From the NCBI RefSeq assembly GCF_902498825.1, contig NZ_LR701459.1, forward strand, positions 372,001-436,000: a DNA stretch of 64,000 nt, in the 5' to 3' direction. The first letter of the stretch is position 1; every line of letters starts with the position of its first letter. This stretch comes from Rhizobium sp. EC-SD404 (GTDB taxonomy: Bacteria > Pseudomonadota > Alphaproteobacteria > Rhizobiales > Rhizobiaceae). This document shows, piece after piece, positions 1-64,000 of this stretch. Below the pieces are notes generated by a model, which worked only from the letters and a program-made list of their open reading frames with translations, was not told the origin of the DNA and did not search any database. The translations under genes and the position numbers were made by a program.

Positions 1-690
1 GCACTGGTCAACAACTGGCTCGGGCGGCCCTTGCTCGGCAGGCTGATCGGAGCAGACCGGCTTTCGGTGCTGCCGCACCCCGTCGAGGTGCCGGAACTGC
101 TTGGCGATGCAGAACGCTCGAAGCTGCGCGCTGCCTTCGGGCTGAAGCCGCATGACATCGTCATCGGCTCCGTCTGCAGCATCAGGCCTGTCAAAAATTT
201 GGAATTCCTGGCACGCGTCGTGCGCGATCTCGGGGCGCCCTACAAGCTTTTGATCATCGGGGGCGGTGACGCCGGCGAGATAGAGGCGCTGGAACAGATC
301 GGCGGCGACAGCATCGACGTGGCAGGCTTTCGCCCAGGCGCGGCCAAGCTGATGCCGATATTCGATATCTATGCGACGCCAACGCGTCCGGCGGGTGAAT
401 CCTTCGGCTTGGCACCTGCGGAAGCCATGGCTGCCGGCGTGCCGGTCCTGACGATGAATTTCGGGGGGACGGCCGAGATCGTCGAACACGGTGTATCCGG
501 GTTCTCGCTCGCGGCCGATCCCGCCGACTGGGCTGCGGCCATCGCTCAGCTGCAGGACCCGGACGTCAGGCACCGCATGGGCGAAGCGGCGCGGGAACGG
601 ATCGAGCAGCGCTTTTCGCCTAGCGTCATCGCGGATGTCTGCGAGGATTTGTACAGGCTGGTGGCGTCCCAAAGTTCCAAGCATGCATGA
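1..690 (+). CDS. Glycosyltransferase, GT4 family (3' part)
   Basis: The reading frame is open from the first base, so the gene starts outside the window; 229 residues are visible. It is the nucleotide-sugar-binding half of a GT-B fold enzyme: a beta-strand/SIRPVKN loop typical of GT4 proteins, then PAGESFGLAPAEAMAAG, which holds the E-x7-E donor-binding motif, then GGTAEIVEHGVSGF. Such enzymes transfer a sugar from an activated donor to a growing polysaccharide or lipid carrier at the cytoplasmic face. The acceptor cannot be told from this half. It ends at a hairpin terminator shared with the convergent osmC-family gene. Confidence 0.85.
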   Translation, partial: ALVNNWLGRPLLGRLIGADRLSVLPHPVEVPELLGDAERSKLRAAFGLKPHDIVIGSVCSIRPVKNLEFLARVVRDLGAPYKLLIIGGGDAGEIEALEQIGGDSIDVAGFRPGAAKLMPIFDIYATPTRPAGESFGLAPAEAMAAGVPVLTMNFGGTAEIVEHGVSGFSLAADPADWAAAIAQLQDPDVRHRMGEAARERIEQRFSPSVIADVCEDLYRLVASQSSKHA

Positions 691-725
691 AGACGCCGTC
701 GGCGACCTAGCCGACGGCTTCTTCA
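688..725. terminator. Bidirectional hairpin terminator
   Basis: GCCGTCGG (695-702) pairs with CCGACGGC (711-718) around an 8-nt loop. After one mismatch (694/719) the flanking TGAAGA and TCTTCA extend the stem. It lies between two convergent genes, the glycosyltransferase ending at 690 and the osmC gene ending at 752, so it can serve both. Confidence 0.7.
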
Positions 726-751
726 TCATTCAGCTCAGCATAACAGGTAGA

Positions 752-1189
752 TCAGGCGAGTTTGGCGTCGAGCGTGACCTTGATGGCACCGTAGGCCTTG
801 GAGACCGGGCAGGTGTCTTTTGCCTGCTTGGCAAGCCTTTGAAAGTCATCTTCGCTGATGCCGGGAACGCTGCCAACCAGAGTCAGCACGCTTTCCGTGA
901 TCTCGAAACCACCACCTTCAGCTTCCTGCACGTTCACGACGGCCTTGGCATCCAGCTTGTCGGCCGGCGTGCCGTTCTCGGCGAGAAAGTGCGAGAGCTG
1001 CATCGCGAAGCAGCCGGCATGGGCAGCTGCCATCAGTTCTTCGGGATTGGTACCAGACTTGCCTTCTTCGTCCTGGAAGCGGCCCTTGAACGAGTAGGGG
1101 GTCTTGGAGAAGACGCCACTCTGGGTATCGAGGGTGCCTTTGCCATCGACGAGCGCACCTTGCCAGATGGCGTTTGCGTGCCTTTTCAT
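752..1189 (-). CDS. OsmC/Ohr-family peroxiredoxin
   Basis: 145 residues, the normal size for OsmC proteins. The two redox cysteines are Cys60 (in HAGCFAMQLSHFL) and Cys127 (in DTCPVSKAYG). These thiol peroxidases reduce organic hydroperoxides in the cytoplasm. The frame extends upstream to 1291, but the ATG at 1189 has AGGTGA seven bases before it and gives the family N-terminus (MKRHANAIWQG), so it is preferred. The divergent neighbour is msrA, another oxidative-damage enzyme, which suggests a shared stress context. The sequence shows no adjacent OhrR-type regulator. Confidence 0.85.
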   Translation of the reverse strand: MKRHANAIWQGALVDGKGTLDTQSGVFSKTPYSFKGRFQDEEGKSGTNPEELMAAAHAGCFAMQLSHFLAENGTPADKLDAKAVVNVQEAEGGGFEITESVLTLVGSVPGISEDDFQRLAKQAKDTCPVSKAYGAIKVTLDAKLA

Positions 1190-1341
1190 TCCAATCACCT
1201 CTTTGTTGGGGAAATCCGTTTCAGAAACGATCGTGTGGCGGTGCGGTTCCGACCCCTTCATCACACGCTCGTGCAAAGCGTTGAATTGCAAAGCGCGATC
1301 GGGGGACTAGTTTGAATGCCATGGTCGAAGGAGGATTTCCC

Positions 1342-1965
1342 ATGCGCTTGCCCATCAATGCCGCCATGTTGCTCGCCGGTGCAGCCACCGCCATCCTGTT
1401 TGCAGGCGGCGCGTCTCAAGCGCAGGAGCAAGCCAAGGCCATCTTTGCCGGCGGCTGCTTCTGGTGCGTGGAATCCGATTTCGACAAGGTCGCAGGCGTA
1501 ACCTCGACCGTCTCGGGCTATATCGGCGGCTCCACTGAAAATCCGACTTACGAGAATCACACGGCGGATGGCCACCGCGAGGCGGTGGAGATCACTTACG
1601 ATCCCTCCGAGACAGACTTCGAGACGTTGTTGGCAACGTTCTGGCGCACGGTCGACCCGACCGACGACGGCGGCCAGTTCTGTGACCGCGGCTTCAGCTA
1701 CACGACGGCAATCTATGCGGTCGACAGCGAGCAGGCAGCATCGGCCGAGCAATCCAAGGCTGAAGCCCAAACGGCACTGGGTGAAAACATTGTGACCGAG
1801 GTGGTCGAGGGCCAGACCTTCTGGCCAGCGGAAGACTATCACCAGGATTATTACGTCAAGAATCCGGTCCGCTATAACTACTACCGACGCGCTTGCGGCC
1901 GCGATGTACGCTTGCTCCAGCTCTGGGGCAATGAGGCCATGCAGGGTGTCATGGCCAAGAACTGA
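1342..1965 (+). CDS. msrA: Peptide-methionine (S)-S-oxide reductase, secreted form
   Basis: 207 residues. Residues 38-44 are GCFWCVE, with catalytic Cys39. The YHQDYY motif and a late cysteine (in RRACGRD) fit MsrA with a resolving cysteine. The enzyme reduces S-methionine sulfoxide in proteins. An in-frame ATG exists at 1312, but the ATG at 1342 has GAAGGAGG at 1327-1334 and opens a clean signal peptide (hydrophobic residues 7-22, cleavage near ASQAQ). This is therefore a periplasmic MsrA, in contrast to the usual cytoplasmic one. Confidence 0.9.
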   Translation: MRLPINAAMLLAGAATAILFAGGASQAQEQAKAIFAGGCFWCVESDFDKVAGVTSTVSGYIGGSTENPTYENHTADGHREAVEITYDPSETDFETLLATFWRTVDPTDDGGQFCDRGFSYTTAIYAVDSEQAASAEQSKAEAQTALGENIVTEVVEGQTFWPAEDYHQDYYVKNPVRYNYYRRACGRDVRLLQLWGNEAMQGVMAKN

Positions 1966-1985
1966 ACACCAACTGTACCATTTTG

Positions 1986-2039
1986 TTGCAAAATGCGCAC
2001 AGGGTCGCTGCTTCTCGTGCCCGCACTTCTTGCAAAATG
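1986..2039. repeat. Spaced direct repeat TTGCAAAATG, 2 copies
   Basis: TTGCAAAATG occurs at 1986-1995 and again at 2030-2039, 44 bp apart, in the 156-bp gap between msrA and the lipoprotein gene. Spacing near four helical turns on one DNA face would suit a regulator, but no family is recognised and two copies of a 10-mer could arise by chance. Confidence 0.3.
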
Positions 2040-2121
2040 GACCTTTGATCCCTCTTATGGGTTGCGAAGGGCAGAGGGTCGGTTAAAGGCCCCGCGCGTA
2101 GGCGTTGCAAGGAGACCATGA

Positions 2122-2658
2122 ATGCGCATTTCCATCGCCGTCACGATCGCAATGGCTGGTCTGGCGATCGCCGGCTGTCAGCGGACATCACCCGGACCGA
2201 TGCCACAGCAGCAGGTCGCGACGTTGCCGCCGCCGCTAAACCCGGCGCCGCTCGGAGGCGTACAGTCGAACCAGTTGCCGCCGCCGTCGGCAAGTGATTT
2301 CCCGACGGCACCGGCTTCCACGGCAACCGATCCTGCCGCTGCCAATCAGGCTTTCGAGACTGCAGCCGCTTCGGCGCCCGCGGTGTCGCGCGAAGCTCTG
2401 CTCGGCACGTGGCAGACTGCCGTCAATGGCGGCAATTGCCAGCTGGCGCTTTCCCTCACCCAGTGGACCGGCGGCTACCGGGCAGCGTCGCTGCGTTGCC
2501 CGGGTGAAGCGGCAAACATCGCTTCCTGGGATGTTTCCGGCAACCAGGTCGTGCTCAACGACCGGGACGGCAACAACGTCGCACGGCTCTACCAGGCCGG
2601 CGGCCAGAACTATCAGGGGACGCTCACCTCGGGCGGCTCGATCACGCTCTCGCGCTGA
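2122..2658 (+). CDS. Omp19-like lipoprotein with Inh/AprI protease-inhibitor domain
   Basis: 178 residues. Signal peptide with lipobox LAIAGC (lipidated Cys19), a Pro/Ala-rich linker to about residue 90, then an Inh-type beta-barrel at 92-178 with a probable disulfide Cys106-Cys126. Length, layout and the stretch GYRAASLRCPGEAANIASW match Brucella Omp19 closely (known family, PF02974), an outer-membrane lipoprotein that inhibits proteases and protects the cell and its antigens. In brucellae it also sits just before the zapE-mdh-suc block, as here. A ribosome site (AAGGAG) precedes the ATG. Confidence 0.82.
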   Translation: MRISIAVTIAMAGLAIAGCQRTSPGPMPQQQVATLPPPLNPAPLGGVQSNQLPPPSASDFPTAPASTATDPAAANQAFETAAASAPAVSREALLGTWQTAVNGGNCQLALSLTQWTGGYRAASLRCPGEAANIASWDVSGNQVVLNDRDGNNVARLYQAGGQNYQGTLTSGGSITLSR

Positions 2659-2716
2659 TTGGTGCGCCGGCCCCCGCTCCAGGGTGGCCGGCGGATTGCC
2701 CTCTCGGTTTGGCTGA

Positions 2717-3877
2717 ATGGATACCAGAACATATGTGAGCGTCACCGAGCGTTATGAAGCGCTCTGCGATGCCGGTCGGATCGAACGCGACGCGCGGCAG
2801 GAGAAGCTGGCGCGGGCGCTGGACCGTGTCCTGACCGAAGTGCGGGAAAAACGGGTTTCGACGAAATCCAGTGCGCTCGGCTGGTTGTTCGCCAAGCGCC
2901 GGCCCGTGCAGGACTACCCCAGAGGCCTCTACGTCTTCGGCGGCGTCGGTCGCGGCAAGACCATGATGATGGATCTCTTCCTGTCAACGCTGCCGGTCCG
3001 GCGCAAGCGGCGGGTCCATTTTCACGATTTCATGTCTGACGTGCATGGCCGGATCCAGGCGCACCGAACTGCCCTGAAGCGCGGTGAGGTCAAGGAAGAC
3101 GATCCGATCCCGCCCGTGGCCCGTGCCATCCACGAGGAGGCCTGGGTTCTCTGCTTCGACGAATTTTCGGTCACCGACATCGCGGATGCGATGATCCTGG
3201 CGCGGCTGTTCGAGCAATTGTTCAAGCTCGGCACCGTGCTGGTGACGACGTCGAACGTCCACCCGGACAATCTTTACCGCGAAGGTCTCAATCGCGACCT
3301 CTTCCTGCCTTTCGTCGACCTTTTGAAGACACGGGTCGAGCTGTTCGATCTGGATGGCGACACGGACTATCGGCTGCTCAAGCTGACGCGCCGGCCGGTC
3401 TACATGACGCCGCTCGATGCGAATGCCGACGAGATGTTCGATCAGGCATGGACGGAGCAGGTGGAGGGGCTGACCGTCAAGCCAGAGAAGATCAAGCATC
3501 GTGGTCGGGAAATTCTGGTGCCGGCCGCAGCCAACGGTGCTGCCCGGTTCAGCTTCGACGACCTGTGCCGAAATCCGCTCGGGGCGTCGGATTATCGCGC
3601 CATCGCCGACCGATACGAAACGATCTTCGTCAGCCACGTGCCGGTACTCAAGCGTGCGGAGCGCAATGAAGCCAAGCGGTTCATCATGCTGATCGACACG
3701 CTCTACGACATGAAGGCGCGGCTGGTGGTGTCGGCTGCGGCCGAGCCGGATGCACTCTATGCCGCAAAGGATGGCACGGAAGGCTTCGAGTTCGCGCGCA
3801 CGGCGTCACGCCTGATCGAGATGCAAAGCGTGGATTATCTCAAGGAAAGTCGGGAAAGGCATCGCCCAGCCGCTTAA
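2717..3877 (+). CDS. zapE: Cell division protein ZapE / AFG1-family ATPase
   Basis: 386 residues. Walker A GGVGRGKT at 75-82 and Walker B LCFDEF at 145-150, followed by SVTDIADAM and VTTSN (sensor 1), all hallmarks of the AFG1/ZapE AAA+ subgroup. In bacteria ZapE associates with the Z-ring during constriction; in mitochondria the homologue acts in respiratory-complex quality control. It sits 59 bp after the Omp19-like gene and about 160 bp before mdh, the usual rhizobial neighbourhood. Confidence 0.88.
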   Translation: MDTRTYVSVTERYEALCDAGRIERDARQEKLARALDRVLTEVREKRVSTKSSALGWLFAKRRPVQDYPRGLYVFGGVGRGKTMMMDLFLSTLPVRRKRRVHFHDFMSDVHGRIQAHRTALKRGEVKEDDPIPPVARAIHEEAWVLCFDEFSVTDIADAMILARLFEQLFKLGTVLVTTSNVHPDNLYREGLNRDLFLPFVDLLKTRVELFDLDGDTDYRLLKLTRRPVYMTPLDANADEMFDQAWTEQVEGLTVKPEKIKHRGREILVPAAANGAARFSFDDLCRNPLGASDYRAIADRYETIFVSHVPVLKRAERNEAKRFIMLIDTLYDMKARLVVSAAAEPDALYAAKDGTEGFEFARTASRLIEMQSVDYLKESRERHRPAA

Positions 3878-3882
3878 AATAC

Positions 3883-3896
3883 TTACGTTTACGTAA
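3883..3896. promoter_or_regulatory. Inverted repeat TTACGT-TT-ACGTAA upstream of mdh
   Basis: A perfect 6-bp inverted repeat with a 2-bp spacer, just after zapE and 142 bp before the mdh start. The shape recalls sites of MerR-family regulators of branched-chain/acyl-CoA catabolism (LiuR type), but that link is only a resemblance. It is well placed to control the mdh-suc operon. Confidence 0.4.
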
Positions 3897-3925
3897 ATCG
3901 CTGAGTATATAACCGTTTGAAATCG

Positions 3926-5000
<1,075 letters not shown>

Positions 5001-5047
5001 TCCGGCTTTCGTCCGATCTGGCAACCTGAAACCACAGGAACCAACCC

Positions 5048-6241
<1,194 letters not shown>

Positions 6242-6262
6242 CGGATTGAAGGATCAGGATTG

Positions 6263-7174
6263 ATGTCCATTCTCGTCAACAAAGACACGAAGGTCCTCGT
6301 TCAGGGCCTGACCGGCAAGACCGGCACGTTCCACACCGAACAGGCGCTCGCCTACCACGACACCAAGATGGTCGGCGGTATCCACCCCAAGAAGGGTGGT
6401 GAAACCTGGACCGGCGCCGTGAACGGCGCTTCGCGCGACCTGCCGATCTTCGCCTCGGTCGCTGAAGGCAAGGAGCGCACCGGCGCCAACGCATCGGTCA
6501 TCTACGTTCCGCCGGCAGGCGCCGCGGACGCGATCATCGAGGCGATCGACGCCGAAATCCCGCTGATCATCTGCATCACGGAAGGCATTCCGGTTTCCGA
6601 CATGGTGAAGGTGAAGGCGCGGCTCGACCGTTCGTCGTCCCGCCTCATCGGCCCGAATTGCCCCGGCGTTCTCACGCCGGAAGAATGCAAGATCGGCATC
6701 ATGCCGGGCTCCATCTTCAAGAAGGGTTCCGTCGGCATCCTGTCACGCTCGGGCACGCTGACCTATGAAGCCGTGTTCCAGACGTCGAACGAAGGCCTCG
6801 GCCAGACGACCGCCGTCGGCATCGGCGGCGACCCGGTCAAGGGCACCGAATTCATTGACATGCTTGAGATGTTCCTCGCCGACGACGCGACGGAATCCAT
6901 CATCATGATCGGCGAAATCGGCGGTTCGGCCGAAGAAGAAGCCGCCCAGTTCCTGAAGGACGAAGCAGCCAAGGGCCGCAAGAAGCCGATGGTCGGCTTC
7001 ATCGCCGGCCGTACGGCGCCTCCCGGACGCACGATGGGCCATGCCGGCGCCGTGATTTCAGGCGGCAAGGGCGGAGCTGAAGACAAGATCGCTGCCATGG
7101 AATCGGCCGGCATCCGCGTTTCGCCGTCGCCGGCGCAGCTTGGCAAGACGCTGGTCGAAGTCCTCAAGGGCTGA
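6263..7174 (+). CDS. sucD: Succinyl-CoA synthetase, alpha subunit
   Basis: 303 residues. CoA-binding N-terminal fold ([12 protein letters not shown]) and the phospho-acceptor His260 in [11 protein letters not shown], which is transiently phosphorylated during catalysis. It pairs with SucC. A TTG lies one codon upstream, but the ATG at 6263 with GAAGGA about 10 bases before it is the conventional start. A 147-bp leader then precedes sucA. Confidence 0.96.
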
Positions 7175-7292
7175 CTTTTGCCGAAGGGCGTCCGGGTTCA
7201 TTGGAAATCCGGGCACCCGCCCCGCGACGGGCACATTCGTCGCACAGAACGGGGCCGCGTGCCGAGCGCGCGGCAACACCCGAATCAATGAA

Positions 7293-7313
7293 GGAGGCGG
7301 AGCGATCCTCCGC
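7293..7313 (+). promoter_or_regulatory. Shine-Dalgarno-like AAGGAGG inside a hairpin before sucA
   Basis: AAGGAGG (7291-7297) lies 24 bases before the sucA ATG, too far to be its ribosome site. It can pair with the following bases: GGAGG with CCTCC (7307-7311), or GCGGAG (7297-7302) with CTCCGC (7308-7313). The ribosome site actually next to the ATG is only CAGG. The structure may affect sucA translation relative to sucCD. Confidence 0.35.
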
Positions 7314-7321
7314 AGGCACCG

Positions 7322-10300
7322 ATGGCCAGGCAAGACGCCAACGAATTCTTTCAGTCCACGTCGTTCCTCTATGGCGCGAATGCCGCCTATATCGAGGAGC
7401 TCTATGCCCGCTACCAGGATGATCCGGCCAGCGTGGATGGCGAGTGGCAGGCCTTTTTCGGTGCGCTGAAAGACGAGCCGGATACGGCGCGTAAGGCAGC
7501 GGACGGCGCTTCCTGGAAGCAGAAGAACTGGCCGATCCACGCCAATGGCGAACTGGTTTCCGCCATGGACGGCGACTGGGGCCGCGTCGAGACGCATTTC
7601 GAGAAGAAGATCGCGACCAAGGCTTCCGCCGCCGCGGCTGTACCTGCCGCTGCCGGCCAGCAGGCGCAAATGACCAGCGAGGAAGTGCTGCGCGCGACGC
7701 GTGATTCGGTTCGCGCCATCATGATGATCCGCGCTTATCGCATGCGCGGCCACCTCCATGCCAAGCTCGATCCGCTGGGCATCGCGGAAGAGAACGAGGA
7801 TTACAACGAGCTGTCGCCGGAGGCCTATGGCTTCACCGACGCCGACATGGATCGCAAGATCTTCCTCGATAACGTCCTTGGCCTCGAATACGCGACCGTG
7901 CGCGAGATGCTCGACATCCTGAAGCGCACCTACTGCTCCACGATCGGCGTGGAATTCATGCACATCTCCAATCCGGAAGAAAAGTCCTGGATCCAGGCCC
8001 GCATCGAGGGGCCGGACAAGGGTGTCGACTTCACGCCCAACGGCAAGCGCGCCATTCTGCAGAAGCTGATCGAGGCGGAAGGCTTCGAGCAGTTCATCGA
8101 CGTGAAGTACAAGGGCACGAAGCGTTTCGGCCTCGATGGCGGCGAAGCGCTGATCCCGGCGCTCGAGCAGATCATCAAGCGCGGCGGTCAGCTCGGCCTC
8201 AAGGAAATCGTTCTCGGCATGCCGCACCGCGGGCGCCTCAATGTGCTCAGCCAGGTGATGGCGAAGCCGCACCGTGCGATCTTCCACGAGTTCAAGGGCG
8301 GGTCGTTCACGCCGGAGGATGTCGAGGGTTCGGGCGACGTCAAATACCACCTCGGTGCATCTTCGGACCGGGAGTTCGATGGCAACAAGGTCCACCTGTC
8401 GCTGACAGCCAACCCGTCGCACCTGGAAATCGTCAACCCGGTCGTCATGGGCAAGGCGCGCGCCAAGCAGGATATTCTTTCCGGCTCGCCGCGCGACGAG
8501 ATCGTGCCGCTGGAGACGCGGGCTCAGGTTCTGCCGCTGCTGCTGCACGGCGATGCGGCCTTCGCGGGCCAGGGCGTCGTTGCCGAATGCTTCGGCCTGT
8601 CGGGTCTTCGCGGACACCGCGTTGCCGGTACGCTGCATTTCATCGTCAACAACCAGATCGGCTTCACGACCAATCCGCGCTTTTCGCGCTCGTCGCCCTA
8701 TCCTTCCGACGTGGCGAAGATGATCGAGGCGCCGATCCTGCACGTGAACGGCGACGATCCGGAAGCCGTCGTCTACGCCGCGAAGATCGCGGCTGAATTC
8801 CGCATGACGTTCCACAAGCCGGTCGTCATCGACATGTTCTGCTACCGCCGCTTCGGCCACAACGAAGGCGACGAGCCGGCGTTCACGCAGCCGAAGATGT
8901 ACAAGAAGATCCGCAGCCACGAGACCGTGGTGCAGATTTATTCCAAGAAGCTGATCGAGGAAGGCCACATCGATCTCGGCACGTTCGAGAAGATGAAGGC
9001 CGACTGGCGCGCGCATCTGGAACAGGAATTCGAGAGCGGCCAGTCCTACAAGCCGAACAAGGCCGACTGGCTGGACGGCGTGTGGTCGGGCATGCGCGTT
9101 GCCGACAATCAGGACGAGCAGCGTCGCGGCAAGACCGCCGTTCCGATGAAAACGCTGAAGGATATCGGCCGGAAGCTGTGCGAAGTGCCGGAAGGCTTCG
9201 AGACGCATCGCACGATCCAGCGCTTCCTCGCCAACCGCGCCCAGATGATCGAGAGCGGCGAAGGTATCGACTGGGCCACCGGCGAAGCGCTTGCCTTCGG
9301 CTCGCTTCTTCTAGACGGCCACCCGGTCCGGCTCTCCGGCCAGGATGTGGAGCGCGGCACCTTCTCGCAACGTCATTCGGTTCTCTACGACCAGCAGAGC
9401 GAAGACCGCCATATCTCGCTGAACAATCTCGCCAAGGGCCAGCAGCTCTACGAAGTCATCAACTCGATGCTTTCGGAAGAAGCGGTGCTCGGGTTCGAAT
9501 ATGGCTACTCGCTGTCGGAGCCCAATGCGCTGACGCTTTGGGAAGCGCAATTCGGCGATTTCGCCAACGGCGCGCAGGTCATCTTCGACCAGTTCATCTC
9601 GTCGGGCGAGCGTAAGTGGTTGCGCATGTCGGGCCTCGTCTGCCTTCTGCCGCACGGCTACGAAGGCCAGGGTCCCGAGCACTCCTCGGCCCGTCTGGAG
9701 CGCTGGCTGCAGATGTGCGCGGAAGACAACATGCAGGTCGCGAATTGCTCGACGCCGGCTAACTATTTCCACATCCTGCGCCGGCAGATGAAGCGCGACT
9801 TCCGCAAGCCGCTGATCATGATGACGCCGAAGTCGCTGCTGCGCCACAAGCGTGCGGTGTCGACGCTGTCGGAACTGTCGGGCGACACGTCCTTCCACCG
9901 CTTGTTGTGGGATGATGCGGAAGTTCTGAAGAACGAAAAGATCAAGCTCCAGAAGGACAGCAAGATCCGTCGCGTCGTCATGTGCTCCGGCAAGGTCTAT
10001 TACGATCTTTACGAAGAGCGCGAGTCCCGCGGCATCGACGACATCTACCTTCTGCGCCTGGAGCAGCTCTATCCGTTCCCGGCCAAGGCGCTCATCAACG
10101 AGCTGTCGCGCTTCCGCGGTGCCGAAATGGTGTGGTGCCAGGAAGAGCCCAAGAACATGGGCGCCTGGGCCTTCATCGATCCCTATCTCGAGTGGGTGCT
10201 CGCGCATATCGACGCGAAGTACCAGCGCGTGCGCTACACCGGCCGTCCGGCTGCCGCTTCGCCGGCAACGGGCCTTATGTCCAAGCATAAGGCGCAGCTC

Positions 10301-10333
10301 GGCGCCTTCCTCGAAGATGCGCTCGGCGACTAG
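7322..10333 (+). CDS. sucA: 2-oxoglutarate dehydrogenase E1 component
   Basis: 1003 residues, the usual size for rhizobial E1o. The N-terminus ([22 protein letters not shown]) is the E2-binding helix region. [11 protein letters not shown] and [12 protein letters not shown] mark the thiamine diphosphate site, and [20 protein letters not shown] lies in the transketolase-like pyrimidine domain. It decarboxylates 2-oxoglutarate and passes the succinyl group to the SucB lipoyl arm. The next gene is sucB, 56 bp on. A 716-codon open frame on the opposite strand here is only a codon-bias shadow. Confidence 0.96.
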
Positions 10334-10389
10334 CCGGGCGTGATCCGTCTTTCATCTCGACCCCCTACCGAACGGAAAAGCTGACAGCC

Positions 10390-11631
10390 ATGGCCACCGA
10401 AATCCGCGTCCCGACATTGGGCGAATCCGTATCCGAAGCCACGATCGGCACCTGGTTCAAGAAGGTGGGTGATACGATCAACGCCGACGAGCCGCTGGTT
10501 GAGCTTGAGACCGACAAGGTGACGGTCGAAGTGCCGGCACCGGCTTCCGGCACGCTGACGGAAATCCTTGCCCAGACGGGCGACACCGTGGAGGTCAACG
10601 CGCTTCTCGGCCAGATCGGTGCCGGATCGGGCGCGGCGCCTGCCAAGACGGAAGAGCCCAAGGCGGAAGCGCCGAAGCCAGCCGAAGCGAAGCCGGCTGA
10701 AGCCAAGCCTGCTGCCGAGCCTGCCGCGAAGTCCGGCGACATGCCGCCCGCACCTTCTGCGGCCAAGATGATGGCTGAAAAGAACGTTTCGGCCGATCAG
10801 GTTTCGGGCAGCGGCAAGCGCGGCCAGGTCCTTAAGGGCGACGTGATCGACGCCATCAACAAGGGTGGCTCAGCCGCACCGGCTGCAGAAGCACCGAAGG
10901 CACCGCGTCCTGCTTCCAGCGAAGCCGACGAGTCGCGCGAAGAGCGCGTGAAGATGACGCGCTTGCGCCAGACGATCGCCAAGCGCCTCAAGGATGCGCA
11001 GAACACCGCTGCCATGCTGACCACCTATAACGAGGTGGACATGACGGCGGTCATGGACCTGCGCAAGAAGTACAAGGATCTCTTCGAGAAGAAGCACGGC
11101 GTGAAGCTCGGCTTCATGGGCTTCTTCACCAAGGCCGTGACGCACGCCCTGAAGGAGATCCCTTCGGTCAACGCCGAGATCGATGGCAACGACATCGTCT
11201 TCAAGAATTTCTGCCACATCGGCGTCGCCGTCGGCACCGAGAAGGGCCTCGTCGTGCCGGTCGTGCGCGATGCGGACCAGATGTCGATCGCCGAAATCGA
11301 GCAGGAAATCGGCCGTCTCGGCGTTGCGGCTCGCGACGGCAAGCTCGGCATGGCCGACATGCAGGGCGGCACCTTCACCATTTCGAATGGCGGCGTCTAC
11401 GGTTCGCTGATGTCCTCGCCGATCCTAAACGCGCCGCAGTCGGGCATCCTCGGCATGCACAAGATCCAGGAGCGTCCGGTCGCGATCGGCGGTCAGGTCG
11501 TCATCCGTCCGATGATGTATCTGGCGCTTTCCTACGATCACCGCATCGTCGACGGCAAGGAAGCCGTCACCTTCCTGGTGCGCGTCAAGGAAAGCCTCGA
11601 AGATCCGGAGCGTCTCGTTCTCGACCTCTAG
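10390..11631 (+). CDS. sucB: Dihydrolipoyl succinyltransferase, E2 of 2-oxoglutarate dehydrogenase
   Basis: 413 residues. One N-terminal lipoyl domain with Lys43 ([14 protein letters not shown]), an Ala/Pro/Lys-rich linker with repeated [10 protein letters not shown], a peripheral-subunit-binding domain near 120-155 and a C-terminal catalytic domain with His384 and Asp388 ([10 protein letters not shown]). It transfers succinyl from lipoate to CoA and forms the core of the complex. The single lipoyl domain and succinyltransferase signature separate it from the BkdB E2 at 27.5 kb. Confidence 0.95.
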
Positions 11632-11647
11632 GATCGAGCGGGACGGC

Positions 11648-11678
11648 GCCGCCGCGCATGCAGATGTGACGCGGCGGC
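11648..11678 (+). other. Stable hairpin between sucB and the SDR gene
   Basis: GCCGCCGCG (11648-11656) pairs perfectly with CGCGGCGGC (11670-11678) around a 13-nt loop. No U-run follows, so it is more likely an mRNA stability or partial-termination element than a full terminator. Confidence 0.4.
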
Positions 11679-11709
11679 CGCGTTCCGGACGGACAGGAAG
11701 GGCAGCGCA

Positions 11710-12465
11710 ATGAACGGCAAGTCCCCGTCACTGCTCGTCACCGGCGGAAGCCGTGGCATCGGCGCTGCCGTCTGTCGTCTTGCTGGCTCACGTGGCTACC
11801 GCGTTGCGGTCAACTACGTTTCCGATGAACAGGCGGCTAAAAGCGTGGTCGCCGACATCAAGGCGGCGGGTGGAGAAGCTTTCGCGGTAGCCGGTGATGT
11901 CGGCCGCGAAGCAGACATTCTCGCGATTTTCGGAGAGGTCGATCGTCGCTTCGGCCGACTTGATGCGCTGGTGAACAATGCCGGCGTCGTCGACCGCATG
12001 GCGCGGGTCGACGAGATCAGTCTCGATCGGCTGGAGCGTATGTTCCGCATCAATGTGACAGGCAGCTTCCTCTGCGCTCGCGAAGCGGTCAGGCGCATGT
12101 CGACGCGGCATGGCGGACAGGGCGGGGCGATCGTCAATCTGTCGTCGGCCGCTGCACGTCTCGGCTCGCCCGGCTGGTACGTCGACTACGCAGCGTCGAA
12201 AGCCGCGATCGAGACCATGACGAAGGGTCTAGCGCTCGAGGTCGCTGCCGAAAAGATCCGCGTCAATGCCGTTCGTCCCGGCATCATCGACACGGAAATC
12301 CATGCTTCGGGCGGCGAGCCCGACCGCGTTGCCCAGGTGCGTGACGGTCTTCCGATGAAGCGCGAAGGCACCGCCGACGAGGTGGCGCGCGGCATTCTCT
12401 GGCTGCTTTCGGACGAAGCCTCGTACACGACGGGTACCGTCCTCGATATCACCGGTGGTCGCTGA
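11710..12465 (+). CDS. Short-chain dehydrogenase/reductase (SDR)
   Basis: 251 residues, classical SDR. Cofactor motif TGGSRGIG at 11-18, NNAG in LVNNAGVVD, and catalytic Tyr160-x3-Lys164 (YAASK). The C-terminus LDITGGR is typical of FabG-like members. The substrate is not predictable from sequence. An SDR between sucB and lpd is a recurring feature of rhizobial TCA operons, so the position is probably ancestral. A glucose-1-dehydrogenase-like name is possible but unsupported. Confidence 0.85.
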   Translation: MNGKSPSLLVTGGSRGIGAAVCRLAGSRGYRVAVNYVSDEQAAKSVVADIKAAGGEAFAVAGDVGREADILAIFGEVDRRFGRLDALVNNAGVVDRMARVDEISLDRLERMFRINVTGSFLCAREAVRRMSTRHGGQGGAIVNLSSAAARLGSPGWYVDYAASKAAIETMTKGLALEVAAEKIRVNAVRPGIIDTEIHASGGEPDRVAQVRDGLPMKREGTADEVARGILWLLSDEASYTTGTVLDITGGR

Positions 12466-12506
12466 ACGCGGACCGCCGGCCTCAATAAACGAAAGGATTT
12501 CATTCA

Positions 12507-13913
12507 ATGGCTTACGATGTCGTCGTCATCGGTTCTGGACCGGGTGGATATGTCTGCGCCGTAAAGGCCGCGCAGCTTGGTCTCAAGACCGCGATCGTGG
12601 AGAAGCGCCCGACGCTTGGCGGCACCTGCCTGAACATCGGCTGCATCCCCTCCAAGGCGATGCTGCACGCTTCTGAAGTGTTCCATCAGGCGGGCCACAC
12701 CCATGCCGAGCTCGGCGTCGAGGTCGGAACACCGACGCTGAACCTGCCGGCGATGATGGCGCACAAGGATGCGGTCGTTAAGGCCAATGTCGATGGCGTC
12801 TCCTTCCTGATGAAGAAGAACAAGATCGACGTCCTCGTCGGCACCGGCAAGGTGCTTGGCGAAGGCAAGCTGTCGGTGACGACGGATGGCGGCGAAACGC
12901 AGGAAATCGAGGCCAAGAACATCGTCATCGCGACCGGCTCGGACGTTGCAGGCATCCCGGGCGTCGACGTCGCCTTCGACGAGAAGGTGATCGTGTCCTC
13001 GACCGGCGCGCTGGAACTGGAGAAGGTGCCCGGTCACCTGGTGGTTGTCGGGGGCGGCGTCATCGGACTCGAACTCGGCTCGGTCTGGGCGCGTCTCGGC
13101 GCCAAGGTCACCGTGGTCGAGTATCTCGATTCGATCCTCGGCGGCATGGATGGCGAGATCTCCAAGCAGTTCCAGCGCATGCTGGCCAAGCAGGGCCTCG
13201 ACTTCAAGCTCGGCCAGAAGGTGACGGCCGTCACGCGCAAGGATGCGGGGGCTTCCGTCACGTTCGAGCCAGCCAAGGGCGGCGAGGCGCAGACGGTCGA
13301 CGCAGACATCGTGCTCGTGGCAACCGGACGCCGGCCTTATACGGAAGGGCTCGGTCTGGAGGATGCAGGCGTCGTCATGGAGAAGGGTGGTCGCGTGAAG
13401 ATCGATGCGCACTTTCAGACTTCGGTTCCAGGCGTCTATGCAATCGGCGACGTGGTCGCGGGCCCGATGCTTGCCCACAAGGCCGAGGACGAAGGCGTGG
13501 CCGTGGCCGAGATCATTGCCGGCCAGGCCGGCCATGTGAACTACGAGGTTATTCCGAGCGTCGTCTACACCCAGCCGGAAGTTGCCTCCATCGGCCGCAC
13601 CGAAGAGCAGCTGAAGGCCGACGGCGTCGGCTACAAGGCGGGCAAGTTCCCCTTCACCGCAAACGGCCGTGCCCGCGCGATGCTGGCCACAGAAGGCTTC
13701 GTCAAGATCCTCGCGGACAAGGATACCGACCGGGTGCTCGGCGTGCACATCGTGGGTGCCGGTGCGGGTGATCTCATCCACGAGGCAGCCGTGCTGATGG
13801 AATTCGGCGGATCGGCGGAAGATCTGGCGCGCACCTGCCATGCGCACCCGACCTTGTCGGAAGCGGTCAAGGAAGCTGCCCTCGCGACCTTCTTCAAGCC
13901 CATCCATATGTAA
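12507..13913 (+). CDS. lpdA: Dihydrolipoyl dehydrogenase, E3 (2-oxoglutarate dehydrogenase)
   Basis: 468 residues. FAD-binding [10 protein letters not shown], redox disulfide Cys41/Cys46 in GGTCLNIGCIPSK, a second Rossmann motif VVGGGVIGLELGS and the C-terminal active-site His in CHAHPTLSE. It reoxidises dihydrolipoamide with NAD+. As the last gene of the suc block it supplies E3 for SucA-SucB. A second, clearly different E3 (lpdV, 28814-30211) serves the branched-chain complex. A 14-bp stem terminator begins 8 bases after its stop codon. Confidence 0.95.
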   Translation: MAYDVVVIGSGPGGYVCAVKAAQLGLKTAIVEKRPTLGGTCLNIGCIPSKAMLHASEVFHQAGHTHAELGVEVGTPTLNLPAMMAHKDAVVKANVDGVSFLMKKNKIDVLVGTGKVLGEGKLSVTTDGGETQEIEAKNIVIATGSDVAGIPGVDVAFDEKVIVSSTGALELEKVPGHLVVVGGGVIGLELGSVWARLGAKVTVVEYLDSILGGMDGEISKQFQRMLAKQGLDFKLGQKVTAVTRKDAGASVTFEPAKGGEAQTVDADIVLVATGRRPYTEGLGLEDAGVVMEKGGRVKIDAHFQTSVPGVYAIGDVVAGPMLAHKAEDEGVAVAEIIAGQAGHVNYEVIPSVVYTQPEVASIGRTEEQLKADGVGYKAGKFPFTANGRARAMLATEGFVKILADKDTDRVLGVHIVGAGAGDLIHEAAVLMEFGGSAEDLARTCHAHPTLSEAVKEAALATFFKPIHM

Positions 13914-13920
13914 GCAGATC

Positions 13921-13952
13921 GGAAGCGGCGTCTTCCATAAGACGCCGCTTCC
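13921..13952 (+). terminator. Terminator of the mdh-suc-lpd block
   Basis: GGAAGCGGCGTCTT (13921-13934) and AAGACGCCGCTTCC (13939-13952) form a perfect 14-bp stem with a CCAT loop right after the lpdA stop. The U-run is poor, but the stem is very stable. A second, smaller inverted repeat GTACGGG/CCCGTAC lies at 13959-13980. Confidence 0.75.
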
Positions 13953-14071
13953 TCACCTGTACGGGTGATTGTTCCCGTACGCGCTCTGTCGTCTCTCTTG
14001 TCCCGCAACGCGTGCGCCGAACCTGAAACAGGCGGCGCGCGCCTCAACATATGGGCTGGGGACGACAGACA

Positions 14072-15181
14072 ATGACCATGAAAATTCTGCCGATGCTGGC
14101 GCTGGTGCCAGTACTGGCTCTAGCAGGCTGTGGCGGTTCGACCACCACCGGATCGATCGGGCCTGGCGGCGGTGCCGGCGGCGCGCCGGGCGGTGGCGGT
14201 GCAGGTGGTGGCTCAGGTGGCGACGCCGGTGGAGGTGGGTCGGGCGGCGGAACCGGCAGTGCGATCCGCGGCGTTTCGACGAAGTTTTCGCGCGCGCAGC
14301 AGCCGATCCCGACACCGGTGCCGATTTACGAGCAGGGCAAGTTCGCCTACGTGCCGACCGGCGATCTCGTGACCTCGACCGCTCCGATCGAAGGCACGGC
14401 AGACCTGACGACGGCGAAACAGGACGATGGCTCGATCACGGTCACGACCGGCGGTCTCTACCGCGATGGCTCAGCCGTTCCAGGCGTCACGGCCAATGCG
14501 CAATATCCGGCACGCGGAACGTCGACGACCAATGCGCAGCAATCCGAGTTCATCGGAAACGTCGGTGCGTCCGTCGCCGATGTGATGGTCACCTATTACG
14601 ACCACGACCAGAACGGCAGCGACGAGTTCTTCACGATCGATCATCACCAGGACCGGGTGAACATCACCCAGCCAATCGACACGATCAGCATCTTCTACGG
14701 CGGCGACTTCGCACCGGCTTCAGCCGTTTCGGGCCGCACCGGAACGGCGACGTTCACCGCGACGGATACCGGCAATGCCGACAAGGGGGCGGCCTATGTG
14801 CGGGTGGCGACCGGCACGGGTATTTCCAACAGCCAGGTCGATTATGGCGGCGACGTGCGCATGGTGGCGGATTTCGGTGCCGGGACAGTCGATGGCGAGA
14901 TCACCAACCTACGGCGCTTCGGCAACCAGCAAGCAGCGGACTTCTCGCTGCGGCTGGATGGCTCGCAGATCAACGGTCAGCATTTCGACGGCGGGTCGGT
15001 GACCATGCTGCAGGGCGCGACACCGGTGGCAAGCTTCACCGATTCCGCGGTGACAGGCTCGTTCCTCGGCCAGAACGCGGATGCCGTGGGTGGTGTCTTC
15101 CAGGCCAACGGAACGCGCGGCGGCCAGGACGTGTATCTCGGCGGCCAGTTCATCGCGCAGGAGGGTCAGACGACCAACTGA
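14072..15181 (+). CDS. TbpB-like surface lipoprotein with glycine-rich tether
   Basis: 369 residues from the ATG at 14072, chosen for GGGGA nine bases upstream; other in-frame ATGs lie at 14051 and 14078. Signal peptide with lipobox LALAGC (Cys20), then a low-complexity Gly/Ala/Ser segment of about 30 residues (roughly 31-60) that would act as a flexible tether. The C-terminal third (GTATFTATDTG..., ADFGAGTVDGEI, FLGQNADAVGGVF, GGQFIAQ) has the alternating strands and closing pattern of the transferrin-binding-protein B beta-barrel family, whose members are often moved to the cell surface by Slam translocons. No TonB receptor or Slam gene is adjacent. Ligand unknown. Confidence 0.65.
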   Translation: MTMKILPMLALVPVLALAGCGGSTTTGSIGPGGGAGGAPGGGGAGGGSGGDAGGGGSGGGTGSAIRGVSTKFSRAQQPIPTPVPIYEQGKFAYVPTGDLVTSTAPIEGTADLTTAKQDDGSITVTTGGLYRDGSAVPGVTANAQYPARGTSTTNAQQSEFIGNVGASVADVMVTYYDHDQNGSDEFFTIDHHQDRVNITQPIDTISIFYGGDFAPASAVSGRTGTATFTATDTGNADKGAAYVRVATGTGISNSQVDYGGDVRMVADFGAGTVDGEITNLRRFGNQQAADFSLRLDGSQINGQHFDGGSVTMLQGATPVASFTDSAVTGSFLGQNADAVGGVFQANGTRGGQDVYLGGQFIAQEGQTTN

Positions 15182-15204
15182 GCTTTCGACGGAATGGCTG
15201 GGGG

Positions 15205-15224
15205 CGGCGGCTGATCGGCCGCCG
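15205..15224. terminator. Bidirectional hairpin between convergent genes
   Basis: CGGCGGC (15205-15211) pairs with GCCGCCG (15218-15224) around TGATCG. It sits in the 45-bp gap where the TbpB-like gene and the TraB/GumN gene converge. Confidence 0.5.
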
Positions 15225-15226
15225 TC

Positions 15227-16306
15227 TCAATCGGCGCGTTCGACCGAATAGCCGGCGTCGCGCAGGAGTTCGATCACGCCTTCGTCCCCCGGAAGGTGCA
15301 AGGCACCGACCGCGATGAACGCGCGGCCGCCATCGAGAAAGGGTTCGGCGCGCTCGGCCATGATGCGATTGCGGGCAAGGACGATCCGCTCTTCGAAATC
15401 GGCGTAGCCCTGCGCGTCTCTTTCATGACCCTCAGGAGCGGCTTCGCGCAGCATCGGCATGATCATGCCGGTGTCGCCTGCAACGTAGAGGTCCGTCATC
15501 GTCGCCGTCACGTCCTCCAGTAGGGGGCCTAGCGAAAGCGTTTCGACCAGACCGCGCACGTGAAATTCGAGCGACAGGCTGGCCATGGCGTCCAGTTGCT
15601 CGGCGATGGTTTCGAGCCCATCGACCGCCTTGCCATCCTCGAGCGCCTGTTCGGCCAGCATCTGGTCGAGGAAGGCCGCACCTTCGGCTTTTCGGGCGTG
15701 TTCGCAGGCCGGAAGCGCAATGAGACCGGCGATCATCCAAGGCTTCATGTGCACGAGAGCGTCGACGGGCAGACCAAGCTCATCGAGCCGGGCTTCGACC
15801 AGAGCGAAGTCTTCGTCGCTCATCACCGAACGAAGCGTACGCCCATCGGTGAACATCGTCAGCTCGGGTCGGGCAATCAGCGCTGCCTGGGCAACGGCAG
15901 GGTCGAGGATTTCGTCGGTTTCGATGACGACCGTTTCCGATGCGTCCAGCGCTTGGCTCACGGTATCGGTCAGTTCCGTCACACGCGGGTCGGCGACATG
16001 CATCGTGCCGAGAAGATAAGAAGCAACGCCCTCGTCGTTCTCGACGCGCCACAAAAGCCCTTCGCCATTGGGCGTTGCAGCCGCCTCTTCCAGCAAGGCC
16101 GGCAGGCGCGGGTCGTCCTCGACGCGCATCCGGTCGATGAGGTTCTCGCCGCCGCATGCGGCGATCTGTTCCTGCGCATCGGCGCGGTCCAGCGTTCCCA
16201 GCACGAAGAGCAGGCTCAGCGCCATGATGAGGTGTATCAATCCGAGAAGCCCGATGACGCCGCGCGCCAAATGCTCTTCCGTGGCGGTTTTCATGCGTGC
16301 GATCAC
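15227..16306 (-). CDS. TraB/GumN family protein
   Basis: 359 residues. A membrane segment or uncleaved signal at about 16-39, then a TraB/GumN (Tiki-like) domain: GLLWRVENDEGVASYLLGTMHVAD near the start and AFIAVGALHLPGDEGVIELLRDAGY at the end. These two GxxH regions supply the conserved catalytic residues of this putative metalloprotease superfamily. The physiological role in bacteria is unclear; GumN was named from a xanthan gene cluster. The start is a GTG at 16306; an ATG four codons in (16294) is an equal alternative, as neither has a strong ribosome site. Confidence 0.8.
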   Translation of the reverse strand: MIARMKTATEEHLARGVIGLLGLIHLIMALSLLFVLGTLDRADAQEQIAACGGENLIDRMRVEDDPRLPALLEEAAATPNGEGLLWRVENDEGVASYLLGTMHVADPRVTELTDTVSQALDASETVVIETDEILDPAVAQAALIARPELTMFTDGRTLRSVMSDEDFALVEARLDELGLPVDALVHMKPWMIAGLIALPACEHARKAEGAAFLDQMLAEQALEDGKAVDGLETIAEQLDAMASLSLEFHVRGLVETLSLGPLLEDVTATMTDLYVAGDTGMIMPMLREAAPEGHERDAQGYADFEERIVLARNRIMAERAEPFLDGGRAFIAVGALHLPGDEGVIELLRDAGYSVERAD

Positions 16307-16427
16307 GAGACATCCCGAGGCTGTTGATCGCTCTGCGATAACACCCGGCCGCGCAAGAAATCGTTAATGCCACTCCCTTCTGGCGTTTCCGGACAGTGAA
16401 CCGGTGCCCACTTCTCCTGGCAACGCT

Positions 16428-17363
16428 CTAGGCGCGCGGATGGGCTGCCCGGTAGGCGGCAAGGAGCCGGGCGCTGTCGACGCCGGTATAGATCTGGGTG
16501 GTGGATAGACTCGCGTGCCCGAGCAGCTCCTGGATGGTCCTGAGGTCGCCACCGCCGGCCAAAAGGTGGGTTGCGAAGGAGTGGCGCAGCGCATGAGGCG
16601 TCGCCGTGTCGGGAAGCCCGAGCGCCGATCGCATCTTGCGCATTTCCTTCTGGATGATCGCCGCATGCAGAACGCCGCCCCGCGCGCCGCGAAAGAGCGG
16701 TTCCGGCGCCGCCAGATGATAGGGACAGAGTTTTCGGTATTCGGCGATCGCCTGTCGGGTGACGTCCATCAGCGGGACGAGCCGGGTCTTGCCGCCCTTG
16801 CCTTCAATGCGCAACGTGGTCGTGGTCGGGCCGACCGACGCAGGTGTCAGCGCAAGCGCTTCCGAGATTCGAAGACCGCAGCCGTAGAGAAGCGTCAGCA
16901 GCGCGGCGTTGCGGGCTGCGATCCAGGGTTCGTCGGACATCTGGCCGTCGAGGTTCGCGACGGCCACGGCCTGCTCCTCCGACAGCGGCTTCGGCAGGCT
17001 GCGTCCGGTCTTGGGTGCGCGCACGTGGCGGGCGCCTGCTGCGTTCACAAGGCCTTCCCGCTCCAGATGGCGCAGGAACGAGCGGACGCCTGCGAGTCCG
17101 CGTCCAAGCGTGCGCGCCCCGGCCCCATCGCGGCGACGACTGCCGAGAAAGGCGCGCAGATCGGTGGGACGCAAATCTGCGAGATCGCGCAACGAGGGAG
17201 TGGAACCTACGTGCCGGTTCATGAATTGGAGGAATTGCCGCAGATCACGCTCATAGGCATCGAGCGTGTTCGCCGAAAGACGCCGCTGCATGCTCAGGCC
17301 ATCAAGCCACCGCTGACGCTGCATCATCACATCCGGCGCGGCTGGGAGCAGGTCGGTTGTCAC
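16428..17363 (-). CDS. xerC: Tyrosine recombinase XerC
   Basis: 311 residues. SAM-like N-terminal core-binding domain, then all catalytic residues of the tyrosine recombinases: Arg165 (GLRISEAL), Lys189 (EGKGGKTR), His257 and Arg260 (HALRHSF), His283 (LGHASLSTTQ) and the nucleophile Tyr292. It resolves chromosome dimers at dif together with XerD. The place next to the lpd-suc block is typical for rhizobia, and no att sites or cargo suggest a phage integrase. It is divergent from the acyltransferase gene, with a 172-bp shared upstream gap. Confidence 0.92.
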   Translation of the reverse strand: MTTDLLPAAPDVMMQRQRWLDGLSMQRRLSANTLDAYERDLRQFLQFMNRHVGSTPSLRDLADLRPTDLRAFLGSRRRDGAGARTLGRGLAGVRSFLRHLEREGLVNAAGARHVRAPKTGRSLPKPLSEEQAVAVANLDGQMSDEPWIAARNAALLTLLYGCGLRISEALALTPASVGPTTTTLRIEGKGGKTRLVPLMDVTRQAIAEYRKLCPYHLAAPEPLFRGARGGVLHAAIIQKEMRKMRSALGLPDTATPHALRHSFATHLLAGGGDLRTIQELLGHASLSTTQIYTGVDSARLLAAYRAAHPRA

Positions 17364-17535
17364 GATTCGTTACGCTCGCGAAATGTCATTTGATATCCGG
17401 TGGCTTTCCTCGAAGCCTCCGCGACAATGGTTATATAAGGGTTACGATGCTAGGTAGTGCTGTCGGAAAAGCGGCTGTCATGCTGTCTTTACAAGAGCAT
17501 GCGATGTCCGGTTGGACGCGATAACGGGGACGTTT

Positions 17536-18432
17536 ATGGTGCAGAAGCGCGATATTCACGGCGTGGTTGATGCCATTGCACTGTTGTCCCAAGGCCGTCC
17601 CGGGCACATCGTCGATGAACTCATCGCCGAACGTGGACAGCGTCTCGTCAATAATCCGCTCTGGCCGGTCATGCGGCCGTTTCTCTACAGTGTGCTTCAC
17701 TACGGCACCGCGCTGCAATTCGCCGACGCTGTTGCCAACATGCCGGGCTTCCAGGCGTTCGAGTATGCCAGCTCCCGGCTGAACCTGAATGTAGAAGTGA
17801 AGCGCGGAGAGCGCATCCCCGAAAAGGGCGGCTTCATCATGGTCTCCAACCACCCGACGGGGATCGCGGACGGCATTGCCGTCTTCGATCTTTTGAAAAA
17901 CCGCCGTCCCGACATGATGTTCTTCGCCAATCGCGACGCGATTCGCGTGAATCCTCGCTTCGTCGAGATGGTCATTCCGGTCGAATGGCGCGAGGAACAC
18001 AAGAGCAAGTTGAAGGCGCGCGAAACGTTGCAGCTGACGACGCGCGCCGTGAAGGAAGAGAAGGCCACGGTTCTGTTTCCGTCGGGACGCATCGCCTATT
18101 GGGCGAACGGCAGGCTCAACGAACGGCCATGGAAGTCGTCGGCGATCTCGCTGTCGCGCAAATACGGCCTACCGATCCTGCCGGTCCACATGACGGCACG
18201 CAATTCCGGCCTGTTCTACTGGCTGTCGAAATGGTCGACCGAGCTGCGCGACATGACGGTCTTTCACGAGCTTCTCAACAAGAAGAGCCAGACTTTCGAA
18301 TTCACCATCGGTGAATTGCTGCAGCCGGACCAACTCGAGGGAGATCCGGCGGCTGTCACCAAGGCGCTCGAGTATCACTCCGTCTTCGGTCTGAAAGCGG
18401 ATCCGGACCGCGCGTTTCGCGTCCAGTTCTGA
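17536..18432 (+). CDS. PlsC-type acyltransferase (NHPxGxxD subgroup)
   Basis: 298 residues. SNHPTGIADG at 104-113 is the acyltransferase box. Here His106 and Asp112 are separated by five residues instead of the usual four, as in the NHPxGGLDG subgroup (OlsA/hemolysin-like) rather than classic PlsC. FPSGRIAYW forms the phosphate-binding block. It probably acylates a lyso-lipid at the inner membrane; an ornithine-lipid role is possible but not shown, since no OlsB partner is nearby. The ATG at 17536 with GGGGA six bases upstream is chosen over an in-frame TTG at 17512. Confidence 0.78.
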   Translation: MVQKRDIHGVVDAIALLSQGRPGHIVDELIAERGQRLVNNPLWPVMRPFLYSVLHYGTALQFADAVANMPGFQAFEYASSRLNLNVEVKRGERIPEKGGFIMVSNHPTGIADGIAVFDLLKNRRPDMMFFANRDAIRVNPRFVEMVIPVEWREEHKSKLKARETLQLTTRAVKEEKATVLFPSGRIAYWANGRLNERPWKSSAISLSRKYGLPILPVHMTARNSGLFYWLSKWSTELRDMTVFHELLNKKSQTFEFTIGELLQPDQLEGDPAAVTKALEYHSVFGLKADPDRAFRVQF

Positions 18433-18545
18433 TCGGTTTTCGCTGCCGATCGATCCCTTCAAGTGAGAATTGCTTTTTGCGGGCTTCGGCTTGAAAATCC
18501 GCCACGCTGCGAATGCCGCGGCCAAGGGAGGGATCAATCAGGCCG

Positions 18546-19238
18546 ATGCGCATTCTGCTGGTCGAAGACAACCGCGATCTCGGCGAAGCGGTGGAGGGAC
18601 GTCTCAAGCGCTCCGGCCATTCGGTCGACTGGGTGCGGGACGGGGAAGCGGCGCTCGCTTTTGCCCGCGACGCGTCGTTCGACGCCATCGTTCTCGATCT
18701 CATGCTGCCGGAGCGAGACGGAATTTCGGTGATCTCGGCGCTGAGGAGCGGCGGCGACGATACGCCGGTGCTCGTCGTGACGGCACGCTCGGAAATCGAC
18801 GACCGCGTCAGCCTTCTCGACATGGGTGCCGACGACTATCTCGTCAAACCATTCGACCTGCGTGAGCTGGAAGCGCGGTTGCGCGCACTCATGCGTCGGC
18901 CGGCGGGACATTCCAGCAGCCGAATGGTGCTCGGCGATTTGGTGATGGAGACCGCGGCGCACAGCGTAAGCGTCGCGGGCGTGCCGGTCGAGATCGGCCG
19001 ACGAGAGTTTCGACTGCTGGAGATTCTGATCTCGCGCGCCGGCCAGGTGGTCGCGAAGGAGCGACTGATGCAGCAGCTGTTTTCGATCGACGAGGATGTC
19101 GCGGTCAATGCGCTTGAGCTCTATGTGTCGCGCCTGCGCCGCAAGATCGAGAATTCCGGTGTGTCGATCCTGACCGTGCGTGGCATCGGCTACCTTGCAA
19201 GGGCCGATGCAGAGGTTCGGCCCGCCGATGCGCGCTGA
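18546..19238 (+). CDS. Response regulator, OmpR family (TctD type)
   Basis: 230 residues. Receiver domain with acidic pair Glu7-Asp8, phospho-acceptor Asp51 (VLDLMLPERDG), Thr79 and Lys101 (DDYLVKPFD). A winged-helix DNA-binding domain follows (RREFRLLEILI...VVAKERLMQQL...YVSRLRRKI). It overlaps the histidine kinase gene by 11 bp. The cluster response regulator-kinase-tctCBA is the known layout for control of tripartite tricarboxylate transporters, so it likely activates tctC expression; direct repeats suited to an OmpR-type dimer lie upstream of tctC. Confidence 0.88.
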   Translation: MRILLVEDNRDLGEAVEGRLKRSGHSVDWVRDGEAALAFARDASFDAIVLDLMLPERDGISVISALRSGGDDTPVLVVTARSEIDDRVSLLDMGADDYLVKPFDLRELEARLRALMRRPAGHSSSRMVLGDLVMETAAHSVSVAGVPVEIGRREFRLLEILISRAGQVVAKERLMQQLFSIDEDVAVNALELYVSRLRRKIENSGVSILTVRGIGYLARADAEVRPADAR

Positions 19239-21705
19239 CAGCTTCTCGATCCGCCGACGGATCACCGCCCTTGCAGCAATCCTTCTCGTCGCCGCAGCTC
19301 TGATCCTGCTCGTCTTCATCAGGGATTATGCCGAGCGCGCTTCCGATCGCGCCTTTGACCGGTTGCTCGCAGCCTCGGCGCTCACCATCGCCGGCGCGGT
19401 GCAGATCGAGGACGGCGACGTCACGGTGGAGCTTCCCTATGCGTCCTTTGCAATGGTTTCGGGCGACGACCGCGTCTTTTATTCGGTGCGTGCGCCGGAT
19501 GGGTCGCTGGTCACCGGCTATGACGATCTTGCTGCCGATATGCCGCTTGCGGAAACGCTCGATGCGGAGTTCGACGATGTGCGTTACGGCGGCGAGGTGG
19601 TGCGGGTCGCAAGTGTCGGCCGCCTGATCTCGACGGCGGACGGGACCGGCTGGGTGACGATCCGGGTCGCCGAAACGCAAGGCGCGCGCGAAACGCTGTC
19701 GCGCGAGATCGTCAACAATGCGCTGGTGCCGCTGCTGGTCCTGACCCTGCTGGCTGCATGGCTCGTCTGGTATCTCATCCGGCGCACCTTCGCACCGCTG
19801 CTCACGCTGGAGCGCGAATTGCGCGCCCGCTCGCCCGACGATCTCTCGCCGGTGGACATTCCCGTACCGGTGGAAGTGCGCCACGTGGTCGGCGCGCTGA
19901 ACGAGTTCATGGCACGGCTGAACCAGTCGATGGTGCGCCTCAGCGAGCTGGTGGCGGAGGCGGCCCACCAGGTGCGAACGCCGCTGGCGTCGCTCCGCGC
20001 CCAAGCCGAGGTGGCCATGGACGAGACCGATCCGGATGCCATGCGTGCCCGGGTCGAGCGGATCCATCAGGGCGCCGTGCAGTCGAGCCAGCTCGTCACC
20101 CAATTGCTGATGGATGCGACCGTATCGCATCGCCTGGACCTCAGGGACGTGCAGGTGACAGTGATCGGTGCGCTGGTCAACGAGGTGGCGCAGCGGCTCG
20201 ATCCGGACCAATTGATGCGCATCGGCGTCGAGATGAAACCCGACGTCGCGGACATCGGTTTTCCCGCCGATCGCGTGGTGATGCGCGAGATGCTGAAGAA
20301 CGTCGTCGACAACGCGCTCGCCTATTCGCAGGGCGATGTGACCATCCGCGTGGAACGCGCAAGAGAAGAGAACGGCGACGTGCTGAAACTGTCCGTCCTC
20401 GATAAGGGGCCCGGTATTCCCGATGCGGAGAAGGACACTGTCGTGGAGCGTTTTCGTCGGGGTGCGAGCGCCGGAAATCAGCCGGGTTCGGGGCTGGGGT
20501 TGGCGATCGTGCGCCGCGTGGCCGAGGCCCATCGCGGGCGTCTGACGCTGAGGGACCGCGCCGGGGGCGGGCTCGTTGCCGAAATCTGCCTGCCGCTTTC
20601 CGGGCGCGGAAGCGATCGCCGTGAAGGTCGCGCCGGACGAGGGGCCATCCCTGCGGCGATCGCGCTTCTGGTCGGCGCTTGCCTTCTTCCGTCGCACGAA
20701 GCGGCCGCCGAGCCTCTGGTCTTTCCCGCTAGAGCCGCGGAAAAGGCATCGCTGACGATCGTGGGGACGACGGATACGCGACTCTTTACGCTGTTCGTGG
20801 AGGCCTTTCAGGAGCGCTACCCAAACGTCACCGTCCGCTACGACGAGACCGACACGCTTTTGATGTACGAGAACTATCTCGCCGGGCAACTCGATCCTCC
20901 GGCAGATCTGATGATCAGCTCATCGTCCGATCTCCAGGTCAAGCTCGCCAATGACGGGCACGCGTCGCGGCATGATTCGGCCGTTTCGTCGATGCCGGAT
21001 TGGGCCACGTGGCGCAACGAGGTCTTCGGCTTTACCTTCGAACCGGCGGTGATCGTCTACAATCCTGACTTGATCTCTCAGGACGAAGCGCCACGCACGC
21101 ATCTGGCCCTTGCGGAGTTTCTGGAAAGCAATATCGGTCGCCTGACGGGAAAGGTCGCAACCTACGACATCGCAACGAGCGGGGTTGGTTATCTGCTCGC
21201 GGTTCAGGACCAGCTGATCTCATCGCAGTTCTGGCGCCTTGCTTCGGCGTTCGGCCGGACGGGCGCCGTGCTCAGCGGGTCGAGCCCCGATATTCTCGAC
21301 CGGGTCGATGCCGGCGAACTGGCGATCGCTTACAACGTGCTGGGCTCCTACGCCTTCGCGCGGCAGGCGGAGGGGGCGAATATCCAAATCATCGTGCCCG
21401 ACGATTACGTGCTGGTGCTGACTCGAAGCGCGGTGATCGCACGCGATGCGCCGAATGCGGAAACAGCGAGGCTCTTTCTCGACTTCCTCCTCTCCGACGC
21501 GGGCCAAGCGGTGGCAGCGGGACCGACGGCGCTCGGTGCCGTCAGGGACGGCGTGCGTGGGCTCTGGACCGCGGCGAACATCACCGAGATGGGGCGAGGC
21601 GCGGTGCAGCCGATTGCGCTCGGCCCGGCGCTCATGGTCGCGCTGGACCAGCAGCGGCGTGCCCGCTTTCTGGAAACCTGGCGCGGGATCGTCTCGCCTC
21701 CCTGA
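19228..21705 (+). CDS. Histidine kinase fused to a periplasmic solute-binding protein
   Basis: 825 residues in one frame. N-terminal TctE-like kinase: TM1 about 11-32, periplasmic sensor (2CSK_N type) 33-161, TM2 162-183, HAMP-like linker, H-box His247 (AEAAHQVRTPL), N-box Asn362 (NVVDNALAYS), G1 DKGPGIP and G2 GSGLGLAIV, ending about 456. An Arg-rich stretch (462-471), a hydrophobic segment (473-488) and an AAAEP signal-peptidase-like site (492-496) follow, then a complete Fe3+-type/family-1 solute-binding domain (506-825). Between about 19.9 kb of kinase code and the binding domain there is no in-frame ATG, GTG or TTG after about 20518 that would start the second domain with its signal segment, so it reads as a true fusion. 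The start ATG at 19228 overlaps the regulator gene. Confidence 0.85.
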   Translation: MRADSFSIRRRITALAAILLVAAALILLVFIRDYAERASDRAFDRLLAASALTIAGAVQIEDGDVTVELPYASFAMVSGDDRVFYSVRAPDGSLVTGYDDLAADMPLAETLDAEFDDVRYGGEVVRVASVGRLISTADGTGWVTIRVAETQGARETLSREIVNNALVPLLVLTLLAAWLVWYLIRRTFAPLLTLERELRARSPDDLSPVDIPVPVEVRHVVGALNEFMARLNQSMVRLSELVAEAAHQVRTPLASLRAQAEVAMDETDPDAMRARVERIHQGAVQSSQLVTQLLMDATVSHRLDLRDVQVTVIGALVNEVAQRLDPDQLMRIGVEMKPDVADIGFPADRVVMREMLKNVVDNALAYSQGDVTIRVERAREENGDVLKLSVLDKGPGIPDAEKDTVVERFRRGASAGNQPGSGLGLAIVRRVAEAHRGRLTLRDRAGGGLVAEICLPLSGRGSDRREGRAGRGAIPAAIALLVGACLLPSHEAAAEPLVFPARAAEKASLTIVGTTDTRLFTLFVEAFQERYPNVTVRYDETDTLLMYENYLAGQLDPPADLMISSSSDLQVKLANDGHASRHDSAVSSMPDWATWRNEVFGFTFEPAVIVYNPDLISQDEAPRTHLALAEFLESNIGRLTGKVATYDIATSGVGYLLAVQDQLISSQFWRLASAFGRTGAVLSGSSPDILDRVDAGELAIAYNVLGSYAFARQAEGANIQIIVPDDYVLVLTRSAVIARDAPNAETARLFLDFLLSDAGQAVAAGPTALGAVRDGVRGLWTAANITEMGRGAVQPIALGPALMVALDQQRRARFLETWRGIVSPP

Positions 21706-21751
21706 CGATTTGGCTTGAGGACCGGCCTGAGCTTCGACCCGAGAAATGGCT

Positions 21752-21769
21752 GACAGGTGGACGACAGGT
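21752..21769 (+). promoter_or_regulatory. Tandem GACAGGT repeats upstream of tctC
   Basis: GACAGGT occurs at 21752-21758 and 21763-21769, an 11-bp period that places both on one DNA face, as expected for a dimer of an OmpR-type regulator. They lie about 160 bp before tctC, downstream of the kinase gene, and are the best candidate site for the cognate regulator. No experiment is implied. Confidence 0.4.
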
Positions 21770-21927
21770 TGGCGTGTTAACTTTTGTCGTGATCGGGTCT
21801 GGGAGGGCCTCAACGATCCTTGGGAGGAGGTTGCTCAGCACCCCGCCCGTCTGACGGTTTCATTGCCCTTCCAGCCGTTCGAAGCGACGCCGCATGGCGT
21901 CCGAAACAGAACATTTGGGAGGTCATC

Positions 21928-22881
21928 TTGAAGAAAACCATTTTCGCTGCTGCTTTCGCGGCACTGCTCACCAGCACATCCGCTTTCGCGCAGATGGACG
22001 AACTGAAGATCATGGCGCCTGCGGCGCCCGGCGGCGGCTGGGACCAAACGGCCCGCTCGATCCAGTCGGTCATGCAGGCTGAGGGCCTCGCCTCCAACAT
22101 CCAGGTCGAGAATGTCGCCGGCGCCGGCGGCACGATCGGTCTCCAGCAGTTCGTCAACCGCTCCGCAGGCGACCCGACGGCAACGATCGTCGGCGGCTAC
22201 GTCATGGTTGGCGCCATCATCGCCAATGCCGCTCCGGTCACGCTCGAAGAAGTCACGCCGATCGCCCGCCTCACGGGTGAATATGTCGTGGTCATAGCAC
22301 CGGCCGATAGCGAAATCGACAATGCCGAAGACCTCGCCGAAGCCATGCAGGCCGACCCCGGCTCCGTCACTTGGGGCGGTGGCTCCGCCGGCGGCGTCGA
22401 CCACATCGCGGCCGGTCTCTTCGCCCAGGCAGCCGATGTCGACCCGCGCGCCTTGAATTACATCCCGTTCTCCGGTGGCGGCGAAGCGCTTGCGGCCATT
22501 CTCGGCGGCCAGGTCACGGTTGGCATTTCCGGCTACAGCGAGTTCGCATCGCAGATCGAAGCCGGCGAAGTGAAGGTGATCGCGATCACCGCTCCGGAGC
22601 GTCAGGACTATGTCGACGCGCCGACTTTTGCCGAACAGGGCTTCGACCTCGATGTCCAGAACTGGCGCATGATCGCAGCCGCTCCGGACATTTCGGATGA
22701 AGAGCGTCAGGCACTGACGGATACAATCCGGACGATGTCGGAATCCGAAGCCTGGGCCACCGAACTCGAAACGCGCGGCTGGGTGAACACCTATCTCGAT
22801 GGCGAAGAGTTCCAGACCTACCTGAACCAGGAGATCGAGGCGACCACCGCCATCCTCTCCGACCTCGGCATCAGCCAGTAA
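21928..22881 (+). CDS. tctC: Tripartite tricarboxylate transporter substrate-binding protein
   Basis: 317 residues. Cleavable signal peptide (KKTIFAAAFAALLTSTSAFA), then the TctC fold with APAAPGGGWDQTAR, VENVAGAGGTIG and GGSAGGVDH, the family's substrate-loop signatures. It binds a carboxylate in the periplasm and delivers it to TctAB. The start is an unusual TTG at 21928, supported by GGGAGG at 21917-21922 with 5-bp spacing and by the signal peptide beginning exactly there. The frame runs on upstream to 21820 but without a signal-peptide-like start. Confidence 0.9.
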   Translation: MKKTIFAAAFAALLTSTSAFAQMDELKIMAPAAPGGGWDQTARSIQSVMQAEGLASNIQVENVAGAGGTIGLQQFVNRSAGDPTATIVGGYVMVGAIIANAAPVTLEEVTPIARLTGEYVVVIAPADSEIDNAEDLAEAMQADPGSVTWGGGSAGGVDHIAAGLFAQAADVDPRALNYIPFSGGGEALAAILGGQVTVGISGYSEFASQIEAGEVKVIAITAPERQDYVDAPTFAEQGFDLDVQNWRMIAAAPDISDEERQALTDTIRTMSESEAWATELETRGWVNTYLDGEEFQTYLNQEIEATTAILSDLGISQ

Positions 22882-22882
22882 G

Positions 22883-23413
22883 ATGGCGACGCACGAACAG
22901 GGCGGGGCCGGCACACGCCGGCCCGACGAGGCGGCCCGTCGCAAGTTCGACCTCGGTGGATTGGCGATCGCAATCGGGCTGTTTCTGTTCTCGGCCCTGA
23001 TCGCGCTCGATGCGTCCTCCTATCCCGAACGGCGCAGTTATGCGCAGATCGGGCCGGAGATATTTCCTTACATCGTTGCTATCGGCATCGCCGTTTTCGG
23101 CGCCCTTACGTTCGTGATGGCGCGGCGCGGCGACTTTCCCGACCGGGAAGCCTTGAATTGGGTTCCGGTGATCTGGATCATCGGGGCACTCGCCGGCATG
23201 ACCGCGCTGCTCTATGCGGGCGCCGGTTTCATCATCGCGTCGGGGGTGCTGTTCGGTGGTGCCGCGCGCGGTTTCGGCCGCAAGCCGGTGATCCTGACGG
23301 TGTTCGTCGGGGTGGTGATCTCCGCGCTGCTCTACGTGCTCTTCCGCCAGGGCCTTGGCCTGTCGCTGCCGGCCGGGCTGATCGAGCCGTATCTCAACGC
23401 GCTGTTTCGTTAG
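22883..23413 (+). CDS. tctB: Tripartite tricarboxylate transporter small membrane subunit
   Basis: 176 residues with four hydrophobic segments (about 29-46, 66-82, 98-125, 133-163), the TctB pattern of two plus two helices. It starts one base after the tctC stop, so translation is probably coupled. TctB pairs with TctA to form the sodium- or proton-driven carrier. Sequence conservation in this subunit is low, so the name rests on topology and on its place between tctC and tctA. Confidence 0.88.
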   Translation: MATHEQGGAGTRRPDEAARRKFDLGGLAIAIGLFLFSALIALDASSYPERRSYAQIGPEIFPYIVAIGIAVFGALTFVMARRGDFPDREALNWVPVIWIIGALAGMTALLYAGAGFIIASGVLFGGAARGFGRKPVILTVFVGVVISALLYVLFRQGLGLSLPAGLIEPYLNALFR

Positions 23414-23517
23414 AGTTGGCGTTTCCGTCTTTGCAGAATTGCAGCGCGCCGCACGAAGCCTTTGACTTTCAGGCTTGAGCCGGTGGTCGCTGCCCAAACG
23501 AGAGTATTCCGACGGTC

Positions 23518-26374
<2,857 letters not shown>

Positions 26375-26465
26375 TGATTTTCAGTGTCGAGAACGCGTGC
26401 GGCGGTGCCCTGCCGTCACGGTCGGGCGCGTCCCGTCCAGGCATCCTGATCAAGGGAGTTCGCTG

Positions 26466-27479
26466 ATGGCGCGCATGACGATGATCGAGGCAATTCGGTC
26501 GGCCATGGATGTTTCCATGGAGCGCAATGACGACGTGGTCGTGTTCGGCGAGGATGTCGGCTATTTCGGCGGCGTTTTCCGCTGCACGGCGGGCCTTCAG
26601 CAGAAATACGGCAAGACGCGGTGCTTCGATGCGCCGATATCGGAACTGGGCATCGTCGGTGCGGCCATCGGCATGGCGGCCTACGGCCTCAGGCCCTGCA
26701 TCGAGATCCAGTTTGCCGACTATGTGTATCCGGCCTTCGACCAGATCGCGTCGGAAGCCGCGCGCATTCGCTATCGCTCCAACGGCCAATTCACCTGCCC
26801 GATCGTGATCCGCATGCCAACCGGGGGGGGCATTTTCGGCGGGCAGACGCACAGCCAGAGCCCGGAAGCGCTGTTCACCCATGTCTCGGGTCTGAAGGTC
26901 GTCGTTCCGTCCAATCCGGTCGACGCGAAGGGTCTGCTGATCGCGGCGATCGAAGATCCGGATCCGGTGATCTTCCTAGAGCCGAAGCGGCTCTATAACG
27001 GGCCGTTCGACGGGCATCACGACAAGCCGGTTACGCCCTGGTCGAAGCATACGTTGGGCGAGGTGCCGGAAGGGCACTTCACTGTGCCGCTCGGCAAGGC
27101 TGAGGTGCGTCGGGCGGGGGCGGAACTGACCGTGCTCGCCTATGGCACGATGACCTATGTGTCGGAGGCCGCCGCTGCCGATACGGGCATCGACGCCGAA
27201 ATCATCGATCTCAAGACGCTGCTGCCGCTCGATCTCGAGACGATCGTTGCGTCGGTCACGAAGACCGGGCGGTGCGTGATCGTGCACGAGGCGACGCTGA
27301 CATCCGGTTTCGGCGCGGAGCTTGCCGCGCTCGTGCAGAAGCACTGTTTCTATCATCTGGAGGCGCCGATCACGCGCGTGACTGGCTGGGACACGCCCTA
27401 TCCGCATGCGCAGGAATGGGATTATTTCCCCGGTCCCGCACGTGTCGGCCGGGCGATGATCGAGACGATGGAGGGCTGA
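26466..27479 (+). CDS. bkdA2: Branched-chain 2-oxoacid dehydrogenase E1 beta subunit
   Basis: 337 residues, the standard beta-subunit size. GEDVGYFGGVFRCT and RCFDAPISELGIVGAAIGMA are the family signatures of the thiamine-pyrimidine half-site; the C-terminal transketolase fold includes VIVHEATLTSGFGAELAA. It forms the alpha2beta2 E1 with BkdA1. The ATG at 26466 follows AAGGGAG; the open frame upstream to 26397 lacks family similarity. A 91-bp gap separates it from bkdA1. Confidence 0.93.
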   Translation: MARMTMIEAIRSAMDVSMERNDDVVVFGEDVGYFGGVFRCTAGLQQKYGKTRCFDAPISELGIVGAAIGMAAYGLRPCIEIQFADYVYPAFDQIASEAARIRYRSNGQFTCPIVIRMPTGGGIFGGQTHSQSPEALFTHVSGLKVVVPSNPVDAKGLLIAAIEDPDPVIFLEPKRLYNGPFDGHHDKPVTPWSKHTLGEVPEGHFTVPLGKAEVRRAGAELTVLAYGTMTYVSEAAAADTGIDAEIIDLKTLLPLDLETIVASVTKTGRCVIVHEATLTSGFGAELAALVQKHCFYHLEAPITRVTGWDTPYPHAQEWDYFPGPARVGRAMIETMEG

Positions 27480-27483
27480 AGCG

Positions 27484-28803
27484 ATGGGCGAACGCACAAT
27501 CAAGCTGCCCGATGTCGGCGAAGGCGTCGCAGAGGCCGAACTCGTCGAATGGCACGTGAAGATCGGTGACGTCGTTAGGGAAGACGACATCGTCGCCGCC
27601 GTCATGACCGACAAGGCGACGGTGGAAATTCCGGCACCCTGCGACGGCGAGATCGCCTGGCTCGGCGCCGAGGTGGGCGATGTCGTGGCCGTCGGTTCGG
27701 TGATCGTGCGCATCAAAACCGGCGAGGGTGGCGCAGACGAAGATACCGCCGCGCAGCCGATGGATGACGGCGAGAACGAGGCGCCGATCGCAGACGGGAT
27801 GAGCGGCGAAGGCGAGGATCTGCCGCCACCGCCTGCAAGCGAGCCCCAGAAGGTGGATACCAAGCCGGCAAAGGATATTGAGGCGAAGGAGCCTGCGCCC
27901 AAGCGGCCCACCCGCCCCGCTGCGGCGCCCAGTGCCGACAAGCCGCTGGCCTCGCCGGCCGTGCGGCTGCGTGCTCGGCATGCGGGCATCGATCTGCGGC
28001 AGGTGGCGGGGTCTGGTCCTGCCGGCCGGATCACCCATGACGATCTCGACCAGTTCAGCGCGAAGGGACCGCAGGCGGCGTCGCCGGCCGGTCTCACGCG
28101 CCGCACGGATGTCGAGGACATCAAGCTCGTCGGCCTGCGCCGCAAGATCGCGGAGAAGATGGCGATCGCCAAGCGGCACATTCCCCACATCACCTATGTG
28201 GAGGAAGTGGACATGTCGGCGCTCGAGGATCTGCGGGCGGCGCTCAACAGGGACAAGCGGCCCGACCAGCCGAAACTGACGCTGCTGCCGTTCCTGATGC
28301 GGGCGATGGTGAAGGCGATCGCGGCTCAGCCGCAGTTCAACAGCCATTTCGACGACGAGGCGAACATCATCCATCGCCATGGCGGCATCCATATCGGCAT
28401 CGCGGCGCAAACGCCGTCCGGCCTCGTCGTGCCTGTTGCCAAGCACTGCGAGGCGCGCGACCTCTGGGAGTGCGCGGCGGAAGTCGGCAGGCTTTCGGAC
28501 GCGGCGAAATCCGGCACCGCGACGCGCGAGGAGCTCTCCGGTTCCACAATCACCATCACCTCACTGGGTGCGCTTGGCGGCATTGTCACGACGCCTGTGA
28601 TCAACCATCCGGAGGTCGCCATCATCGGCGTCAACAAAATGGCGGTGCGGCCGCACTGGGACGGCGCCGCGTTCGTTCCACGGCGCATGATGAACCTGTC
28701 CTGCAGTTTCGATCATCGGATCATCGACGGCCATGATGCGGCGGTCTTCGTCCAGCGGATCAAGACGCTGATGGAAACGCCGGCCATGATCTTCGTGGCA
28801 TGA
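27484..28803 (+). CDS. bkdB: Branched-chain 2-oxoacid dehydrogenase E2 (acyltransferase)
   Basis: 439 residues. One lipoyl domain with Lys44 ([12 protein letters not shown]), an acidic then Pro/Lys-rich linker, a peripheral-subunit-binding domain around 156-190 ([19 protein letters not shown]), and a catalytic domain ending with His411 and Asp415 ([13 protein letters not shown]). It passes the acyl group to CoA, giving isobutyryl-, isovaleryl- or 2-methylbutyryl-CoA. It starts four bases after the bkdA2 stop. Confidence 0.93.
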
Positions 28804-28813
28804 GGGGACGGTG

Positions 28814-30211
28814 ATGAAAGACATTTCCTGCAAGCTTCTCGTCATCGGCGCCGGTCCCGGCGGCTATGTCTGCGCCATTCGTGCCGGCCAGCTCGGTATC
28901 GATACGGTCATCGTGGAGGCAGTGAAGCCCGGCGGCACCTGCCTCAATGTCGGCTGCATTCCATCCAAGGCGATCATCCATGCGGCCGATCAGTTCGCCG
29001 AGACAAAGGCGATGGCGGCCGGCGATAGTCCGCTCGGCATCACGCTTGCCGAGCCACGCATCGATCTCACCCGTACGATGGCCTGGAAGGACAAGATCGT
29101 CGGGCGACTGACGACGGGCGTGGCGGGACTTCTGAAGAAGGCCGGCGTGAAGACCGTGCAAGGCTGGGCGCGGTTCCGCGACGGCAAAACGGTCGAAGTC
29201 AAGACCGAGACGGGTGTTCAGATCATCCGAGCCGAGTCGATCGTGATCGCCACCGGCTCGGAATCGGTGCCTCTGCCCGGGCTTCCCTTCGGCGGTTCGG
29301 TGATTTCCTCGACAGAGGCGCTGGCACTCAAAGCCGTGCCGGAAAGGCTCGCCATCATCGGCGCGGGCTATATCGGGCTTGAACTCGGCACTGCCTTTGC
29401 CAAGCTCGGGTCACAAGTGACCATCGTCGAAGCCACTGATCACATTCTGCCGCTCTATGATGGCGAACTGACGCGACCCGTCTCCAAGCGGCTCGGCGAG
29501 CTCGGCATCGACGTCATCCTGGGGGCAAAGGCGCGGGGCTTGTCGGGCAAGGGCGATGCGCTTCTGGTCGAAGGCGCCGACGGCAATGATCGGCGCATGG
29601 TCAGCGACAAGGTGCTGGTGACGGTGGGCCGCCGGCCACTGACGGAAGGTTGGGGGCTCGAAGAACTCGATCTCGACCGTTCGGGCGCTGCGATCCGCAT
29701 CGACGAGACCTGCCGCACCTCGATGCGCGGTGTTTACGCGATCGGCGACGTCACCGGCGAGCCGATGCTCGCGCACCGGGCGATGGCGCAAGGCGAGATG
29801 GTGGCGGAAATCATCGCCGGCCACCGCCGCGCCTTCGACAAGCGCGTGATCCCGGCAGTTTGCTTCACCGATCCGGAGATCGTGACGGCGGGGCTTTCGC
29901 CAGACGAGGCGCGTCGGAATGGCCGGGAGGTCAAGATCGGCCTCTTCCCATTCCAGGCGAATGGCCGGGCGATGACGATGGAAGCCGAGCAGGGATTCGT
30001 GCGTGTTGTGGCTCGGGCGGACAACCATCTCGTTCTCGGGATTCAGGCGGTGGGTAAGGGCGTTTCGGAACTCTCTGCCGCCTTCGGCATCGCAATCGAG
30101 ATGGGCGCGCGGCTGGAAGACATCGCCGGCACGATCCATGCCCATCCGACGCAAGGCGAAGCGCTGCAGGAAGCGGCGCTGAAAGCGCTGGGCGCAGCCC
30201 TGCATATTTGA
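28814..30211 (+). CDS. lpdV: Dihydrolipoyl dehydrogenase, E3 of the branched-chain complex
   Basis: 465 residues. FAD site [10 protein letters not shown], redox Cys43/Cys48 ([13 protein letters not shown]), second nucleotide motif [12 protein letters not shown] and C-terminal HAHPTQGE. It is the second E3 in the window and differs in many positions from lpdA at 12.5 kb, consistent with a dedicated partner for BkdB. The ATG at 28814 follows GAGGGG; a GTG lies one codon upstream. Confidence 0.93.
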
Positions 30212-30221
30212 CGGCCGCGCC

Positions 30222-31388
30222 ATGTCGATGAAACTCCGGTCGCTGACCGTTGCCGGCTATCGCTCGCTCAAGACGATCCGCATGGAGATCGGCGACGTCA
30301 ATGTGTTCGTCGGCGACAATGGCGTCGGCAAATCCAATCTTTATCGGGCGCTGCATCTCGCCCAGTCGGCGGCCGAAGGGACGTTCGCGCGCGAGATTGC
30401 TGCGGAAGGCGGCATGGCGGCCGTGCTGTGGACCGGCGCGCGCAAGAAAGGCCGCCCGGTGCGCCTGTCGATCGCCGTCGAGCTCTTCGACGAGGACACG
30501 GCGCTCGGCTGGCGCTACACGATCGAGGCAGGACTGACGCCGCCGATGGGCGCAGGCTTTCCGTTCGAGCCGCAGATCAAGGAAGAGCGGCTCTCGATCG
30601 ACCAGGGCCGGCGTGTCGTGGACGTGATGAAGCGCGCCGGTCAGGGACTGTCCTACCGCGATGCCGACGGGCGGATGCAGGAGTATCCCGTCAGGCTTCT
30701 CTCATCCGAAACGGGCTTGGCTGCGCTTGGCGGATCGGGGATGCATGCGGAAGCGGCGATCGTGCGCGATACGCTTGCCCGGTTCCGCTTTTACCACGGC
30801 TTTCGCAGCGACGCCGGGTCGCCCTTGCGGGCAGCGTCACTTGCCGTGACGGCGCCCATGCTCGACATGGATGGCAGCAATCTCGCTGCTGTGATGGCGA
30901 CGCTCAAACATATTCGTGGCGACACGGTGGATCTCGATCGGGCCGTTTCCGATGCCTTCAAGGGCGCGGGGCTCGATATTCCGCTGCCGGATCGCGAGGC
31001 GCGCTTCGGCGTTGTCTTCCCGCAATTCCCGCAGCGCGTTTTCTCGGCTGCCGAATTGTCCGATGGGCAGATCCGGTTCCTGGGCCTTGCTGCGGCACTG
31101 CTTGCCTACCGCATCCCGCCCTTCATTGCACTCAATGAGCCCGAAGCGAGCCTGCATCCGTCGATGCTCGCGCCGCTCGCCGACATGATCGCGCGTGCGG
31201 CGAAGGATGCGCAGATCTGGGTCGTGACCCACGCGCCGAAACTGGCGGACCTGATTATGGAACGCACCGGTGTGCGGGCAAGGACCGTAATCCGGCAGGA
31301 CGATGGTTCGACCTGGATCGACGGCATGCGCCTGACGGGGCATTTCCCGGATGAGGCGGAGGAAGACGACGACGATTTCGACGCATGA
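30222..31388 (+). CDS. RecF/OLD-like AAA ATPase
   Basis: 388 residues. Walker A GDNGVGKS at 31-38, a split ABC-type core with the signature-like AAELSDGQIRFLGLAAAL, Walker B IALNEPEASLHPSM and a switch histidine (VTHAPK). This is the layout of the predicted SMC-like ATPases of the COG4637 kind. The strongly acidic C-terminus (EEDDDDF) is notable. It begins 10 bp after lpdV, so it is probably in the bkd transcript, though its function is not obviously metabolic. No partner nuclease is adjacent, which argues against an OLD-type defence pair. Confidence 0.75.
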   Translation: MSMKLRSLTVAGYRSLKTIRMEIGDVNVFVGDNGVGKSNLYRALHLAQSAAEGTFAREIAAEGGMAAVLWTGARKKGRPVRLSIAVELFDEDTALGWRYTIEAGLTPPMGAGFPFEPQIKEERLSIDQGRRVVDVMKRAGQGLSYRDADGRMQEYPVRLLSSETGLAALGGSGMHAEAAIVRDTLARFRFYHGFRSDAGSPLRAASLAVTAPMLDMDGSNLAAVMATLKHIRGDTVDLDRAVSDAFKGAGLDIPLPDREARFGVVFPQFPQRVFSAAELSDGQIRFLGLAAALLAYRIPPFIALNEPEASLHPSMLAPLADMIARAAKDAQIWVVTHAPKLADLIMERTGVRARTVIRQDDGSTWIDGMRLTGHFPDEAEEDDDDFDA

Positions 31389-31395
31389 AAAAAGC

Positions 31396-31414
31396 CGGCG
31401 GACACGATCCGCCG
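31396..31414. terminator. Bidirectional terminator
   Basis: CGGCGGA (31396-31402) pairs with TCCGCCG (31408-31414) around CACGA, with an A-run before and a T-rich stretch after. It separates the convergent ATPase and transaldolase genes. Confidence 0.65.
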
Positions 31415-31499
31415 ACTTGATGCTTTGGCCAAAGCGTTTCCAGGTGAAGTGGATACCGATTCAACGATCGGGAACGCGACACACCGGAAAATTGGACGA

Positions 31500-32153
31500 T
31501 CAGGCGATCGTCTGGCCTGTCTTCTTCCAGTCTTCCAGGAAGGTTTCGAGGCCCTTGTCCGTCAGCGGGTGCTTGACGAGTGCCTTCAGCGTCGCCGGCG
31601 GTGCGGTGATGACGTCGGCGCCGATCAGCGCTGCTTCCTTGACGTGGTTCGCCGTGCGGATCGATGCGGCCAGGATCTCGGTGTCGAAACCGTAATTGTC
31701 GTAGATCTGGCGGATTTCGCGGATCAGGTCCATGCCATCGAGGTGGATGTCGTCCAGCCGGCCGATGAAGGGGGAGATGAAGGTGGCGCCGGCCTTGGCT
31801 GCGAGAAGCGCCTGATTGGCCGAGAAGCACAGCGTCACGTTGACGAGCTTGCCCTGTTCGGTCAGCGCCTTGCAGGCCTTGAGGCCATCAAGGGTCAATG
31901 GCAGCTTGATGCAGACATTGTCGGCGATCGCGCCAAGAACATCGGCTTCGCGCATCATGCCGTCATAGTCGGTCGCCGTGACTTCGGCCGACACCGGACC
32001 TTCGACGATGTCGCAGATTTCCTTTGTGACTTCCTTATAGTCGCGACCGGACTTCATGATCAGCGACGGATTGGTCGTCACGCCATCGAGAAGGCCGAAA
32101 TCGTTCAGCTCCCGGATTTCCGCGACGTCGGCGGTATCGACAAAGAATTTCAT
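31500..32153 (-). CDS. tal: Transaldolase / fructose-6-phosphate aldolase-like
   Basis: 217 residues, the short-form transaldolase family. Schiff-base Lys83 (VCIKLPLT), TTNPSLI near the N-terminus and [10 protein letters not shown]. It links pentose phosphates and glycolysis by moving a dihydroxyacetone unit; sequence alone does not separate transaldolase from FSA activity in this family. It is divergent from priA with a 94-bp gap, an order I know from other rhizobia. Confidence 0.9.
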
Positions 32154-32247
32154 CGGATCGTCTCTTCTGCTTTGCTTTGGCTGCCTGTTGGCCGGTAAGG
32201 CCGTTTCGGGTTCCCTTTAGACCAAACAGGGGGCAAGGTCACGTATC

Positions 32248-34479
32248 ATGACCCGCCATTCCGCTGCCGATTCTCAGAGCGTTCTGTTCGACGCGCCATG
32301 CAACGCGCCGTCTCGGCCGGTCGTCTGCGTGCTCGTGCCGCTTCCGGCGCCCGAGCCTTACTCCTATGTGGTGCCTGAGGGTCTGCAAGTCCAACCTGGA
32401 TCGCTCGTACAAGTTCCACTCGGTCCCCGACAGGTGCTCGGCGTCGTCTGGGACGGGCCGCCGGGGCGTGAGATCGATGCCCGCAAGCTGCGGCCGATCA
32501 CGCATGTCTTCGATTGCCCGCCGCTCGATGCGGTGATGCGGCGTTTCATCGAATGGGTGGCCGATTACACGTTGTCGCCGCCCGGCCTCGTGGCCCGCAT
32601 GGCGCTCAGGGCGCCGGCAGCGCTCGATCCGGAGCCGATGATCGAGGGATTGGCCTCGACCGGCAGCGTGCCGGAGAAACTGACGCCCGCGCGGCGGCGC
32701 GTGCTCGATACGGCGCAGGAGACCGGCGCCTGGACGCGATCGGGCCTTGCCCATGCGGCCGGCGTGTCGTCCTCCGTGGTCGACGGGCTCGTGAAGCAGG
32801 GCGCCTTCGCACCCATTCTGCTGCCGCCGCCGCCCGTCGTCGCTTTGCCCGACCCCACCTATGGTGGAGCCGAACTGAGCGACGGGCAGGCTGGTTCGGC
32901 TGCAATCCTGCGCGAGGCGGTCGGCAAGGCGCGGTTCGGTGTGCATCTACTCGATGGCGTCACCGGATCGGGCAAGACCGAGGTCTATTTCGCCGCCGTT
33001 GCGGAGGCCATCGAACAGGGCAAGCAGGCGCTCATCCTGCTGCCGGAAATCGCGCTGACGCCTGCCTTTCTCGGCCGCTTCGAGGCCCGCTTCGGTGCGC
33101 CGCCGGCGGAATGGCATTCCGAACTTGCGCCCCGTACCCGTGAAAGGGTCTGGAGGCAGGTGGTCGACGGGCGCGTGCGCATCGTCGTCGGAGCACGCTC
33201 GGCGCTTTTCCTGCCGTTCAAGGAGCTTGGCCTGATCGTCGTCGATGAGGAGCATGACCCGGCCTACAAGCAGGAAGATCGGGTCTTCTATCATGCCCGC
33301 GACATGGCGGTGGTGCGCGGGCGCCTGACCGATTGCCCGGTGGTGCTCGCCTCGGCCACCCCGTCGATCGAAAGCAGGGTCAATGCGGAGGAGGGCCGCT
33401 ACGGTCTCCTGAAGCTGTCCAGCCGCTATGCAGAAGCAGCCATGCCGGACCTGAAGCTGATCGACATGCGTCAGAGCCCGCCCGCGCGGGGCGGATTCCT
33501 ATCTCCGCTGCTTCTTAAGGCTGTCGCCGGCCGGTTGGAGCGCAAGGAGCAGTCGCTGCTGTTCCTCAATCGCCGGGGCTATGCGCCGCTGACGCTCTGC
33601 CGGGTTTGCGGCCACCGCTTCCAATGCCCGGATTGCTCCAGCTGGCTCGTCGAGCACCGGTTCCGCGGTCAGATCCAGTGCCACCATTGCGGCCATGCCG
33701 AACCGACGCCGCAGGCCTGCCCCGAATGCGGGACGCTCGATCATCTCGCAGCCTGCGGCCCGGGCGTCGAGCGGATCGCGGAAGAGGTCGTCGGGCATTT
33801 TCCGGACGCGCGCATCGTCGTCATGTCTTCGGACATGCTCGTGGGTGCAAAGCGGGTGCGGCTGGAACTGGAGGCCATCGCCAAGGGCGAGGCCGACATC
33901 GTCATCGGCACACAATTGGTCGCCAAGGGACACAATTTCCCTCTGATGACGCTCGTCGGGATCGTCGATGCCGATGTCGGGCTGACGAGCGGCGACCCGC
34001 GGGCGGCGGAGCGCACGTTCCAGCTTCTCTCGCAGGTGACCGGACGCGCCGGGCGCACCGGCCTCAAGAGCCTCGGGCTCATTCAGACCTACCAGCCGAT
34101 GCATCCGGTGATGCAGGCGCTGGTCTCCGGCGATGCGGATACGTTCTACGAGCGCGAAATCGCCGAGCGGGAACGGGCCAAGCTGCCACCCTTTGGGCAA
34201 CTGGCCGCGATCATCGTTTCGGCGAACACCCGCGCCGAGGCGGACGAGCACGCGCGTGGCCTTCGCCGCGTTGCGCCTGCCGCCCGGGGCCTCACCGTGC
34301 TCGGACCGGCGGAAGCGCCACTCGCGCTCATTCGGGGGCGTCACAGGTTTCGGCTGCTGGTGCACGGCGAGAAGCGGGCCGACATGCAGGCCTATCTGAA
34401 GGCGATGCTCGCCAGCGGTCCGAAGGAGCGGGGATCGGTGCGCGTGCAGGTCGATATCAACCCGCAGAGCTTTCTCTGA
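32248..34479 (+). CDS. priA: Primosomal protein N' (replication restart helicase)
   Basis: 743 residues. N-terminal 3'-end-binding domain (VLVPLPAPEPYSYVVP), helicase motif I GVTGSGKTEVY, motif II DEEHD, zinc-binding cysteines clustered in CRVCGHRFQCPDC...CHHCGH...CPECG, and helicase motifs V/VI (GTQLVAKGHNFP, QVTGRAGR). It reloads the replisome at stalled forks. Divergent from tal. Confidence 0.95.
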   Translation: MTRHSAADSQSVLFDAPCNAPSRPVVCVLVPLPAPEPYSYVVPEGLQVQPGSLVQVPLGPRQVLGVVWDGPPGREIDARKLRPITHVFDCPPLDAVMRRFIEWVADYTLSPPGLVARMALRAPAALDPEPMIEGLASTGSVPEKLTPARRRVLDTAQETGAWTRSGLAHAAGVSSSVVDGLVKQGAFAPILLPPPPVVALPDPTYGGAELSDGQAGSAAILREAVGKARFGVHLLDGVTGSGKTEVYFAAVAEAIEQGKQALILLPEIALTPAFLGRFEARFGAPPAEWHSELAPRTRERVWRQVVDGRVRIVVGARSALFLPFKELGLIVVDEEHDPAYKQEDRVFYHARDMAVVRGRLTDCPVVLASATPSIESRVNAEEGRYGLLKLSSRYAEAAMPDLKLIDMRQSPPARGGFLSPLLLKAVAGRLERKEQSLLFLNRRGYAPLTLCRVCGHRFQCPDCSSWLVEHRFRGQIQCHHCGHAEPTPQACPECGTLDHLAACGPGVERIAEEVVGHFPDARIVVMSSDMLVGAKRVRLELEAIAKGEADIVIGTQLVAKGHNFPLMTLVGIVDADVGLTSGDPRAAERTFQLLSQVTGRAGRTGLKSLGLIQTYQPMHPVMQALVSGDADTFYEREIAERERAKLPPFGQLAAIIVSANTRAEADEHARGLRRVAPAARGLTVLGPAEAPLALIRGRHRFRLLVHGEKRADMQAYLKAMLASGPKERGSVRVQVDINPQSFL

Positions 34480-34565
34480 CGGCAAAGCGGTGCGGCGTCA
34501 CGCAGCGCTTTACCTGACGTTACGCCTATCCTATCGGTGCGAAGCGCAAATCAGGAGGTGCTTCG

Positions 34566-34925
34566 TTGGAATTCGCTTTTCCCTGGCCGGGCAGCCAAGG
34601 CGAATGGCTGGCTTTCGGTGCCGCCGTCGCGACCTCGCTTCTCGGGCTCTGGCACTTCATTGCGCTGCTGTTCACCCATTTTCCAAATGCATTGGCGGTC
34701 CGAGCGCAGGCTGCGGGCCTGCAATTCGGCGCAGGCGCCGTCGCCGTCCTGATGGCGCAGCCGCTCGTCTATCTGGCGATCGGTGCCGGCTGGGCTGCGA
34801 CGGTGCTGATCAAGATCATTGCGATGGCGCGCCACGGCAGGGCCGACGGCATCACGTTGCTTTCGCTGATCCTGGCCCTCGTTCTCGCCGTGCTGCCGCT
34901 CGGATACGTCTTCGGAATGCTCTGA
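34566..34925 (+). CDS. Small integral membrane protein, unknown function
   Basis: 119 residues, three or four hydrophobic segments (about 13-36, 49-72, 72-86, 94-117), with short charged loops. No family is recognised. The start is TTG at 34566, backed by a very strong ribosome site AGGAGGTG (34553-34560) with 5-bp spacing, which argues the gene is real. It lies between priA and the atp operon on the same strand. Confidence 0.7.
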   Translation: MEFAFPWPGSQGEWLAFGAAVATSLLGLWHFIALLFTHFPNALAVRAQAAGLQFGAGAVAVLMAQPLVYLAIGAGWAATVLIKIIAMARHGRADGITLLSLILALVLAVLPLGYVFGML

Positions 34926-35131
34926 CTGCGACGGAATGCGCCAGGAATGCGCCCAAAGCAGGCGTCCTGGCGTGTTGCGGGGGCGGAATTCCTATGTTAG
35001 ACGAACCCCGAATTTCGGAGCGGGCGTGCCTTTCAGGCATTTGCTCTTGAAAATTACAGCAACAAATTCAAGGTGTTGTGGTTGGCCAGATTTCAACCGG
35101 CGGCGCTCTTGGGTACATTTGAGAGATTTGG

Positions 35132-35698
35132 GTGCCCGTGGCAGACACATCCCAGCTAATTTCCGGTGTTGCAGAACGGTATGCCTCCTCGCTTTTCGAT
35201 CTTGCGAAAGAGGCCGGTGAAATCGATTCCGTCACGCGCGAACTCGACGCGTTCGAGGCGATGATCGCGGAAAGCACCGACCTGAAGCGACTGGTGATGA
35301 GCCCGGTTTTCTCGGCCGAGGATCAGGCGCGCGCCATCGGGGCCATCGTGGACCAAGGCAAGATCGCCGGTCTCGCCGGCAACTTCCTGAAGGTCGTTGC
35401 GGCCAACCGCCGTCTGTTCGCGCTTCCGGGCATCATTCGCTCTTTCCGCCAGCTGTCTGCCGCCGATCGCGGCGAAGTCGCTGCCGAGGTGACGACTGCT
35501 CATCCGCTGGACGAAGCGCAGCAGCGCGAGCTTGCCGCGGCCCTCAAGGACGTCACGGGTAAGACCGTGTCGCTCAATATTCATGTCGATCCGTCAATAC
35601 TCGGCGGCCTGATCGTCAAGGTCGGCTCGCGTCAGATCGACACATCGCTTCGTACGAAACTCTCATCGCTTAAGCTTGCACTGAAAGAGGTCGGCTGA
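35132..35698 (+). CDS. atpH: F1-ATP synthase delta subunit
   Basis: 188 residues. Start [20 protein letters not shown] and C-terminal [18 protein letters not shown] motif ([18 protein letters not shown]) are the delta/OSCP signatures. It joins F1 to the peripheral stalk. The GTG at 35132 gives the N-terminus MPVADTSQ known from rhizobia; a second GTG at 35138 is possible. Its TGA overlaps the atpA ATG (TGATG), so translation is coupled. Confidence 0.93.
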
Positions 35699-37227
35699 TG
35701 GATATCCGCGCCGCGGAAATTTCCGCAATTCTCAAAGATCAAATCAAGAATTTCGGCCGCGAAGCCGAAGTTTCCGAAGTCGGCCAGGTGCTCTCCGTCG
35801 GTGACGGTATCGCTCGCGTCTACGGTCTGGACAACGTTCAGGCCGGTGAGATGGTCGAGTTTCCGGGCGGCATCCGCGGCATGGCGCTGAACCTCGAAGC
35901 CGACAATGTCGGCGTCGTCATCTTCGGCTCCGACCGGGGCATCAAGGAAGGCGACATCGTCAAGCGCACGGGCGCCATCGTGGACGTTCCTGTCGGCAAG
36001 GGTCTCCTCGGCCGCGTCGTCGACGCGCTCGGCAACCCGATCGACGGAAAGGGCCCGATCGTTGCCGACGAACGCAAGCGTGTGGACGTCAAGGCGCCGG
36101 GCATCATCCCCCGCAAGTCGGTGCATGAGCCGATGTCGACCGGCCTCAAGGCCATCGACGCGCTCATCCCGGTCGGCCGCGGCCAGCGCGAGCTCGTCAT
36201 CGGCGACCGTCAGACCGGCAAGACCGCGATCCTGCTCGACACGTTCCTGAACCAGAAGACGCTGAACGAAGGCACGGACGAGAGCCAGAAGCTCTATTGC
36301 GTCTACGTCGCCGTCGGCCAGAAGCGCTCGACCGTCGCGCAGTTCGTCAAGGTTCTCGAAGAACGCGGCGCACTTCCCTATTCGATCATCATCGCCGCGA
36401 CGGCATCCGATCCTGCTCCGATGCAGTATCTGGCACCGTTCGCCGGCTGCACGATGGGCGAATACTTCCGCGACAACGGCATGCATGCCGTCATTGGCTA
36501 TGACGACCTGTCCAAGCAGGCCGTCGCCTACCGCCAGATGTCTCTGCTGCTGCGCCGCCCGCCAGGCCGCGAAGCTTACCCCGGCGACGTTTTCTACCTG
36601 CACTCGCGTCTTCTCGAACGCGCCGCCAAGCTCAATGACGAGCAGGGCGCCGGTTCGCTGACGGCTCTGCCGGTCATCGAAACGCAGGCGAACGACGTTT
36701 CTGCCTACATCCCGACCAACGTGATCTCGATCACCGACGGCCAGATCTTCCTCGAAACGGACCTCTTCTACCAGGGCGTTCGTCCGGCCGTGAACGTCGG
36801 TCTGTCGGTTTCGCGCGTCGGTTCGTCGGCCCAGATCAAGGCGATGAAGCAGGTTGCCGGCTCGATCAAGGGCGAGCTTGCGCAGTACCGCGAAATGGCG
36901 GCATTCGCGCAGTTCGGCTCGGACCTCGATGCCTCGACGCAGCGCCTCCTCAACCGTGGTGCACGCCTGACCGAACTTCTCAAGCAGCCGCAGTTCTCGC
37001 CGCTGAAGACGGAAGAGCAGGTCGTCGTGATCTATGCAGGCGTGAAGGGCTATCTCGACAAGCTGCCGGTCAGCGATGTCGGCAAGTTCGAGCGCGGGCT
37101 GCTTTCGCACATGCGCAATGAAGGCAAGGGCATCCTCGACGCCATCCGCACGGAAAAGGCGCTCAAGGAAAACGTCGAAGCCGATCTGCGCAAGGAACTC
37201 GACAAGTTCTCCAAGAACTTCGCCTGA
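35698..37227 (+). CDS. atpA: F1-ATP synthase alpha subunit
   Basis: 509 residues, standard length. P-loop GDRQTGKT at 169-176, and the signature [17 protein letters not shown]. It forms the alpha3beta3 hexamer with AtpD and carries non-catalytic nucleotide sites. It lies between atpH and atpG in the order atpHAGDC; the Fo genes are not in this operon, as is usual in alphaproteobacteria. Confidence 0.97.
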
Positions 37228-37261
37228 GTTGGTCAGACTCCGAGAAACGGACGGATAGCGG

Positions 37262-38161
37262 ATGCCTTCACTCAAGGATCTGAGAAACCGGATCGCCTCA
37301 GTCAAGGCGACGCAGAAGATCACCAAGGCGATGCAGATGGTCGCCGCGGCGAAGCTGCGTCGTGCGCAAGAGGCGGCGGAAGCTGCGCGACCCTACTCAC
37401 AGCGCATGGGGGCCGTACTGGCCAACATCGCCAATGCAGTGGGTGACGGCGAGGATTCGCCGCGTCTCATGACCGGCACCGGCAAGAGCGACGTGCATCT
37501 GCTCGTCGTCTGCACGGCCGAGCGTGGACTTTGCGGCGGTTTCAACTCGCAGATCGTGCGTCTGGCGCGCGAACACATTCGCCGGCTGGTCGCTGAAGGC
37601 AAGCAGGTCAAGATCCTCTGCGTTGGCAAGAAGGGTTATGATATCCTTCGCCGTGACCACCGCGAGAAGATCATCGACCGCGTCGACTTGCGTGAAGTGA
37701 AGTCTGTCGGTTTCGTCGACGCGGACAAGATCGCACGCCAGGTCATCGCTCTGTTCGAGCAGGGCGAGTTCGACGTCTGCACGCTGTTCTATTCGGAGTT
37801 CCGTTCGGTGATTTCGCAGATCCCGACGGCACAGCAGCTCATCCCCGCCAGCGCGCCTTCGGGCGACAGCGCGGTGACGGAAGCGATGAATGCCCGTCTC
37901 GGCGGCGCGATCTACGAATACGAGCCGGATGCCGGCGAAATCCTGACCGATCTGATCCCGCGCAACATCGCGGTCCAGATCTTCCGTGCTCTCCTTGAGA
38001 ATGCTGCGTCCGAACAGGGTGCGCGCATGTCCGCCATGGACAACGCGACGCGCAATGCGGGCGAGATGATCGAGAAGCTGACGCTTTCCTACAACCGCCA
38101 GCGTCAGGCTCAGATCACCAAGGAACTGATCGAAATCATTTCGGGCGCGGAAGCGCTCTGA
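37262..38161 (+). CDS. atpG: F1-ATP synthase gamma subunit
   Basis: 299 residues. N-terminal helix [20 protein letters not shown] and C-terminal helix with [29 protein letters not shown] form the coiled-coil central shaft that rotates inside the alpha-beta ring. The N-terminal [18 protein letters not shown] is the family signature. Confidence 0.96.
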
Positions 38162-38171
38162 GGCTCTTTGA

Positions 38172-39743
<1,572 letters not shown>

Positions 39744-39833
39744 TCACTAGAGCGAATGGCGAATAGGGAGCGGCTGACGGACGCGTAGTGCTGATATTAC
39801 GATATCACCACGGTTTTCGTCGGCCGACGAGAT

Positions 39834-40241
39834 ATGGCTGACACATTCAAGTTCGAACTCGTATCGCCTGAGCGTCTGCTCGTCTCGGCCGAAGCCGTCG
39901 CCGTCGTCCTGCCGGGTTCGGAGGGCGAAATGACGGTCATGGCCAAGCATGCGCCGCTGATGTCGACGCTGCGTCCCGGCGTGATCACCGTCGAACTCGC
40001 AGACGGCCAGAAGCAGTCCTTCATCGTGTTTGGCGGCTTCGCCGACATTCTGCCGGATGGCTGCACGGTGCTTGCCGAAGCCGGCTACGAGCAGACGGCT
40101 TTCGACAGAGCCGAACTGACGCGCCGCATCGACGCAGCGCGCGCAGAGCGCGAGAAGGTTACCGGCGACGATCAGGCTTTCAAGCTCGACGAGTATCTGA
40201 GCCAGCTGACGACGCTGCAGGGCACCGTGCCTCCGGCGTAG
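39834..40241 (+). CDS. atpC: F1-ATP synthase epsilon subunit
   Basis: 135 residues. N-terminal beta-sandwich with LVSPERLLVSAEAVAVVLPGSEGEMTVMAKHAP, and a C-terminal helical part (about 90-130) that can inhibit the enzyme. Last gene of the operon; a strong terminator begins 26 bp after its stop. Confidence 0.95.
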   Translation: MADTFKFELVSPERLLVSAEAVAVVLPGSEGEMTVMAKHAPLMSTLRPGVITVELADGQKQSFIVFGGFADILPDGCTVLAEAGYEQTAFDRAELTRRIDAARAEREKVTGDDQAFKLDEYLSQLTTLQGTVPPA

Positions 40242-40266
40242 GTTTCAGCGCTCCACTGACTTTGGC

Positions 40267-40295
40267 AACGCCGGCCTCATCAGGCCGGCGTTTTT
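40267..40295 (+). terminator. atp operon terminator
   Basis: AACGCCGGCCT (40267-40277) and AGGCCGGCGTT (40282-40292) form a perfect 11-bp stem with a CATC loop, followed by a T5 run from 40291. A textbook Rho-independent terminator. Confidence 0.9.
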
Positions 40296-40707
<412 letters not shown>

Positions 40708-41072
40708 AGGGGCCATGTTGCACGGGTGGTCGCGTGCGGGCGTTTCAATAGCGGGATGAGCGCCAGGACACAAGGCCCTGTAACAGGCAAATTTATGCCG
40801 CGCATCTTGACTCGGCGGGCCCCATCGCTTATCCGCGCAGCATCTTGAGATGGCGAAGTCCGTCCTTGATCATGCATCGACCACCACGCTTCCTGTTCGC
40901 CTTTCCTTTCGGCAGGCACGCATGGCCATGGGTGCGATGTTTCACCGGCTGAACCATGATCGGCTGTTGGCGCGTAAGCGTCTTCGATCATGGCTGATGC
41001 CATACGACTGACAAAAAGACGGCTCGCGGCCACTTGGTCGAAGAAGCCGGAACGAACATGAAAGGCTAAAAA
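40708..41072. other. Leader region between tRNA-Ser and rplU
   Basis: 365 bases with no supported gene. It should contain the promoters of both the divergent tRNA and the rplU-rpmA operon. One weak sigma70-like pair on the plus strand is TTGACT (40807-40812) with TATCCG (40830-40835) at 17-bp spacing. No L21 autoregulatory RNA structure is recognised. Confidence 0.4.
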
Positions 41073-41672
41073 ATGTTCGCAGTCATCAAGACCGGCGGTA
41101 AGCAGTACCGCGTCGCCGCAAACGATGAGCTGACGGTCGAACGGACCGGCGGCGAAATCGGCGACATCATCGAATTCGCAGAAGTTCTCATGGTCGGCGT
41201 CGGCGCCGATGCCACGATCGGCGCACCTTTCGTTCAGGGCGCGCTCGTCACGGCAGAAGTCGTCGAGCACGGCCGTGCACGCAAGGTCATCGCCTTCAAG
41301 AAGCGCCGCCGCCAGAACTCCAAGCGCACGCGTGGCCACCGTCAGCACCAGACGGTCATCCGCATCGCCGAGATCCTGACCGAAGGCAAGAAGCCTTCCA
41401 AGAAGGCCGCTGCCAAGTCGGAAGCGAAGTCCGCGCCTGCAGCCCAGACGCTCTTCACCGCACCTAAGGGTGCCGGCGACGATCTGACGGTCATCAAGGG
41501 CATCGGCCCGAAGGCTGCCGAGCAGCTCAACGAGCAGGGCGTCACCACCTTCGCCCAGATCGCTGCCTTCACCGACGCGGATATCGCCAAGATCGACGAA
41601 GCCATGCCGTTCAGCGCCGCCCAGATCGAAGACTGGCGCGAGCAGGCCAAGGCTTTGGCCGAGAACAACTGA
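41073..41672 (+). CDS. rplU: Ribosomal protein bL21 with C-terminal helix-hairpin-helix extension
   Basis: 199 residues, against about 103 in E. coli. Residues 1-105 are a normal bL21 ([30 protein letters not shown]). Residues 106-135 are a Lys/Ala-rich linker, and 136-199 ([38 protein letters not shown]) form a helix-hairpin-helix domain like that found at the ends of some other proteins. bL21 binds 23S rRNA in the 50S subunit. The extension is in frame with no internal start, so it is part of the protein. rpmA follows after 30 bp. Confidence 0.95.
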
Positions 41673-41702
41673 TAGCGACGAGAAACTTTAAGGAGAACAC
41701 CG

Positions 41703-41972
41703 ATGGCACATAAAAAAGCTGGTGGTTCGTCGCGCAACGGTCGCGACTCTGAATCCAAGCGCCTTGGCGTGAAGAAGTTCGGCGGCGAGAACGTCGTTTC
41801 GGGCAACATTCTCGTGCGTCAACGCGGCACCAAGTGGCATCCGGGCACGGGCGTCGGCCTGGGCAAGGACCACACGATTTTCGCAGTCACCGCCGGCCAG
41901 GTCGCTTTCCGCACGAAAGCCAATGGTCGTACCTACGTGTCCGTGATGCCAATCGCGGACGCAGCGGAATAG
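41703..41972 (+). CDS. rpmA: Ribosomal protein bL27
   Basis: 89 residues, normal length. Starts [19 protein letters not shown], the family N-terminus that reaches the peptidyl-transferase centre, and has no cleavable N-terminal peptide of the Firmicutes type. AAGGAG precedes the ATG. It is in an operon with rplU and ends before a strong terminator. Confidence 0.97.
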
Positions 41973-42039
41973 CCGGACCGCTCTTCAAAAAGCCGGCGTC
42001 TCATCGACCCGGCTGAGCAAAAAGGTTCAGACCACGTTC

Positions 42040-42083
42040 AAAAGGGGAGATGGGGCAATCCATCTCCCCTTTTCTCTTTTGAA
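42040..42083 (+). terminator. rplU-rpmA terminator
   Basis: AAAAGGGGAGATGG (42040-42053) and CCATCTCCCCTTTT (42060-42073) form a perfect 14-bp stem, followed by CTCTTTT. Rho-independent terminator just before the GNAT gene. Confidence 0.88.
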
Positions 42084-42098
42084 CGAAGGACTGATCCG

Positions 42099-42728
42099 AT
42101 GTTGATGGACCTCGATGAAGACTGTCGGGACGACTTATTGCCCGACGAAGCCCGGCCCGATTGTCCCGTCCTGTTGACCGAACGGCTGGTCTTGCGCCGG
42201 CCCCACGCGGAAGACGCGGACGCACTTGCCAATCTCGCCAACAATATGCGCGTGGCATCGATGGTGTCGCGCATGCCGCATCCCTATACGGCACAAGATG
42301 CGTCGGACTTCATCCGACGCGCCAAAACGGGCGGTATTGGCAAATGCGTCTACGCGGTCACCCTAGCGGATAATGGTGCGTTCGTCGGCTGTGCCGGCAT
42401 TGAACCTCATGACGACACCGACACGGTCGAACTCGGCTACTGGATCGGCGAGCCTTACTGGAACCGAGGGATCGCGACCGAAGCTGCCCACGCCGTCATC
42501 GACATGGTCTTCCGCACCCGCACGATCGAGGCGATCGAAGCGCGCTGCCGGGTGACGAACCACGCGTCGCGCCGGGTCATCCAGAAGTCCGGCTTCCAGC
42601 ACCAGGGCAACGGCATGGTGCCGTCCATGGCGCTCGGCGGCGCGCTACCGGTCGAATGGTACAGGCTCGATCGCAAAACCTGGCTGTCGTTGAAGAGCTG
42701 GAGCGCTGCGCCCAACCGCAGGGCATGA
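42099..42728 (+). CDS. GNAT acetyltransferase, RimJ/RimL type
   Basis: 209 residues. RimL-like acetyltransferase fold: TERLVLRRPHAEDADALANL at the start, GYWIGEPYWNRGIATEAAHAVI as the acetyl-CoA loop, and ARCRVTNHASRRVIQKSGF near the end. It probably acetylates a protein N-terminus or a small amine; the target is unknown. GAAGGA eight bases before the ATG supports the start. A GNAT gene after rpmA is usual in rhizobia. Confidence 0.88.
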   Translation: MLMDLDEDCRDDLLPDEARPDCPVLLTERLVLRRPHAEDADALANLANNMRVASMVSRMPHPYTAQDASDFIRRAKTGGIGKCVYAVTLADNGAFVGCAGIEPHDDTDTVELGYWIGEPYWNRGIATEAAHAVIDMVFRTRTIEAIEARCRVTNHASRRVIQKSGFQHQGNGMVPSMALGGALPVEWYRLDRKTWLSLKSWSAAPNRRA

Positions 42729-42771
42729 AGCTGCGCGCCACCGAAGGCATTGAAGCGGCCTCATGATCCTA

Positions 42772-42801
42772 TCCACCGGCCTCTGCGTAGAAGCCGGTGG
42801 A
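42772..42801. repeat. Inverted repeat before the DUF3833 gene
   Basis: TCCACCGGC (42772-42780) and GCCGGTGGA (42793-42801) form a 9-bp stem with a 12-nt loop, nested inside TGATCCT/AGGATCA (42764-42817). It could end the GNAT transcript or shape the leader of the next gene; there is no U-run. Confidence 0.4.
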
Positions 42802-42822
42802 CTTCCTCGAAGGATCATCGCC

Positions 42823-43320
42823 ATGAAAGCCGTTCGTTTCGTTCTGATTGCCGCGGTCGGCCTCGTTCTCGCCTTGCCGGCCTATGCTGAGTTTCGTCTC
42901 GAGGACTGGTTCCTGGGCAAGACGCGCGCGGAGGGAAGCTTTTCCGCCATCGACGGCACGCATCGGCGGTTCACCGTCGACCTGACGGGCACGTGGGACG
43001 GCACGACGCTGCGCCTGCGCGAAGATTTCGCCTATGACGACGGCGAACGCGACACCAAAACCTGGGTTTTCGAAAAGACGTCCGAGACAACCTATCGCGG
43101 TACTCGGGAAGACGTGGTCGGGACGACGACGGTCTATCTAGCCGGCAACGAGGCCGATTTCACTTACCGCGTGGATCTCGCGCCGGGAGAAGACCCGAAC
43201 ATCGTCCGGTTCTTCGACAAGCTCGTGCTAAACGGCGACGACACGATCACGAACACCGCGCTCGTTACCAAGTTCGGCGTGCCGGTTGCCCGCGTCGAGG
43301 TCAATTTCGAGCGCGATTGA
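42823..43320 (+). CDS. DUF3833-family periplasmic protein
   Basis: 165 residues. Signal peptide (MKAVRFVLIAAVGLVLALPAYA), then FRLEDWFLGKTRAEGSF and strings of short strands (YDDGERDTKTWVFEKTSE, TYRGTREDVVG), the pattern of DUF3833 proteins. Function unknown. The ATG at 42823 with GAAGGA upstream is preferred to the open frame from 42763. Confidence 0.75.
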   Translation: MKAVRFVLIAAVGLVLALPAYAEFRLEDWFLGKTRAEGSFSAIDGTHRRFTVDLTGTWDGTTLRLREDFAYDDGERDTKTWVFEKTSETTYRGTREDVVGTTTVYLAGNEADFTYRVDLAPGEDPNIVRFFDKLVLNGDDTITNTALVTKFGVPVARVEVNFERD

Positions 43321-43357
43321 ACCGCTCGGCTAACGCCGTTCTCGAATGGAGGCTAAG

Positions 43358-43375
43358 CGGCGGCGCTTGCCGCCG
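43358..43375. terminator. Short hairpin between convergent genes
   Basis: CGGCGGC (43358-43364) pairs with GCCGCCG (43369-43375), loop GCTT, in the 60-bp gap between the DUF3833 gene and rsfS, which run toward each other. No long T-run. Confidence 0.45.
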
Positions 43376-43380
43376 TTGGC

Positions 43381-43794
43381 CTAATGCAGCGTCTCTTCGC
43401 CCAGCTCCGGTGTCATCCACATCTTCTCGAGATTGTAGAATTCCCGGATTTCCGGCCTGAAGACATGGACGATGACGTCACCGGTGTCGATCAACACCCA
43501 GTCGCCAGTTGCCAGACCCTCCACGCGCGCATTGCCGAAACCGGCTTCCTTGATCTGCCGCAAGAGCTCGTCGCAGATTGCGCTGACATGACGGCTCGAA
43601 CGTCCGGATGCGATCACCATGTGGTCGCCCAGCGCTGATTTTCCGGCAATGTCGATGGAGACGATGTCTTCCGCCTTGGAATCCTCGAGGATTTCGAGGA
43701 TCTGGTGAAGCACGCGGGAGTCGGCGTCCGCGCCGCGACCCGTGGCTGAGGAGAAACTGCTTGGCGCATTTCCCTTCGCGTGTGCTGTTGTCAG
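43381..43794 (-). CDS. rsfS: Ribosomal silencing factor RsfS, probable CTG start
   Basis: 137 residues from the proposed start. Core LEILEDSKAEDIVSIDIAGKSALGDHMVIASG, then GDWVLIDTGDVIVHVFRPEIREFYNLEKMW, the RsfS/Iojap signature. It binds bL14 and blocks subunit joining under starvation. The frame is open back to a TTG at 43902 without a ribosome site. The best start is a CTG at 43792-43794, with AAAGGG (43803-43808) eight bases upstream, giving the N-terminus TTAHAKG. No ATG, GTG or TTG lies between it and a GTG near 43860. Confidence 0.85.
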   Translation of the reverse strand: MTTAHAKGNAPSSFSSATGRGADADSRVLHQILEILEDSKAEDIVSIDIAGKSALGDHMVIASGRSSRHVSAICDELLRQIKEAGFGNARVEGLATGDWVLIDTGDVIVHVFRPEIREFYNLEKMWMTPELGEETLH

Positions 43795-43968
43795 TGTCGT
43801 TACCCTTTCAGCAGTGACAGGACCAGCTTCACTTGCTTTGTTCCTGAAGGTCCAAAGCACATGTAATGATAGGCTCGTCTCGTTAAAGGTTTCAAGACAC
43901 AAGAAGTTGCCGTCCCATCACCAATTTTCTTGGCCCATCACCGATTTCTCAGGATGCTTGGGTCGGCC

Positions 43969-44601
43969 TCAGGACTTTCCGGGCCAGTGGCTGCGCAACT
44001 CTGTGGAGGATAGAAGCGATCGCGGTCCGTGGATGAAGGTCCAGGCCGGCGCTTCCATCAATGCGAGGCGTCCGGCATCGTCCTCGTCGACCCGCGCATG
44101 CGCGAAGGTCTTGGCCATTTTCGAGGAGAGATACGAAAGCGTCGAACCGGGGCGGTCGATGACGGCGATAGGAAACGTCTTGGCGATCGCCTGCCAATCC
44201 TGCCAGCGGTGAAAACCGGCAAGATTGTCGGCCCCCATGACCCAGACGAAATGGATGCCGGCATTGCGCTGCTTGATGAGCGCCAGGGTTTCGGCCGTAT
44301 AGCGCAGCCCATAGTTCGCTTCGAACGCCGTCACCTTTACCCGCGGATCGGGCGTGATCGCTTCGCTCAGTGCGATGCGCTCCTCAAGCGGCAAAAGCTT
44401 GCCGTGGTCCTTCAGTGGATTACCGGGCGTCACCATCCACCAGAGCTGGTTCAGCCTGAGCCGCCGCAGCGCGATTTCCGCCACCAGCCAGTGGCCACCA
44501 TGGGGCGGATTGAACGACCCTCCGAACAGCCCGACGCGCATGCCTTGCTCGACATGGGGCATGCGGCCGTAAGGCGACAGGGGAGAAAGCGCTGAGCTCA
44601 A
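43969..44601 (-). CDS. nadD: Nicotinate-nucleotide adenylyltransferase
   Basis: 210 residues. GLFGGSFNPPHGGHWL holds the HxGH nucleotidyltransferase motif, and SSTELRS near the C-terminus is the second signature. It makes deamido-NAD from nicotinate mononucleotide and ATP. The start is uncertain: TTG at 44601, four bases after the proA stop, would couple translation; ATG at 44562 gives MPHVEQGMRVG, also seen in related proteins. It lies in the order obg-proB-proA-nadD-rsfS on the minus strand. Confidence 0.92.
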   Translation of the reverse strand: MSSALSPLSPYGRMPHVEQGMRVGLFGGSFNPPHGGHWLVAEIALRRLRLNQLWWMVTPGNPLKDHGKLLPLEERIALSEAITPDPRVKVTAFEANYGLRYTAETLALIKQRNAGIHFVWVMGADNLAGFHRWQDWQAIAKTFPIAVIDRPGSTLSYLSSKMAKTFAHARVDEDDAGRLALMEAPAWTFIHGPRSLLSSTELRSHWPGKS

Positions 44602-44605
44602 GGGG

Positions 44606-45892
44606 TCAAGGTCGCGTCTGGCCAGTGCCGTGGACGCGGTACTTGAACGAGGTCAGTTGTTCTACGCCGACCGGACCCCGCGCATGCATCTTGCCGGTCG
44701 CGATACCGATCTCTGCGCCCATGCCGAATTCACCACCATCGGCAAACTGCGTCGAGGCGTTGTGCAGGAGGATCGCGGAATCCACTTCGTTGAAGAAGCG
44801 CTCGGCGACGGCCGGATCCTCGGCGATCACCGCCTCGGTATGGTGGGAGGAATAGCGTTTGATGTGAGCGATCGCGCCCGAGATCCCGTCGACCAGCGCC
44901 ACCGAGATGATGGCGTCCAGGTATTCGGTTGACCAATCTTCGTCGGTCGCTTGCTTCAGGGCCGGAAACACCTTCAAAACCGCAGCCGAAGCGCGAATTT
45001 CACAGCCGGCCTCAGTCAGCGCTTCGAGAAGCGGCATCAGATGCGTGCCCGCTGCGGCACCGTCCACCAGAAGCGTTTCGGCCGCACCGCAGATGCCCGT
45101 GCGCCGCATCTTCGCGTTCACGACGATGCGCTTCGCCATCTCCAAGTCGGCGGATTGGTCCACGTAGATATGGCAGAGGCCTTCGAGATGCGCGAAGACC
45201 GGCACCCGCGCCTCAGCCTGGACGCGCGCGACGAGGCTCTTCCCGCCCCGCGGCACGATGACGTCGATGGCGCCGGAAAGCCCGGTCAGCATGGCGCCGA
45301 CGGCAGCCCGGTCGGCAACTGGTACGAGCTGGATCGCGTCCTCGGGCAGACCGGCCTGCTTCAGGCCGCGAACGAGGCTCGCATGAATCGCGCGGGATGA
45401 GTTCAAACTGTCGGAGCCGCCGCGCAGGATCACCGCATTGCCAGCCTTGACGCAAAGCGCGCCGGCATCGGCGGTCACGTTCGGCCGGCTCTCGTAGATG
45501 ACGCCGATGACGCCGAGCGGCGTGCGTACGCGCTCGATCTGAAGGCCGTTTGGGCGCTCCCAGGCGGCGATCACGGCACCGACGGGATCGTCGAGTTCCG
45601 CAATCGTGCGGATGCCCTCGGCCATGCCGGCGATGCGTTGGGTGTCGAGCTTTAGCCGGTCGACCAGCGATTCGGCGAGCTCAGCTTGCTTTGCGTTGGC
45701 GAGGTCGACAGCATTGGCGGCAAGGATCTTGTCCTCGTCGGCCAGAACCGCGTCGGCCATCGCCTGAAGCGCCTTGGTCTTCATTTCCGGCGTGGCGATC
45801 GCCAATGGTCCACTCGCCGCTTTCGCGCGACGGCCGATCTCTTCCATCACGTCGGCGATGGTGTTGTCGTTGGTCTGGACCTGGTGCAGCAT
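44606..45892 (-). CDS. proA: Gamma-glutamyl phosphate reductase
   Basis: 428 residues. Aldehyde-dehydrogenase-like fold with catalytic Cys in [27 protein letters not shown] and [23 protein letters not shown] are family signatures ([15 protein letters not shown] here). It reduces gamma-glutamyl phosphate to the semialdehyde in proline synthesis. GGCGGAG is seven bases before the ATG at 45892 but only one before an ATG two codons upstream (45898), so 45892 is preferred. Confidence 0.94.
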
Positions 45893-45920
45893 GCTCATGC
45901 TCCGCCTTAATTCTGGAGAA

Positions 45921-47066
45921 TTATGCCATCGGCTCTCGCGGTGCGCCTGTCAACACCAGGTCGTCGCGATGAACCATGGCCGCCCGGCCCGAATAGCCGA
46001 GGATCGCCTCGATCTCGGCGGTCTTACAACCGGCTATCCTGGTGGCCTCTTCGGCATCGTAGGCGATCAGTCCACGGGCGATTTCGCGACCCACCTCGTC
46101 GAAGATCGCCACCGTATCGCCCCGGGCGAATTCCCCGGACAGCGACCGAACGCCGGCCGGCAACAGGCTCTTGCCCATACGCAGCGCGCGCTCGGCACCC
46201 TTGTCGATGCGCAGCGTGCCCATCGGCGTCAACTGACCTGCGATCCAGGTTTTGCGGGCAGTGACGGGCTGGCCGCTCGGCGCAAAGAAGGTGGAGCGCG
46301 CGCCTTGATCGATGGCGCTGATCGGATGCATATCCTTGCCGGAGGCGATGATCATCGCGCAGCCGGCATTCGTTGCGATCTTGCCGGCTTCGACCTTGGT
46401 GCGCATGCCCCCGCGCGACAGTTCGGACGCAGCGCCGCCAGCCATCGCCTCGATCTCGGGCGTGATCGACGACACGATGTCGAAGAACCGCGCATCGGGA
46501 TCGATCGAAGGCGACGCGCTGTACATCCCGTCGACATCGGACAGCAGGATCAGGAGATCGGCACCGATCATCGTTGCGACGCGCGCTGCCAGTCGGTCAT
46601 TGTCGCCGTAGCGGATCTCGGTCGTGGCGACCGTGTCGTTTTCGTTGATGATGGGCACCGCGCCTAGCTTCATCAGTTCGGTGAGCGTCGCGCGTGCATT
46701 GAGGTAGCGCCGCCGGTCTTCGGTGTCGCCGAGCGTCAAAAGCACTTGCCCCGCAATGATCGACCGTTCGGCCAGCGCTGCAGACCAAGCGCGTGCGAGC
46801 GCGATCTGCCCGACGGCAGCCGCCGCCTGGCTGCCCTCGAGCTTCAACATGCCTGCCGGCAGATCGAGAACGGAACGTCCGAGTGCGATGGCACCGGATG
46901 ACACGACGAGCACGTCGCAACCGCTGGCCCGCAAAGCTGCGAGATCGGCGCACAGCGCTTCCAGCCATGCCTGCTTGAGGCCGAGATTTCGATCGACGAG
47001 AAGCGCCGAACCGATTTTCACGACCACGCGTCGGTGTGCGGCGACGGGTTTCCTGGATGTTGCCAC
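45921..47066 (-). CDS. proB: Glutamate 5-kinase
   Basis: 381 residues. Amino-acid kinase domain ([50 protein letters not shown]) and a C-terminal PUA domain (about 285-365, [15 protein letters not shown]). It phosphorylates glutamate, the first step of proline synthesis, and is the usual point of proline feedback. It lies between obg (12 bp) and proA (28 bp). Confidence 0.95.
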
Positions 47067-47078
47067 GGGCGGGTCTGC

Positions 47079-48266
<1,188 letters not shown>

Positions 48267-48302
48267 TTACGGAGCGGCATCGGCCTGCCAGAAACCAAAG
48301 GC

Positions 48303-48785
48303 ATGAAGATCGACATCATTGCCATCGGCAAACTGAAATCGGGACCGGAGCGTGAACTCGTTGCCCGCTATCTGGACCGTCTCGCCAAATCGGGCCCTGC
48401 CATCGGCATCGAATTCGGCCGCCTCATCGAGCGTCCCGAAAGCCGCGCGTCCAGCACGAACACCCGCAAGCGCGAAGAAGCCGACGCGATCCGGTCGGCG
48501 CGACCGGAGGGTGGCAAGCTCATCCTTCTCGACGAAGGCGGCAAGACGCCGGGATCCGAAGCATTCGCCGCCGATCTCGGCCTTTGGCGCGACGATGGCG
48601 CCCGCAACGCCACATTCGTCATCGGCGGGGCGGATGGCCTCGATGGGTCCCTATTGGGAGAAAGCGATCTGACGCTGTCCTTCGGCCGGCTGACCTGGCC
48701 GCACCAGATCGTCAGGGTGCTTCTGGCCGAGCAGCTCTACCGCGCCGTCACGATCCTGTCCGGCCACCCCTATCACAGGGAATGA
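48303..48785 (+). CDS. rlmH: 23S rRNA pseudouridine-1915 N3-methyltransferase
   Basis: 160 residues. SPOUT fold with SAM-binding FVIGGADGLDGS and the C-terminal SGHPYHRE. It methylates pseudouridine 1915 in 23S rRNA. AAAGG precedes the ATG. In relatives rlmH normally follows rsfS on the same strand; here the rsfS-to-obg block lies between them in the opposite direction. Confidence 0.93.
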   Translation: MKIDIIAIGKLKSGPERELVARYLDRLAKSGPAIGIEFGRLIERPESRASSTNTRKREEADAIRSARPEGGKLILLDEGGKTPGSEAFAADLGLWRDDGARNATFVIGGADGLDGSLLGESDLTLSFGRLTWPHQIVRVLLAEQLYRAVTILSGHPYHRE

Positions 48786-48806
48786 GCAGACAGGATTTCG
48801 TGCGGG

Positions 48807-50510
48807 TCAGTTGGTGAAGTGCAGTTGCGCCACCATGCTGCCAATGCGTGCGAAGACGCTGTCCAGCCGGCTGACATCGTTCGTCGGGAAATAGTTCTCC
48901 GGCGCCGACGCACACCCACCGTTGGCACTGCTGTAGACCGCGCGGTTGTTGGCGGTGTCAGCCTGCAGCAGCACCGTATAAATCTCCACGCCGTTATTCT
49001 TCAGCATGGTGCAATTCTCTTTCGTCCAGCCATCGACCGTTCGAGCAGCCGTACCTTGGTTCGTGGTGCCGAAGCGGTTTGACGACATGAAGCCGTTCGA
49101 GCCGTAGTCGGACTTGTTGACCGTGTTACTTGAGCCGTAGACGACATTTTCCCCATCCGTCAGCAGCACCACGATCTTCTTCGTGCCCTCGGTAGCGAAG
49201 GGATCGCCGGTGGTGTAGGGCGCTTCCGGTGAAAGCACGCGGGTGCCCCAGGCAAGCCCCTCCGCGACATTGGTGCCTGACCCGTTCCACTCCCGCATTT
49301 GGGAGACGGCAGTTTTCAGCGCAGTGAAATCGTCGGTTAACGGCTGAACAGGGGTCGGGCAGGCGCGGTTCGGTCCGCCGGTCAGCGGTCCGCCTTGCGC
49401 GGCAAACGGAAGCTTCGGGTTGGTCGCATTGTATTTCGCGAGTGAGCGCTGGATTACCGCAAATGTGCCCGTGATCTGGTCCGTCAGATAGGACGTGTTT
49501 AGGTTCGCCGAATTATTCCCGGCGAAGGGCGTATCGGCGTTGCTGCGCGTGGAATCCTTGTCCGGCTCGTCTGGGGCGAAATAGGGGACGAACAGGGTGC
49601 TGCCGGTCGTTGGGGCAGCATCGACAGTGACCGTGCGCGGACGAGCCTCGACACAACCCTTCCAAGTTACGCCGATCTGATGAAACAGCCGCATATGGTT
49701 GGCTTTCACCTGACCAGTGGAACCCCGATTTCCGCTAAGCACCGTAACGTTCGAGGCGTTGGCGCTGCTCACTGCAGGAATGGCGCACGGGGAAGCGGCA
49801 ACAGCGCCGTACTTGCTGTCTTTGACGGCCCCGTGTCGGTCGAACTCAACCTGAATGCTGTCGAAATTGGCGCCGTGATATTCGGCGACCGCATTCACAT
49901 CGATCCAGGAGCAATCGAATTCCGGACCGCGAATGTTAACGCCCGTGACGAACGGCACGAGCGCCATGCGGATGCGGCGGTTTGGATTGTTCTCCGCTAC
50001 CGTTTCCAGCGTCTCTACCAGCGTCGTTGCCGCTTTGCGCAATGCAGCAATGCGATTGTTCGTCGCCATCGAGCCGGTGTTGTCCAGTACCATCACGACT
50101 TCCAGCGCGTCGGTCGCCTCATAGGCGTCCGAGCTCACGCTGATCCGCGCGGTGCGACCCGTAAAGGTGTGCATGATCGTGAGCGCCACGTCCGCAGTGG
50201 CCGTCGCTTCCGTTCTGATGAAATTTGCGCCGATCTCGTCGTCGAAATCCGTTTGAATATTGCTGATCGTCGGTTCGGAAGAGACCAAGGCCGAAAGATA
50301 GGATTCGAAGTAGCTCTCGCGGGTCTGGTCTCGATCGTTGAACCGCGTTGCGGCCAGCAGCGCCGCATCGACATTGTTCTGCAGCGCAGTCTTGGCCGCC
50401 ATCATGCGGCTTGTATCGATCGCCATCCCGGCTGCAAGCAGCATGACCGGCAAGGAGATGCCGAACATCATTGCGAACTGTCCGCTACGATCTTCAAGGA
50501 AACGCTTCAT
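48807..50510 (-). CDS. TadG/TadE-like pilus-associated protein with von Willebrand A domain
   Basis: 567 residues. N-terminal FLEDRSGQFAMMFGISLPVMLLAAGMAID is the TadE/TadG prepilin-like segment with one membrane helix (about 13-31). A vWA domain begins near residue 135 with VMVLDNTGSM (MIDAS-like DxTGS) and continues with ALVPF and VVLLTDGEN. A long, Asn/Thr/Ser-rich insert separates these. Such proteins help anchor or assemble Flp/Tad pili. No other tad gene is present. It is convergent with rlmH (21 bp) and divergent from envC. Confidence 0.78.
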   Translation of the reverse strand: MKRFLEDRSGQFAMMFGISLPVMLLAAGMAIDTSRMMAAKTALQNNVDAALLAATRFNDRDQTRESYFESYLSALVSSEPTISNIQTDFDDEIGANFIRTEATATADVALTIMHTFTGRTARISVSSDAYEATDALEVVMVLDNTGSMATNNRIAALRKAATTLVETLETVAENNPNRRIRMALVPFVTGVNIRGPEFDCSWIDVNAVAEYHGANFDSIQVEFDRHGAVKDSKYGAVAASPCAIPAVSSANASNVTVLSGNRGSTGQVKANHMRLFHQIGVTWKGCVEARPRTVTVDAAPTTGSTLFVPYFAPDEPDKDSTRSNADTPFAGNNSANLNTSYLTDQITGTFAVIQRSLAKYNATNPKLPFAAQGGPLTGGPNRACPTPVQPLTDDFTALKTAVSQMREWNGSGTNVAEGLAWGTRVLSPEAPYTTGDPFATEGTKKIVVLLTDGENVVYGSSNTVNKSDYGSNGFMSSNRFGTTNQGTAARTVDGWTKENCTMLKNNGVEIYTVLLQADTANNRAVYSSANGGCASAPENYFPTNDVSRLDSVFARIGSMVAQLHFTN

Positions 50511-50745
50511 GGTTGGATCCCCAGCTATTCCCTTCTGGATACGCGCGACCGATTAAGACATGCTTTGCTTCATGGGGAATCAGTCGATGAAGCAGGGCTC
50601 TCCGCGTGAATTCGGTCGATGCGGTTAACCGACGGTTTCTACACTGAAGTGTATTTTCGACTGGGGCGGCGAAACCTCTCTTTCGCCTCAAACTCGACAT
50701 GCTTGCCGCCGATGGAGAATACATGGGCCAAGATCGGACTGAGAC

Positions 50746-52197
50746 TTGAAGCCAGCACCATGGATTCGCGACCGCAGCGCCGCGTTGCAATTCGTTTCAG
50801 GTCGGCAAGCGAGACTCGCTGCCGGGCTCGCCAGCGGAGCTGTCGTCGCCGTTCTTTTTGCTTCGGCATCACTCCATATCGCCCAGGCGCAGGAGCCGGC
50901 CTCGACCCAATCGGGTGCCCAAGCGGAAATGCCCTCCGATCCGACGGAAACTCTCGATGCCAAGCGCGCCGAAACGGCCGATGAACTTGACCGCCTGAGC
51001 CGTGCCATCACGCTGTCGGAACAGCGCATGGCGGATCTGCGCGCCGAGGTGGACGCGCTGCGACAGGACGAGGCGGCAATTCGCGAAAGCATGATCGAAA
51101 CCGCCGATCGCCAACGCGATCTTACAACCCGCATGGCGGAAGCCGAAGATCGCTTCTCCGCGCTGCGTGAAGACGAAGGTGAGATTACTGCATCGCTGCG
51201 GGAACGGCGCGTGCTCCTAGCGGAGGTACTCGCCGGGCTGCAGCGCATGGGGCGTAATCCGCCGCCGGCCTTGCTCGTGGCGGCGGAAGACGCGCTTGCC
51301 TCCGTGCGCAGCGCCATTCTGCTTGGCGCCGTCGTGCCGGAAATGCGCGAAGAGACGCAGAAACTTGCGCAGGATCTCGCGCGCCTTTCCGCAGTGCGCG
51401 AGGACATCGAAGAAGAGCGCGAGAAGCTCGTCGCCGCACGCACCGATCAGGTCGTCGAAGAAGAGCGCCTCACACTGCTTCTTGCCGAGAAGCGCGACAT
51501 GCAGGGCGACCGCGAACGGCGCATCGAGGAGGAGCGGGTCGCCGCGGCAAGGTTAGCGGAACGCGCGTCGTCGCTTGGCGAGCTGATCGCATCGCTCGAA
51601 ACGGAGATCTCCTCCGTGCGTGAGGCTGCCGAACAGGCACGCGAAGCAACACGATTGCGTGAACAGCAAAGCGAGGAAGAGCTGGAACGGGCGCGTGATC
51701 GTGCCGCCAGCGGCGACCTCGATATGGAAAGATTTTCGCCGGCCGTTCCTTTCGAATCGCGCACCGCAACGCTGGAATTGCCCGTGGAAGGGGCGGTTGA
51801 GCGCTGGTATGGCGACGACGACGGCACGGGACATCCTTTGCAGGGTGTCATGGTCGCAAGCCGTTCGGGCGCGCTGGTTCAGGCTCCAGCCGACGCCTGG
51901 GTCGTCTATGCCGGGCCCTTTCGGTCCTATGGCCAGCTATTGATCCTCAACGCCGGTGACGAATATCATATCGTCATGGCGGGTATGGATCGTATCGATG
52001 TTTCACCTGGCCAGTTTGTCGTGACTGGCGAACCGGTCGCTGCCATGGGTGAAACAAGGCTCGCAGGCGCTGCTGCTTTGGCTCTGGTTTCCGGGCAGCC
52101 GACGCTTTACATTGAATTCAGGAAAGATGGACAGCCGGTCGATCCTGACCCCTGGTGGGCAAACGATACTTCGGGAAGGGCAAGCAATGATTCGTAA
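50746..52197 (+). CDS. EnvC-like murein hydrolase activator
   Basis: 483 residues. Signal-like hydrophobic segment (about 24-46, ending AQAQ), a very long coiled coil (about 70-320, repeated Glu/Arg heptads) and a C-terminal LytM/M23 domain from about 340. The metal-binding residues of active M23 enzymes are not all present (TGHPLQGVMV; no clear HxH), so it is probably an activator of amidases at division, like EnvC. The start is unclear: a stop codon lies just before the TTG at 50746, and no good ribosome site is visible. It overlaps ctpA by 11 bp. Confidence 0.8.
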   Translation: MKPAPWIRDRSAALQFVSGRQARLAAGLASGAVVAVLFASASLHIAQAQEPASTQSGAQAEMPSDPTETLDAKRAETADELDRLSRAITLSEQRMADLRAEVDALRQDEAAIRESMIETADRQRDLTTRMAEAEDRFSALREDEGEITASLRERRVLLAEVLAGLQRMGRNPPPALLVAAEDALASVRSAILLGAVVPEMREETQKLAQDLARLSAVREDIEEEREKLVAARTDQVVEEERLTLLLAEKRDMQGDRERRIEEERVAAARLAERASSLGELIASLETEISSVREAAEQAREATRLREQQSEEELERARDRAASGDLDMERFSPAVPFESRTATLELPVEGAVERWYGDDDGTGHPLQGVMVASRSGALVQAPADAWVVYAGPFRSYGQLLILNAGDEYHIVMAGMDRIDVSPGQFVVTGEPVAAMGETRLAGAAALALVSGQPTLYIEFRKDGQPVDPDPWWANDTSGRASNDS

Positions 52198-53512
52198 AAT
52201 ATCGCTACTGTTCGTCGGCGCCCTCATGGGCGCTACCGCCCTGAGCACCGCCCAGCAGTTCAGCATGCCGGCGGAAGCCGCCGGGTCGGATACGTACCGA
52301 CAGCTGTCGATCTTCGGTGACGTGTTCGAGCGCGTGCGCTCTCAATATGTGACCCCGCCGGAGGAGAAAGAGCTGATCGAGAATGCCATCAACGGCATGC
52401 TCACCTCGCTCGACCCCCATTCCAGCTACCTCAACGCCGATGACGCCAACGACATGCGCACCCAGACGCGTGGCGAGTTCGGCGGCCTCGGCATCGAGGT
52501 GACGATGGAAGACGACCTCGTCAAGGTCATCACGCCCATCGACGACACCCCCGCCGCCCAGGCCGGTGTGCTTGCCGGCGACCTGATTTCAGAGATCGAC
52601 GGCGAATCGCTGCAGGGCCTGACGCTGTCGGACGCGGTTGATCGCATGCGCGGTCCTGTCGACACGACCGTCGAACTCACCATCATCCGCGAAGGTGCGG
52701 CGCAACCGCTGAAGATCGAAGTCACGCGTGACATCATTCAGGTCAAGGCGGTTCGTCACAGCGTCGAGGAGAATGTCGGCTATCTGCGCCTCATCTCCTT
52801 CACCGAAAAGACCTATGACGATCTCGCCGCAGCCATCGAACAGATCCAGGAAGAAGTGCCGGCGGACGAGCTGAAAGGCTTCGTTCTCGACATGCGCCTC
52901 AACCCAGGCGGATTGCTCGATCAGGCGATCAGCGTTTCCGACGCTTTCCTCGATCGCGGCGAAATCGTTTCGACCCGTGGCCGCAACGAAGAGGAAAGCC
53001 GCCGCTTCAATTCGCGCGCCGGCGACCTCACGGGCGGCAAGCCGTTGATCGTTCTCGTCAATGGCGGCTCGGCATCGGCTTCAGAAATCGTGGCCGGCGC
53101 GTTGCAGGACCACAAGCGTGCGACGGTTCTCGGGACGCGGTCCTTCGGCAAGGGCTCGGTTCAGACGATCATCCCGCTAGGTGAGAATGGTGCGCTTCGC
53201 CTGACGACGGCGCTCTATTACACGCCGTCGGGCAAGTCGATCCAGGGCACGGGCATCACCCCGGACATCATCGTCGAGCAGCCGCTGCCCGAAGAGCTGA
53301 TGGGCCAGGTCGAAGCATCCGGCGAATCGCAGCTGCGCGGTCACATCCAGGGTGAGAGCGAGACCGAAGAAGGGTCCGGCTCGATCGCCTACGTACCGCC
53401 GGAGCAGGAAGATGACCTTCAGCTGAACCACGCATTCGACCTGCTGCGTGGCGACCGTACGGACGCCTCCTTCCCGCCGAACCCGGATCAGGCTGCCGTT
53501 ACCGAACAGTAG
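52187..53512 (+). CDS. ctpA: Carboxy-terminal processing protease
   Basis: 441 residues. Signal peptide, a PDZ domain (about 85-165, GEFGGLGIEVTMED and VLAGDLISEIDGE), then an S41 peptidase domain with nucleophile Ser297 (GGSASASEI) and general base Lys322 (SFGKGSVQ). It trims periplasmic proteins at their C-termini. The ATG at 52187 follows GGGAAGGG; the frame upstream overlaps envC and is not used. Translation is likely coupled to envC. Confidence 0.94.
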   Translation: MIRKISLLFVGALMGATALSTAQQFSMPAEAAGSDTYRQLSIFGDVFERVRSQYVTPPEEKELIENAINGMLTSLDPHSSYLNADDANDMRTQTRGEFGGLGIEVTMEDDLVKVITPIDDTPAAQAGVLAGDLISEIDGESLQGLTLSDAVDRMRGPVDTTVELTIIREGAAQPLKIEVTRDIIQVKAVRHSVEENVGYLRLISFTEKTYDDLAAAIEQIQEEVPADELKGFVLDMRLNPGGLLDQAISVSDAFLDRGEIVSTRGRNEEESRRFNSRAGDLTGGKPLIVLVNGGSASASEIVAGALQDHKRATVLGTRSFGKGSVQTIIPLGENGALRLTTALYYTPSGKSIQGTGITPDIIVEQPLPEELMGQVEASGESQLRGHIQGESETEEGSGSIAYVPPEQEDDLQLNHAFDLLRGDRTDASFPPNPDQAAVTEQ

Positions 53513-53530
53513 GGGTCTGCGGATCCTTTC

Positions 53531-53557
53531 GACGCGGCGTTCTTTGAGCGCCGCGTC
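53531..53557 (+). terminator. Hairpin after ctpA
   Basis: GACGCGGCG (53531-53539) and CGCCGCGTC (53549-53557) form a 9-bp stem with a 9-nt loop, between ctpA and the deacetylase gene. T-run is short, so it may only attenuate. Confidence 0.5.
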
Positions 53558-53593
53558 TTGCCGAATCACCCTCAGTCATGAGACCGGTGAGCG

Positions 53594-54805
53594 GTGCGTA
53601 ACAAGTTAGATACCCCATTGGGCCAAGCCCGAAAGTCGAAGCCAAAGCGCCGGCGCTGGCCGGGTCGCTTCGCGCTCGGCACGTCGGCCGTCGTTGCGCT
53701 GCTTATTGCCGGTTCAATCTACACAGCCATCTCGCCAAGCGGCCTGAGCGGCTCACCTGAGCCGGTGGTGTCCGCCGAGGCGCCCACGACCGCGCCACCT
53801 GTGGAAGCGGACGAATACGCGAACCTCCAGACCGGCACCGTGCCTGCACGCACAGCCGGCACTGCCGGCGGCAACATCGCTTCGGAAATGACCGGCGACG
53901 GCGTCATGGTCACGACCTATCGGCCGGGCAGCCGTGAAGGGCTTGGGCCACTCATCATCGACGGTGGCGCGGTCGGTCAGGACGTGCGCGTTGCGCACCT
54001 GCCGGAAGATGCACTGCTCGAAGAAACGGAATTCGGCGCCATCCCGACCATCTCGCCGGGCGGTAAGCGCTCGGCCGAGGCCTATGCCCGCTCATGGTCC
54101 GGCACGAATGGCGCAAAGATCGCGATCATCGTCGGCGGCCTCGGCCTTAGCCAGACGGGCACGCAGTACGCGATCGAGAAACTGCCCGAAGAAGTCACGC
54201 TGGCCTTTGCGGCGAGCGGCAACAGCCTGACGCGCTGGATGCAGGACGCACGTCGTGGCGGTCATGAGATCCTCCTGCAGATTCCGCTCGAGCCTTTCGA
54301 TTATCCATCCGTCGACCCCGGAGCGAACACGCTCACGGTCGAGGCGCCGATGGAGGCCAATATCCAGGCCTTGCACAAATCGCTTGCCCGCATGACCAAC
54401 TATGCGGGCGTCATGAACTACATGGGCGGACGCTTCATGTCCGACATCGAAGCCTTCGAGCCGGTCATGCGCGAGATCGCCGATCGTGGCCTGCTGTTCC
54501 TCGACGATGGTTCGGCGCCGCAATCGCGTTCGGAGATGCTGGCCCGAACCTTCGGTGCGCCCTTCGGCCAGGCCGAGATCGTTCTCGACAGCCGCCGCGA
54601 GCGCGGCTCGATCATGGAAGCGCTTGATGCTCTGGAGCGCAGCGCCGTGCGCAACGGTGCCGCCATCGGCGTCGCCTCTGCCTTCGATGTCAGCGTCGAT
54701 GCGATCGCCGAATGGGTGCGGCAGGCCTCACGCCGCAACATCGAGATCGTCAGCGTCTCGGCAATCGCGCTCGATCCGGCCTCATCCCGAGCAGCGAGCC
54801 GATGA
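53594..54805 (+). CDS. Divergent polysaccharide deacetylase family protein
   Basis: 403 residues. A basic N-terminus and one membrane anchor (about 27-46), a variable linker, then a deacetylase-like fold from about 170: [45 protein letters not shown] and [14 protein letters not shown]. This matches the divergent polysaccharide deacetylase family (YibQ-like). It is likely a periplasmic cell-envelope enzyme or binding protein; activity is not known. GTG start; the end overlaps rppH (ATGA). The gene order ctpA-deacetylase-rppH is conserved in rhizobia. Confidence 0.85.
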
Positions 54806-55317
54806 GCCGCGTCAAAGCCGAAGACCTGCCGTATCGCCCCTGCGTCGGCGTGATGGTGTTGAACGCCCAAGGTCTCGTCTGGGTCGGACGCCGGATCCCC
54901 ATCGCTGATTCGGAGCATTCGGGATCGTCGAAACTCTGGCAGATGCCGCAGGGCGGGATCGACCCAGGTGAGGACCCCTATCCGGCTGCGCTGCGCGAGC
55001 TCTACGAAGAAACCGGCATGAAGACGGTAAGCCTGCTGGCGGAAGCTCCGAATTGGATCAACTACGATCTTCCTGCCGAACTGATCGGCATCGGCCTGAA
55101 GGGCCGTTATCGCGGGCAGACGCAGAGATGGTTCGCCTTCCGCTTCGAGGGCGATGAGAGCGAGATCGCCATCAATCCGCCGCCAGGTGGCCACGAGGCG
55201 GAGTTCGACGCCTGGGACTGGAAGCCCATGGCGGAACTGCCGAACCTGATCGTCCCGTTCAAGCGCGGCGTCTACGAGACCGTCGTCTCGACATTCTCAT
55301 CGCTTGCCGGCCGCTAG
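54802..55317 (+). CDS. rppH: RNA pyrophosphohydrolase
   Basis: 171 residues. A Nudix box spans residues 51-73 ([14 protein letters not shown] then RELYEETGM), and WQMPQG precedes it, as in RppH/IalA. It removes pyrophosphate from 5'-triphosphate mRNAs and so starts their decay; IalA is the Bartonella invasion-associated homologue. The ATG at 54802 overlaps the stop of the preceding gene, so it is coupled. It is the last gene of the conserved core block. Confidence 0.93.
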
Positions 55318-55329
55318 AGCGCGTCCCGT

Positions 55330-55560
55330 TCAATCTGGTTCATCCGGCCGCTTTTTTTGAAAGTGATACTCCGTGGCCAGGCAACAGCCACGCCGTTGAG
55401 GTGAGATCCACACGCCGCGCTCGGCGGCCAGGCACTCCCCGGCCTCGGTAATCGTCAGGTTCCCGTGCCGCCTCAGTGAAGGCCTCGCTGGCATCGACCT
55501 CCTTAACGTGTCTCGGCGGTCGATCTTGCCGAGCCTGCGAACGTGATCCGCGTCGTTGCT
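55330..55560 (-). pseudogene. Remnant of an IS630-family transposase
   Basis: The minus strand has a short open frame ending at 55330 whose translation includes NLTITEAGECLAAERGV, then WISPQ and, 13 residues on, YHFQKKRP. Spacing and motifs match the N-terminal DNA-binding part of IS630-family transposases (LT...LAAERGV.VS...FKKKRP). The catalytic DDE half is missing, no terminal repeats are seen, and the start is lost. It marks the boundary between the conserved rppH block and the variable region. Confidence 0.5.
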
Positions 55561-55598
55561 TGAGATGGGTGCGATACCTCAGAGCCGATGGGGAACCT

Positions 55599-57551
55599 TC
55601 AACCCCTGCCGATCATCACTCGATCGAAGAATGCTGTCAGTTCGGCGTAGGCGTCGAGCGGCAGCACTTCCGCCACATACTGGTCCGGGCGGACGACGAC
55701 GAGGCAGCCGGTCACTCGGTCGATGTTGCGCAGGTCGAAAATGTCGGGACCGGTCTTGAGATCGGGGCAGAAGACCTTTTCGTGATCGATCAATCCGTAA
55801 CGGCCCTTCCGAGGCGTGAGGAGAGGATGCAGCCTGTCGCGCGATAGGGACTGGTGGTCGGTCTGATAGACCGCCCGCAGATCGATGATGGCATCGATAT
55901 CCGCTCCAGGTGGAGTGTATCTAAGGAGAGGTGAAGCGAGGTCGTCCGCGAGGAAGTGGCAGAGCTTCATCATTGAACCCGATCGAGCCGGCTGGTCCGT
56001 CGGAGTGACGCCGGATCCTTCGAATACAAAGATGCGCCAGCGTCCGTCGGCTTTTACGACATGGCCAAGCTGCATGGGCTTGGCATCGGCAAAACGGATG
56101 ACCGGGGCGGAATGGAAGCGCATGCCGACCGGGAAGCCAGCTGTCAGATTCTGATGGGTTCCGTTACCCGTAAGCAAAGACTTACTATATTGCGTTGCCG
56201 TGCCGGCCGTGAACCGGCCCTGTTTGACGAAATAGCGTTGAAATTCATTTGGATCGACGCCTTGGTCATCGCCATTGCCGGACGTTTTCGGCCGAGCGCT
56301 GAACATTTTCGCGAATTCCCGATCGAAGTCGATGAGTTCCTGGGCAATCGCCTGGCGTTCATCGGAGTAGGTGTTGAGGACTTCGGGCTTCAGGATGTTG
56401 CGCAGCACGCCTGCCAGCTTCCAACCGAGATTGAAGCTGTCCTGCATGGAGACGTTCATGCCTTGGCCCGCCTTCGGGCTGTGCGTATGGCAGGCGTCGC
56501 CGGCGATGAAGACGCGCGGCAGGCGGTCGTCAACGGCGCCTTCAGGGCGATCGTCGAAGCTTGCGCAGAGCCGCTGGCCGATCTCGTAGACGGACCACCA
56601 TGCGACTTCCTTCACGTCCAAAGTGTAGGGGTGGAGGATGCGTTGTGCGGCGGCGATCAATTGCTCGCTCGTGATGTTGCGGTTGGAGACGCGCTCGTCC
56701 TTATTGAGCTTGTCCATCTCGATATAGAGCCGCACGAGGTAGCCGCCCTCGCGCGGGATGATGAGCACATTGCCTTCGTTGGCGGAGTGAATTGCGGCCT
56801 TCAGGCGGATGTCAGGAAAATCTGAGACGGCGAGCACGTCCATCACGCCCCAGGCATGGTTGGCGGAATCACCGAGCAGTGGCTTGCCAAGCGCTTGCCG
56901 CACAGCACTTCGGGCGCCATCGCAGCCGACCACGTAGCGCGCCCTGACGGTTTCGATCGTTTGTGCGCCGTTCTCATTAGCCCGCTCGAGCGTCACCGAC
57001 ACGGGGTGGGTCCCGGCTTTCTCGCCTTGTGCAATCTCTAGGCCTGCGACGCGTCGGCCATAGTGCGGGTCCAGGCGGGTCGGTGCGTTGCGCATCGTTT
57101 CGAGAAAGAAGTCATGGACGCGCGCCTGGTTCAAGATGACATGCGGGAACTCCGATAGGCCGTCTTCGGTATCCTGAATGCGTCCGCTTCGTGCAATGTT
57201 GCGCGGGTTTTCCGGATCCGGTTTCCAGAAAGACGTCTCGTTGACCCAATAGGCCTCCTTCAGCACCTTTTCGCTGAAACCGAAGGCTTCGAACATTTCC
57301 ATCGTGCGGCATGCGATGCCGTCGGCCTGGCCGAGTTCGAGTGGGCCCGGCTTCTGATCGACGATCATCGTGGTGATGTCGGGAAAAGCGGCAAGCTGGG
57401 CAGCCAGCGTCAAACCGGCCGGACCGCAACCGATGATCAGCACGTCCACCTCTTCGCTCGCCGACTGTGCGGACTTGATTTCAGGATCGGTGCTGGCTGA
57501 TGGCGCGACGGATGGATCGCCCGTGCGAAAGCCGTTGAGATGGAACTGCAT
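55599..57551 (-). CDS. FAD-dependent aromatic monooxygenase (3-hydroxybenzoate 4-monooxygenase-like)
   Basis: 650 residues. FAD-binding GCGPAGLTLAAQ at 41-52, DGARSAVR (NADPH/FAD region) and GDACHTHSPKAGQGMN, followed by a thioredoxin-like C-terminal domain (about 460-650) typical of the phenol hydroxylase/MobA group. The N-terminus MQFHLNGFRTGDP matches that group. It would hydroxylate an aromatic acid or phenol. The ATG at 57551 has GGGAGG five bases upstream. It stands alone, without ring-cleavage or regulator genes, next to an IS remnant, so it may have been acquired. Confidence 0.82.
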   Translation of the reverse strand: MQFHLNGFRTGDPSVAPSASTDPEIKSAQSASEEVDVLIIGCGPAGLTLAAQLAAFPDITTMIVDQKPGPLELGQADGIACRTMEMFEAFGFSEKVLKEAYWVNETSFWKPDPENPRNIARSGRIQDTEDGLSEFPHVILNQARVHDFFLETMRNAPTRLDPHYGRRVAGLEIAQGEKAGTHPVSVTLERANENGAQTIETVRARYVVGCDGARSAVRQALGKPLLGDSANHAWGVMDVLAVSDFPDIRLKAAIHSANEGNVLIIPREGGYLVRLYIEMDKLNKDERVSNRNITSEQLIAAAQRILHPYTLDVKEVAWWSVYEIGQRLCASFDDRPEGAVDDRLPRVFIAGDACHTHSPKAGQGMNVSMQDSFNLGWKLAGVLRNILKPEVLNTYSDERQAIAQELIDFDREFAKMFSARPKTSGNGDDQGVDPNEFQRYFVKQGRFTAGTATQYSKSLLTGNGTHQNLTAGFPVGMRFHSAPVIRFADAKPMQLGHVVKADGRWRIFVFEGSGVTPTDQPARSGSMMKLCHFLADDLASPLLRYTPPGADIDAIIDLRAVYQTDHQSLSRDRLHPLLTPRKGRYGLIDHEKVFCPDLKTGPDIFDLRNIDRVTGCLVVVRPDQYVAEVLPLDAYAELTAFFDRVMIGRG

Positions 57552-57572
57552 CAAATCCTCCCGCTAACAAAT

Positions 57573-57606
57573 GCTCCATATGATAAGTATACGTATCATA
57601 TGGAGC
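57573..57606. promoter_or_regulatory. 34-bp palindromic operator upstream of the monooxygenase
   Basis: GCTCCATATGATA (57573-57585) and TATCATATGGAGC (57594-57606) are perfect 13-bp inverted arms around AGTATACG, and the centre itself contains ATACGTAT. It lies 22 bp before the monooxygenase start and covers its likely -10 box. This size and symmetry fit a dimeric repressor such as a GntR, MarR or TetR family protein, but no regulator gene is adjacent. Confidence 0.75.
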
Positions 57607-57612
57607 GGTCAA
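57586..57612 (-). promoter_or_regulatory. Probable promoter of the monooxygenase gene
   Basis: On the minus strand TTGACC (57607-57612) and TATACT (57586-57591) form a sigma70-like pair with a short 15-bp spacer. The -10 box is inside the palindrome, so a bound repressor would block it. Confidence 0.4.
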
Positions 57613-57652
57613 TGGGCGGTGCGGGTGGATCGCTCAACGAGCGCTCCCGGGA

Positions 57653-58648
57653 TCAGGCCCGGCTGGAGTTCAATTTCTGGAGGTGACGTTCCCACTCAAT
57701 CGCGTGTGTCACGATCAGATCGAGATCGTCGAGTTCAGGCGTCCAGCCCAATTCGCGACGGGCGATCGCGGCATCGGCCACCACGGTGACGGCGTCGCCA
57801 GGTCGACGCTCGCGCTCGCGAACGTCGAAATCGAATCCGGTCACCTTCTTTACGGTGTCGATGACTTCCCGCACGGAATAACCGCGGCCGTACCCGCAAT
57901 TGGCGAGCAGGCTGCCGCCGCCATTGCGCAGGCGCGCTAGGGCGAGGCGGTGCGCACGCACCAGATCGGTGACGTGGATGTAGTCGCGAATGCAGGTGCC
58001 GTCCGGGGTGGGGTAGTCGCCACCGAATACTTCCATGAAGTCGCGCTTGCCGGTTGCCGTTTCGCAGGCGACCTTGATCAGATGCGTCGCGCCGCGCGTG
58101 GATTGCCCGGTGCGCAGGCGCGGATCCGCCCCGCAAACGTTGAAATAACGCAGCGCCGTATAGGCGAAATCATGGGCGGCGGCGGTATCGCGCAGCATCC
58201 ACTCCGTCATCAGCTTCGAGGCACCATAGGGCGATTCCGGCTGGGTCGGCATGTCTTCGGTAACGGGCACCTTCTGGGGTGTGCCGTAGACGGCGGCCGT
58301 GGACGAGAAGATGAAGTGGGGCACACCGGCACGAACGGTGCTCTCGAGGAGAGACCGCGTCTTGGAGGTGTTGTTCTCGTAGTAGGTGAGCGGGTCGGCG
58401 ACGGAGTCCGGCACGACGACCGAGCCAGCGAAATGAATGATGGCATCGACGCCATTGTCGCGAATGGTGGATTCGACGAGCTCCTGATCGGCGATGTCGC
58501 CGACGACGAGCTTTGCTTCCGGCGCCACCGCCCAGTCGAACCCTGTGCTCAGCCGGTCGAGAACGACGACATCTTCACCCGCATCCAGCAGTTCCCAGAC
58601 CATGTGGCTGCCGATATAGCCGGCGCCGCCGGTGACCAGTACGGACAT
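57653..58648 (-). CDS. galE: UDP-glucose 4-epimerase
   Basis: 331 residues. NAD-binding GGAGYIGS near the N-terminus, catalytic Tyr-x3-Lys in SPYGASKLM, and the family segments FSSTAAVYG and RDYIHVTDL. It interconverts UDP-glucose and UDP-galactose, feeding surface polysaccharide synthesis by the nearby glycosyltransferases. The ATG at 58648 follows GGGG; a TTG four codons upstream is less likely. Confidence 0.93.
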   Translation of the reverse strand: MSVLVTGGAGYIGSHMVWELLDAGEDVVVLDRLSTGFDWAVAPEAKLVVGDIADQELVESTIRDNGVDAIIHFAGSVVVPDSVADPLTYYENNTSKTRSLLESTVRAGVPHFIFSSTAAVYGTPQKVPVTEDMPTQPESPYGASKLMTEWMLRDTAAAHDFAYTALRYFNVCGADPRLRTGQSTRGATHLIKVACETATGKRDFMEVFGGDYPTPDGTCIRDYIHVTDLVRAHRLALARLRNGGGSLLANCGYGRGYSVREVIDTVKKVTGFDFDVRERERRPGDAVTVVADAAIARRELGWTPELDDLDLIVTHAIEWERHLQKLNSSRA

Positions 58649-58735
58649 GCATGACCCCAATGATAATCTGCGTTCGACAAGCCGGTGCGCCGTCGAGGAC
58701 GAAGCACGCTTCCACGCTCGACTTAATCGAAAGGG

Positions 58736-59251
58736 CTATCGGGGCGCAATGCCGAGAAGGCGGGTGATGCCGCTCCGTCTCTTCTTTGGGGCGACGGTTG
58801 CGGCCAGCTGCGCCTGCAGCTCTAGCACCTGTTGCTCAAGTTCGGCGATGCGTGCGTCTCGCTGCGCCAGCGCAGGAACGAAATAGGAATGCCGCTCCGC
58901 CTCATAGGCTTCGGCCGTCTGTTCCAGATGCAATATACGCTGCTGCCTTAACTCGAGCTGCGGCTCGTACCAGGTCGAGCGTACGTTGTCATAGTGGCCG
59001 ACCTCCTCTTTCAACTTGACGAGTTCCGGCTCGTACCAGTTCACGCGCTTGTCTTCGTAACCGTCCGCGCGCTCGGAAAGCTCGTGGATAATGTTCGACA
59101 TACGGCGCATCTGCTCGGCATAGTGCATGACACGGCGCCGCATGACCGCCTGCTCGCCATTTTCGGACGGTGGCTGCACAGACGATGCGGCCGGGTCGGG
59201 CCGCCGCGGCATCGTTGGCTCATATCCTTGGCCGTTGCCCTTGCCATTCAT
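58736..59251 (-). CDS. Coiled-coil protein with three Y-x3-R-x2-W-Y-x-P-x-L repeats
   Basis: 171 residues from the ATG at 59251 (GGGAG eight bases upstream). A disordered Pro-rich N-terminus, then three copies of a motif: Tyr65...Leu77, Tyr87...Leu99 and Tyr116...Leu128, each Y-x3-R-x2-[WY]-[YF]-x-P-x-L, followed by a Glu/Gln/Leu coiled coil (about 128-152) and a basic tail. No family is recognised. Same strand as the double glycosyltransferase, 52 bp downstream of it, so probably co-expressed. Confidence 0.65.
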   Translation of the reverse strand: MNGKGNGQGYEPTMPRRPDPAASSVQPPSENGEQAVMRRRVMHYAEQMRRMSNIIHELSERADGYEDKRVNWYEPELVKLKEEVGHYDNVRSTWYEPQLELRQQRILHLEQTAEAYEAERHSYFVPALAQRDARIAELEQQVLELQAQLAATVAPKKRRSGITRLLGIAPR

Positions 59252-59303
59252 ATCATCGCTCCCGTGCGCCACGCAGCTCTCGTCTTTCTCGGCATTCGCT
59301 TTG

Positions 59304-61622
59304 TCAGTTCGGACTTGCTGCGTCCGGGCCCTGTCCGCCAATGAGAATTGGTCCGGCGGGCAACGGCCTCGTTGCGCGCACCCCGTTAGCACGCATGATG
59401 CTTTGCGCTGGCCGGATCCTCTCGTGTGTGGTCGCGGGAAGCTCAAAAATCTCGGCGATGCGGGCCTGGTGCTCGTGGATCGAATGGCGGATGTCGATCA
59501 GCTTGCGGGCATTGTCCGCCTTGCGTCGCGCCTCGGCGGGATCTGCGTAGAGCTCCGCCACCGCAGCCAGATAGGCGGCTGTGAGAGCGTCGTCATCGAT
59601 CAGGTCGGGAACGAGAAAGCCGGTTTCGGAACTTATGGCTTCGCCGATGCCGCCGACCGCCGGCGCAATCACCGGCAAACCCACGGCCATCGCCTCCAGC
59701 ACGACGTTCGGCAGGCCGTCGAACGCAGCCGTGTAGATCAGTGCGTCGTAGTCCTCGACGTCGATGGTCGAAAGGCCATCGAAGGTGCCCTTGTAGACGA
59801 GGTCGGGCATTTCGCGGAGACACTCGGGCTCGCACCCGACGGGCGCGTTCCCGTGAACGTGAATAGAGATGCCGGGCTGGCTGGTTTGAAGGCCACGGGC
59901 GATTTCAGCCAGAAGTTCGGGACGTTTCTGGCGATCGATGCGCGACGCCCAAAGCAGCCGCCGTTTCGGTGCCTTAAGGTCCGACAATACGCGCCGCTCA
60001 TCGCTGCAAGCCGCGTAAAGGGCGTGAAGCTTCGGGCCGATATCATCTCCCAGCCTTGCGGCCAGGGTGGTGAGGATTGCCTGATGATCCGAAACGATGC
60101 CGTCGAACCTGTGACCGGCTTCTGTGATCAGATCGAAGCCGAATCCGTTCTCGAACCGCAGGCCCTGGACCGTGTCGACGGCTTCACAGAAGTGGTAGAA
60201 ATAGGTCGAGACGTCGCCTAGCCGATCCGCATGGTTGCGCATGAACGCATCGACATATTCGCAGTGTTTCAGATGCAGGCGCTGTAACCCCGGTTGATGC
60301 TGGATGATCCGCAGGGTGATCGTTTCGATATCGGCCTCGGTCAGGCCCGTGACGCCGAGGCTGTGCAGATCGACAAACAAGCTGTCGTCGGGAAGACGGT
60401 CCACCCAGTGATGTTGGACGATGCGCTGGCCGCCGAGCACGAGGCAGCGCGTGTCGGGCCGCTCTGCCTTCAGCGCCGAAAGAACCGACAGGATGAACTT
60501 CTCGCCACCGCCCCGCGTGAGATAGGGGACCAGCAGAATGTCGGTGAACTCCTGACCAGCGAGAATGCCGCAAAGCTCGAAATAGGCGCGCGACAACCCG
60601 GCCGGCCGCGTGAAGTTCGTGTTGCCGTGCCTGCCTTTCAGGATCCCGAGACTGATCGCAGGATCGATAGCATTGGCTGCTGCGACGAGGTCCGCCATTC
60701 CGGGCAGGTCCGCAAAGGCAGCGGCCGAGAAAGACGGAGCCTCGCTGTGGGACAAGTCACCGTTGAAATCGGCCCAGGCGATTTTGTGGAACCGTGCCGG
60801 TTCGAAGAAGGGGCTCGGCGGAACGAGGCCCGGGGTCTCGGCACGAAAGCGGCGGCTCATGCTCTTCTGGCGTTCCCGGTAGAAGACGAGAGCATCCTTG
60901 GCGATCGCGACGTCATAGCCGTGCGCGACCGCCGTACAGTTGAAATGCCAGTCTTCGTAGGCGTAGCCGGATTTGTAGGAAACGTCGGCGAAGTGCAGTT
61001 CCTTGAAGGCCTCGCGGTAGAGCATGATCCGCGAGACGAAGGGGTGGTTGTCCATCATGGACGCGGCGCCGATGGTTCTCAGCGGCAGGAACTTCCACAC
61101 GTAACAGGTAGTGCCGAAGCCCAGATAATATTCGGGGCAGACGATCGACTTTGGCCCGCCGGCCTTCAGTGCGCCGTGCATGCGATGGAAATAGTCGAAG
61201 CTGACGAGATCGTCCCCGTCGGCGGTCGCGATGATGGCGCCACGAGCCGCATCGATGCCCGCATGGCGCGAAGGGCCGAGCGAACCGTGGGAGACTTCGA
61301 CGACCTGAAACTGGTCGAAGGCAGTGAGGTCGAAGCTCGAGAGCGCAGTTTGCGTAGGGGCATCGGCGTTGTCGAGAACCACGACAAGCTCCATGCGTAA
61401 TCCGAATTGGGCTGCGTATTGCATCGCCTCCAGCAAGGATCGAAGCGTCCTAACCAAGTAACGGGCTTCATCATGCAGGTTCAACACGACGGAGATGTCG
61501 ATCTTCGCGAAGGTTCGGGCTGGTCCGTTCGGGGAAGGTTTGGCCGCGCGCTCGCGATCAAGCCTGGTTTTCATACGCCCCTTCAGGGCGGCTATCGCCA
61601 TGGAATCGTTCAATGTACCCAT
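59304..61622 (-). CDS. Bifunctional glycosyltransferase, GT2 plus GT4 domains
   Basis: 772 residues from the ATG at 61622. N-terminal GT2 (GT-A) domain: KIDISVVLNLHDEARYL, DNADAP, then the acidic metal motif TADGDD. C-terminal GT4 (GT-B) domain: RLLWASRIDRQKRPELLAEI, FDGLPNVVLEAMAVGLPVIA and GGIGEAI. Two sugars could be added in succession by one protein, as in some capsule and O-antigen systems. The start is uncertain: a GTG at 61646 has AAGAGGTG upstream, and TTG at 61664 is also in frame. It is divergent from the DUF2793 gene. Confidence 0.82.
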   Translation of the reverse strand: MGTLNDSMAIAALKGRMKTRLDRERAAKPSPNGPARTFAKIDISVVLNLHDEARYLVRTLRSLLEAMQYAAQFGLRMELVVVLDNADAPTQTALSSFDLTAFDQFQVVEVSHGSLGPSRHAGIDAARGAIIATADGDDLVSFDYFHRMHGALKAGGPKSIVCPEYYLGFGTTCYVWKFLPLRTIGAASMMDNHPFVSRIMLYREAFKELHFADVSYKSGYAYEDWHFNCTAVAHGYDVAIAKDALVFYRERQKSMSRRFRAETPGLVPPSPFFEPARFHKIAWADFNGDLSHSEAPSFSAAAFADLPGMADLVAAANAIDPAISLGILKGRHGNTNFTRPAGLSRAYFELCGILAGQEFTDILLVPYLTRGGGEKFILSVLSALKAERPDTRCLVLGGQRIVQHHWVDRLPDDSLFVDLHSLGVTGLTEADIETITLRIIQHQPGLQRLHLKHCEYVDAFMRNHADRLGDVSTYFYHFCEAVDTVQGLRFENGFGFDLITEAGHRFDGIVSDHQAILTTLAARLGDDIGPKLHALYAACSDERRVLSDLKAPKRRLLWASRIDRQKRPELLAEIARGLQTSQPGISIHVHGNAPVGCEPECLREMPDLVYKGTFDGLSTIDVEDYDALIYTAAFDGLPNVVLEAMAVGLPVIAPAVGGIGEAISSETGFLVPDLIDDDALTAAYLAAVAELYADPAEARRKADNARKLIDIRHSIHEHQARIAEIFELPATTHERIRPAQSIMRANGVRATRPLPAGPILIGGQGPDAASPN

Positions 61623-61731
61623 CCCTACGCCAGGGCACACCGCCACACTGCGCACCTCTTGCAAGATGCGCTTATCCCCGAGCCCCAGAAAAATAGTATG
61701 ATAAGAAATATGTTAAATAAAGGGGAATTCT

Positions 61732-61839
61732 ATGGGAAGAACGTCTAATCTAAAAATCCCCTATATTATTATGGCTCAAGCGCAGAAACATGTCACTCAT
61801 AACGAAGCTCTACTTATGATCGACGTGCTCATCAGATGA
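61732..61839 (+). CDS. N-terminal fragment of a DUF2793 protein, out of frame with the rest
   Basis: The ATG at 61732, with AGGGGA five bases upstream, opens 35 codons containing SNLKIPYI, then AQAQKHVTHNEAL, which is the conserved beginning of DUF2793 proteins. It ends at TGA (61837-61839), which overlaps the ATG (61836) of the next frame. The two parts would join if one base were added near 61834. Base composition here is clearly more AT-rich than the neighbours. Confidence 0.65.
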   Translation: MGRTSNLKIPYIIMAQAQKHVTHNEALLMIDVLIR

Positions 61840-63134
61840 GCGTTCAAAGCAGAGCGGTGAGTGAACCTCCGGCAGAACTTGCGGACGGAACGCGCTTCAT
61901 CGTGCCGGAGGCGGCTGCCGGCGCCTGGATCGGCCAACACGCCAAGATTGCAGCCTGGCAGGATGGCGGATGGCGGTTCTATCAACCGGTGGAAGGCTGG
62001 ATCGCGTTCTGCGCGGATGAAAACCAGCTTCTCGTTTTCCACGAGGAGGCTTGGCAAATCCTGAGATCGACCAGCGGCTTTGCTGAGCGTCTGGGGATCA
62101 ACGCCACGGCTGAGGCGCCCAACCGCCTGGCGCTTGCCGGAGATGCGTCGCTCTTCAACCATGAAGGGGGCGGTCATCAGGTGAAGATCAACAAGGCGGC
62201 AGCGACCGACACGGCCAGTATCCTCTATCAGACCGACTTCTCGGGCCGTGCCGAGTTAGGGCTGACGGGCGACGACGATTTCCATTTGAAGGTTTCCGCC
62301 GACGGCGAGACCTTCATCGAGGCCATGGTCGTTCAATCGGCCACCGGCATTGCGTCATTCCCCTCCGGCATTGCTGGCGTACGCGAGCGGCTCGTGGCTC
62401 CGCGCACCTTGTTCGTATCGACGACGGGGTCCGACGCGGCGGATGGACTGGGCCCCGACACGGCCTTCGCGACACTGCAGCGGGCGGTGGATGCAGCGCA
62501 CATGCTCGATTGCATGACCTTCGACGTCACGATCCAACTTGCGGGGGGAACGCATCAGGGCGCCGTGGTGCTGCGTCCTCTCGTTGGCGGTGGGTTGCTT
62601 CGCATCCAAGGCGACGACGATGATCCGTTCTCCGTTGTCGTCTCGTCGGGCATCCTTGCCGGTGGCGGCGCCCGCGTTTCCGTGTCGGGAGTGCGCTTCG
62701 TGATGGCATTGCCCTGGATGAGCGCGGTCGCTGTTCAGGAAGGCGCGATGCTGACGCTTGGCGCGGTGGATTTCGGCCCTTGCGGTGCGAACGGATCGCA
62801 CATCGCAGGAACCGGCTTCGGGCAGATCAACTTTCTGGGCGACTATACGATCTCCGGCGGCGCGCTGAGGCACTTCAACCTCTCCGGCCATCTGATGGTG
62901 ACTAGCAACAACCAGACGGTGACGCTGGTCGACGATCCCGCTTTCATCGAGGAGTTCGCTTTCGTCTCGAACGGAGCGGTGCTGTCCTTGTGGAACGCGA
63001 CTTTTTCGGGTTCTGCGACGGGGCGGCGCTACACCGCGACGACCAACGGCACGATCAGTCTCTTCGGCGGCGGCGAAGCGTTTTTGCCGGGAAATGCCGC
63101 CGGGATCGTCAATGCAGGAGGAATTCTCGCTTAG
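61836..63134 (+). CDS. DUF2793 / beta-helix surface or tail-spike-like protein (main part)
   Basis: 432 residues. Residues 1-75 carry on the DUF2793 module (LADGTRFIVPEAAAGAWIGQ, IAAWQDGGWRFYQPVEGW, ADENQLLVF). Residues about 185-420 look like a right-handed parallel beta-helix: VSTTGSDAADGLGPDTAFAT, then many short strands and turns. DUF2793 is known from phage-tail and gene-transfer-agent-like proteins; beta-helices are common in tail spikes and polysaccharide-active proteins. Its own ATG overlaps the upstream stop (ATGA), so it could be translated by coupling, or the gene is frameshifted. No other phage genes are near; glycosyltransferase genes flank it. Confidence 0.65.
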   Translation: MSVQSRAVSEPPAELADGTRFIVPEAAAGAWIGQHAKIAAWQDGGWRFYQPVEGWIAFCADENQLLVFHEEAWQILRSTSGFAERLGINATAEAPNRLALAGDASLFNHEGGGHQVKINKAAATDTASILYQTDFSGRAELGLTGDDDFHLKVSADGETFIEAMVVQSATGIASFPSGIAGVRERLVAPRTLFVSTTGSDAADGLGPDTAFATLQRAVDAAHMLDCMTFDVTIQLAGGTHQGAVVLRPLVGGGLLRIQGDDDDPFSVVVSSGILAGGGARVSVSGVRFVMALPWMSAVAVQEGAMLTLGAVDFGPCGANGSHIAGTGFGQINFLGDYTISGGALRHFNLSGHLMVTSNNQTVTLVDDPAFIEEFAFVSNGAVLSLWNATFSGSATGRRYTATTNGTISLFGGGEAFLPGNAAGIVNAGGILA

Positions 63135-63280
63135 ACCTCGGCGAAATTAAGCGAGAATCGACGTTCAGGGCTCTCTGGGACGTCGTCTGCTTGCGTGTCG
63201 TCCACGTCCGTGCATGGATGTGAACCTCAAATCCGCATGGCTCGTGTGGGCGCGCGCGGTCAGTCTCGAGTAAACTGTGC

Positions 63281-64000
63281 ATGACCCGATCCTGGGCTCC
63301 GGTGCGTTTCGTCCGGCAGAGGTTTACACAATCCCTCTGGCGGCAAGTCGTTGGCTTTTCCGGGTATTTCGATCGCGACTGGTATTTGCTCGCCTATCCC
63401 GATGTGTTGCGCACTGGTCGGGATCCACTCGATCATTTTTTGAGGCATGGCTGCGAGGGACGCTCACCCGGACCGCGTTTCGATGCAGCCGCCTACCTCG
63501 CGCGTTACGAAGTGTCTGGAAATCCGCTCGTTCATTATCTGGTGCACGGCCGCCGCAAGGGTTTTGAGGTTCGGCCCACTGCACCGAGCGAGGCCGATCG
63601 GGTCATCGCGTGCGGTTTCTTCGATCCGGACTTCTATCTGGAGACCTATCCGGACGTTCGGCGGGCAAATTATCCGCCCCTTCTTCACTACATGCTGCAC
63701 GGTGCGTTGGAAGGTCGCTCGCCGGGGCCGGATTTCGATGCGCAGTGGTATCTCATGCGCAATCCCGACATCGTCGGAATGCATCCTCTGCTGCATTACA
63801 TTGATTATGGCCGTTTCGAAGGGCGTAAACCGCGTCGCCCCGAGAATGCATTGCGCGTTGCACGAGAGGCCGTCGCGGGCGTCGAGGATCTCGACGTCGC
63901 ACTCTACGGCGCGGACTACTTCGCGCATGCGGATTTTCTGGAGGTAGTGGATGGAGCGGCGCACAACCGGCTCGAACGGGCTCTGACGGCTCTCGTCGAC
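63281..64000 (+). CDS. Repeat protein with F-D-x3-YL..YPDV motifs (5' part)
   Basis: Open from ATG 63281 to the window edge, 240 codons, no stop. Four repeats of about 30-38 residues begin at 30, 68, 114 and 152, each of the form FDxxxYLxxYPDV...PLxHYLxHGxxEGR (for example FDRDWYLLAYPDV, FDPDFYLETYPDV, FDAQWYLMRNPDI). Such repeats are known N-terminal to glycosyltransferases and other polysaccharide proteins in alphaproteobacteria, so a catalytic domain may follow outside the window. The real frame is the one described; overlapping frames on both strands are shadows. Confidence 0.75.
   Translation, partial: MTRSWAPVRFVRQRFTQSLWRQVVGFSGYFDRDWYLLAYPDVLRTGRDPLDHFLRHGCEGRSPGPRFDAAAYLARYEVSGNPLVHYLVHGRRKGFEVRPTAPSEADRVIACGFFDPDFYLETYPDVRRANYPPLLHYMLHGALEGRSPGPDFDAQWYLMRNPDIVGMHPLLHYIDYGRFEGRKPRRPENALRVAREAVAGVEDLDVALYGADYFAHADFLEVVDGAAHNRLERALTALVD

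Follow-up and report, generated by a model that had tools for sequence, protein, structure and literature searches.

A sensor histidine kinase and a solute-binding protein (SBP) of Rhizobium sp. EC-SD404 are encoded by a single open frame, and we think it probable that they belong to a three-component system, in which kinase and SBP are made as one polyprotein that is cut, and the ligand-loaded SBP acts through the kinase and the response regulator on the transporter genes tctCBA. What can be read directly from the DNA is the fusion itself, its conservation, a signal-peptide-like junction, the gene order and an operator-like repeat. The fused frame occupies 19228-21705 (+) of the window, i.e. 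the whole stretch of 64,000 nucleotides that was analysed, and runs over 825 codons from ATG to TGA. The features of the locus are as follows:

18546..19238 (+), response regulator, OmpR-family, TctD-like (Response_reg and Trans_reg_C)
19228..20598 (+), kinase part, residues 1-457: TM1, periplasmic 2CSK_N, TM2, HisKA (His247), HATPase_c
20599..20709 (+), junction, residues 458-494: Arg-rich stretch, hydrophobic core, c-region with AAA end
20644-20691 (+), hydrophobic core of the junction, residues 473-488
between 20709 and 20710 (+), predicted signal peptidase I cut
20710..21702 (+), SBP part, residues 495-825 (SBP_bac_11/8); if cut, the mature SBP would have 331 aa
21751..21767 (+), tandem 11-bp repeat TGACAGGTGGACGACAG, proposed response-regulator site ahead of tctC
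21928..22881 (+), TctC, the transporter's own binding protein (PF03401)
22883..23413 (+), TctB (PF07331)
23518..25047 (+), TctA (PF01970)

Layout of the fused frame

Pfam analysis of the fused protein identified 2CSK_N (residues 20-161), HisKA (238-296) and HATPase_c (348-458) in the kinase half, and SBP_bac_11/8/1/6 over approximately residues 519-777 in the C-terminal half. We take AAHQVRTPL (245-253), NVVDNA (358-363), DKGPGIP (392-398) and GSGLGL (420-425) to be the kinase boxes. Together with the OmpR-family regulator, the three kinase domains make up the domain set of TctD/TctE-type systems. Hydrophobic segments are located at residues 12-31, 164-184 and 473-488, and AAA|EP at 492-496. 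An earlier note on this DNA had described kinase and binding protein as one 825-residue frame with no start codon separating the domains. Both points hold: the same frame is present, without a break, in both congeners (95% identity), and no in-frame ATG, GTG or TTG occurs from codon 431 to codon 512. The note was also right that the third segment, being N-in/C-out, should direct the binding domain to the periplasm, and that the design of the gene is unusual.

Comparison of this species with both congeners gave dN/dS values of 0.05-0.06 (kinase part), 0.06-0.07 (SBP part) and 0.14-0.19 (junction). With these values, and being uninterrupted and collinear in both congeners, the frame is beyond chance. 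Family members carry database names of kinds like 'sensor histidine kinase', 'TctE' and 'extracellular solute-binding protein'.

EvgS and BvgS likewise unite a binding-protein fold and a kinase in one polypeptide. However, their SBP-like domain is N-terminal, ahead of the kinase, and is itself the sensor domain, whereas here the SBP domain (495-825) is C-terminal to the kinase (1-457), past the third hydrophobic segment. No published description of a kinase-SBP fusion was found in the literature searched by title and opening lines. Nevertheless, an earlier sighting is possible, since a table in PMC4618731 lists an SBP_bac_1 domain for three Azospirillum kinases, in a passage that does not extend to their domain order.

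Origin and loss of the fusion

The fused frame was also found in more than 100 relatives among the matches listed, and in genus g39 the fusion was whole in 53 of the 60 genomes matching at E<=1e-80 (75 genomes searched). Common to both congeners and to most near relatives that were searched, it is therefore inherited and not an error. Kinase and SBP genes are adjacent but separate in 43 more distant loci: the SBP gene lies in another frame than the kinase in 40 of them and behind an in-frame stop in the remaining 3, and a candidate SBP start overlaps the kinase stop by 4 bases (ATGA-type) in 33/43. The earlier note had suggested a comparison with homologues, and would have taken two separate genes in relatives, together with an extra or missing base, as evidence against a fusion. 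Separate genes, many with a candidate overlap, do occur in the distant relatives, but the congeners and most near relatives are fused.

On the kinase tree, the fusion corresponds to five changes of state, three of them forced, which we read as several independent fusions in the family. Loci L077 and L078, considered as an unfused/fused sister pair, were dropped, as they are placed in different parts of this tree. Most likely, the fusion arose from an overlapped gene pair through loss of the stop and the start.

The fusion has also been undone. Two genomes inside the fused clade (AU test against their exclusion from it: p=0.00019) have the order response regulator, SBP, kinase, all as separate genes: the SBP has a start codon and a signal peptide to itself, and the third hydrophobic segment is missing from the kinase. 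The SBP of one of them (G1524) could be a lipoprotein, with LVAC ahead of its ATA site. These gene arrangements show that the fusion is dispensable in the two genomes, without establishing that other members lack a membrane tether.

Fate of the junction

The likeliest fate of the fused protein is cleavage into two products by an ordinary signal peptidase, as the composition of its junction suggests. Junction columns were aligned on the downstream Y-P-A motif, independently of the cut site, which was possible for 48/53 main-clade representatives. Among these 48, position -1 was Ala in 77% (entropy 1.36), position -3 was Ala in 60% and Val in 8% (entropy 2.02), and position -2 was variable (entropy 3.26). 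The second fusion clade (63/69 representatives) had Ala at -1 in 67% and at -3 in 70%, again with a variable -2. The junction thus resembles an internal signal peptide whose -3/-1 site is kept in two separate fusion clades, and the genome of Rhizobium sp. EC-SD404 contains two matches to the signal peptidase I family.

The case for cutting rests on these position-specific columns, because the plain presence of [AV]xA and the segment length are weak tests. [AV]xA stands behind the third segment in 38/48 and behind TM1, which is also N-in/C-out, in 3/48, but shuffled alanine-rich windows yield it in 63%; the median number of non-polar residues is 16.5 in the third segment versus 20 in TM1 and 17 in TM2. 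A lipoprotein reading of the lipobox-like VGAC in the window's own junction was set aside, since its Cys is Trp in both congeners; lipobox-like sequences occur in 5/59 fused representatives, with no conserved lipobox with Cys at +1.

A comparable arrangement is known from FbcH of Bradyrhizobium, whose cytochromes b and c1 are made as one precursor and cut by signal peptidase. There, as predicted for the fusion, an integral membrane protein precedes a cleavable internal signal, behind which lies a periplasmic domain, although FbcH belongs to a respiratory complex and not to a signalling pair.

The earlier note left tether and cut side by side. If the third segment were a membrane anchor, the SBP domain would stay behind the kinase catalytic domain in a protein membrane-held at both ends. 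The hydrophobic core is about as long as TM2 when measured alike, and the distance from the kinase end to the third segment (median 13 residues; 109/114 scored) would keep the catalytic domain near the membrane. Recurrent fusion, moreover, suggests a benefit of linkage, and membrane-held SBPs do occur in the wider family, given the lipid- or anchor-like SBPs of some unfused or split relatives (a lipid-anchored look in 2/43 unfused relatives, a membrane-anchored look in L008 and L010). However, the conserved -3/-1 alanines in two separate clades and the naturally split genomes, nested in the fused clade with kinases devoid of that segment, favour cutting, and a permanent tether is therefore unlikely.

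We consider it quite unlikely that cutting is partial, so that tethered and free SBP coexist and their ratio is part of the regulation. Internal signals can undergo slow cutting, and the motif-anchored -1 residue is not Ala in about a quarter of the main-clade representatives (R, G, N, D, I and others, partly through register shifts), but most anchored members have the canonical site. There is a small but real chance that the fusion is uncut or partly cut and that the catalytic domain is fixed to the membrane at either end, the far-side SBP pulling on it directly. The uncut topology, if true, would be new for sensor kinases and would probably have been reached more than once.

It is very improbable that the SBP is made also, or only, from an internal start codon, the long frame being incidental. 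Some in-frame ATG, GTG or TTG precedes the hydrophobic core in 72/114 fused loci, but its absence from the other 42, including Rhizobium sp. EC-SD404 and both congeners, rules it out as a general source of SBP, and the unbroken frame is kept clade-wide, in contrast to the frame changes and stops of the unfused pairs. A frameshift or assembly error merging two genes, as the two separate genes of distant relatives might suggest, has practically no probability left, being refuted by the same fusion in two congeners and many independent assemblies.

If cut, the fusion would represent a signalling pair produced as a polyprotein, with receptor and ligand-catcher fixed at 1:1, a pair seemingly made several times in evolution and undone in one lineage. 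With fused, overlapping and naturally split versions in one family, it constitutes a ready system for studying SBP-kinase talk and the causes of gene fusion.

Transporter linkage, ligand and putative operator

The response regulator presumably starts at the ATG ahead of ILLVEDN, and its frame shares its last 11 nt, stop included, with the start of the kinase frame. A regulator gene lies directly upstream in all 111 fused loci whose upstream sequence is 800 bases or longer; 3 others were too short for scoring. In the window, tctCBA adjoins the regulator and fusion genes, which is the linkage of a TctD/TctE-type system; TTG is the likely start of TctC, judging from a GGGAGG kept in four aligned species. 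TctA was scored in 73 named fused loci with 3.3 kb or more of downstream sequence: it lies downstream on the same strand in 33 of them, is convergent in 25 and is absent in 15. Within the stretch fetched, tctA was absent downstream in eight Devosia and two Alsobacter loci, and no transporter family was found among the eight flanking ORFs scanned in Devosia loci L107 and L112.

As the linked transporter already has its own binding protein (TctC, or the SBP of an ABC importer in four Alcaligenaceae and Thorsellia), the fused SBP is most likely a dedicated sensor. It stands apart from the kinase's sensor domain and is tied to the kinase genetically (fused or adjacent), as expected of three-component systems; in XylFII-LytS and TorT-TorS, an SBP likewise accompanies a kinase that it presumably activates, but SBP, kinase and regulator are encoded by separate genes. 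The locus is best read as a TctD/TctE-plus-SBP three-component system, made as a signal-peptidase-processed polyprotein.

The ligand is probably citrate-like. Full-length homologues of the SBP part in the PDB are 3c9h (E 5.9e-63), named an ABC transporter substrate-binding protein by its depositors, and 7f6e (E 7.6e-42), from the series 7f6e-7f6u deposited as periplasmic iron-binding protein; unlike the fused SBP, all are separate proteins. The 2CSK_N domain gave no PDB match at E<=1. We take the 7f6 series to be a metal-citrate binder. Of the sites altered in its five variant chains compared (7f6p and 7f6u were left out), S565, S651, S686 and Y708 are invariant in 16 aligned fusions and the fifth, T514, is variable.

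We hypothesize that TM1 and TM2 would insert in the membrane while the kinase body folds in the cytosol, and that the third hydrophobic segment would act as an internal signal peptide exporting the SBP. Signal peptidase I would cut behind AAA (residue 494), releasing one periplasmic SBP of 331 residues per kinase molecule, and the kinase would retain a C-terminal membrane stub unless this is degraded. Loaded with its likely citrate-like ligand, the SBP would bind the periplasmic 2CSK_N domain, the kinase would phosphorylate the response regulator, and the latter would bind TGACAG-N5-TGACAG, switching tctCBA on.

Similar signalling is described in passages of PMC5812351 and PMC9602780 for BctCBA/BctDE and other TctDE-tctCBA loci, where a TctE-type kinase and a regulator also stand beside a tripartite tricarboxylate transporter. 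According to these passages, citrate-loaded BctC of Bordetella pertussis acts on the kinase BctE, and the ligand-loaded periplasmic binding protein signals via the kinase periplasmic domain, as we propose here. There, however, signalling falls to the transporter's own SBP, a TctC family protein encoded by a separate gene, whereas the fused locus has a second SBP that belongs to a different family and is joined to the kinase. In passages of PMC11113362, the AgtS/AruS neighbours are presented as SBPs beside the kinase they supposedly activate, although their genes, unlike the fusion, are separate, and interaction of PA4985 with AruS was not observed.

The TGACAG repeat, with 11-bp spacing, precedes tctC in 49/49 same-strand and 25/25 convergent fused loci (those with a close or convergent downstream tctC; 65 distinct stretches among the 74), compared with 0/74 when read backward and a mean of 0.01 in shuffles. 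We propose that it is operator-like, a putative response-regulator site ahead of the transporter. For a widespread sensor family, the locus also provides an operator that can be tested and a probable class of ligand. The core of the repeat is identical to the reversed Pho-box half-site, and therefore another regulator could use it. In other fusion clades with divergent tctC, the repeat was present in one of three loci, the other two lacking an exact copy. Beyond the 74, it is also present ahead of tctC in L106, and ahead of the ABC importer in 5/5 ABC-linked loci.

The fused gene and its relatives

The kinase and the solute-binding protein (SBP) lie in a single open frame of 825 codons, as the earlier note had read from the sequence, and its claim that no in-frame ATG, GTG or TTG separates the two parts also holds (none between codons 431 and 512). 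The features are as follows:

19228..21705, forward strand: the fused gene, comprising a TctE-type kinase with 2CSK_N, HisKA and HATPase_c domains and the full set of four boxes, then the junction (Arg-rich stretch, third hydrophobic core at residues 473-488, AAA-EP), then the SBP
Upstream of the kinase, overlapping its start by 11 nt: OmpR-family response regulator
21751..21767: 11-bp-spaced TGACAG repeat ahead of tctC
Downstream of the fusion, in this order: TctC, TctB, TctA

The same frame occurs in both congeners (95% identity), and Rhizobium albus NBRC 110149 (record BSNO01000004.1; contig 4 of genome G002) is a congener of the window genome. Across three congeners, dN/dS is about 0.05-0.07 in both large parts of the fusion. 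A protein search in which residues 470-825 alone were scored (candidate length 0.55-1.75 times the whole; scoring restricted to the 8000 candidates with most shared words) gave 543 matches, the best 120 of which are all kinase-SBP fusions by their Pfam lists, 113 of at least 780 aa and 7 shorter. These 113 and a further 112 from the fetched loci make up 225 fused proteins of this minimum length. Carriers include Devosia, Pelagibacterium, Aureimonas, Mesorhizobium, Pararhizobium haloflavum, Labrys, Alsobacter, Yoonia, Paracoccus, Allopusillimonas, Castellaniella and Thorsellia.

In Devosia, a match at E<=1e-80 is present in 60 of 75 genomes: 53 have the whole fusion, 2 a permuted split, 2 a frameshifted copy, 2 a copy apparently truncated at a contig end and 1 just a distant kinase. 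The other 15 hold none at this threshold. The homologue check proposed in the earlier note thus finds the fusion in close relatives, and the intact frame in both congeners together with the fused relatives rules out a frameshift or sequencing error as its origin. Within the window's own family the fusion has a scattered distribution, being carried at >=58% identity by 12 of the 394 genomes sampled, the window genome among them. Frameshifts interrupt the fused gene in two loci, L199 (genome G1478) and L200 (G1512), where sequencing error and decay are both possible.

Databases already contain such fusions, named either as kinase or as SBP. SBP-to-kinase signalling is itself known from BctC-BctE (PMC5812351, PMC9602780). 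Among the literature matches listed, a scope outside which most subscription journals fall, we found no published account of a kinase carrying an SBP at its C-terminus, nor of a kinase polyprotein processed by signal peptidase.

Cleavage or tethering at the junction

The fusion is probably made as the polyprotein of a three-component system and cut by signal peptidase I after AAA. Main-clade junctions were anchored on the downstream Y-P-A motif, free of any assumed cut site; of 53 representatives (<80% identity), 48 were scored and 5 lacked the anchor. Position -1 is Ala in 77% and position -3 Ala in 60% and Val in 8%, with no strong preference at -2, a Pro peak at -6 and basic residues ahead of the core. 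A second set, anchored on S-A-T-D (63 of 69 anchorable), gave Ala in 67% at -1 and 70% at -3, with Arg 25/Gln 21 at -2. The motif [AV]xA follows the third segment in 38/48 and the equally oriented first kinase membrane segment (TM1) in 3/48, a comparison that is weak alone because the motif rules left 12 of 60 representatives unscorable and the motif also turns up in 63% of shuffled windows.

It is rather unlikely that the third segment stays as a membrane anchor, making the SBP a tethered sensor. The segment has a median of 16.5 non-polar residues, shorter than TM1 (20) but like TM2 (17), and length is therefore not decisive. This resemblance to TM2, and a lipobox-like LVAC preceding the ATA site in a naturally separate SBP (genome G1524), slightly raise the tethered alternative and slightly lower cleavage.

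That genome and G1518 (Devosia sp. RYN_485 MAG) have the gene order regulator, SBP, kinase (75% identity between the two loci). Their SBPs have their own candidate ATG and signal peptide, their kinases are without the third segment, and in G1518, whose SBP has no lipobox-like motif, the two genes overlap as ATGA. Fusion and third segment were therefore dispensable there, as normal cutting would predict, which is no proof of cutting in the window. Both loci fall within the fused clade, with support of 99 in a set of 12 rows and 98 in one of 14. A tree constrained to group the 22 fused rows to the exclusion of these two is worse by 44.6 log units (AU p=0.00019), although the tree was a quick one and one outgroup row drew a long-branch warning. 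In these loci (L159/L197 for G1518, L159 5268-8450; L198 in G1524) the fusion looks undone by permutation.

Origin of the fusion

Sorted by arrangement, 189 loci (some genomes represented twice) comprise 114 fused, 43 adjacent in the same direction but separate, 14 divergent and 18 other. Among the 43, 33 have a candidate SBP start in a 4-base overlap with the kinase stop, and a few of these also allow earlier starts; the SBP lies in a frame other than the kinase's in 40 and in the kinase frame, behind a stop, in 3. Some separate SBPs seem lipid-anchored (L050, L051, perhaps L198) and others N-terminally membrane-anchored (L008, L010).

On a quick kinase tree of 28 fused and 38 unfused representatives (66 rows, SH-aLRT only), the fused/unfused label needs 5 changes, 3 forced by starred branches, counts that cannot separate gain from loss. 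All 21 representatives of the main fused clade are fused (support 99). A search with L060, from another fused clade, gave 159 matches, and those named among the ones listed are mostly from Rhodobacteraceae genera, also Roseibium and Pelagibacterium. The 120 listed of the 159 (P0122-P0241) represent this other clade, which fused separately from the main one, belongs mostly to Rhodobacteraceae and carries a cleavage signature of the same kind.

The repeat, the linked transporters and the ligand

The repeat, TGACAGG-N4-TGACAG with 11-bp spacing and either half at times CGACAG, precedes tctC in all 49 fused loci with tctC nearby on the same strand and in all 25 with convergent tctC, where it moves along with the transporter promoter; these 74 loci are 65 distinct stretches. 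Controls gave 0/74 for the backward-read pattern, 0 for the opposite strand and a mean of 0.01 for shuffles. It is also present in L106 (tctC 3 kb downstream), ahead of tctC in the split genome G1518, and directly ahead of the importer, unrelated to tctCBA, in 5/5 ABC-linked fused loci. It was not found downstream in 35 other fused loci, the majority of which have short flanks or lack a downstream tctC. Within the fetched flanks, no downstream tctA was found in eight Devosia loci (L105, L107, L108, L109, L112, L113, L115, L118) and two of Alsobacter (L150, L152). Where other fusion clades have a divergent tctC upstream of the regulator, an exact copy occurs in L059 and none was found in L049 and L060 (1/3). 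With 1.5 kb flanks, the repeat occurs in 20/43 adjacent unfused and 1/14 divergent loci.

The window genome has four such sites versus two for the backward-read control. Two of the four precede a PHO4 phosphate transporter and resemble Pho boxes, whose half-site, when reversed, matches the core of the repeat. PhoB is therefore possible at the tctC site too, a live alternative to the system's own regulator.

The window transporter has its own binding protein, TctC, from a family other than the fused SBP's. In four Alcaligenaceae loci (L143, L145, L146 and L147, truncated at the contig end in L147) and in Thorsellia (L153), the gene following the fusion is the first of an ABC importer that comprises a separate SBP, two permease components and an ATPase; importer and fused SBPs are only 29-32% identical (measured in L143 and L153). 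Since the linked transporters own separate SBPs, the fused SBP is most likely a sensor. With tctCBA adjoining the fusion, a citrate-like compound is its likely, though putative, ligand. The solved structures nearest to it are 3c9h and the 7f6 series, the latter presumably of a metal-citrate binder. Five sites altered in the printed 7f6 variants align to T514, S565, S651, S686 and Y708, putative ligand contacts, and the last four are invariant in 16 aligned fusions.
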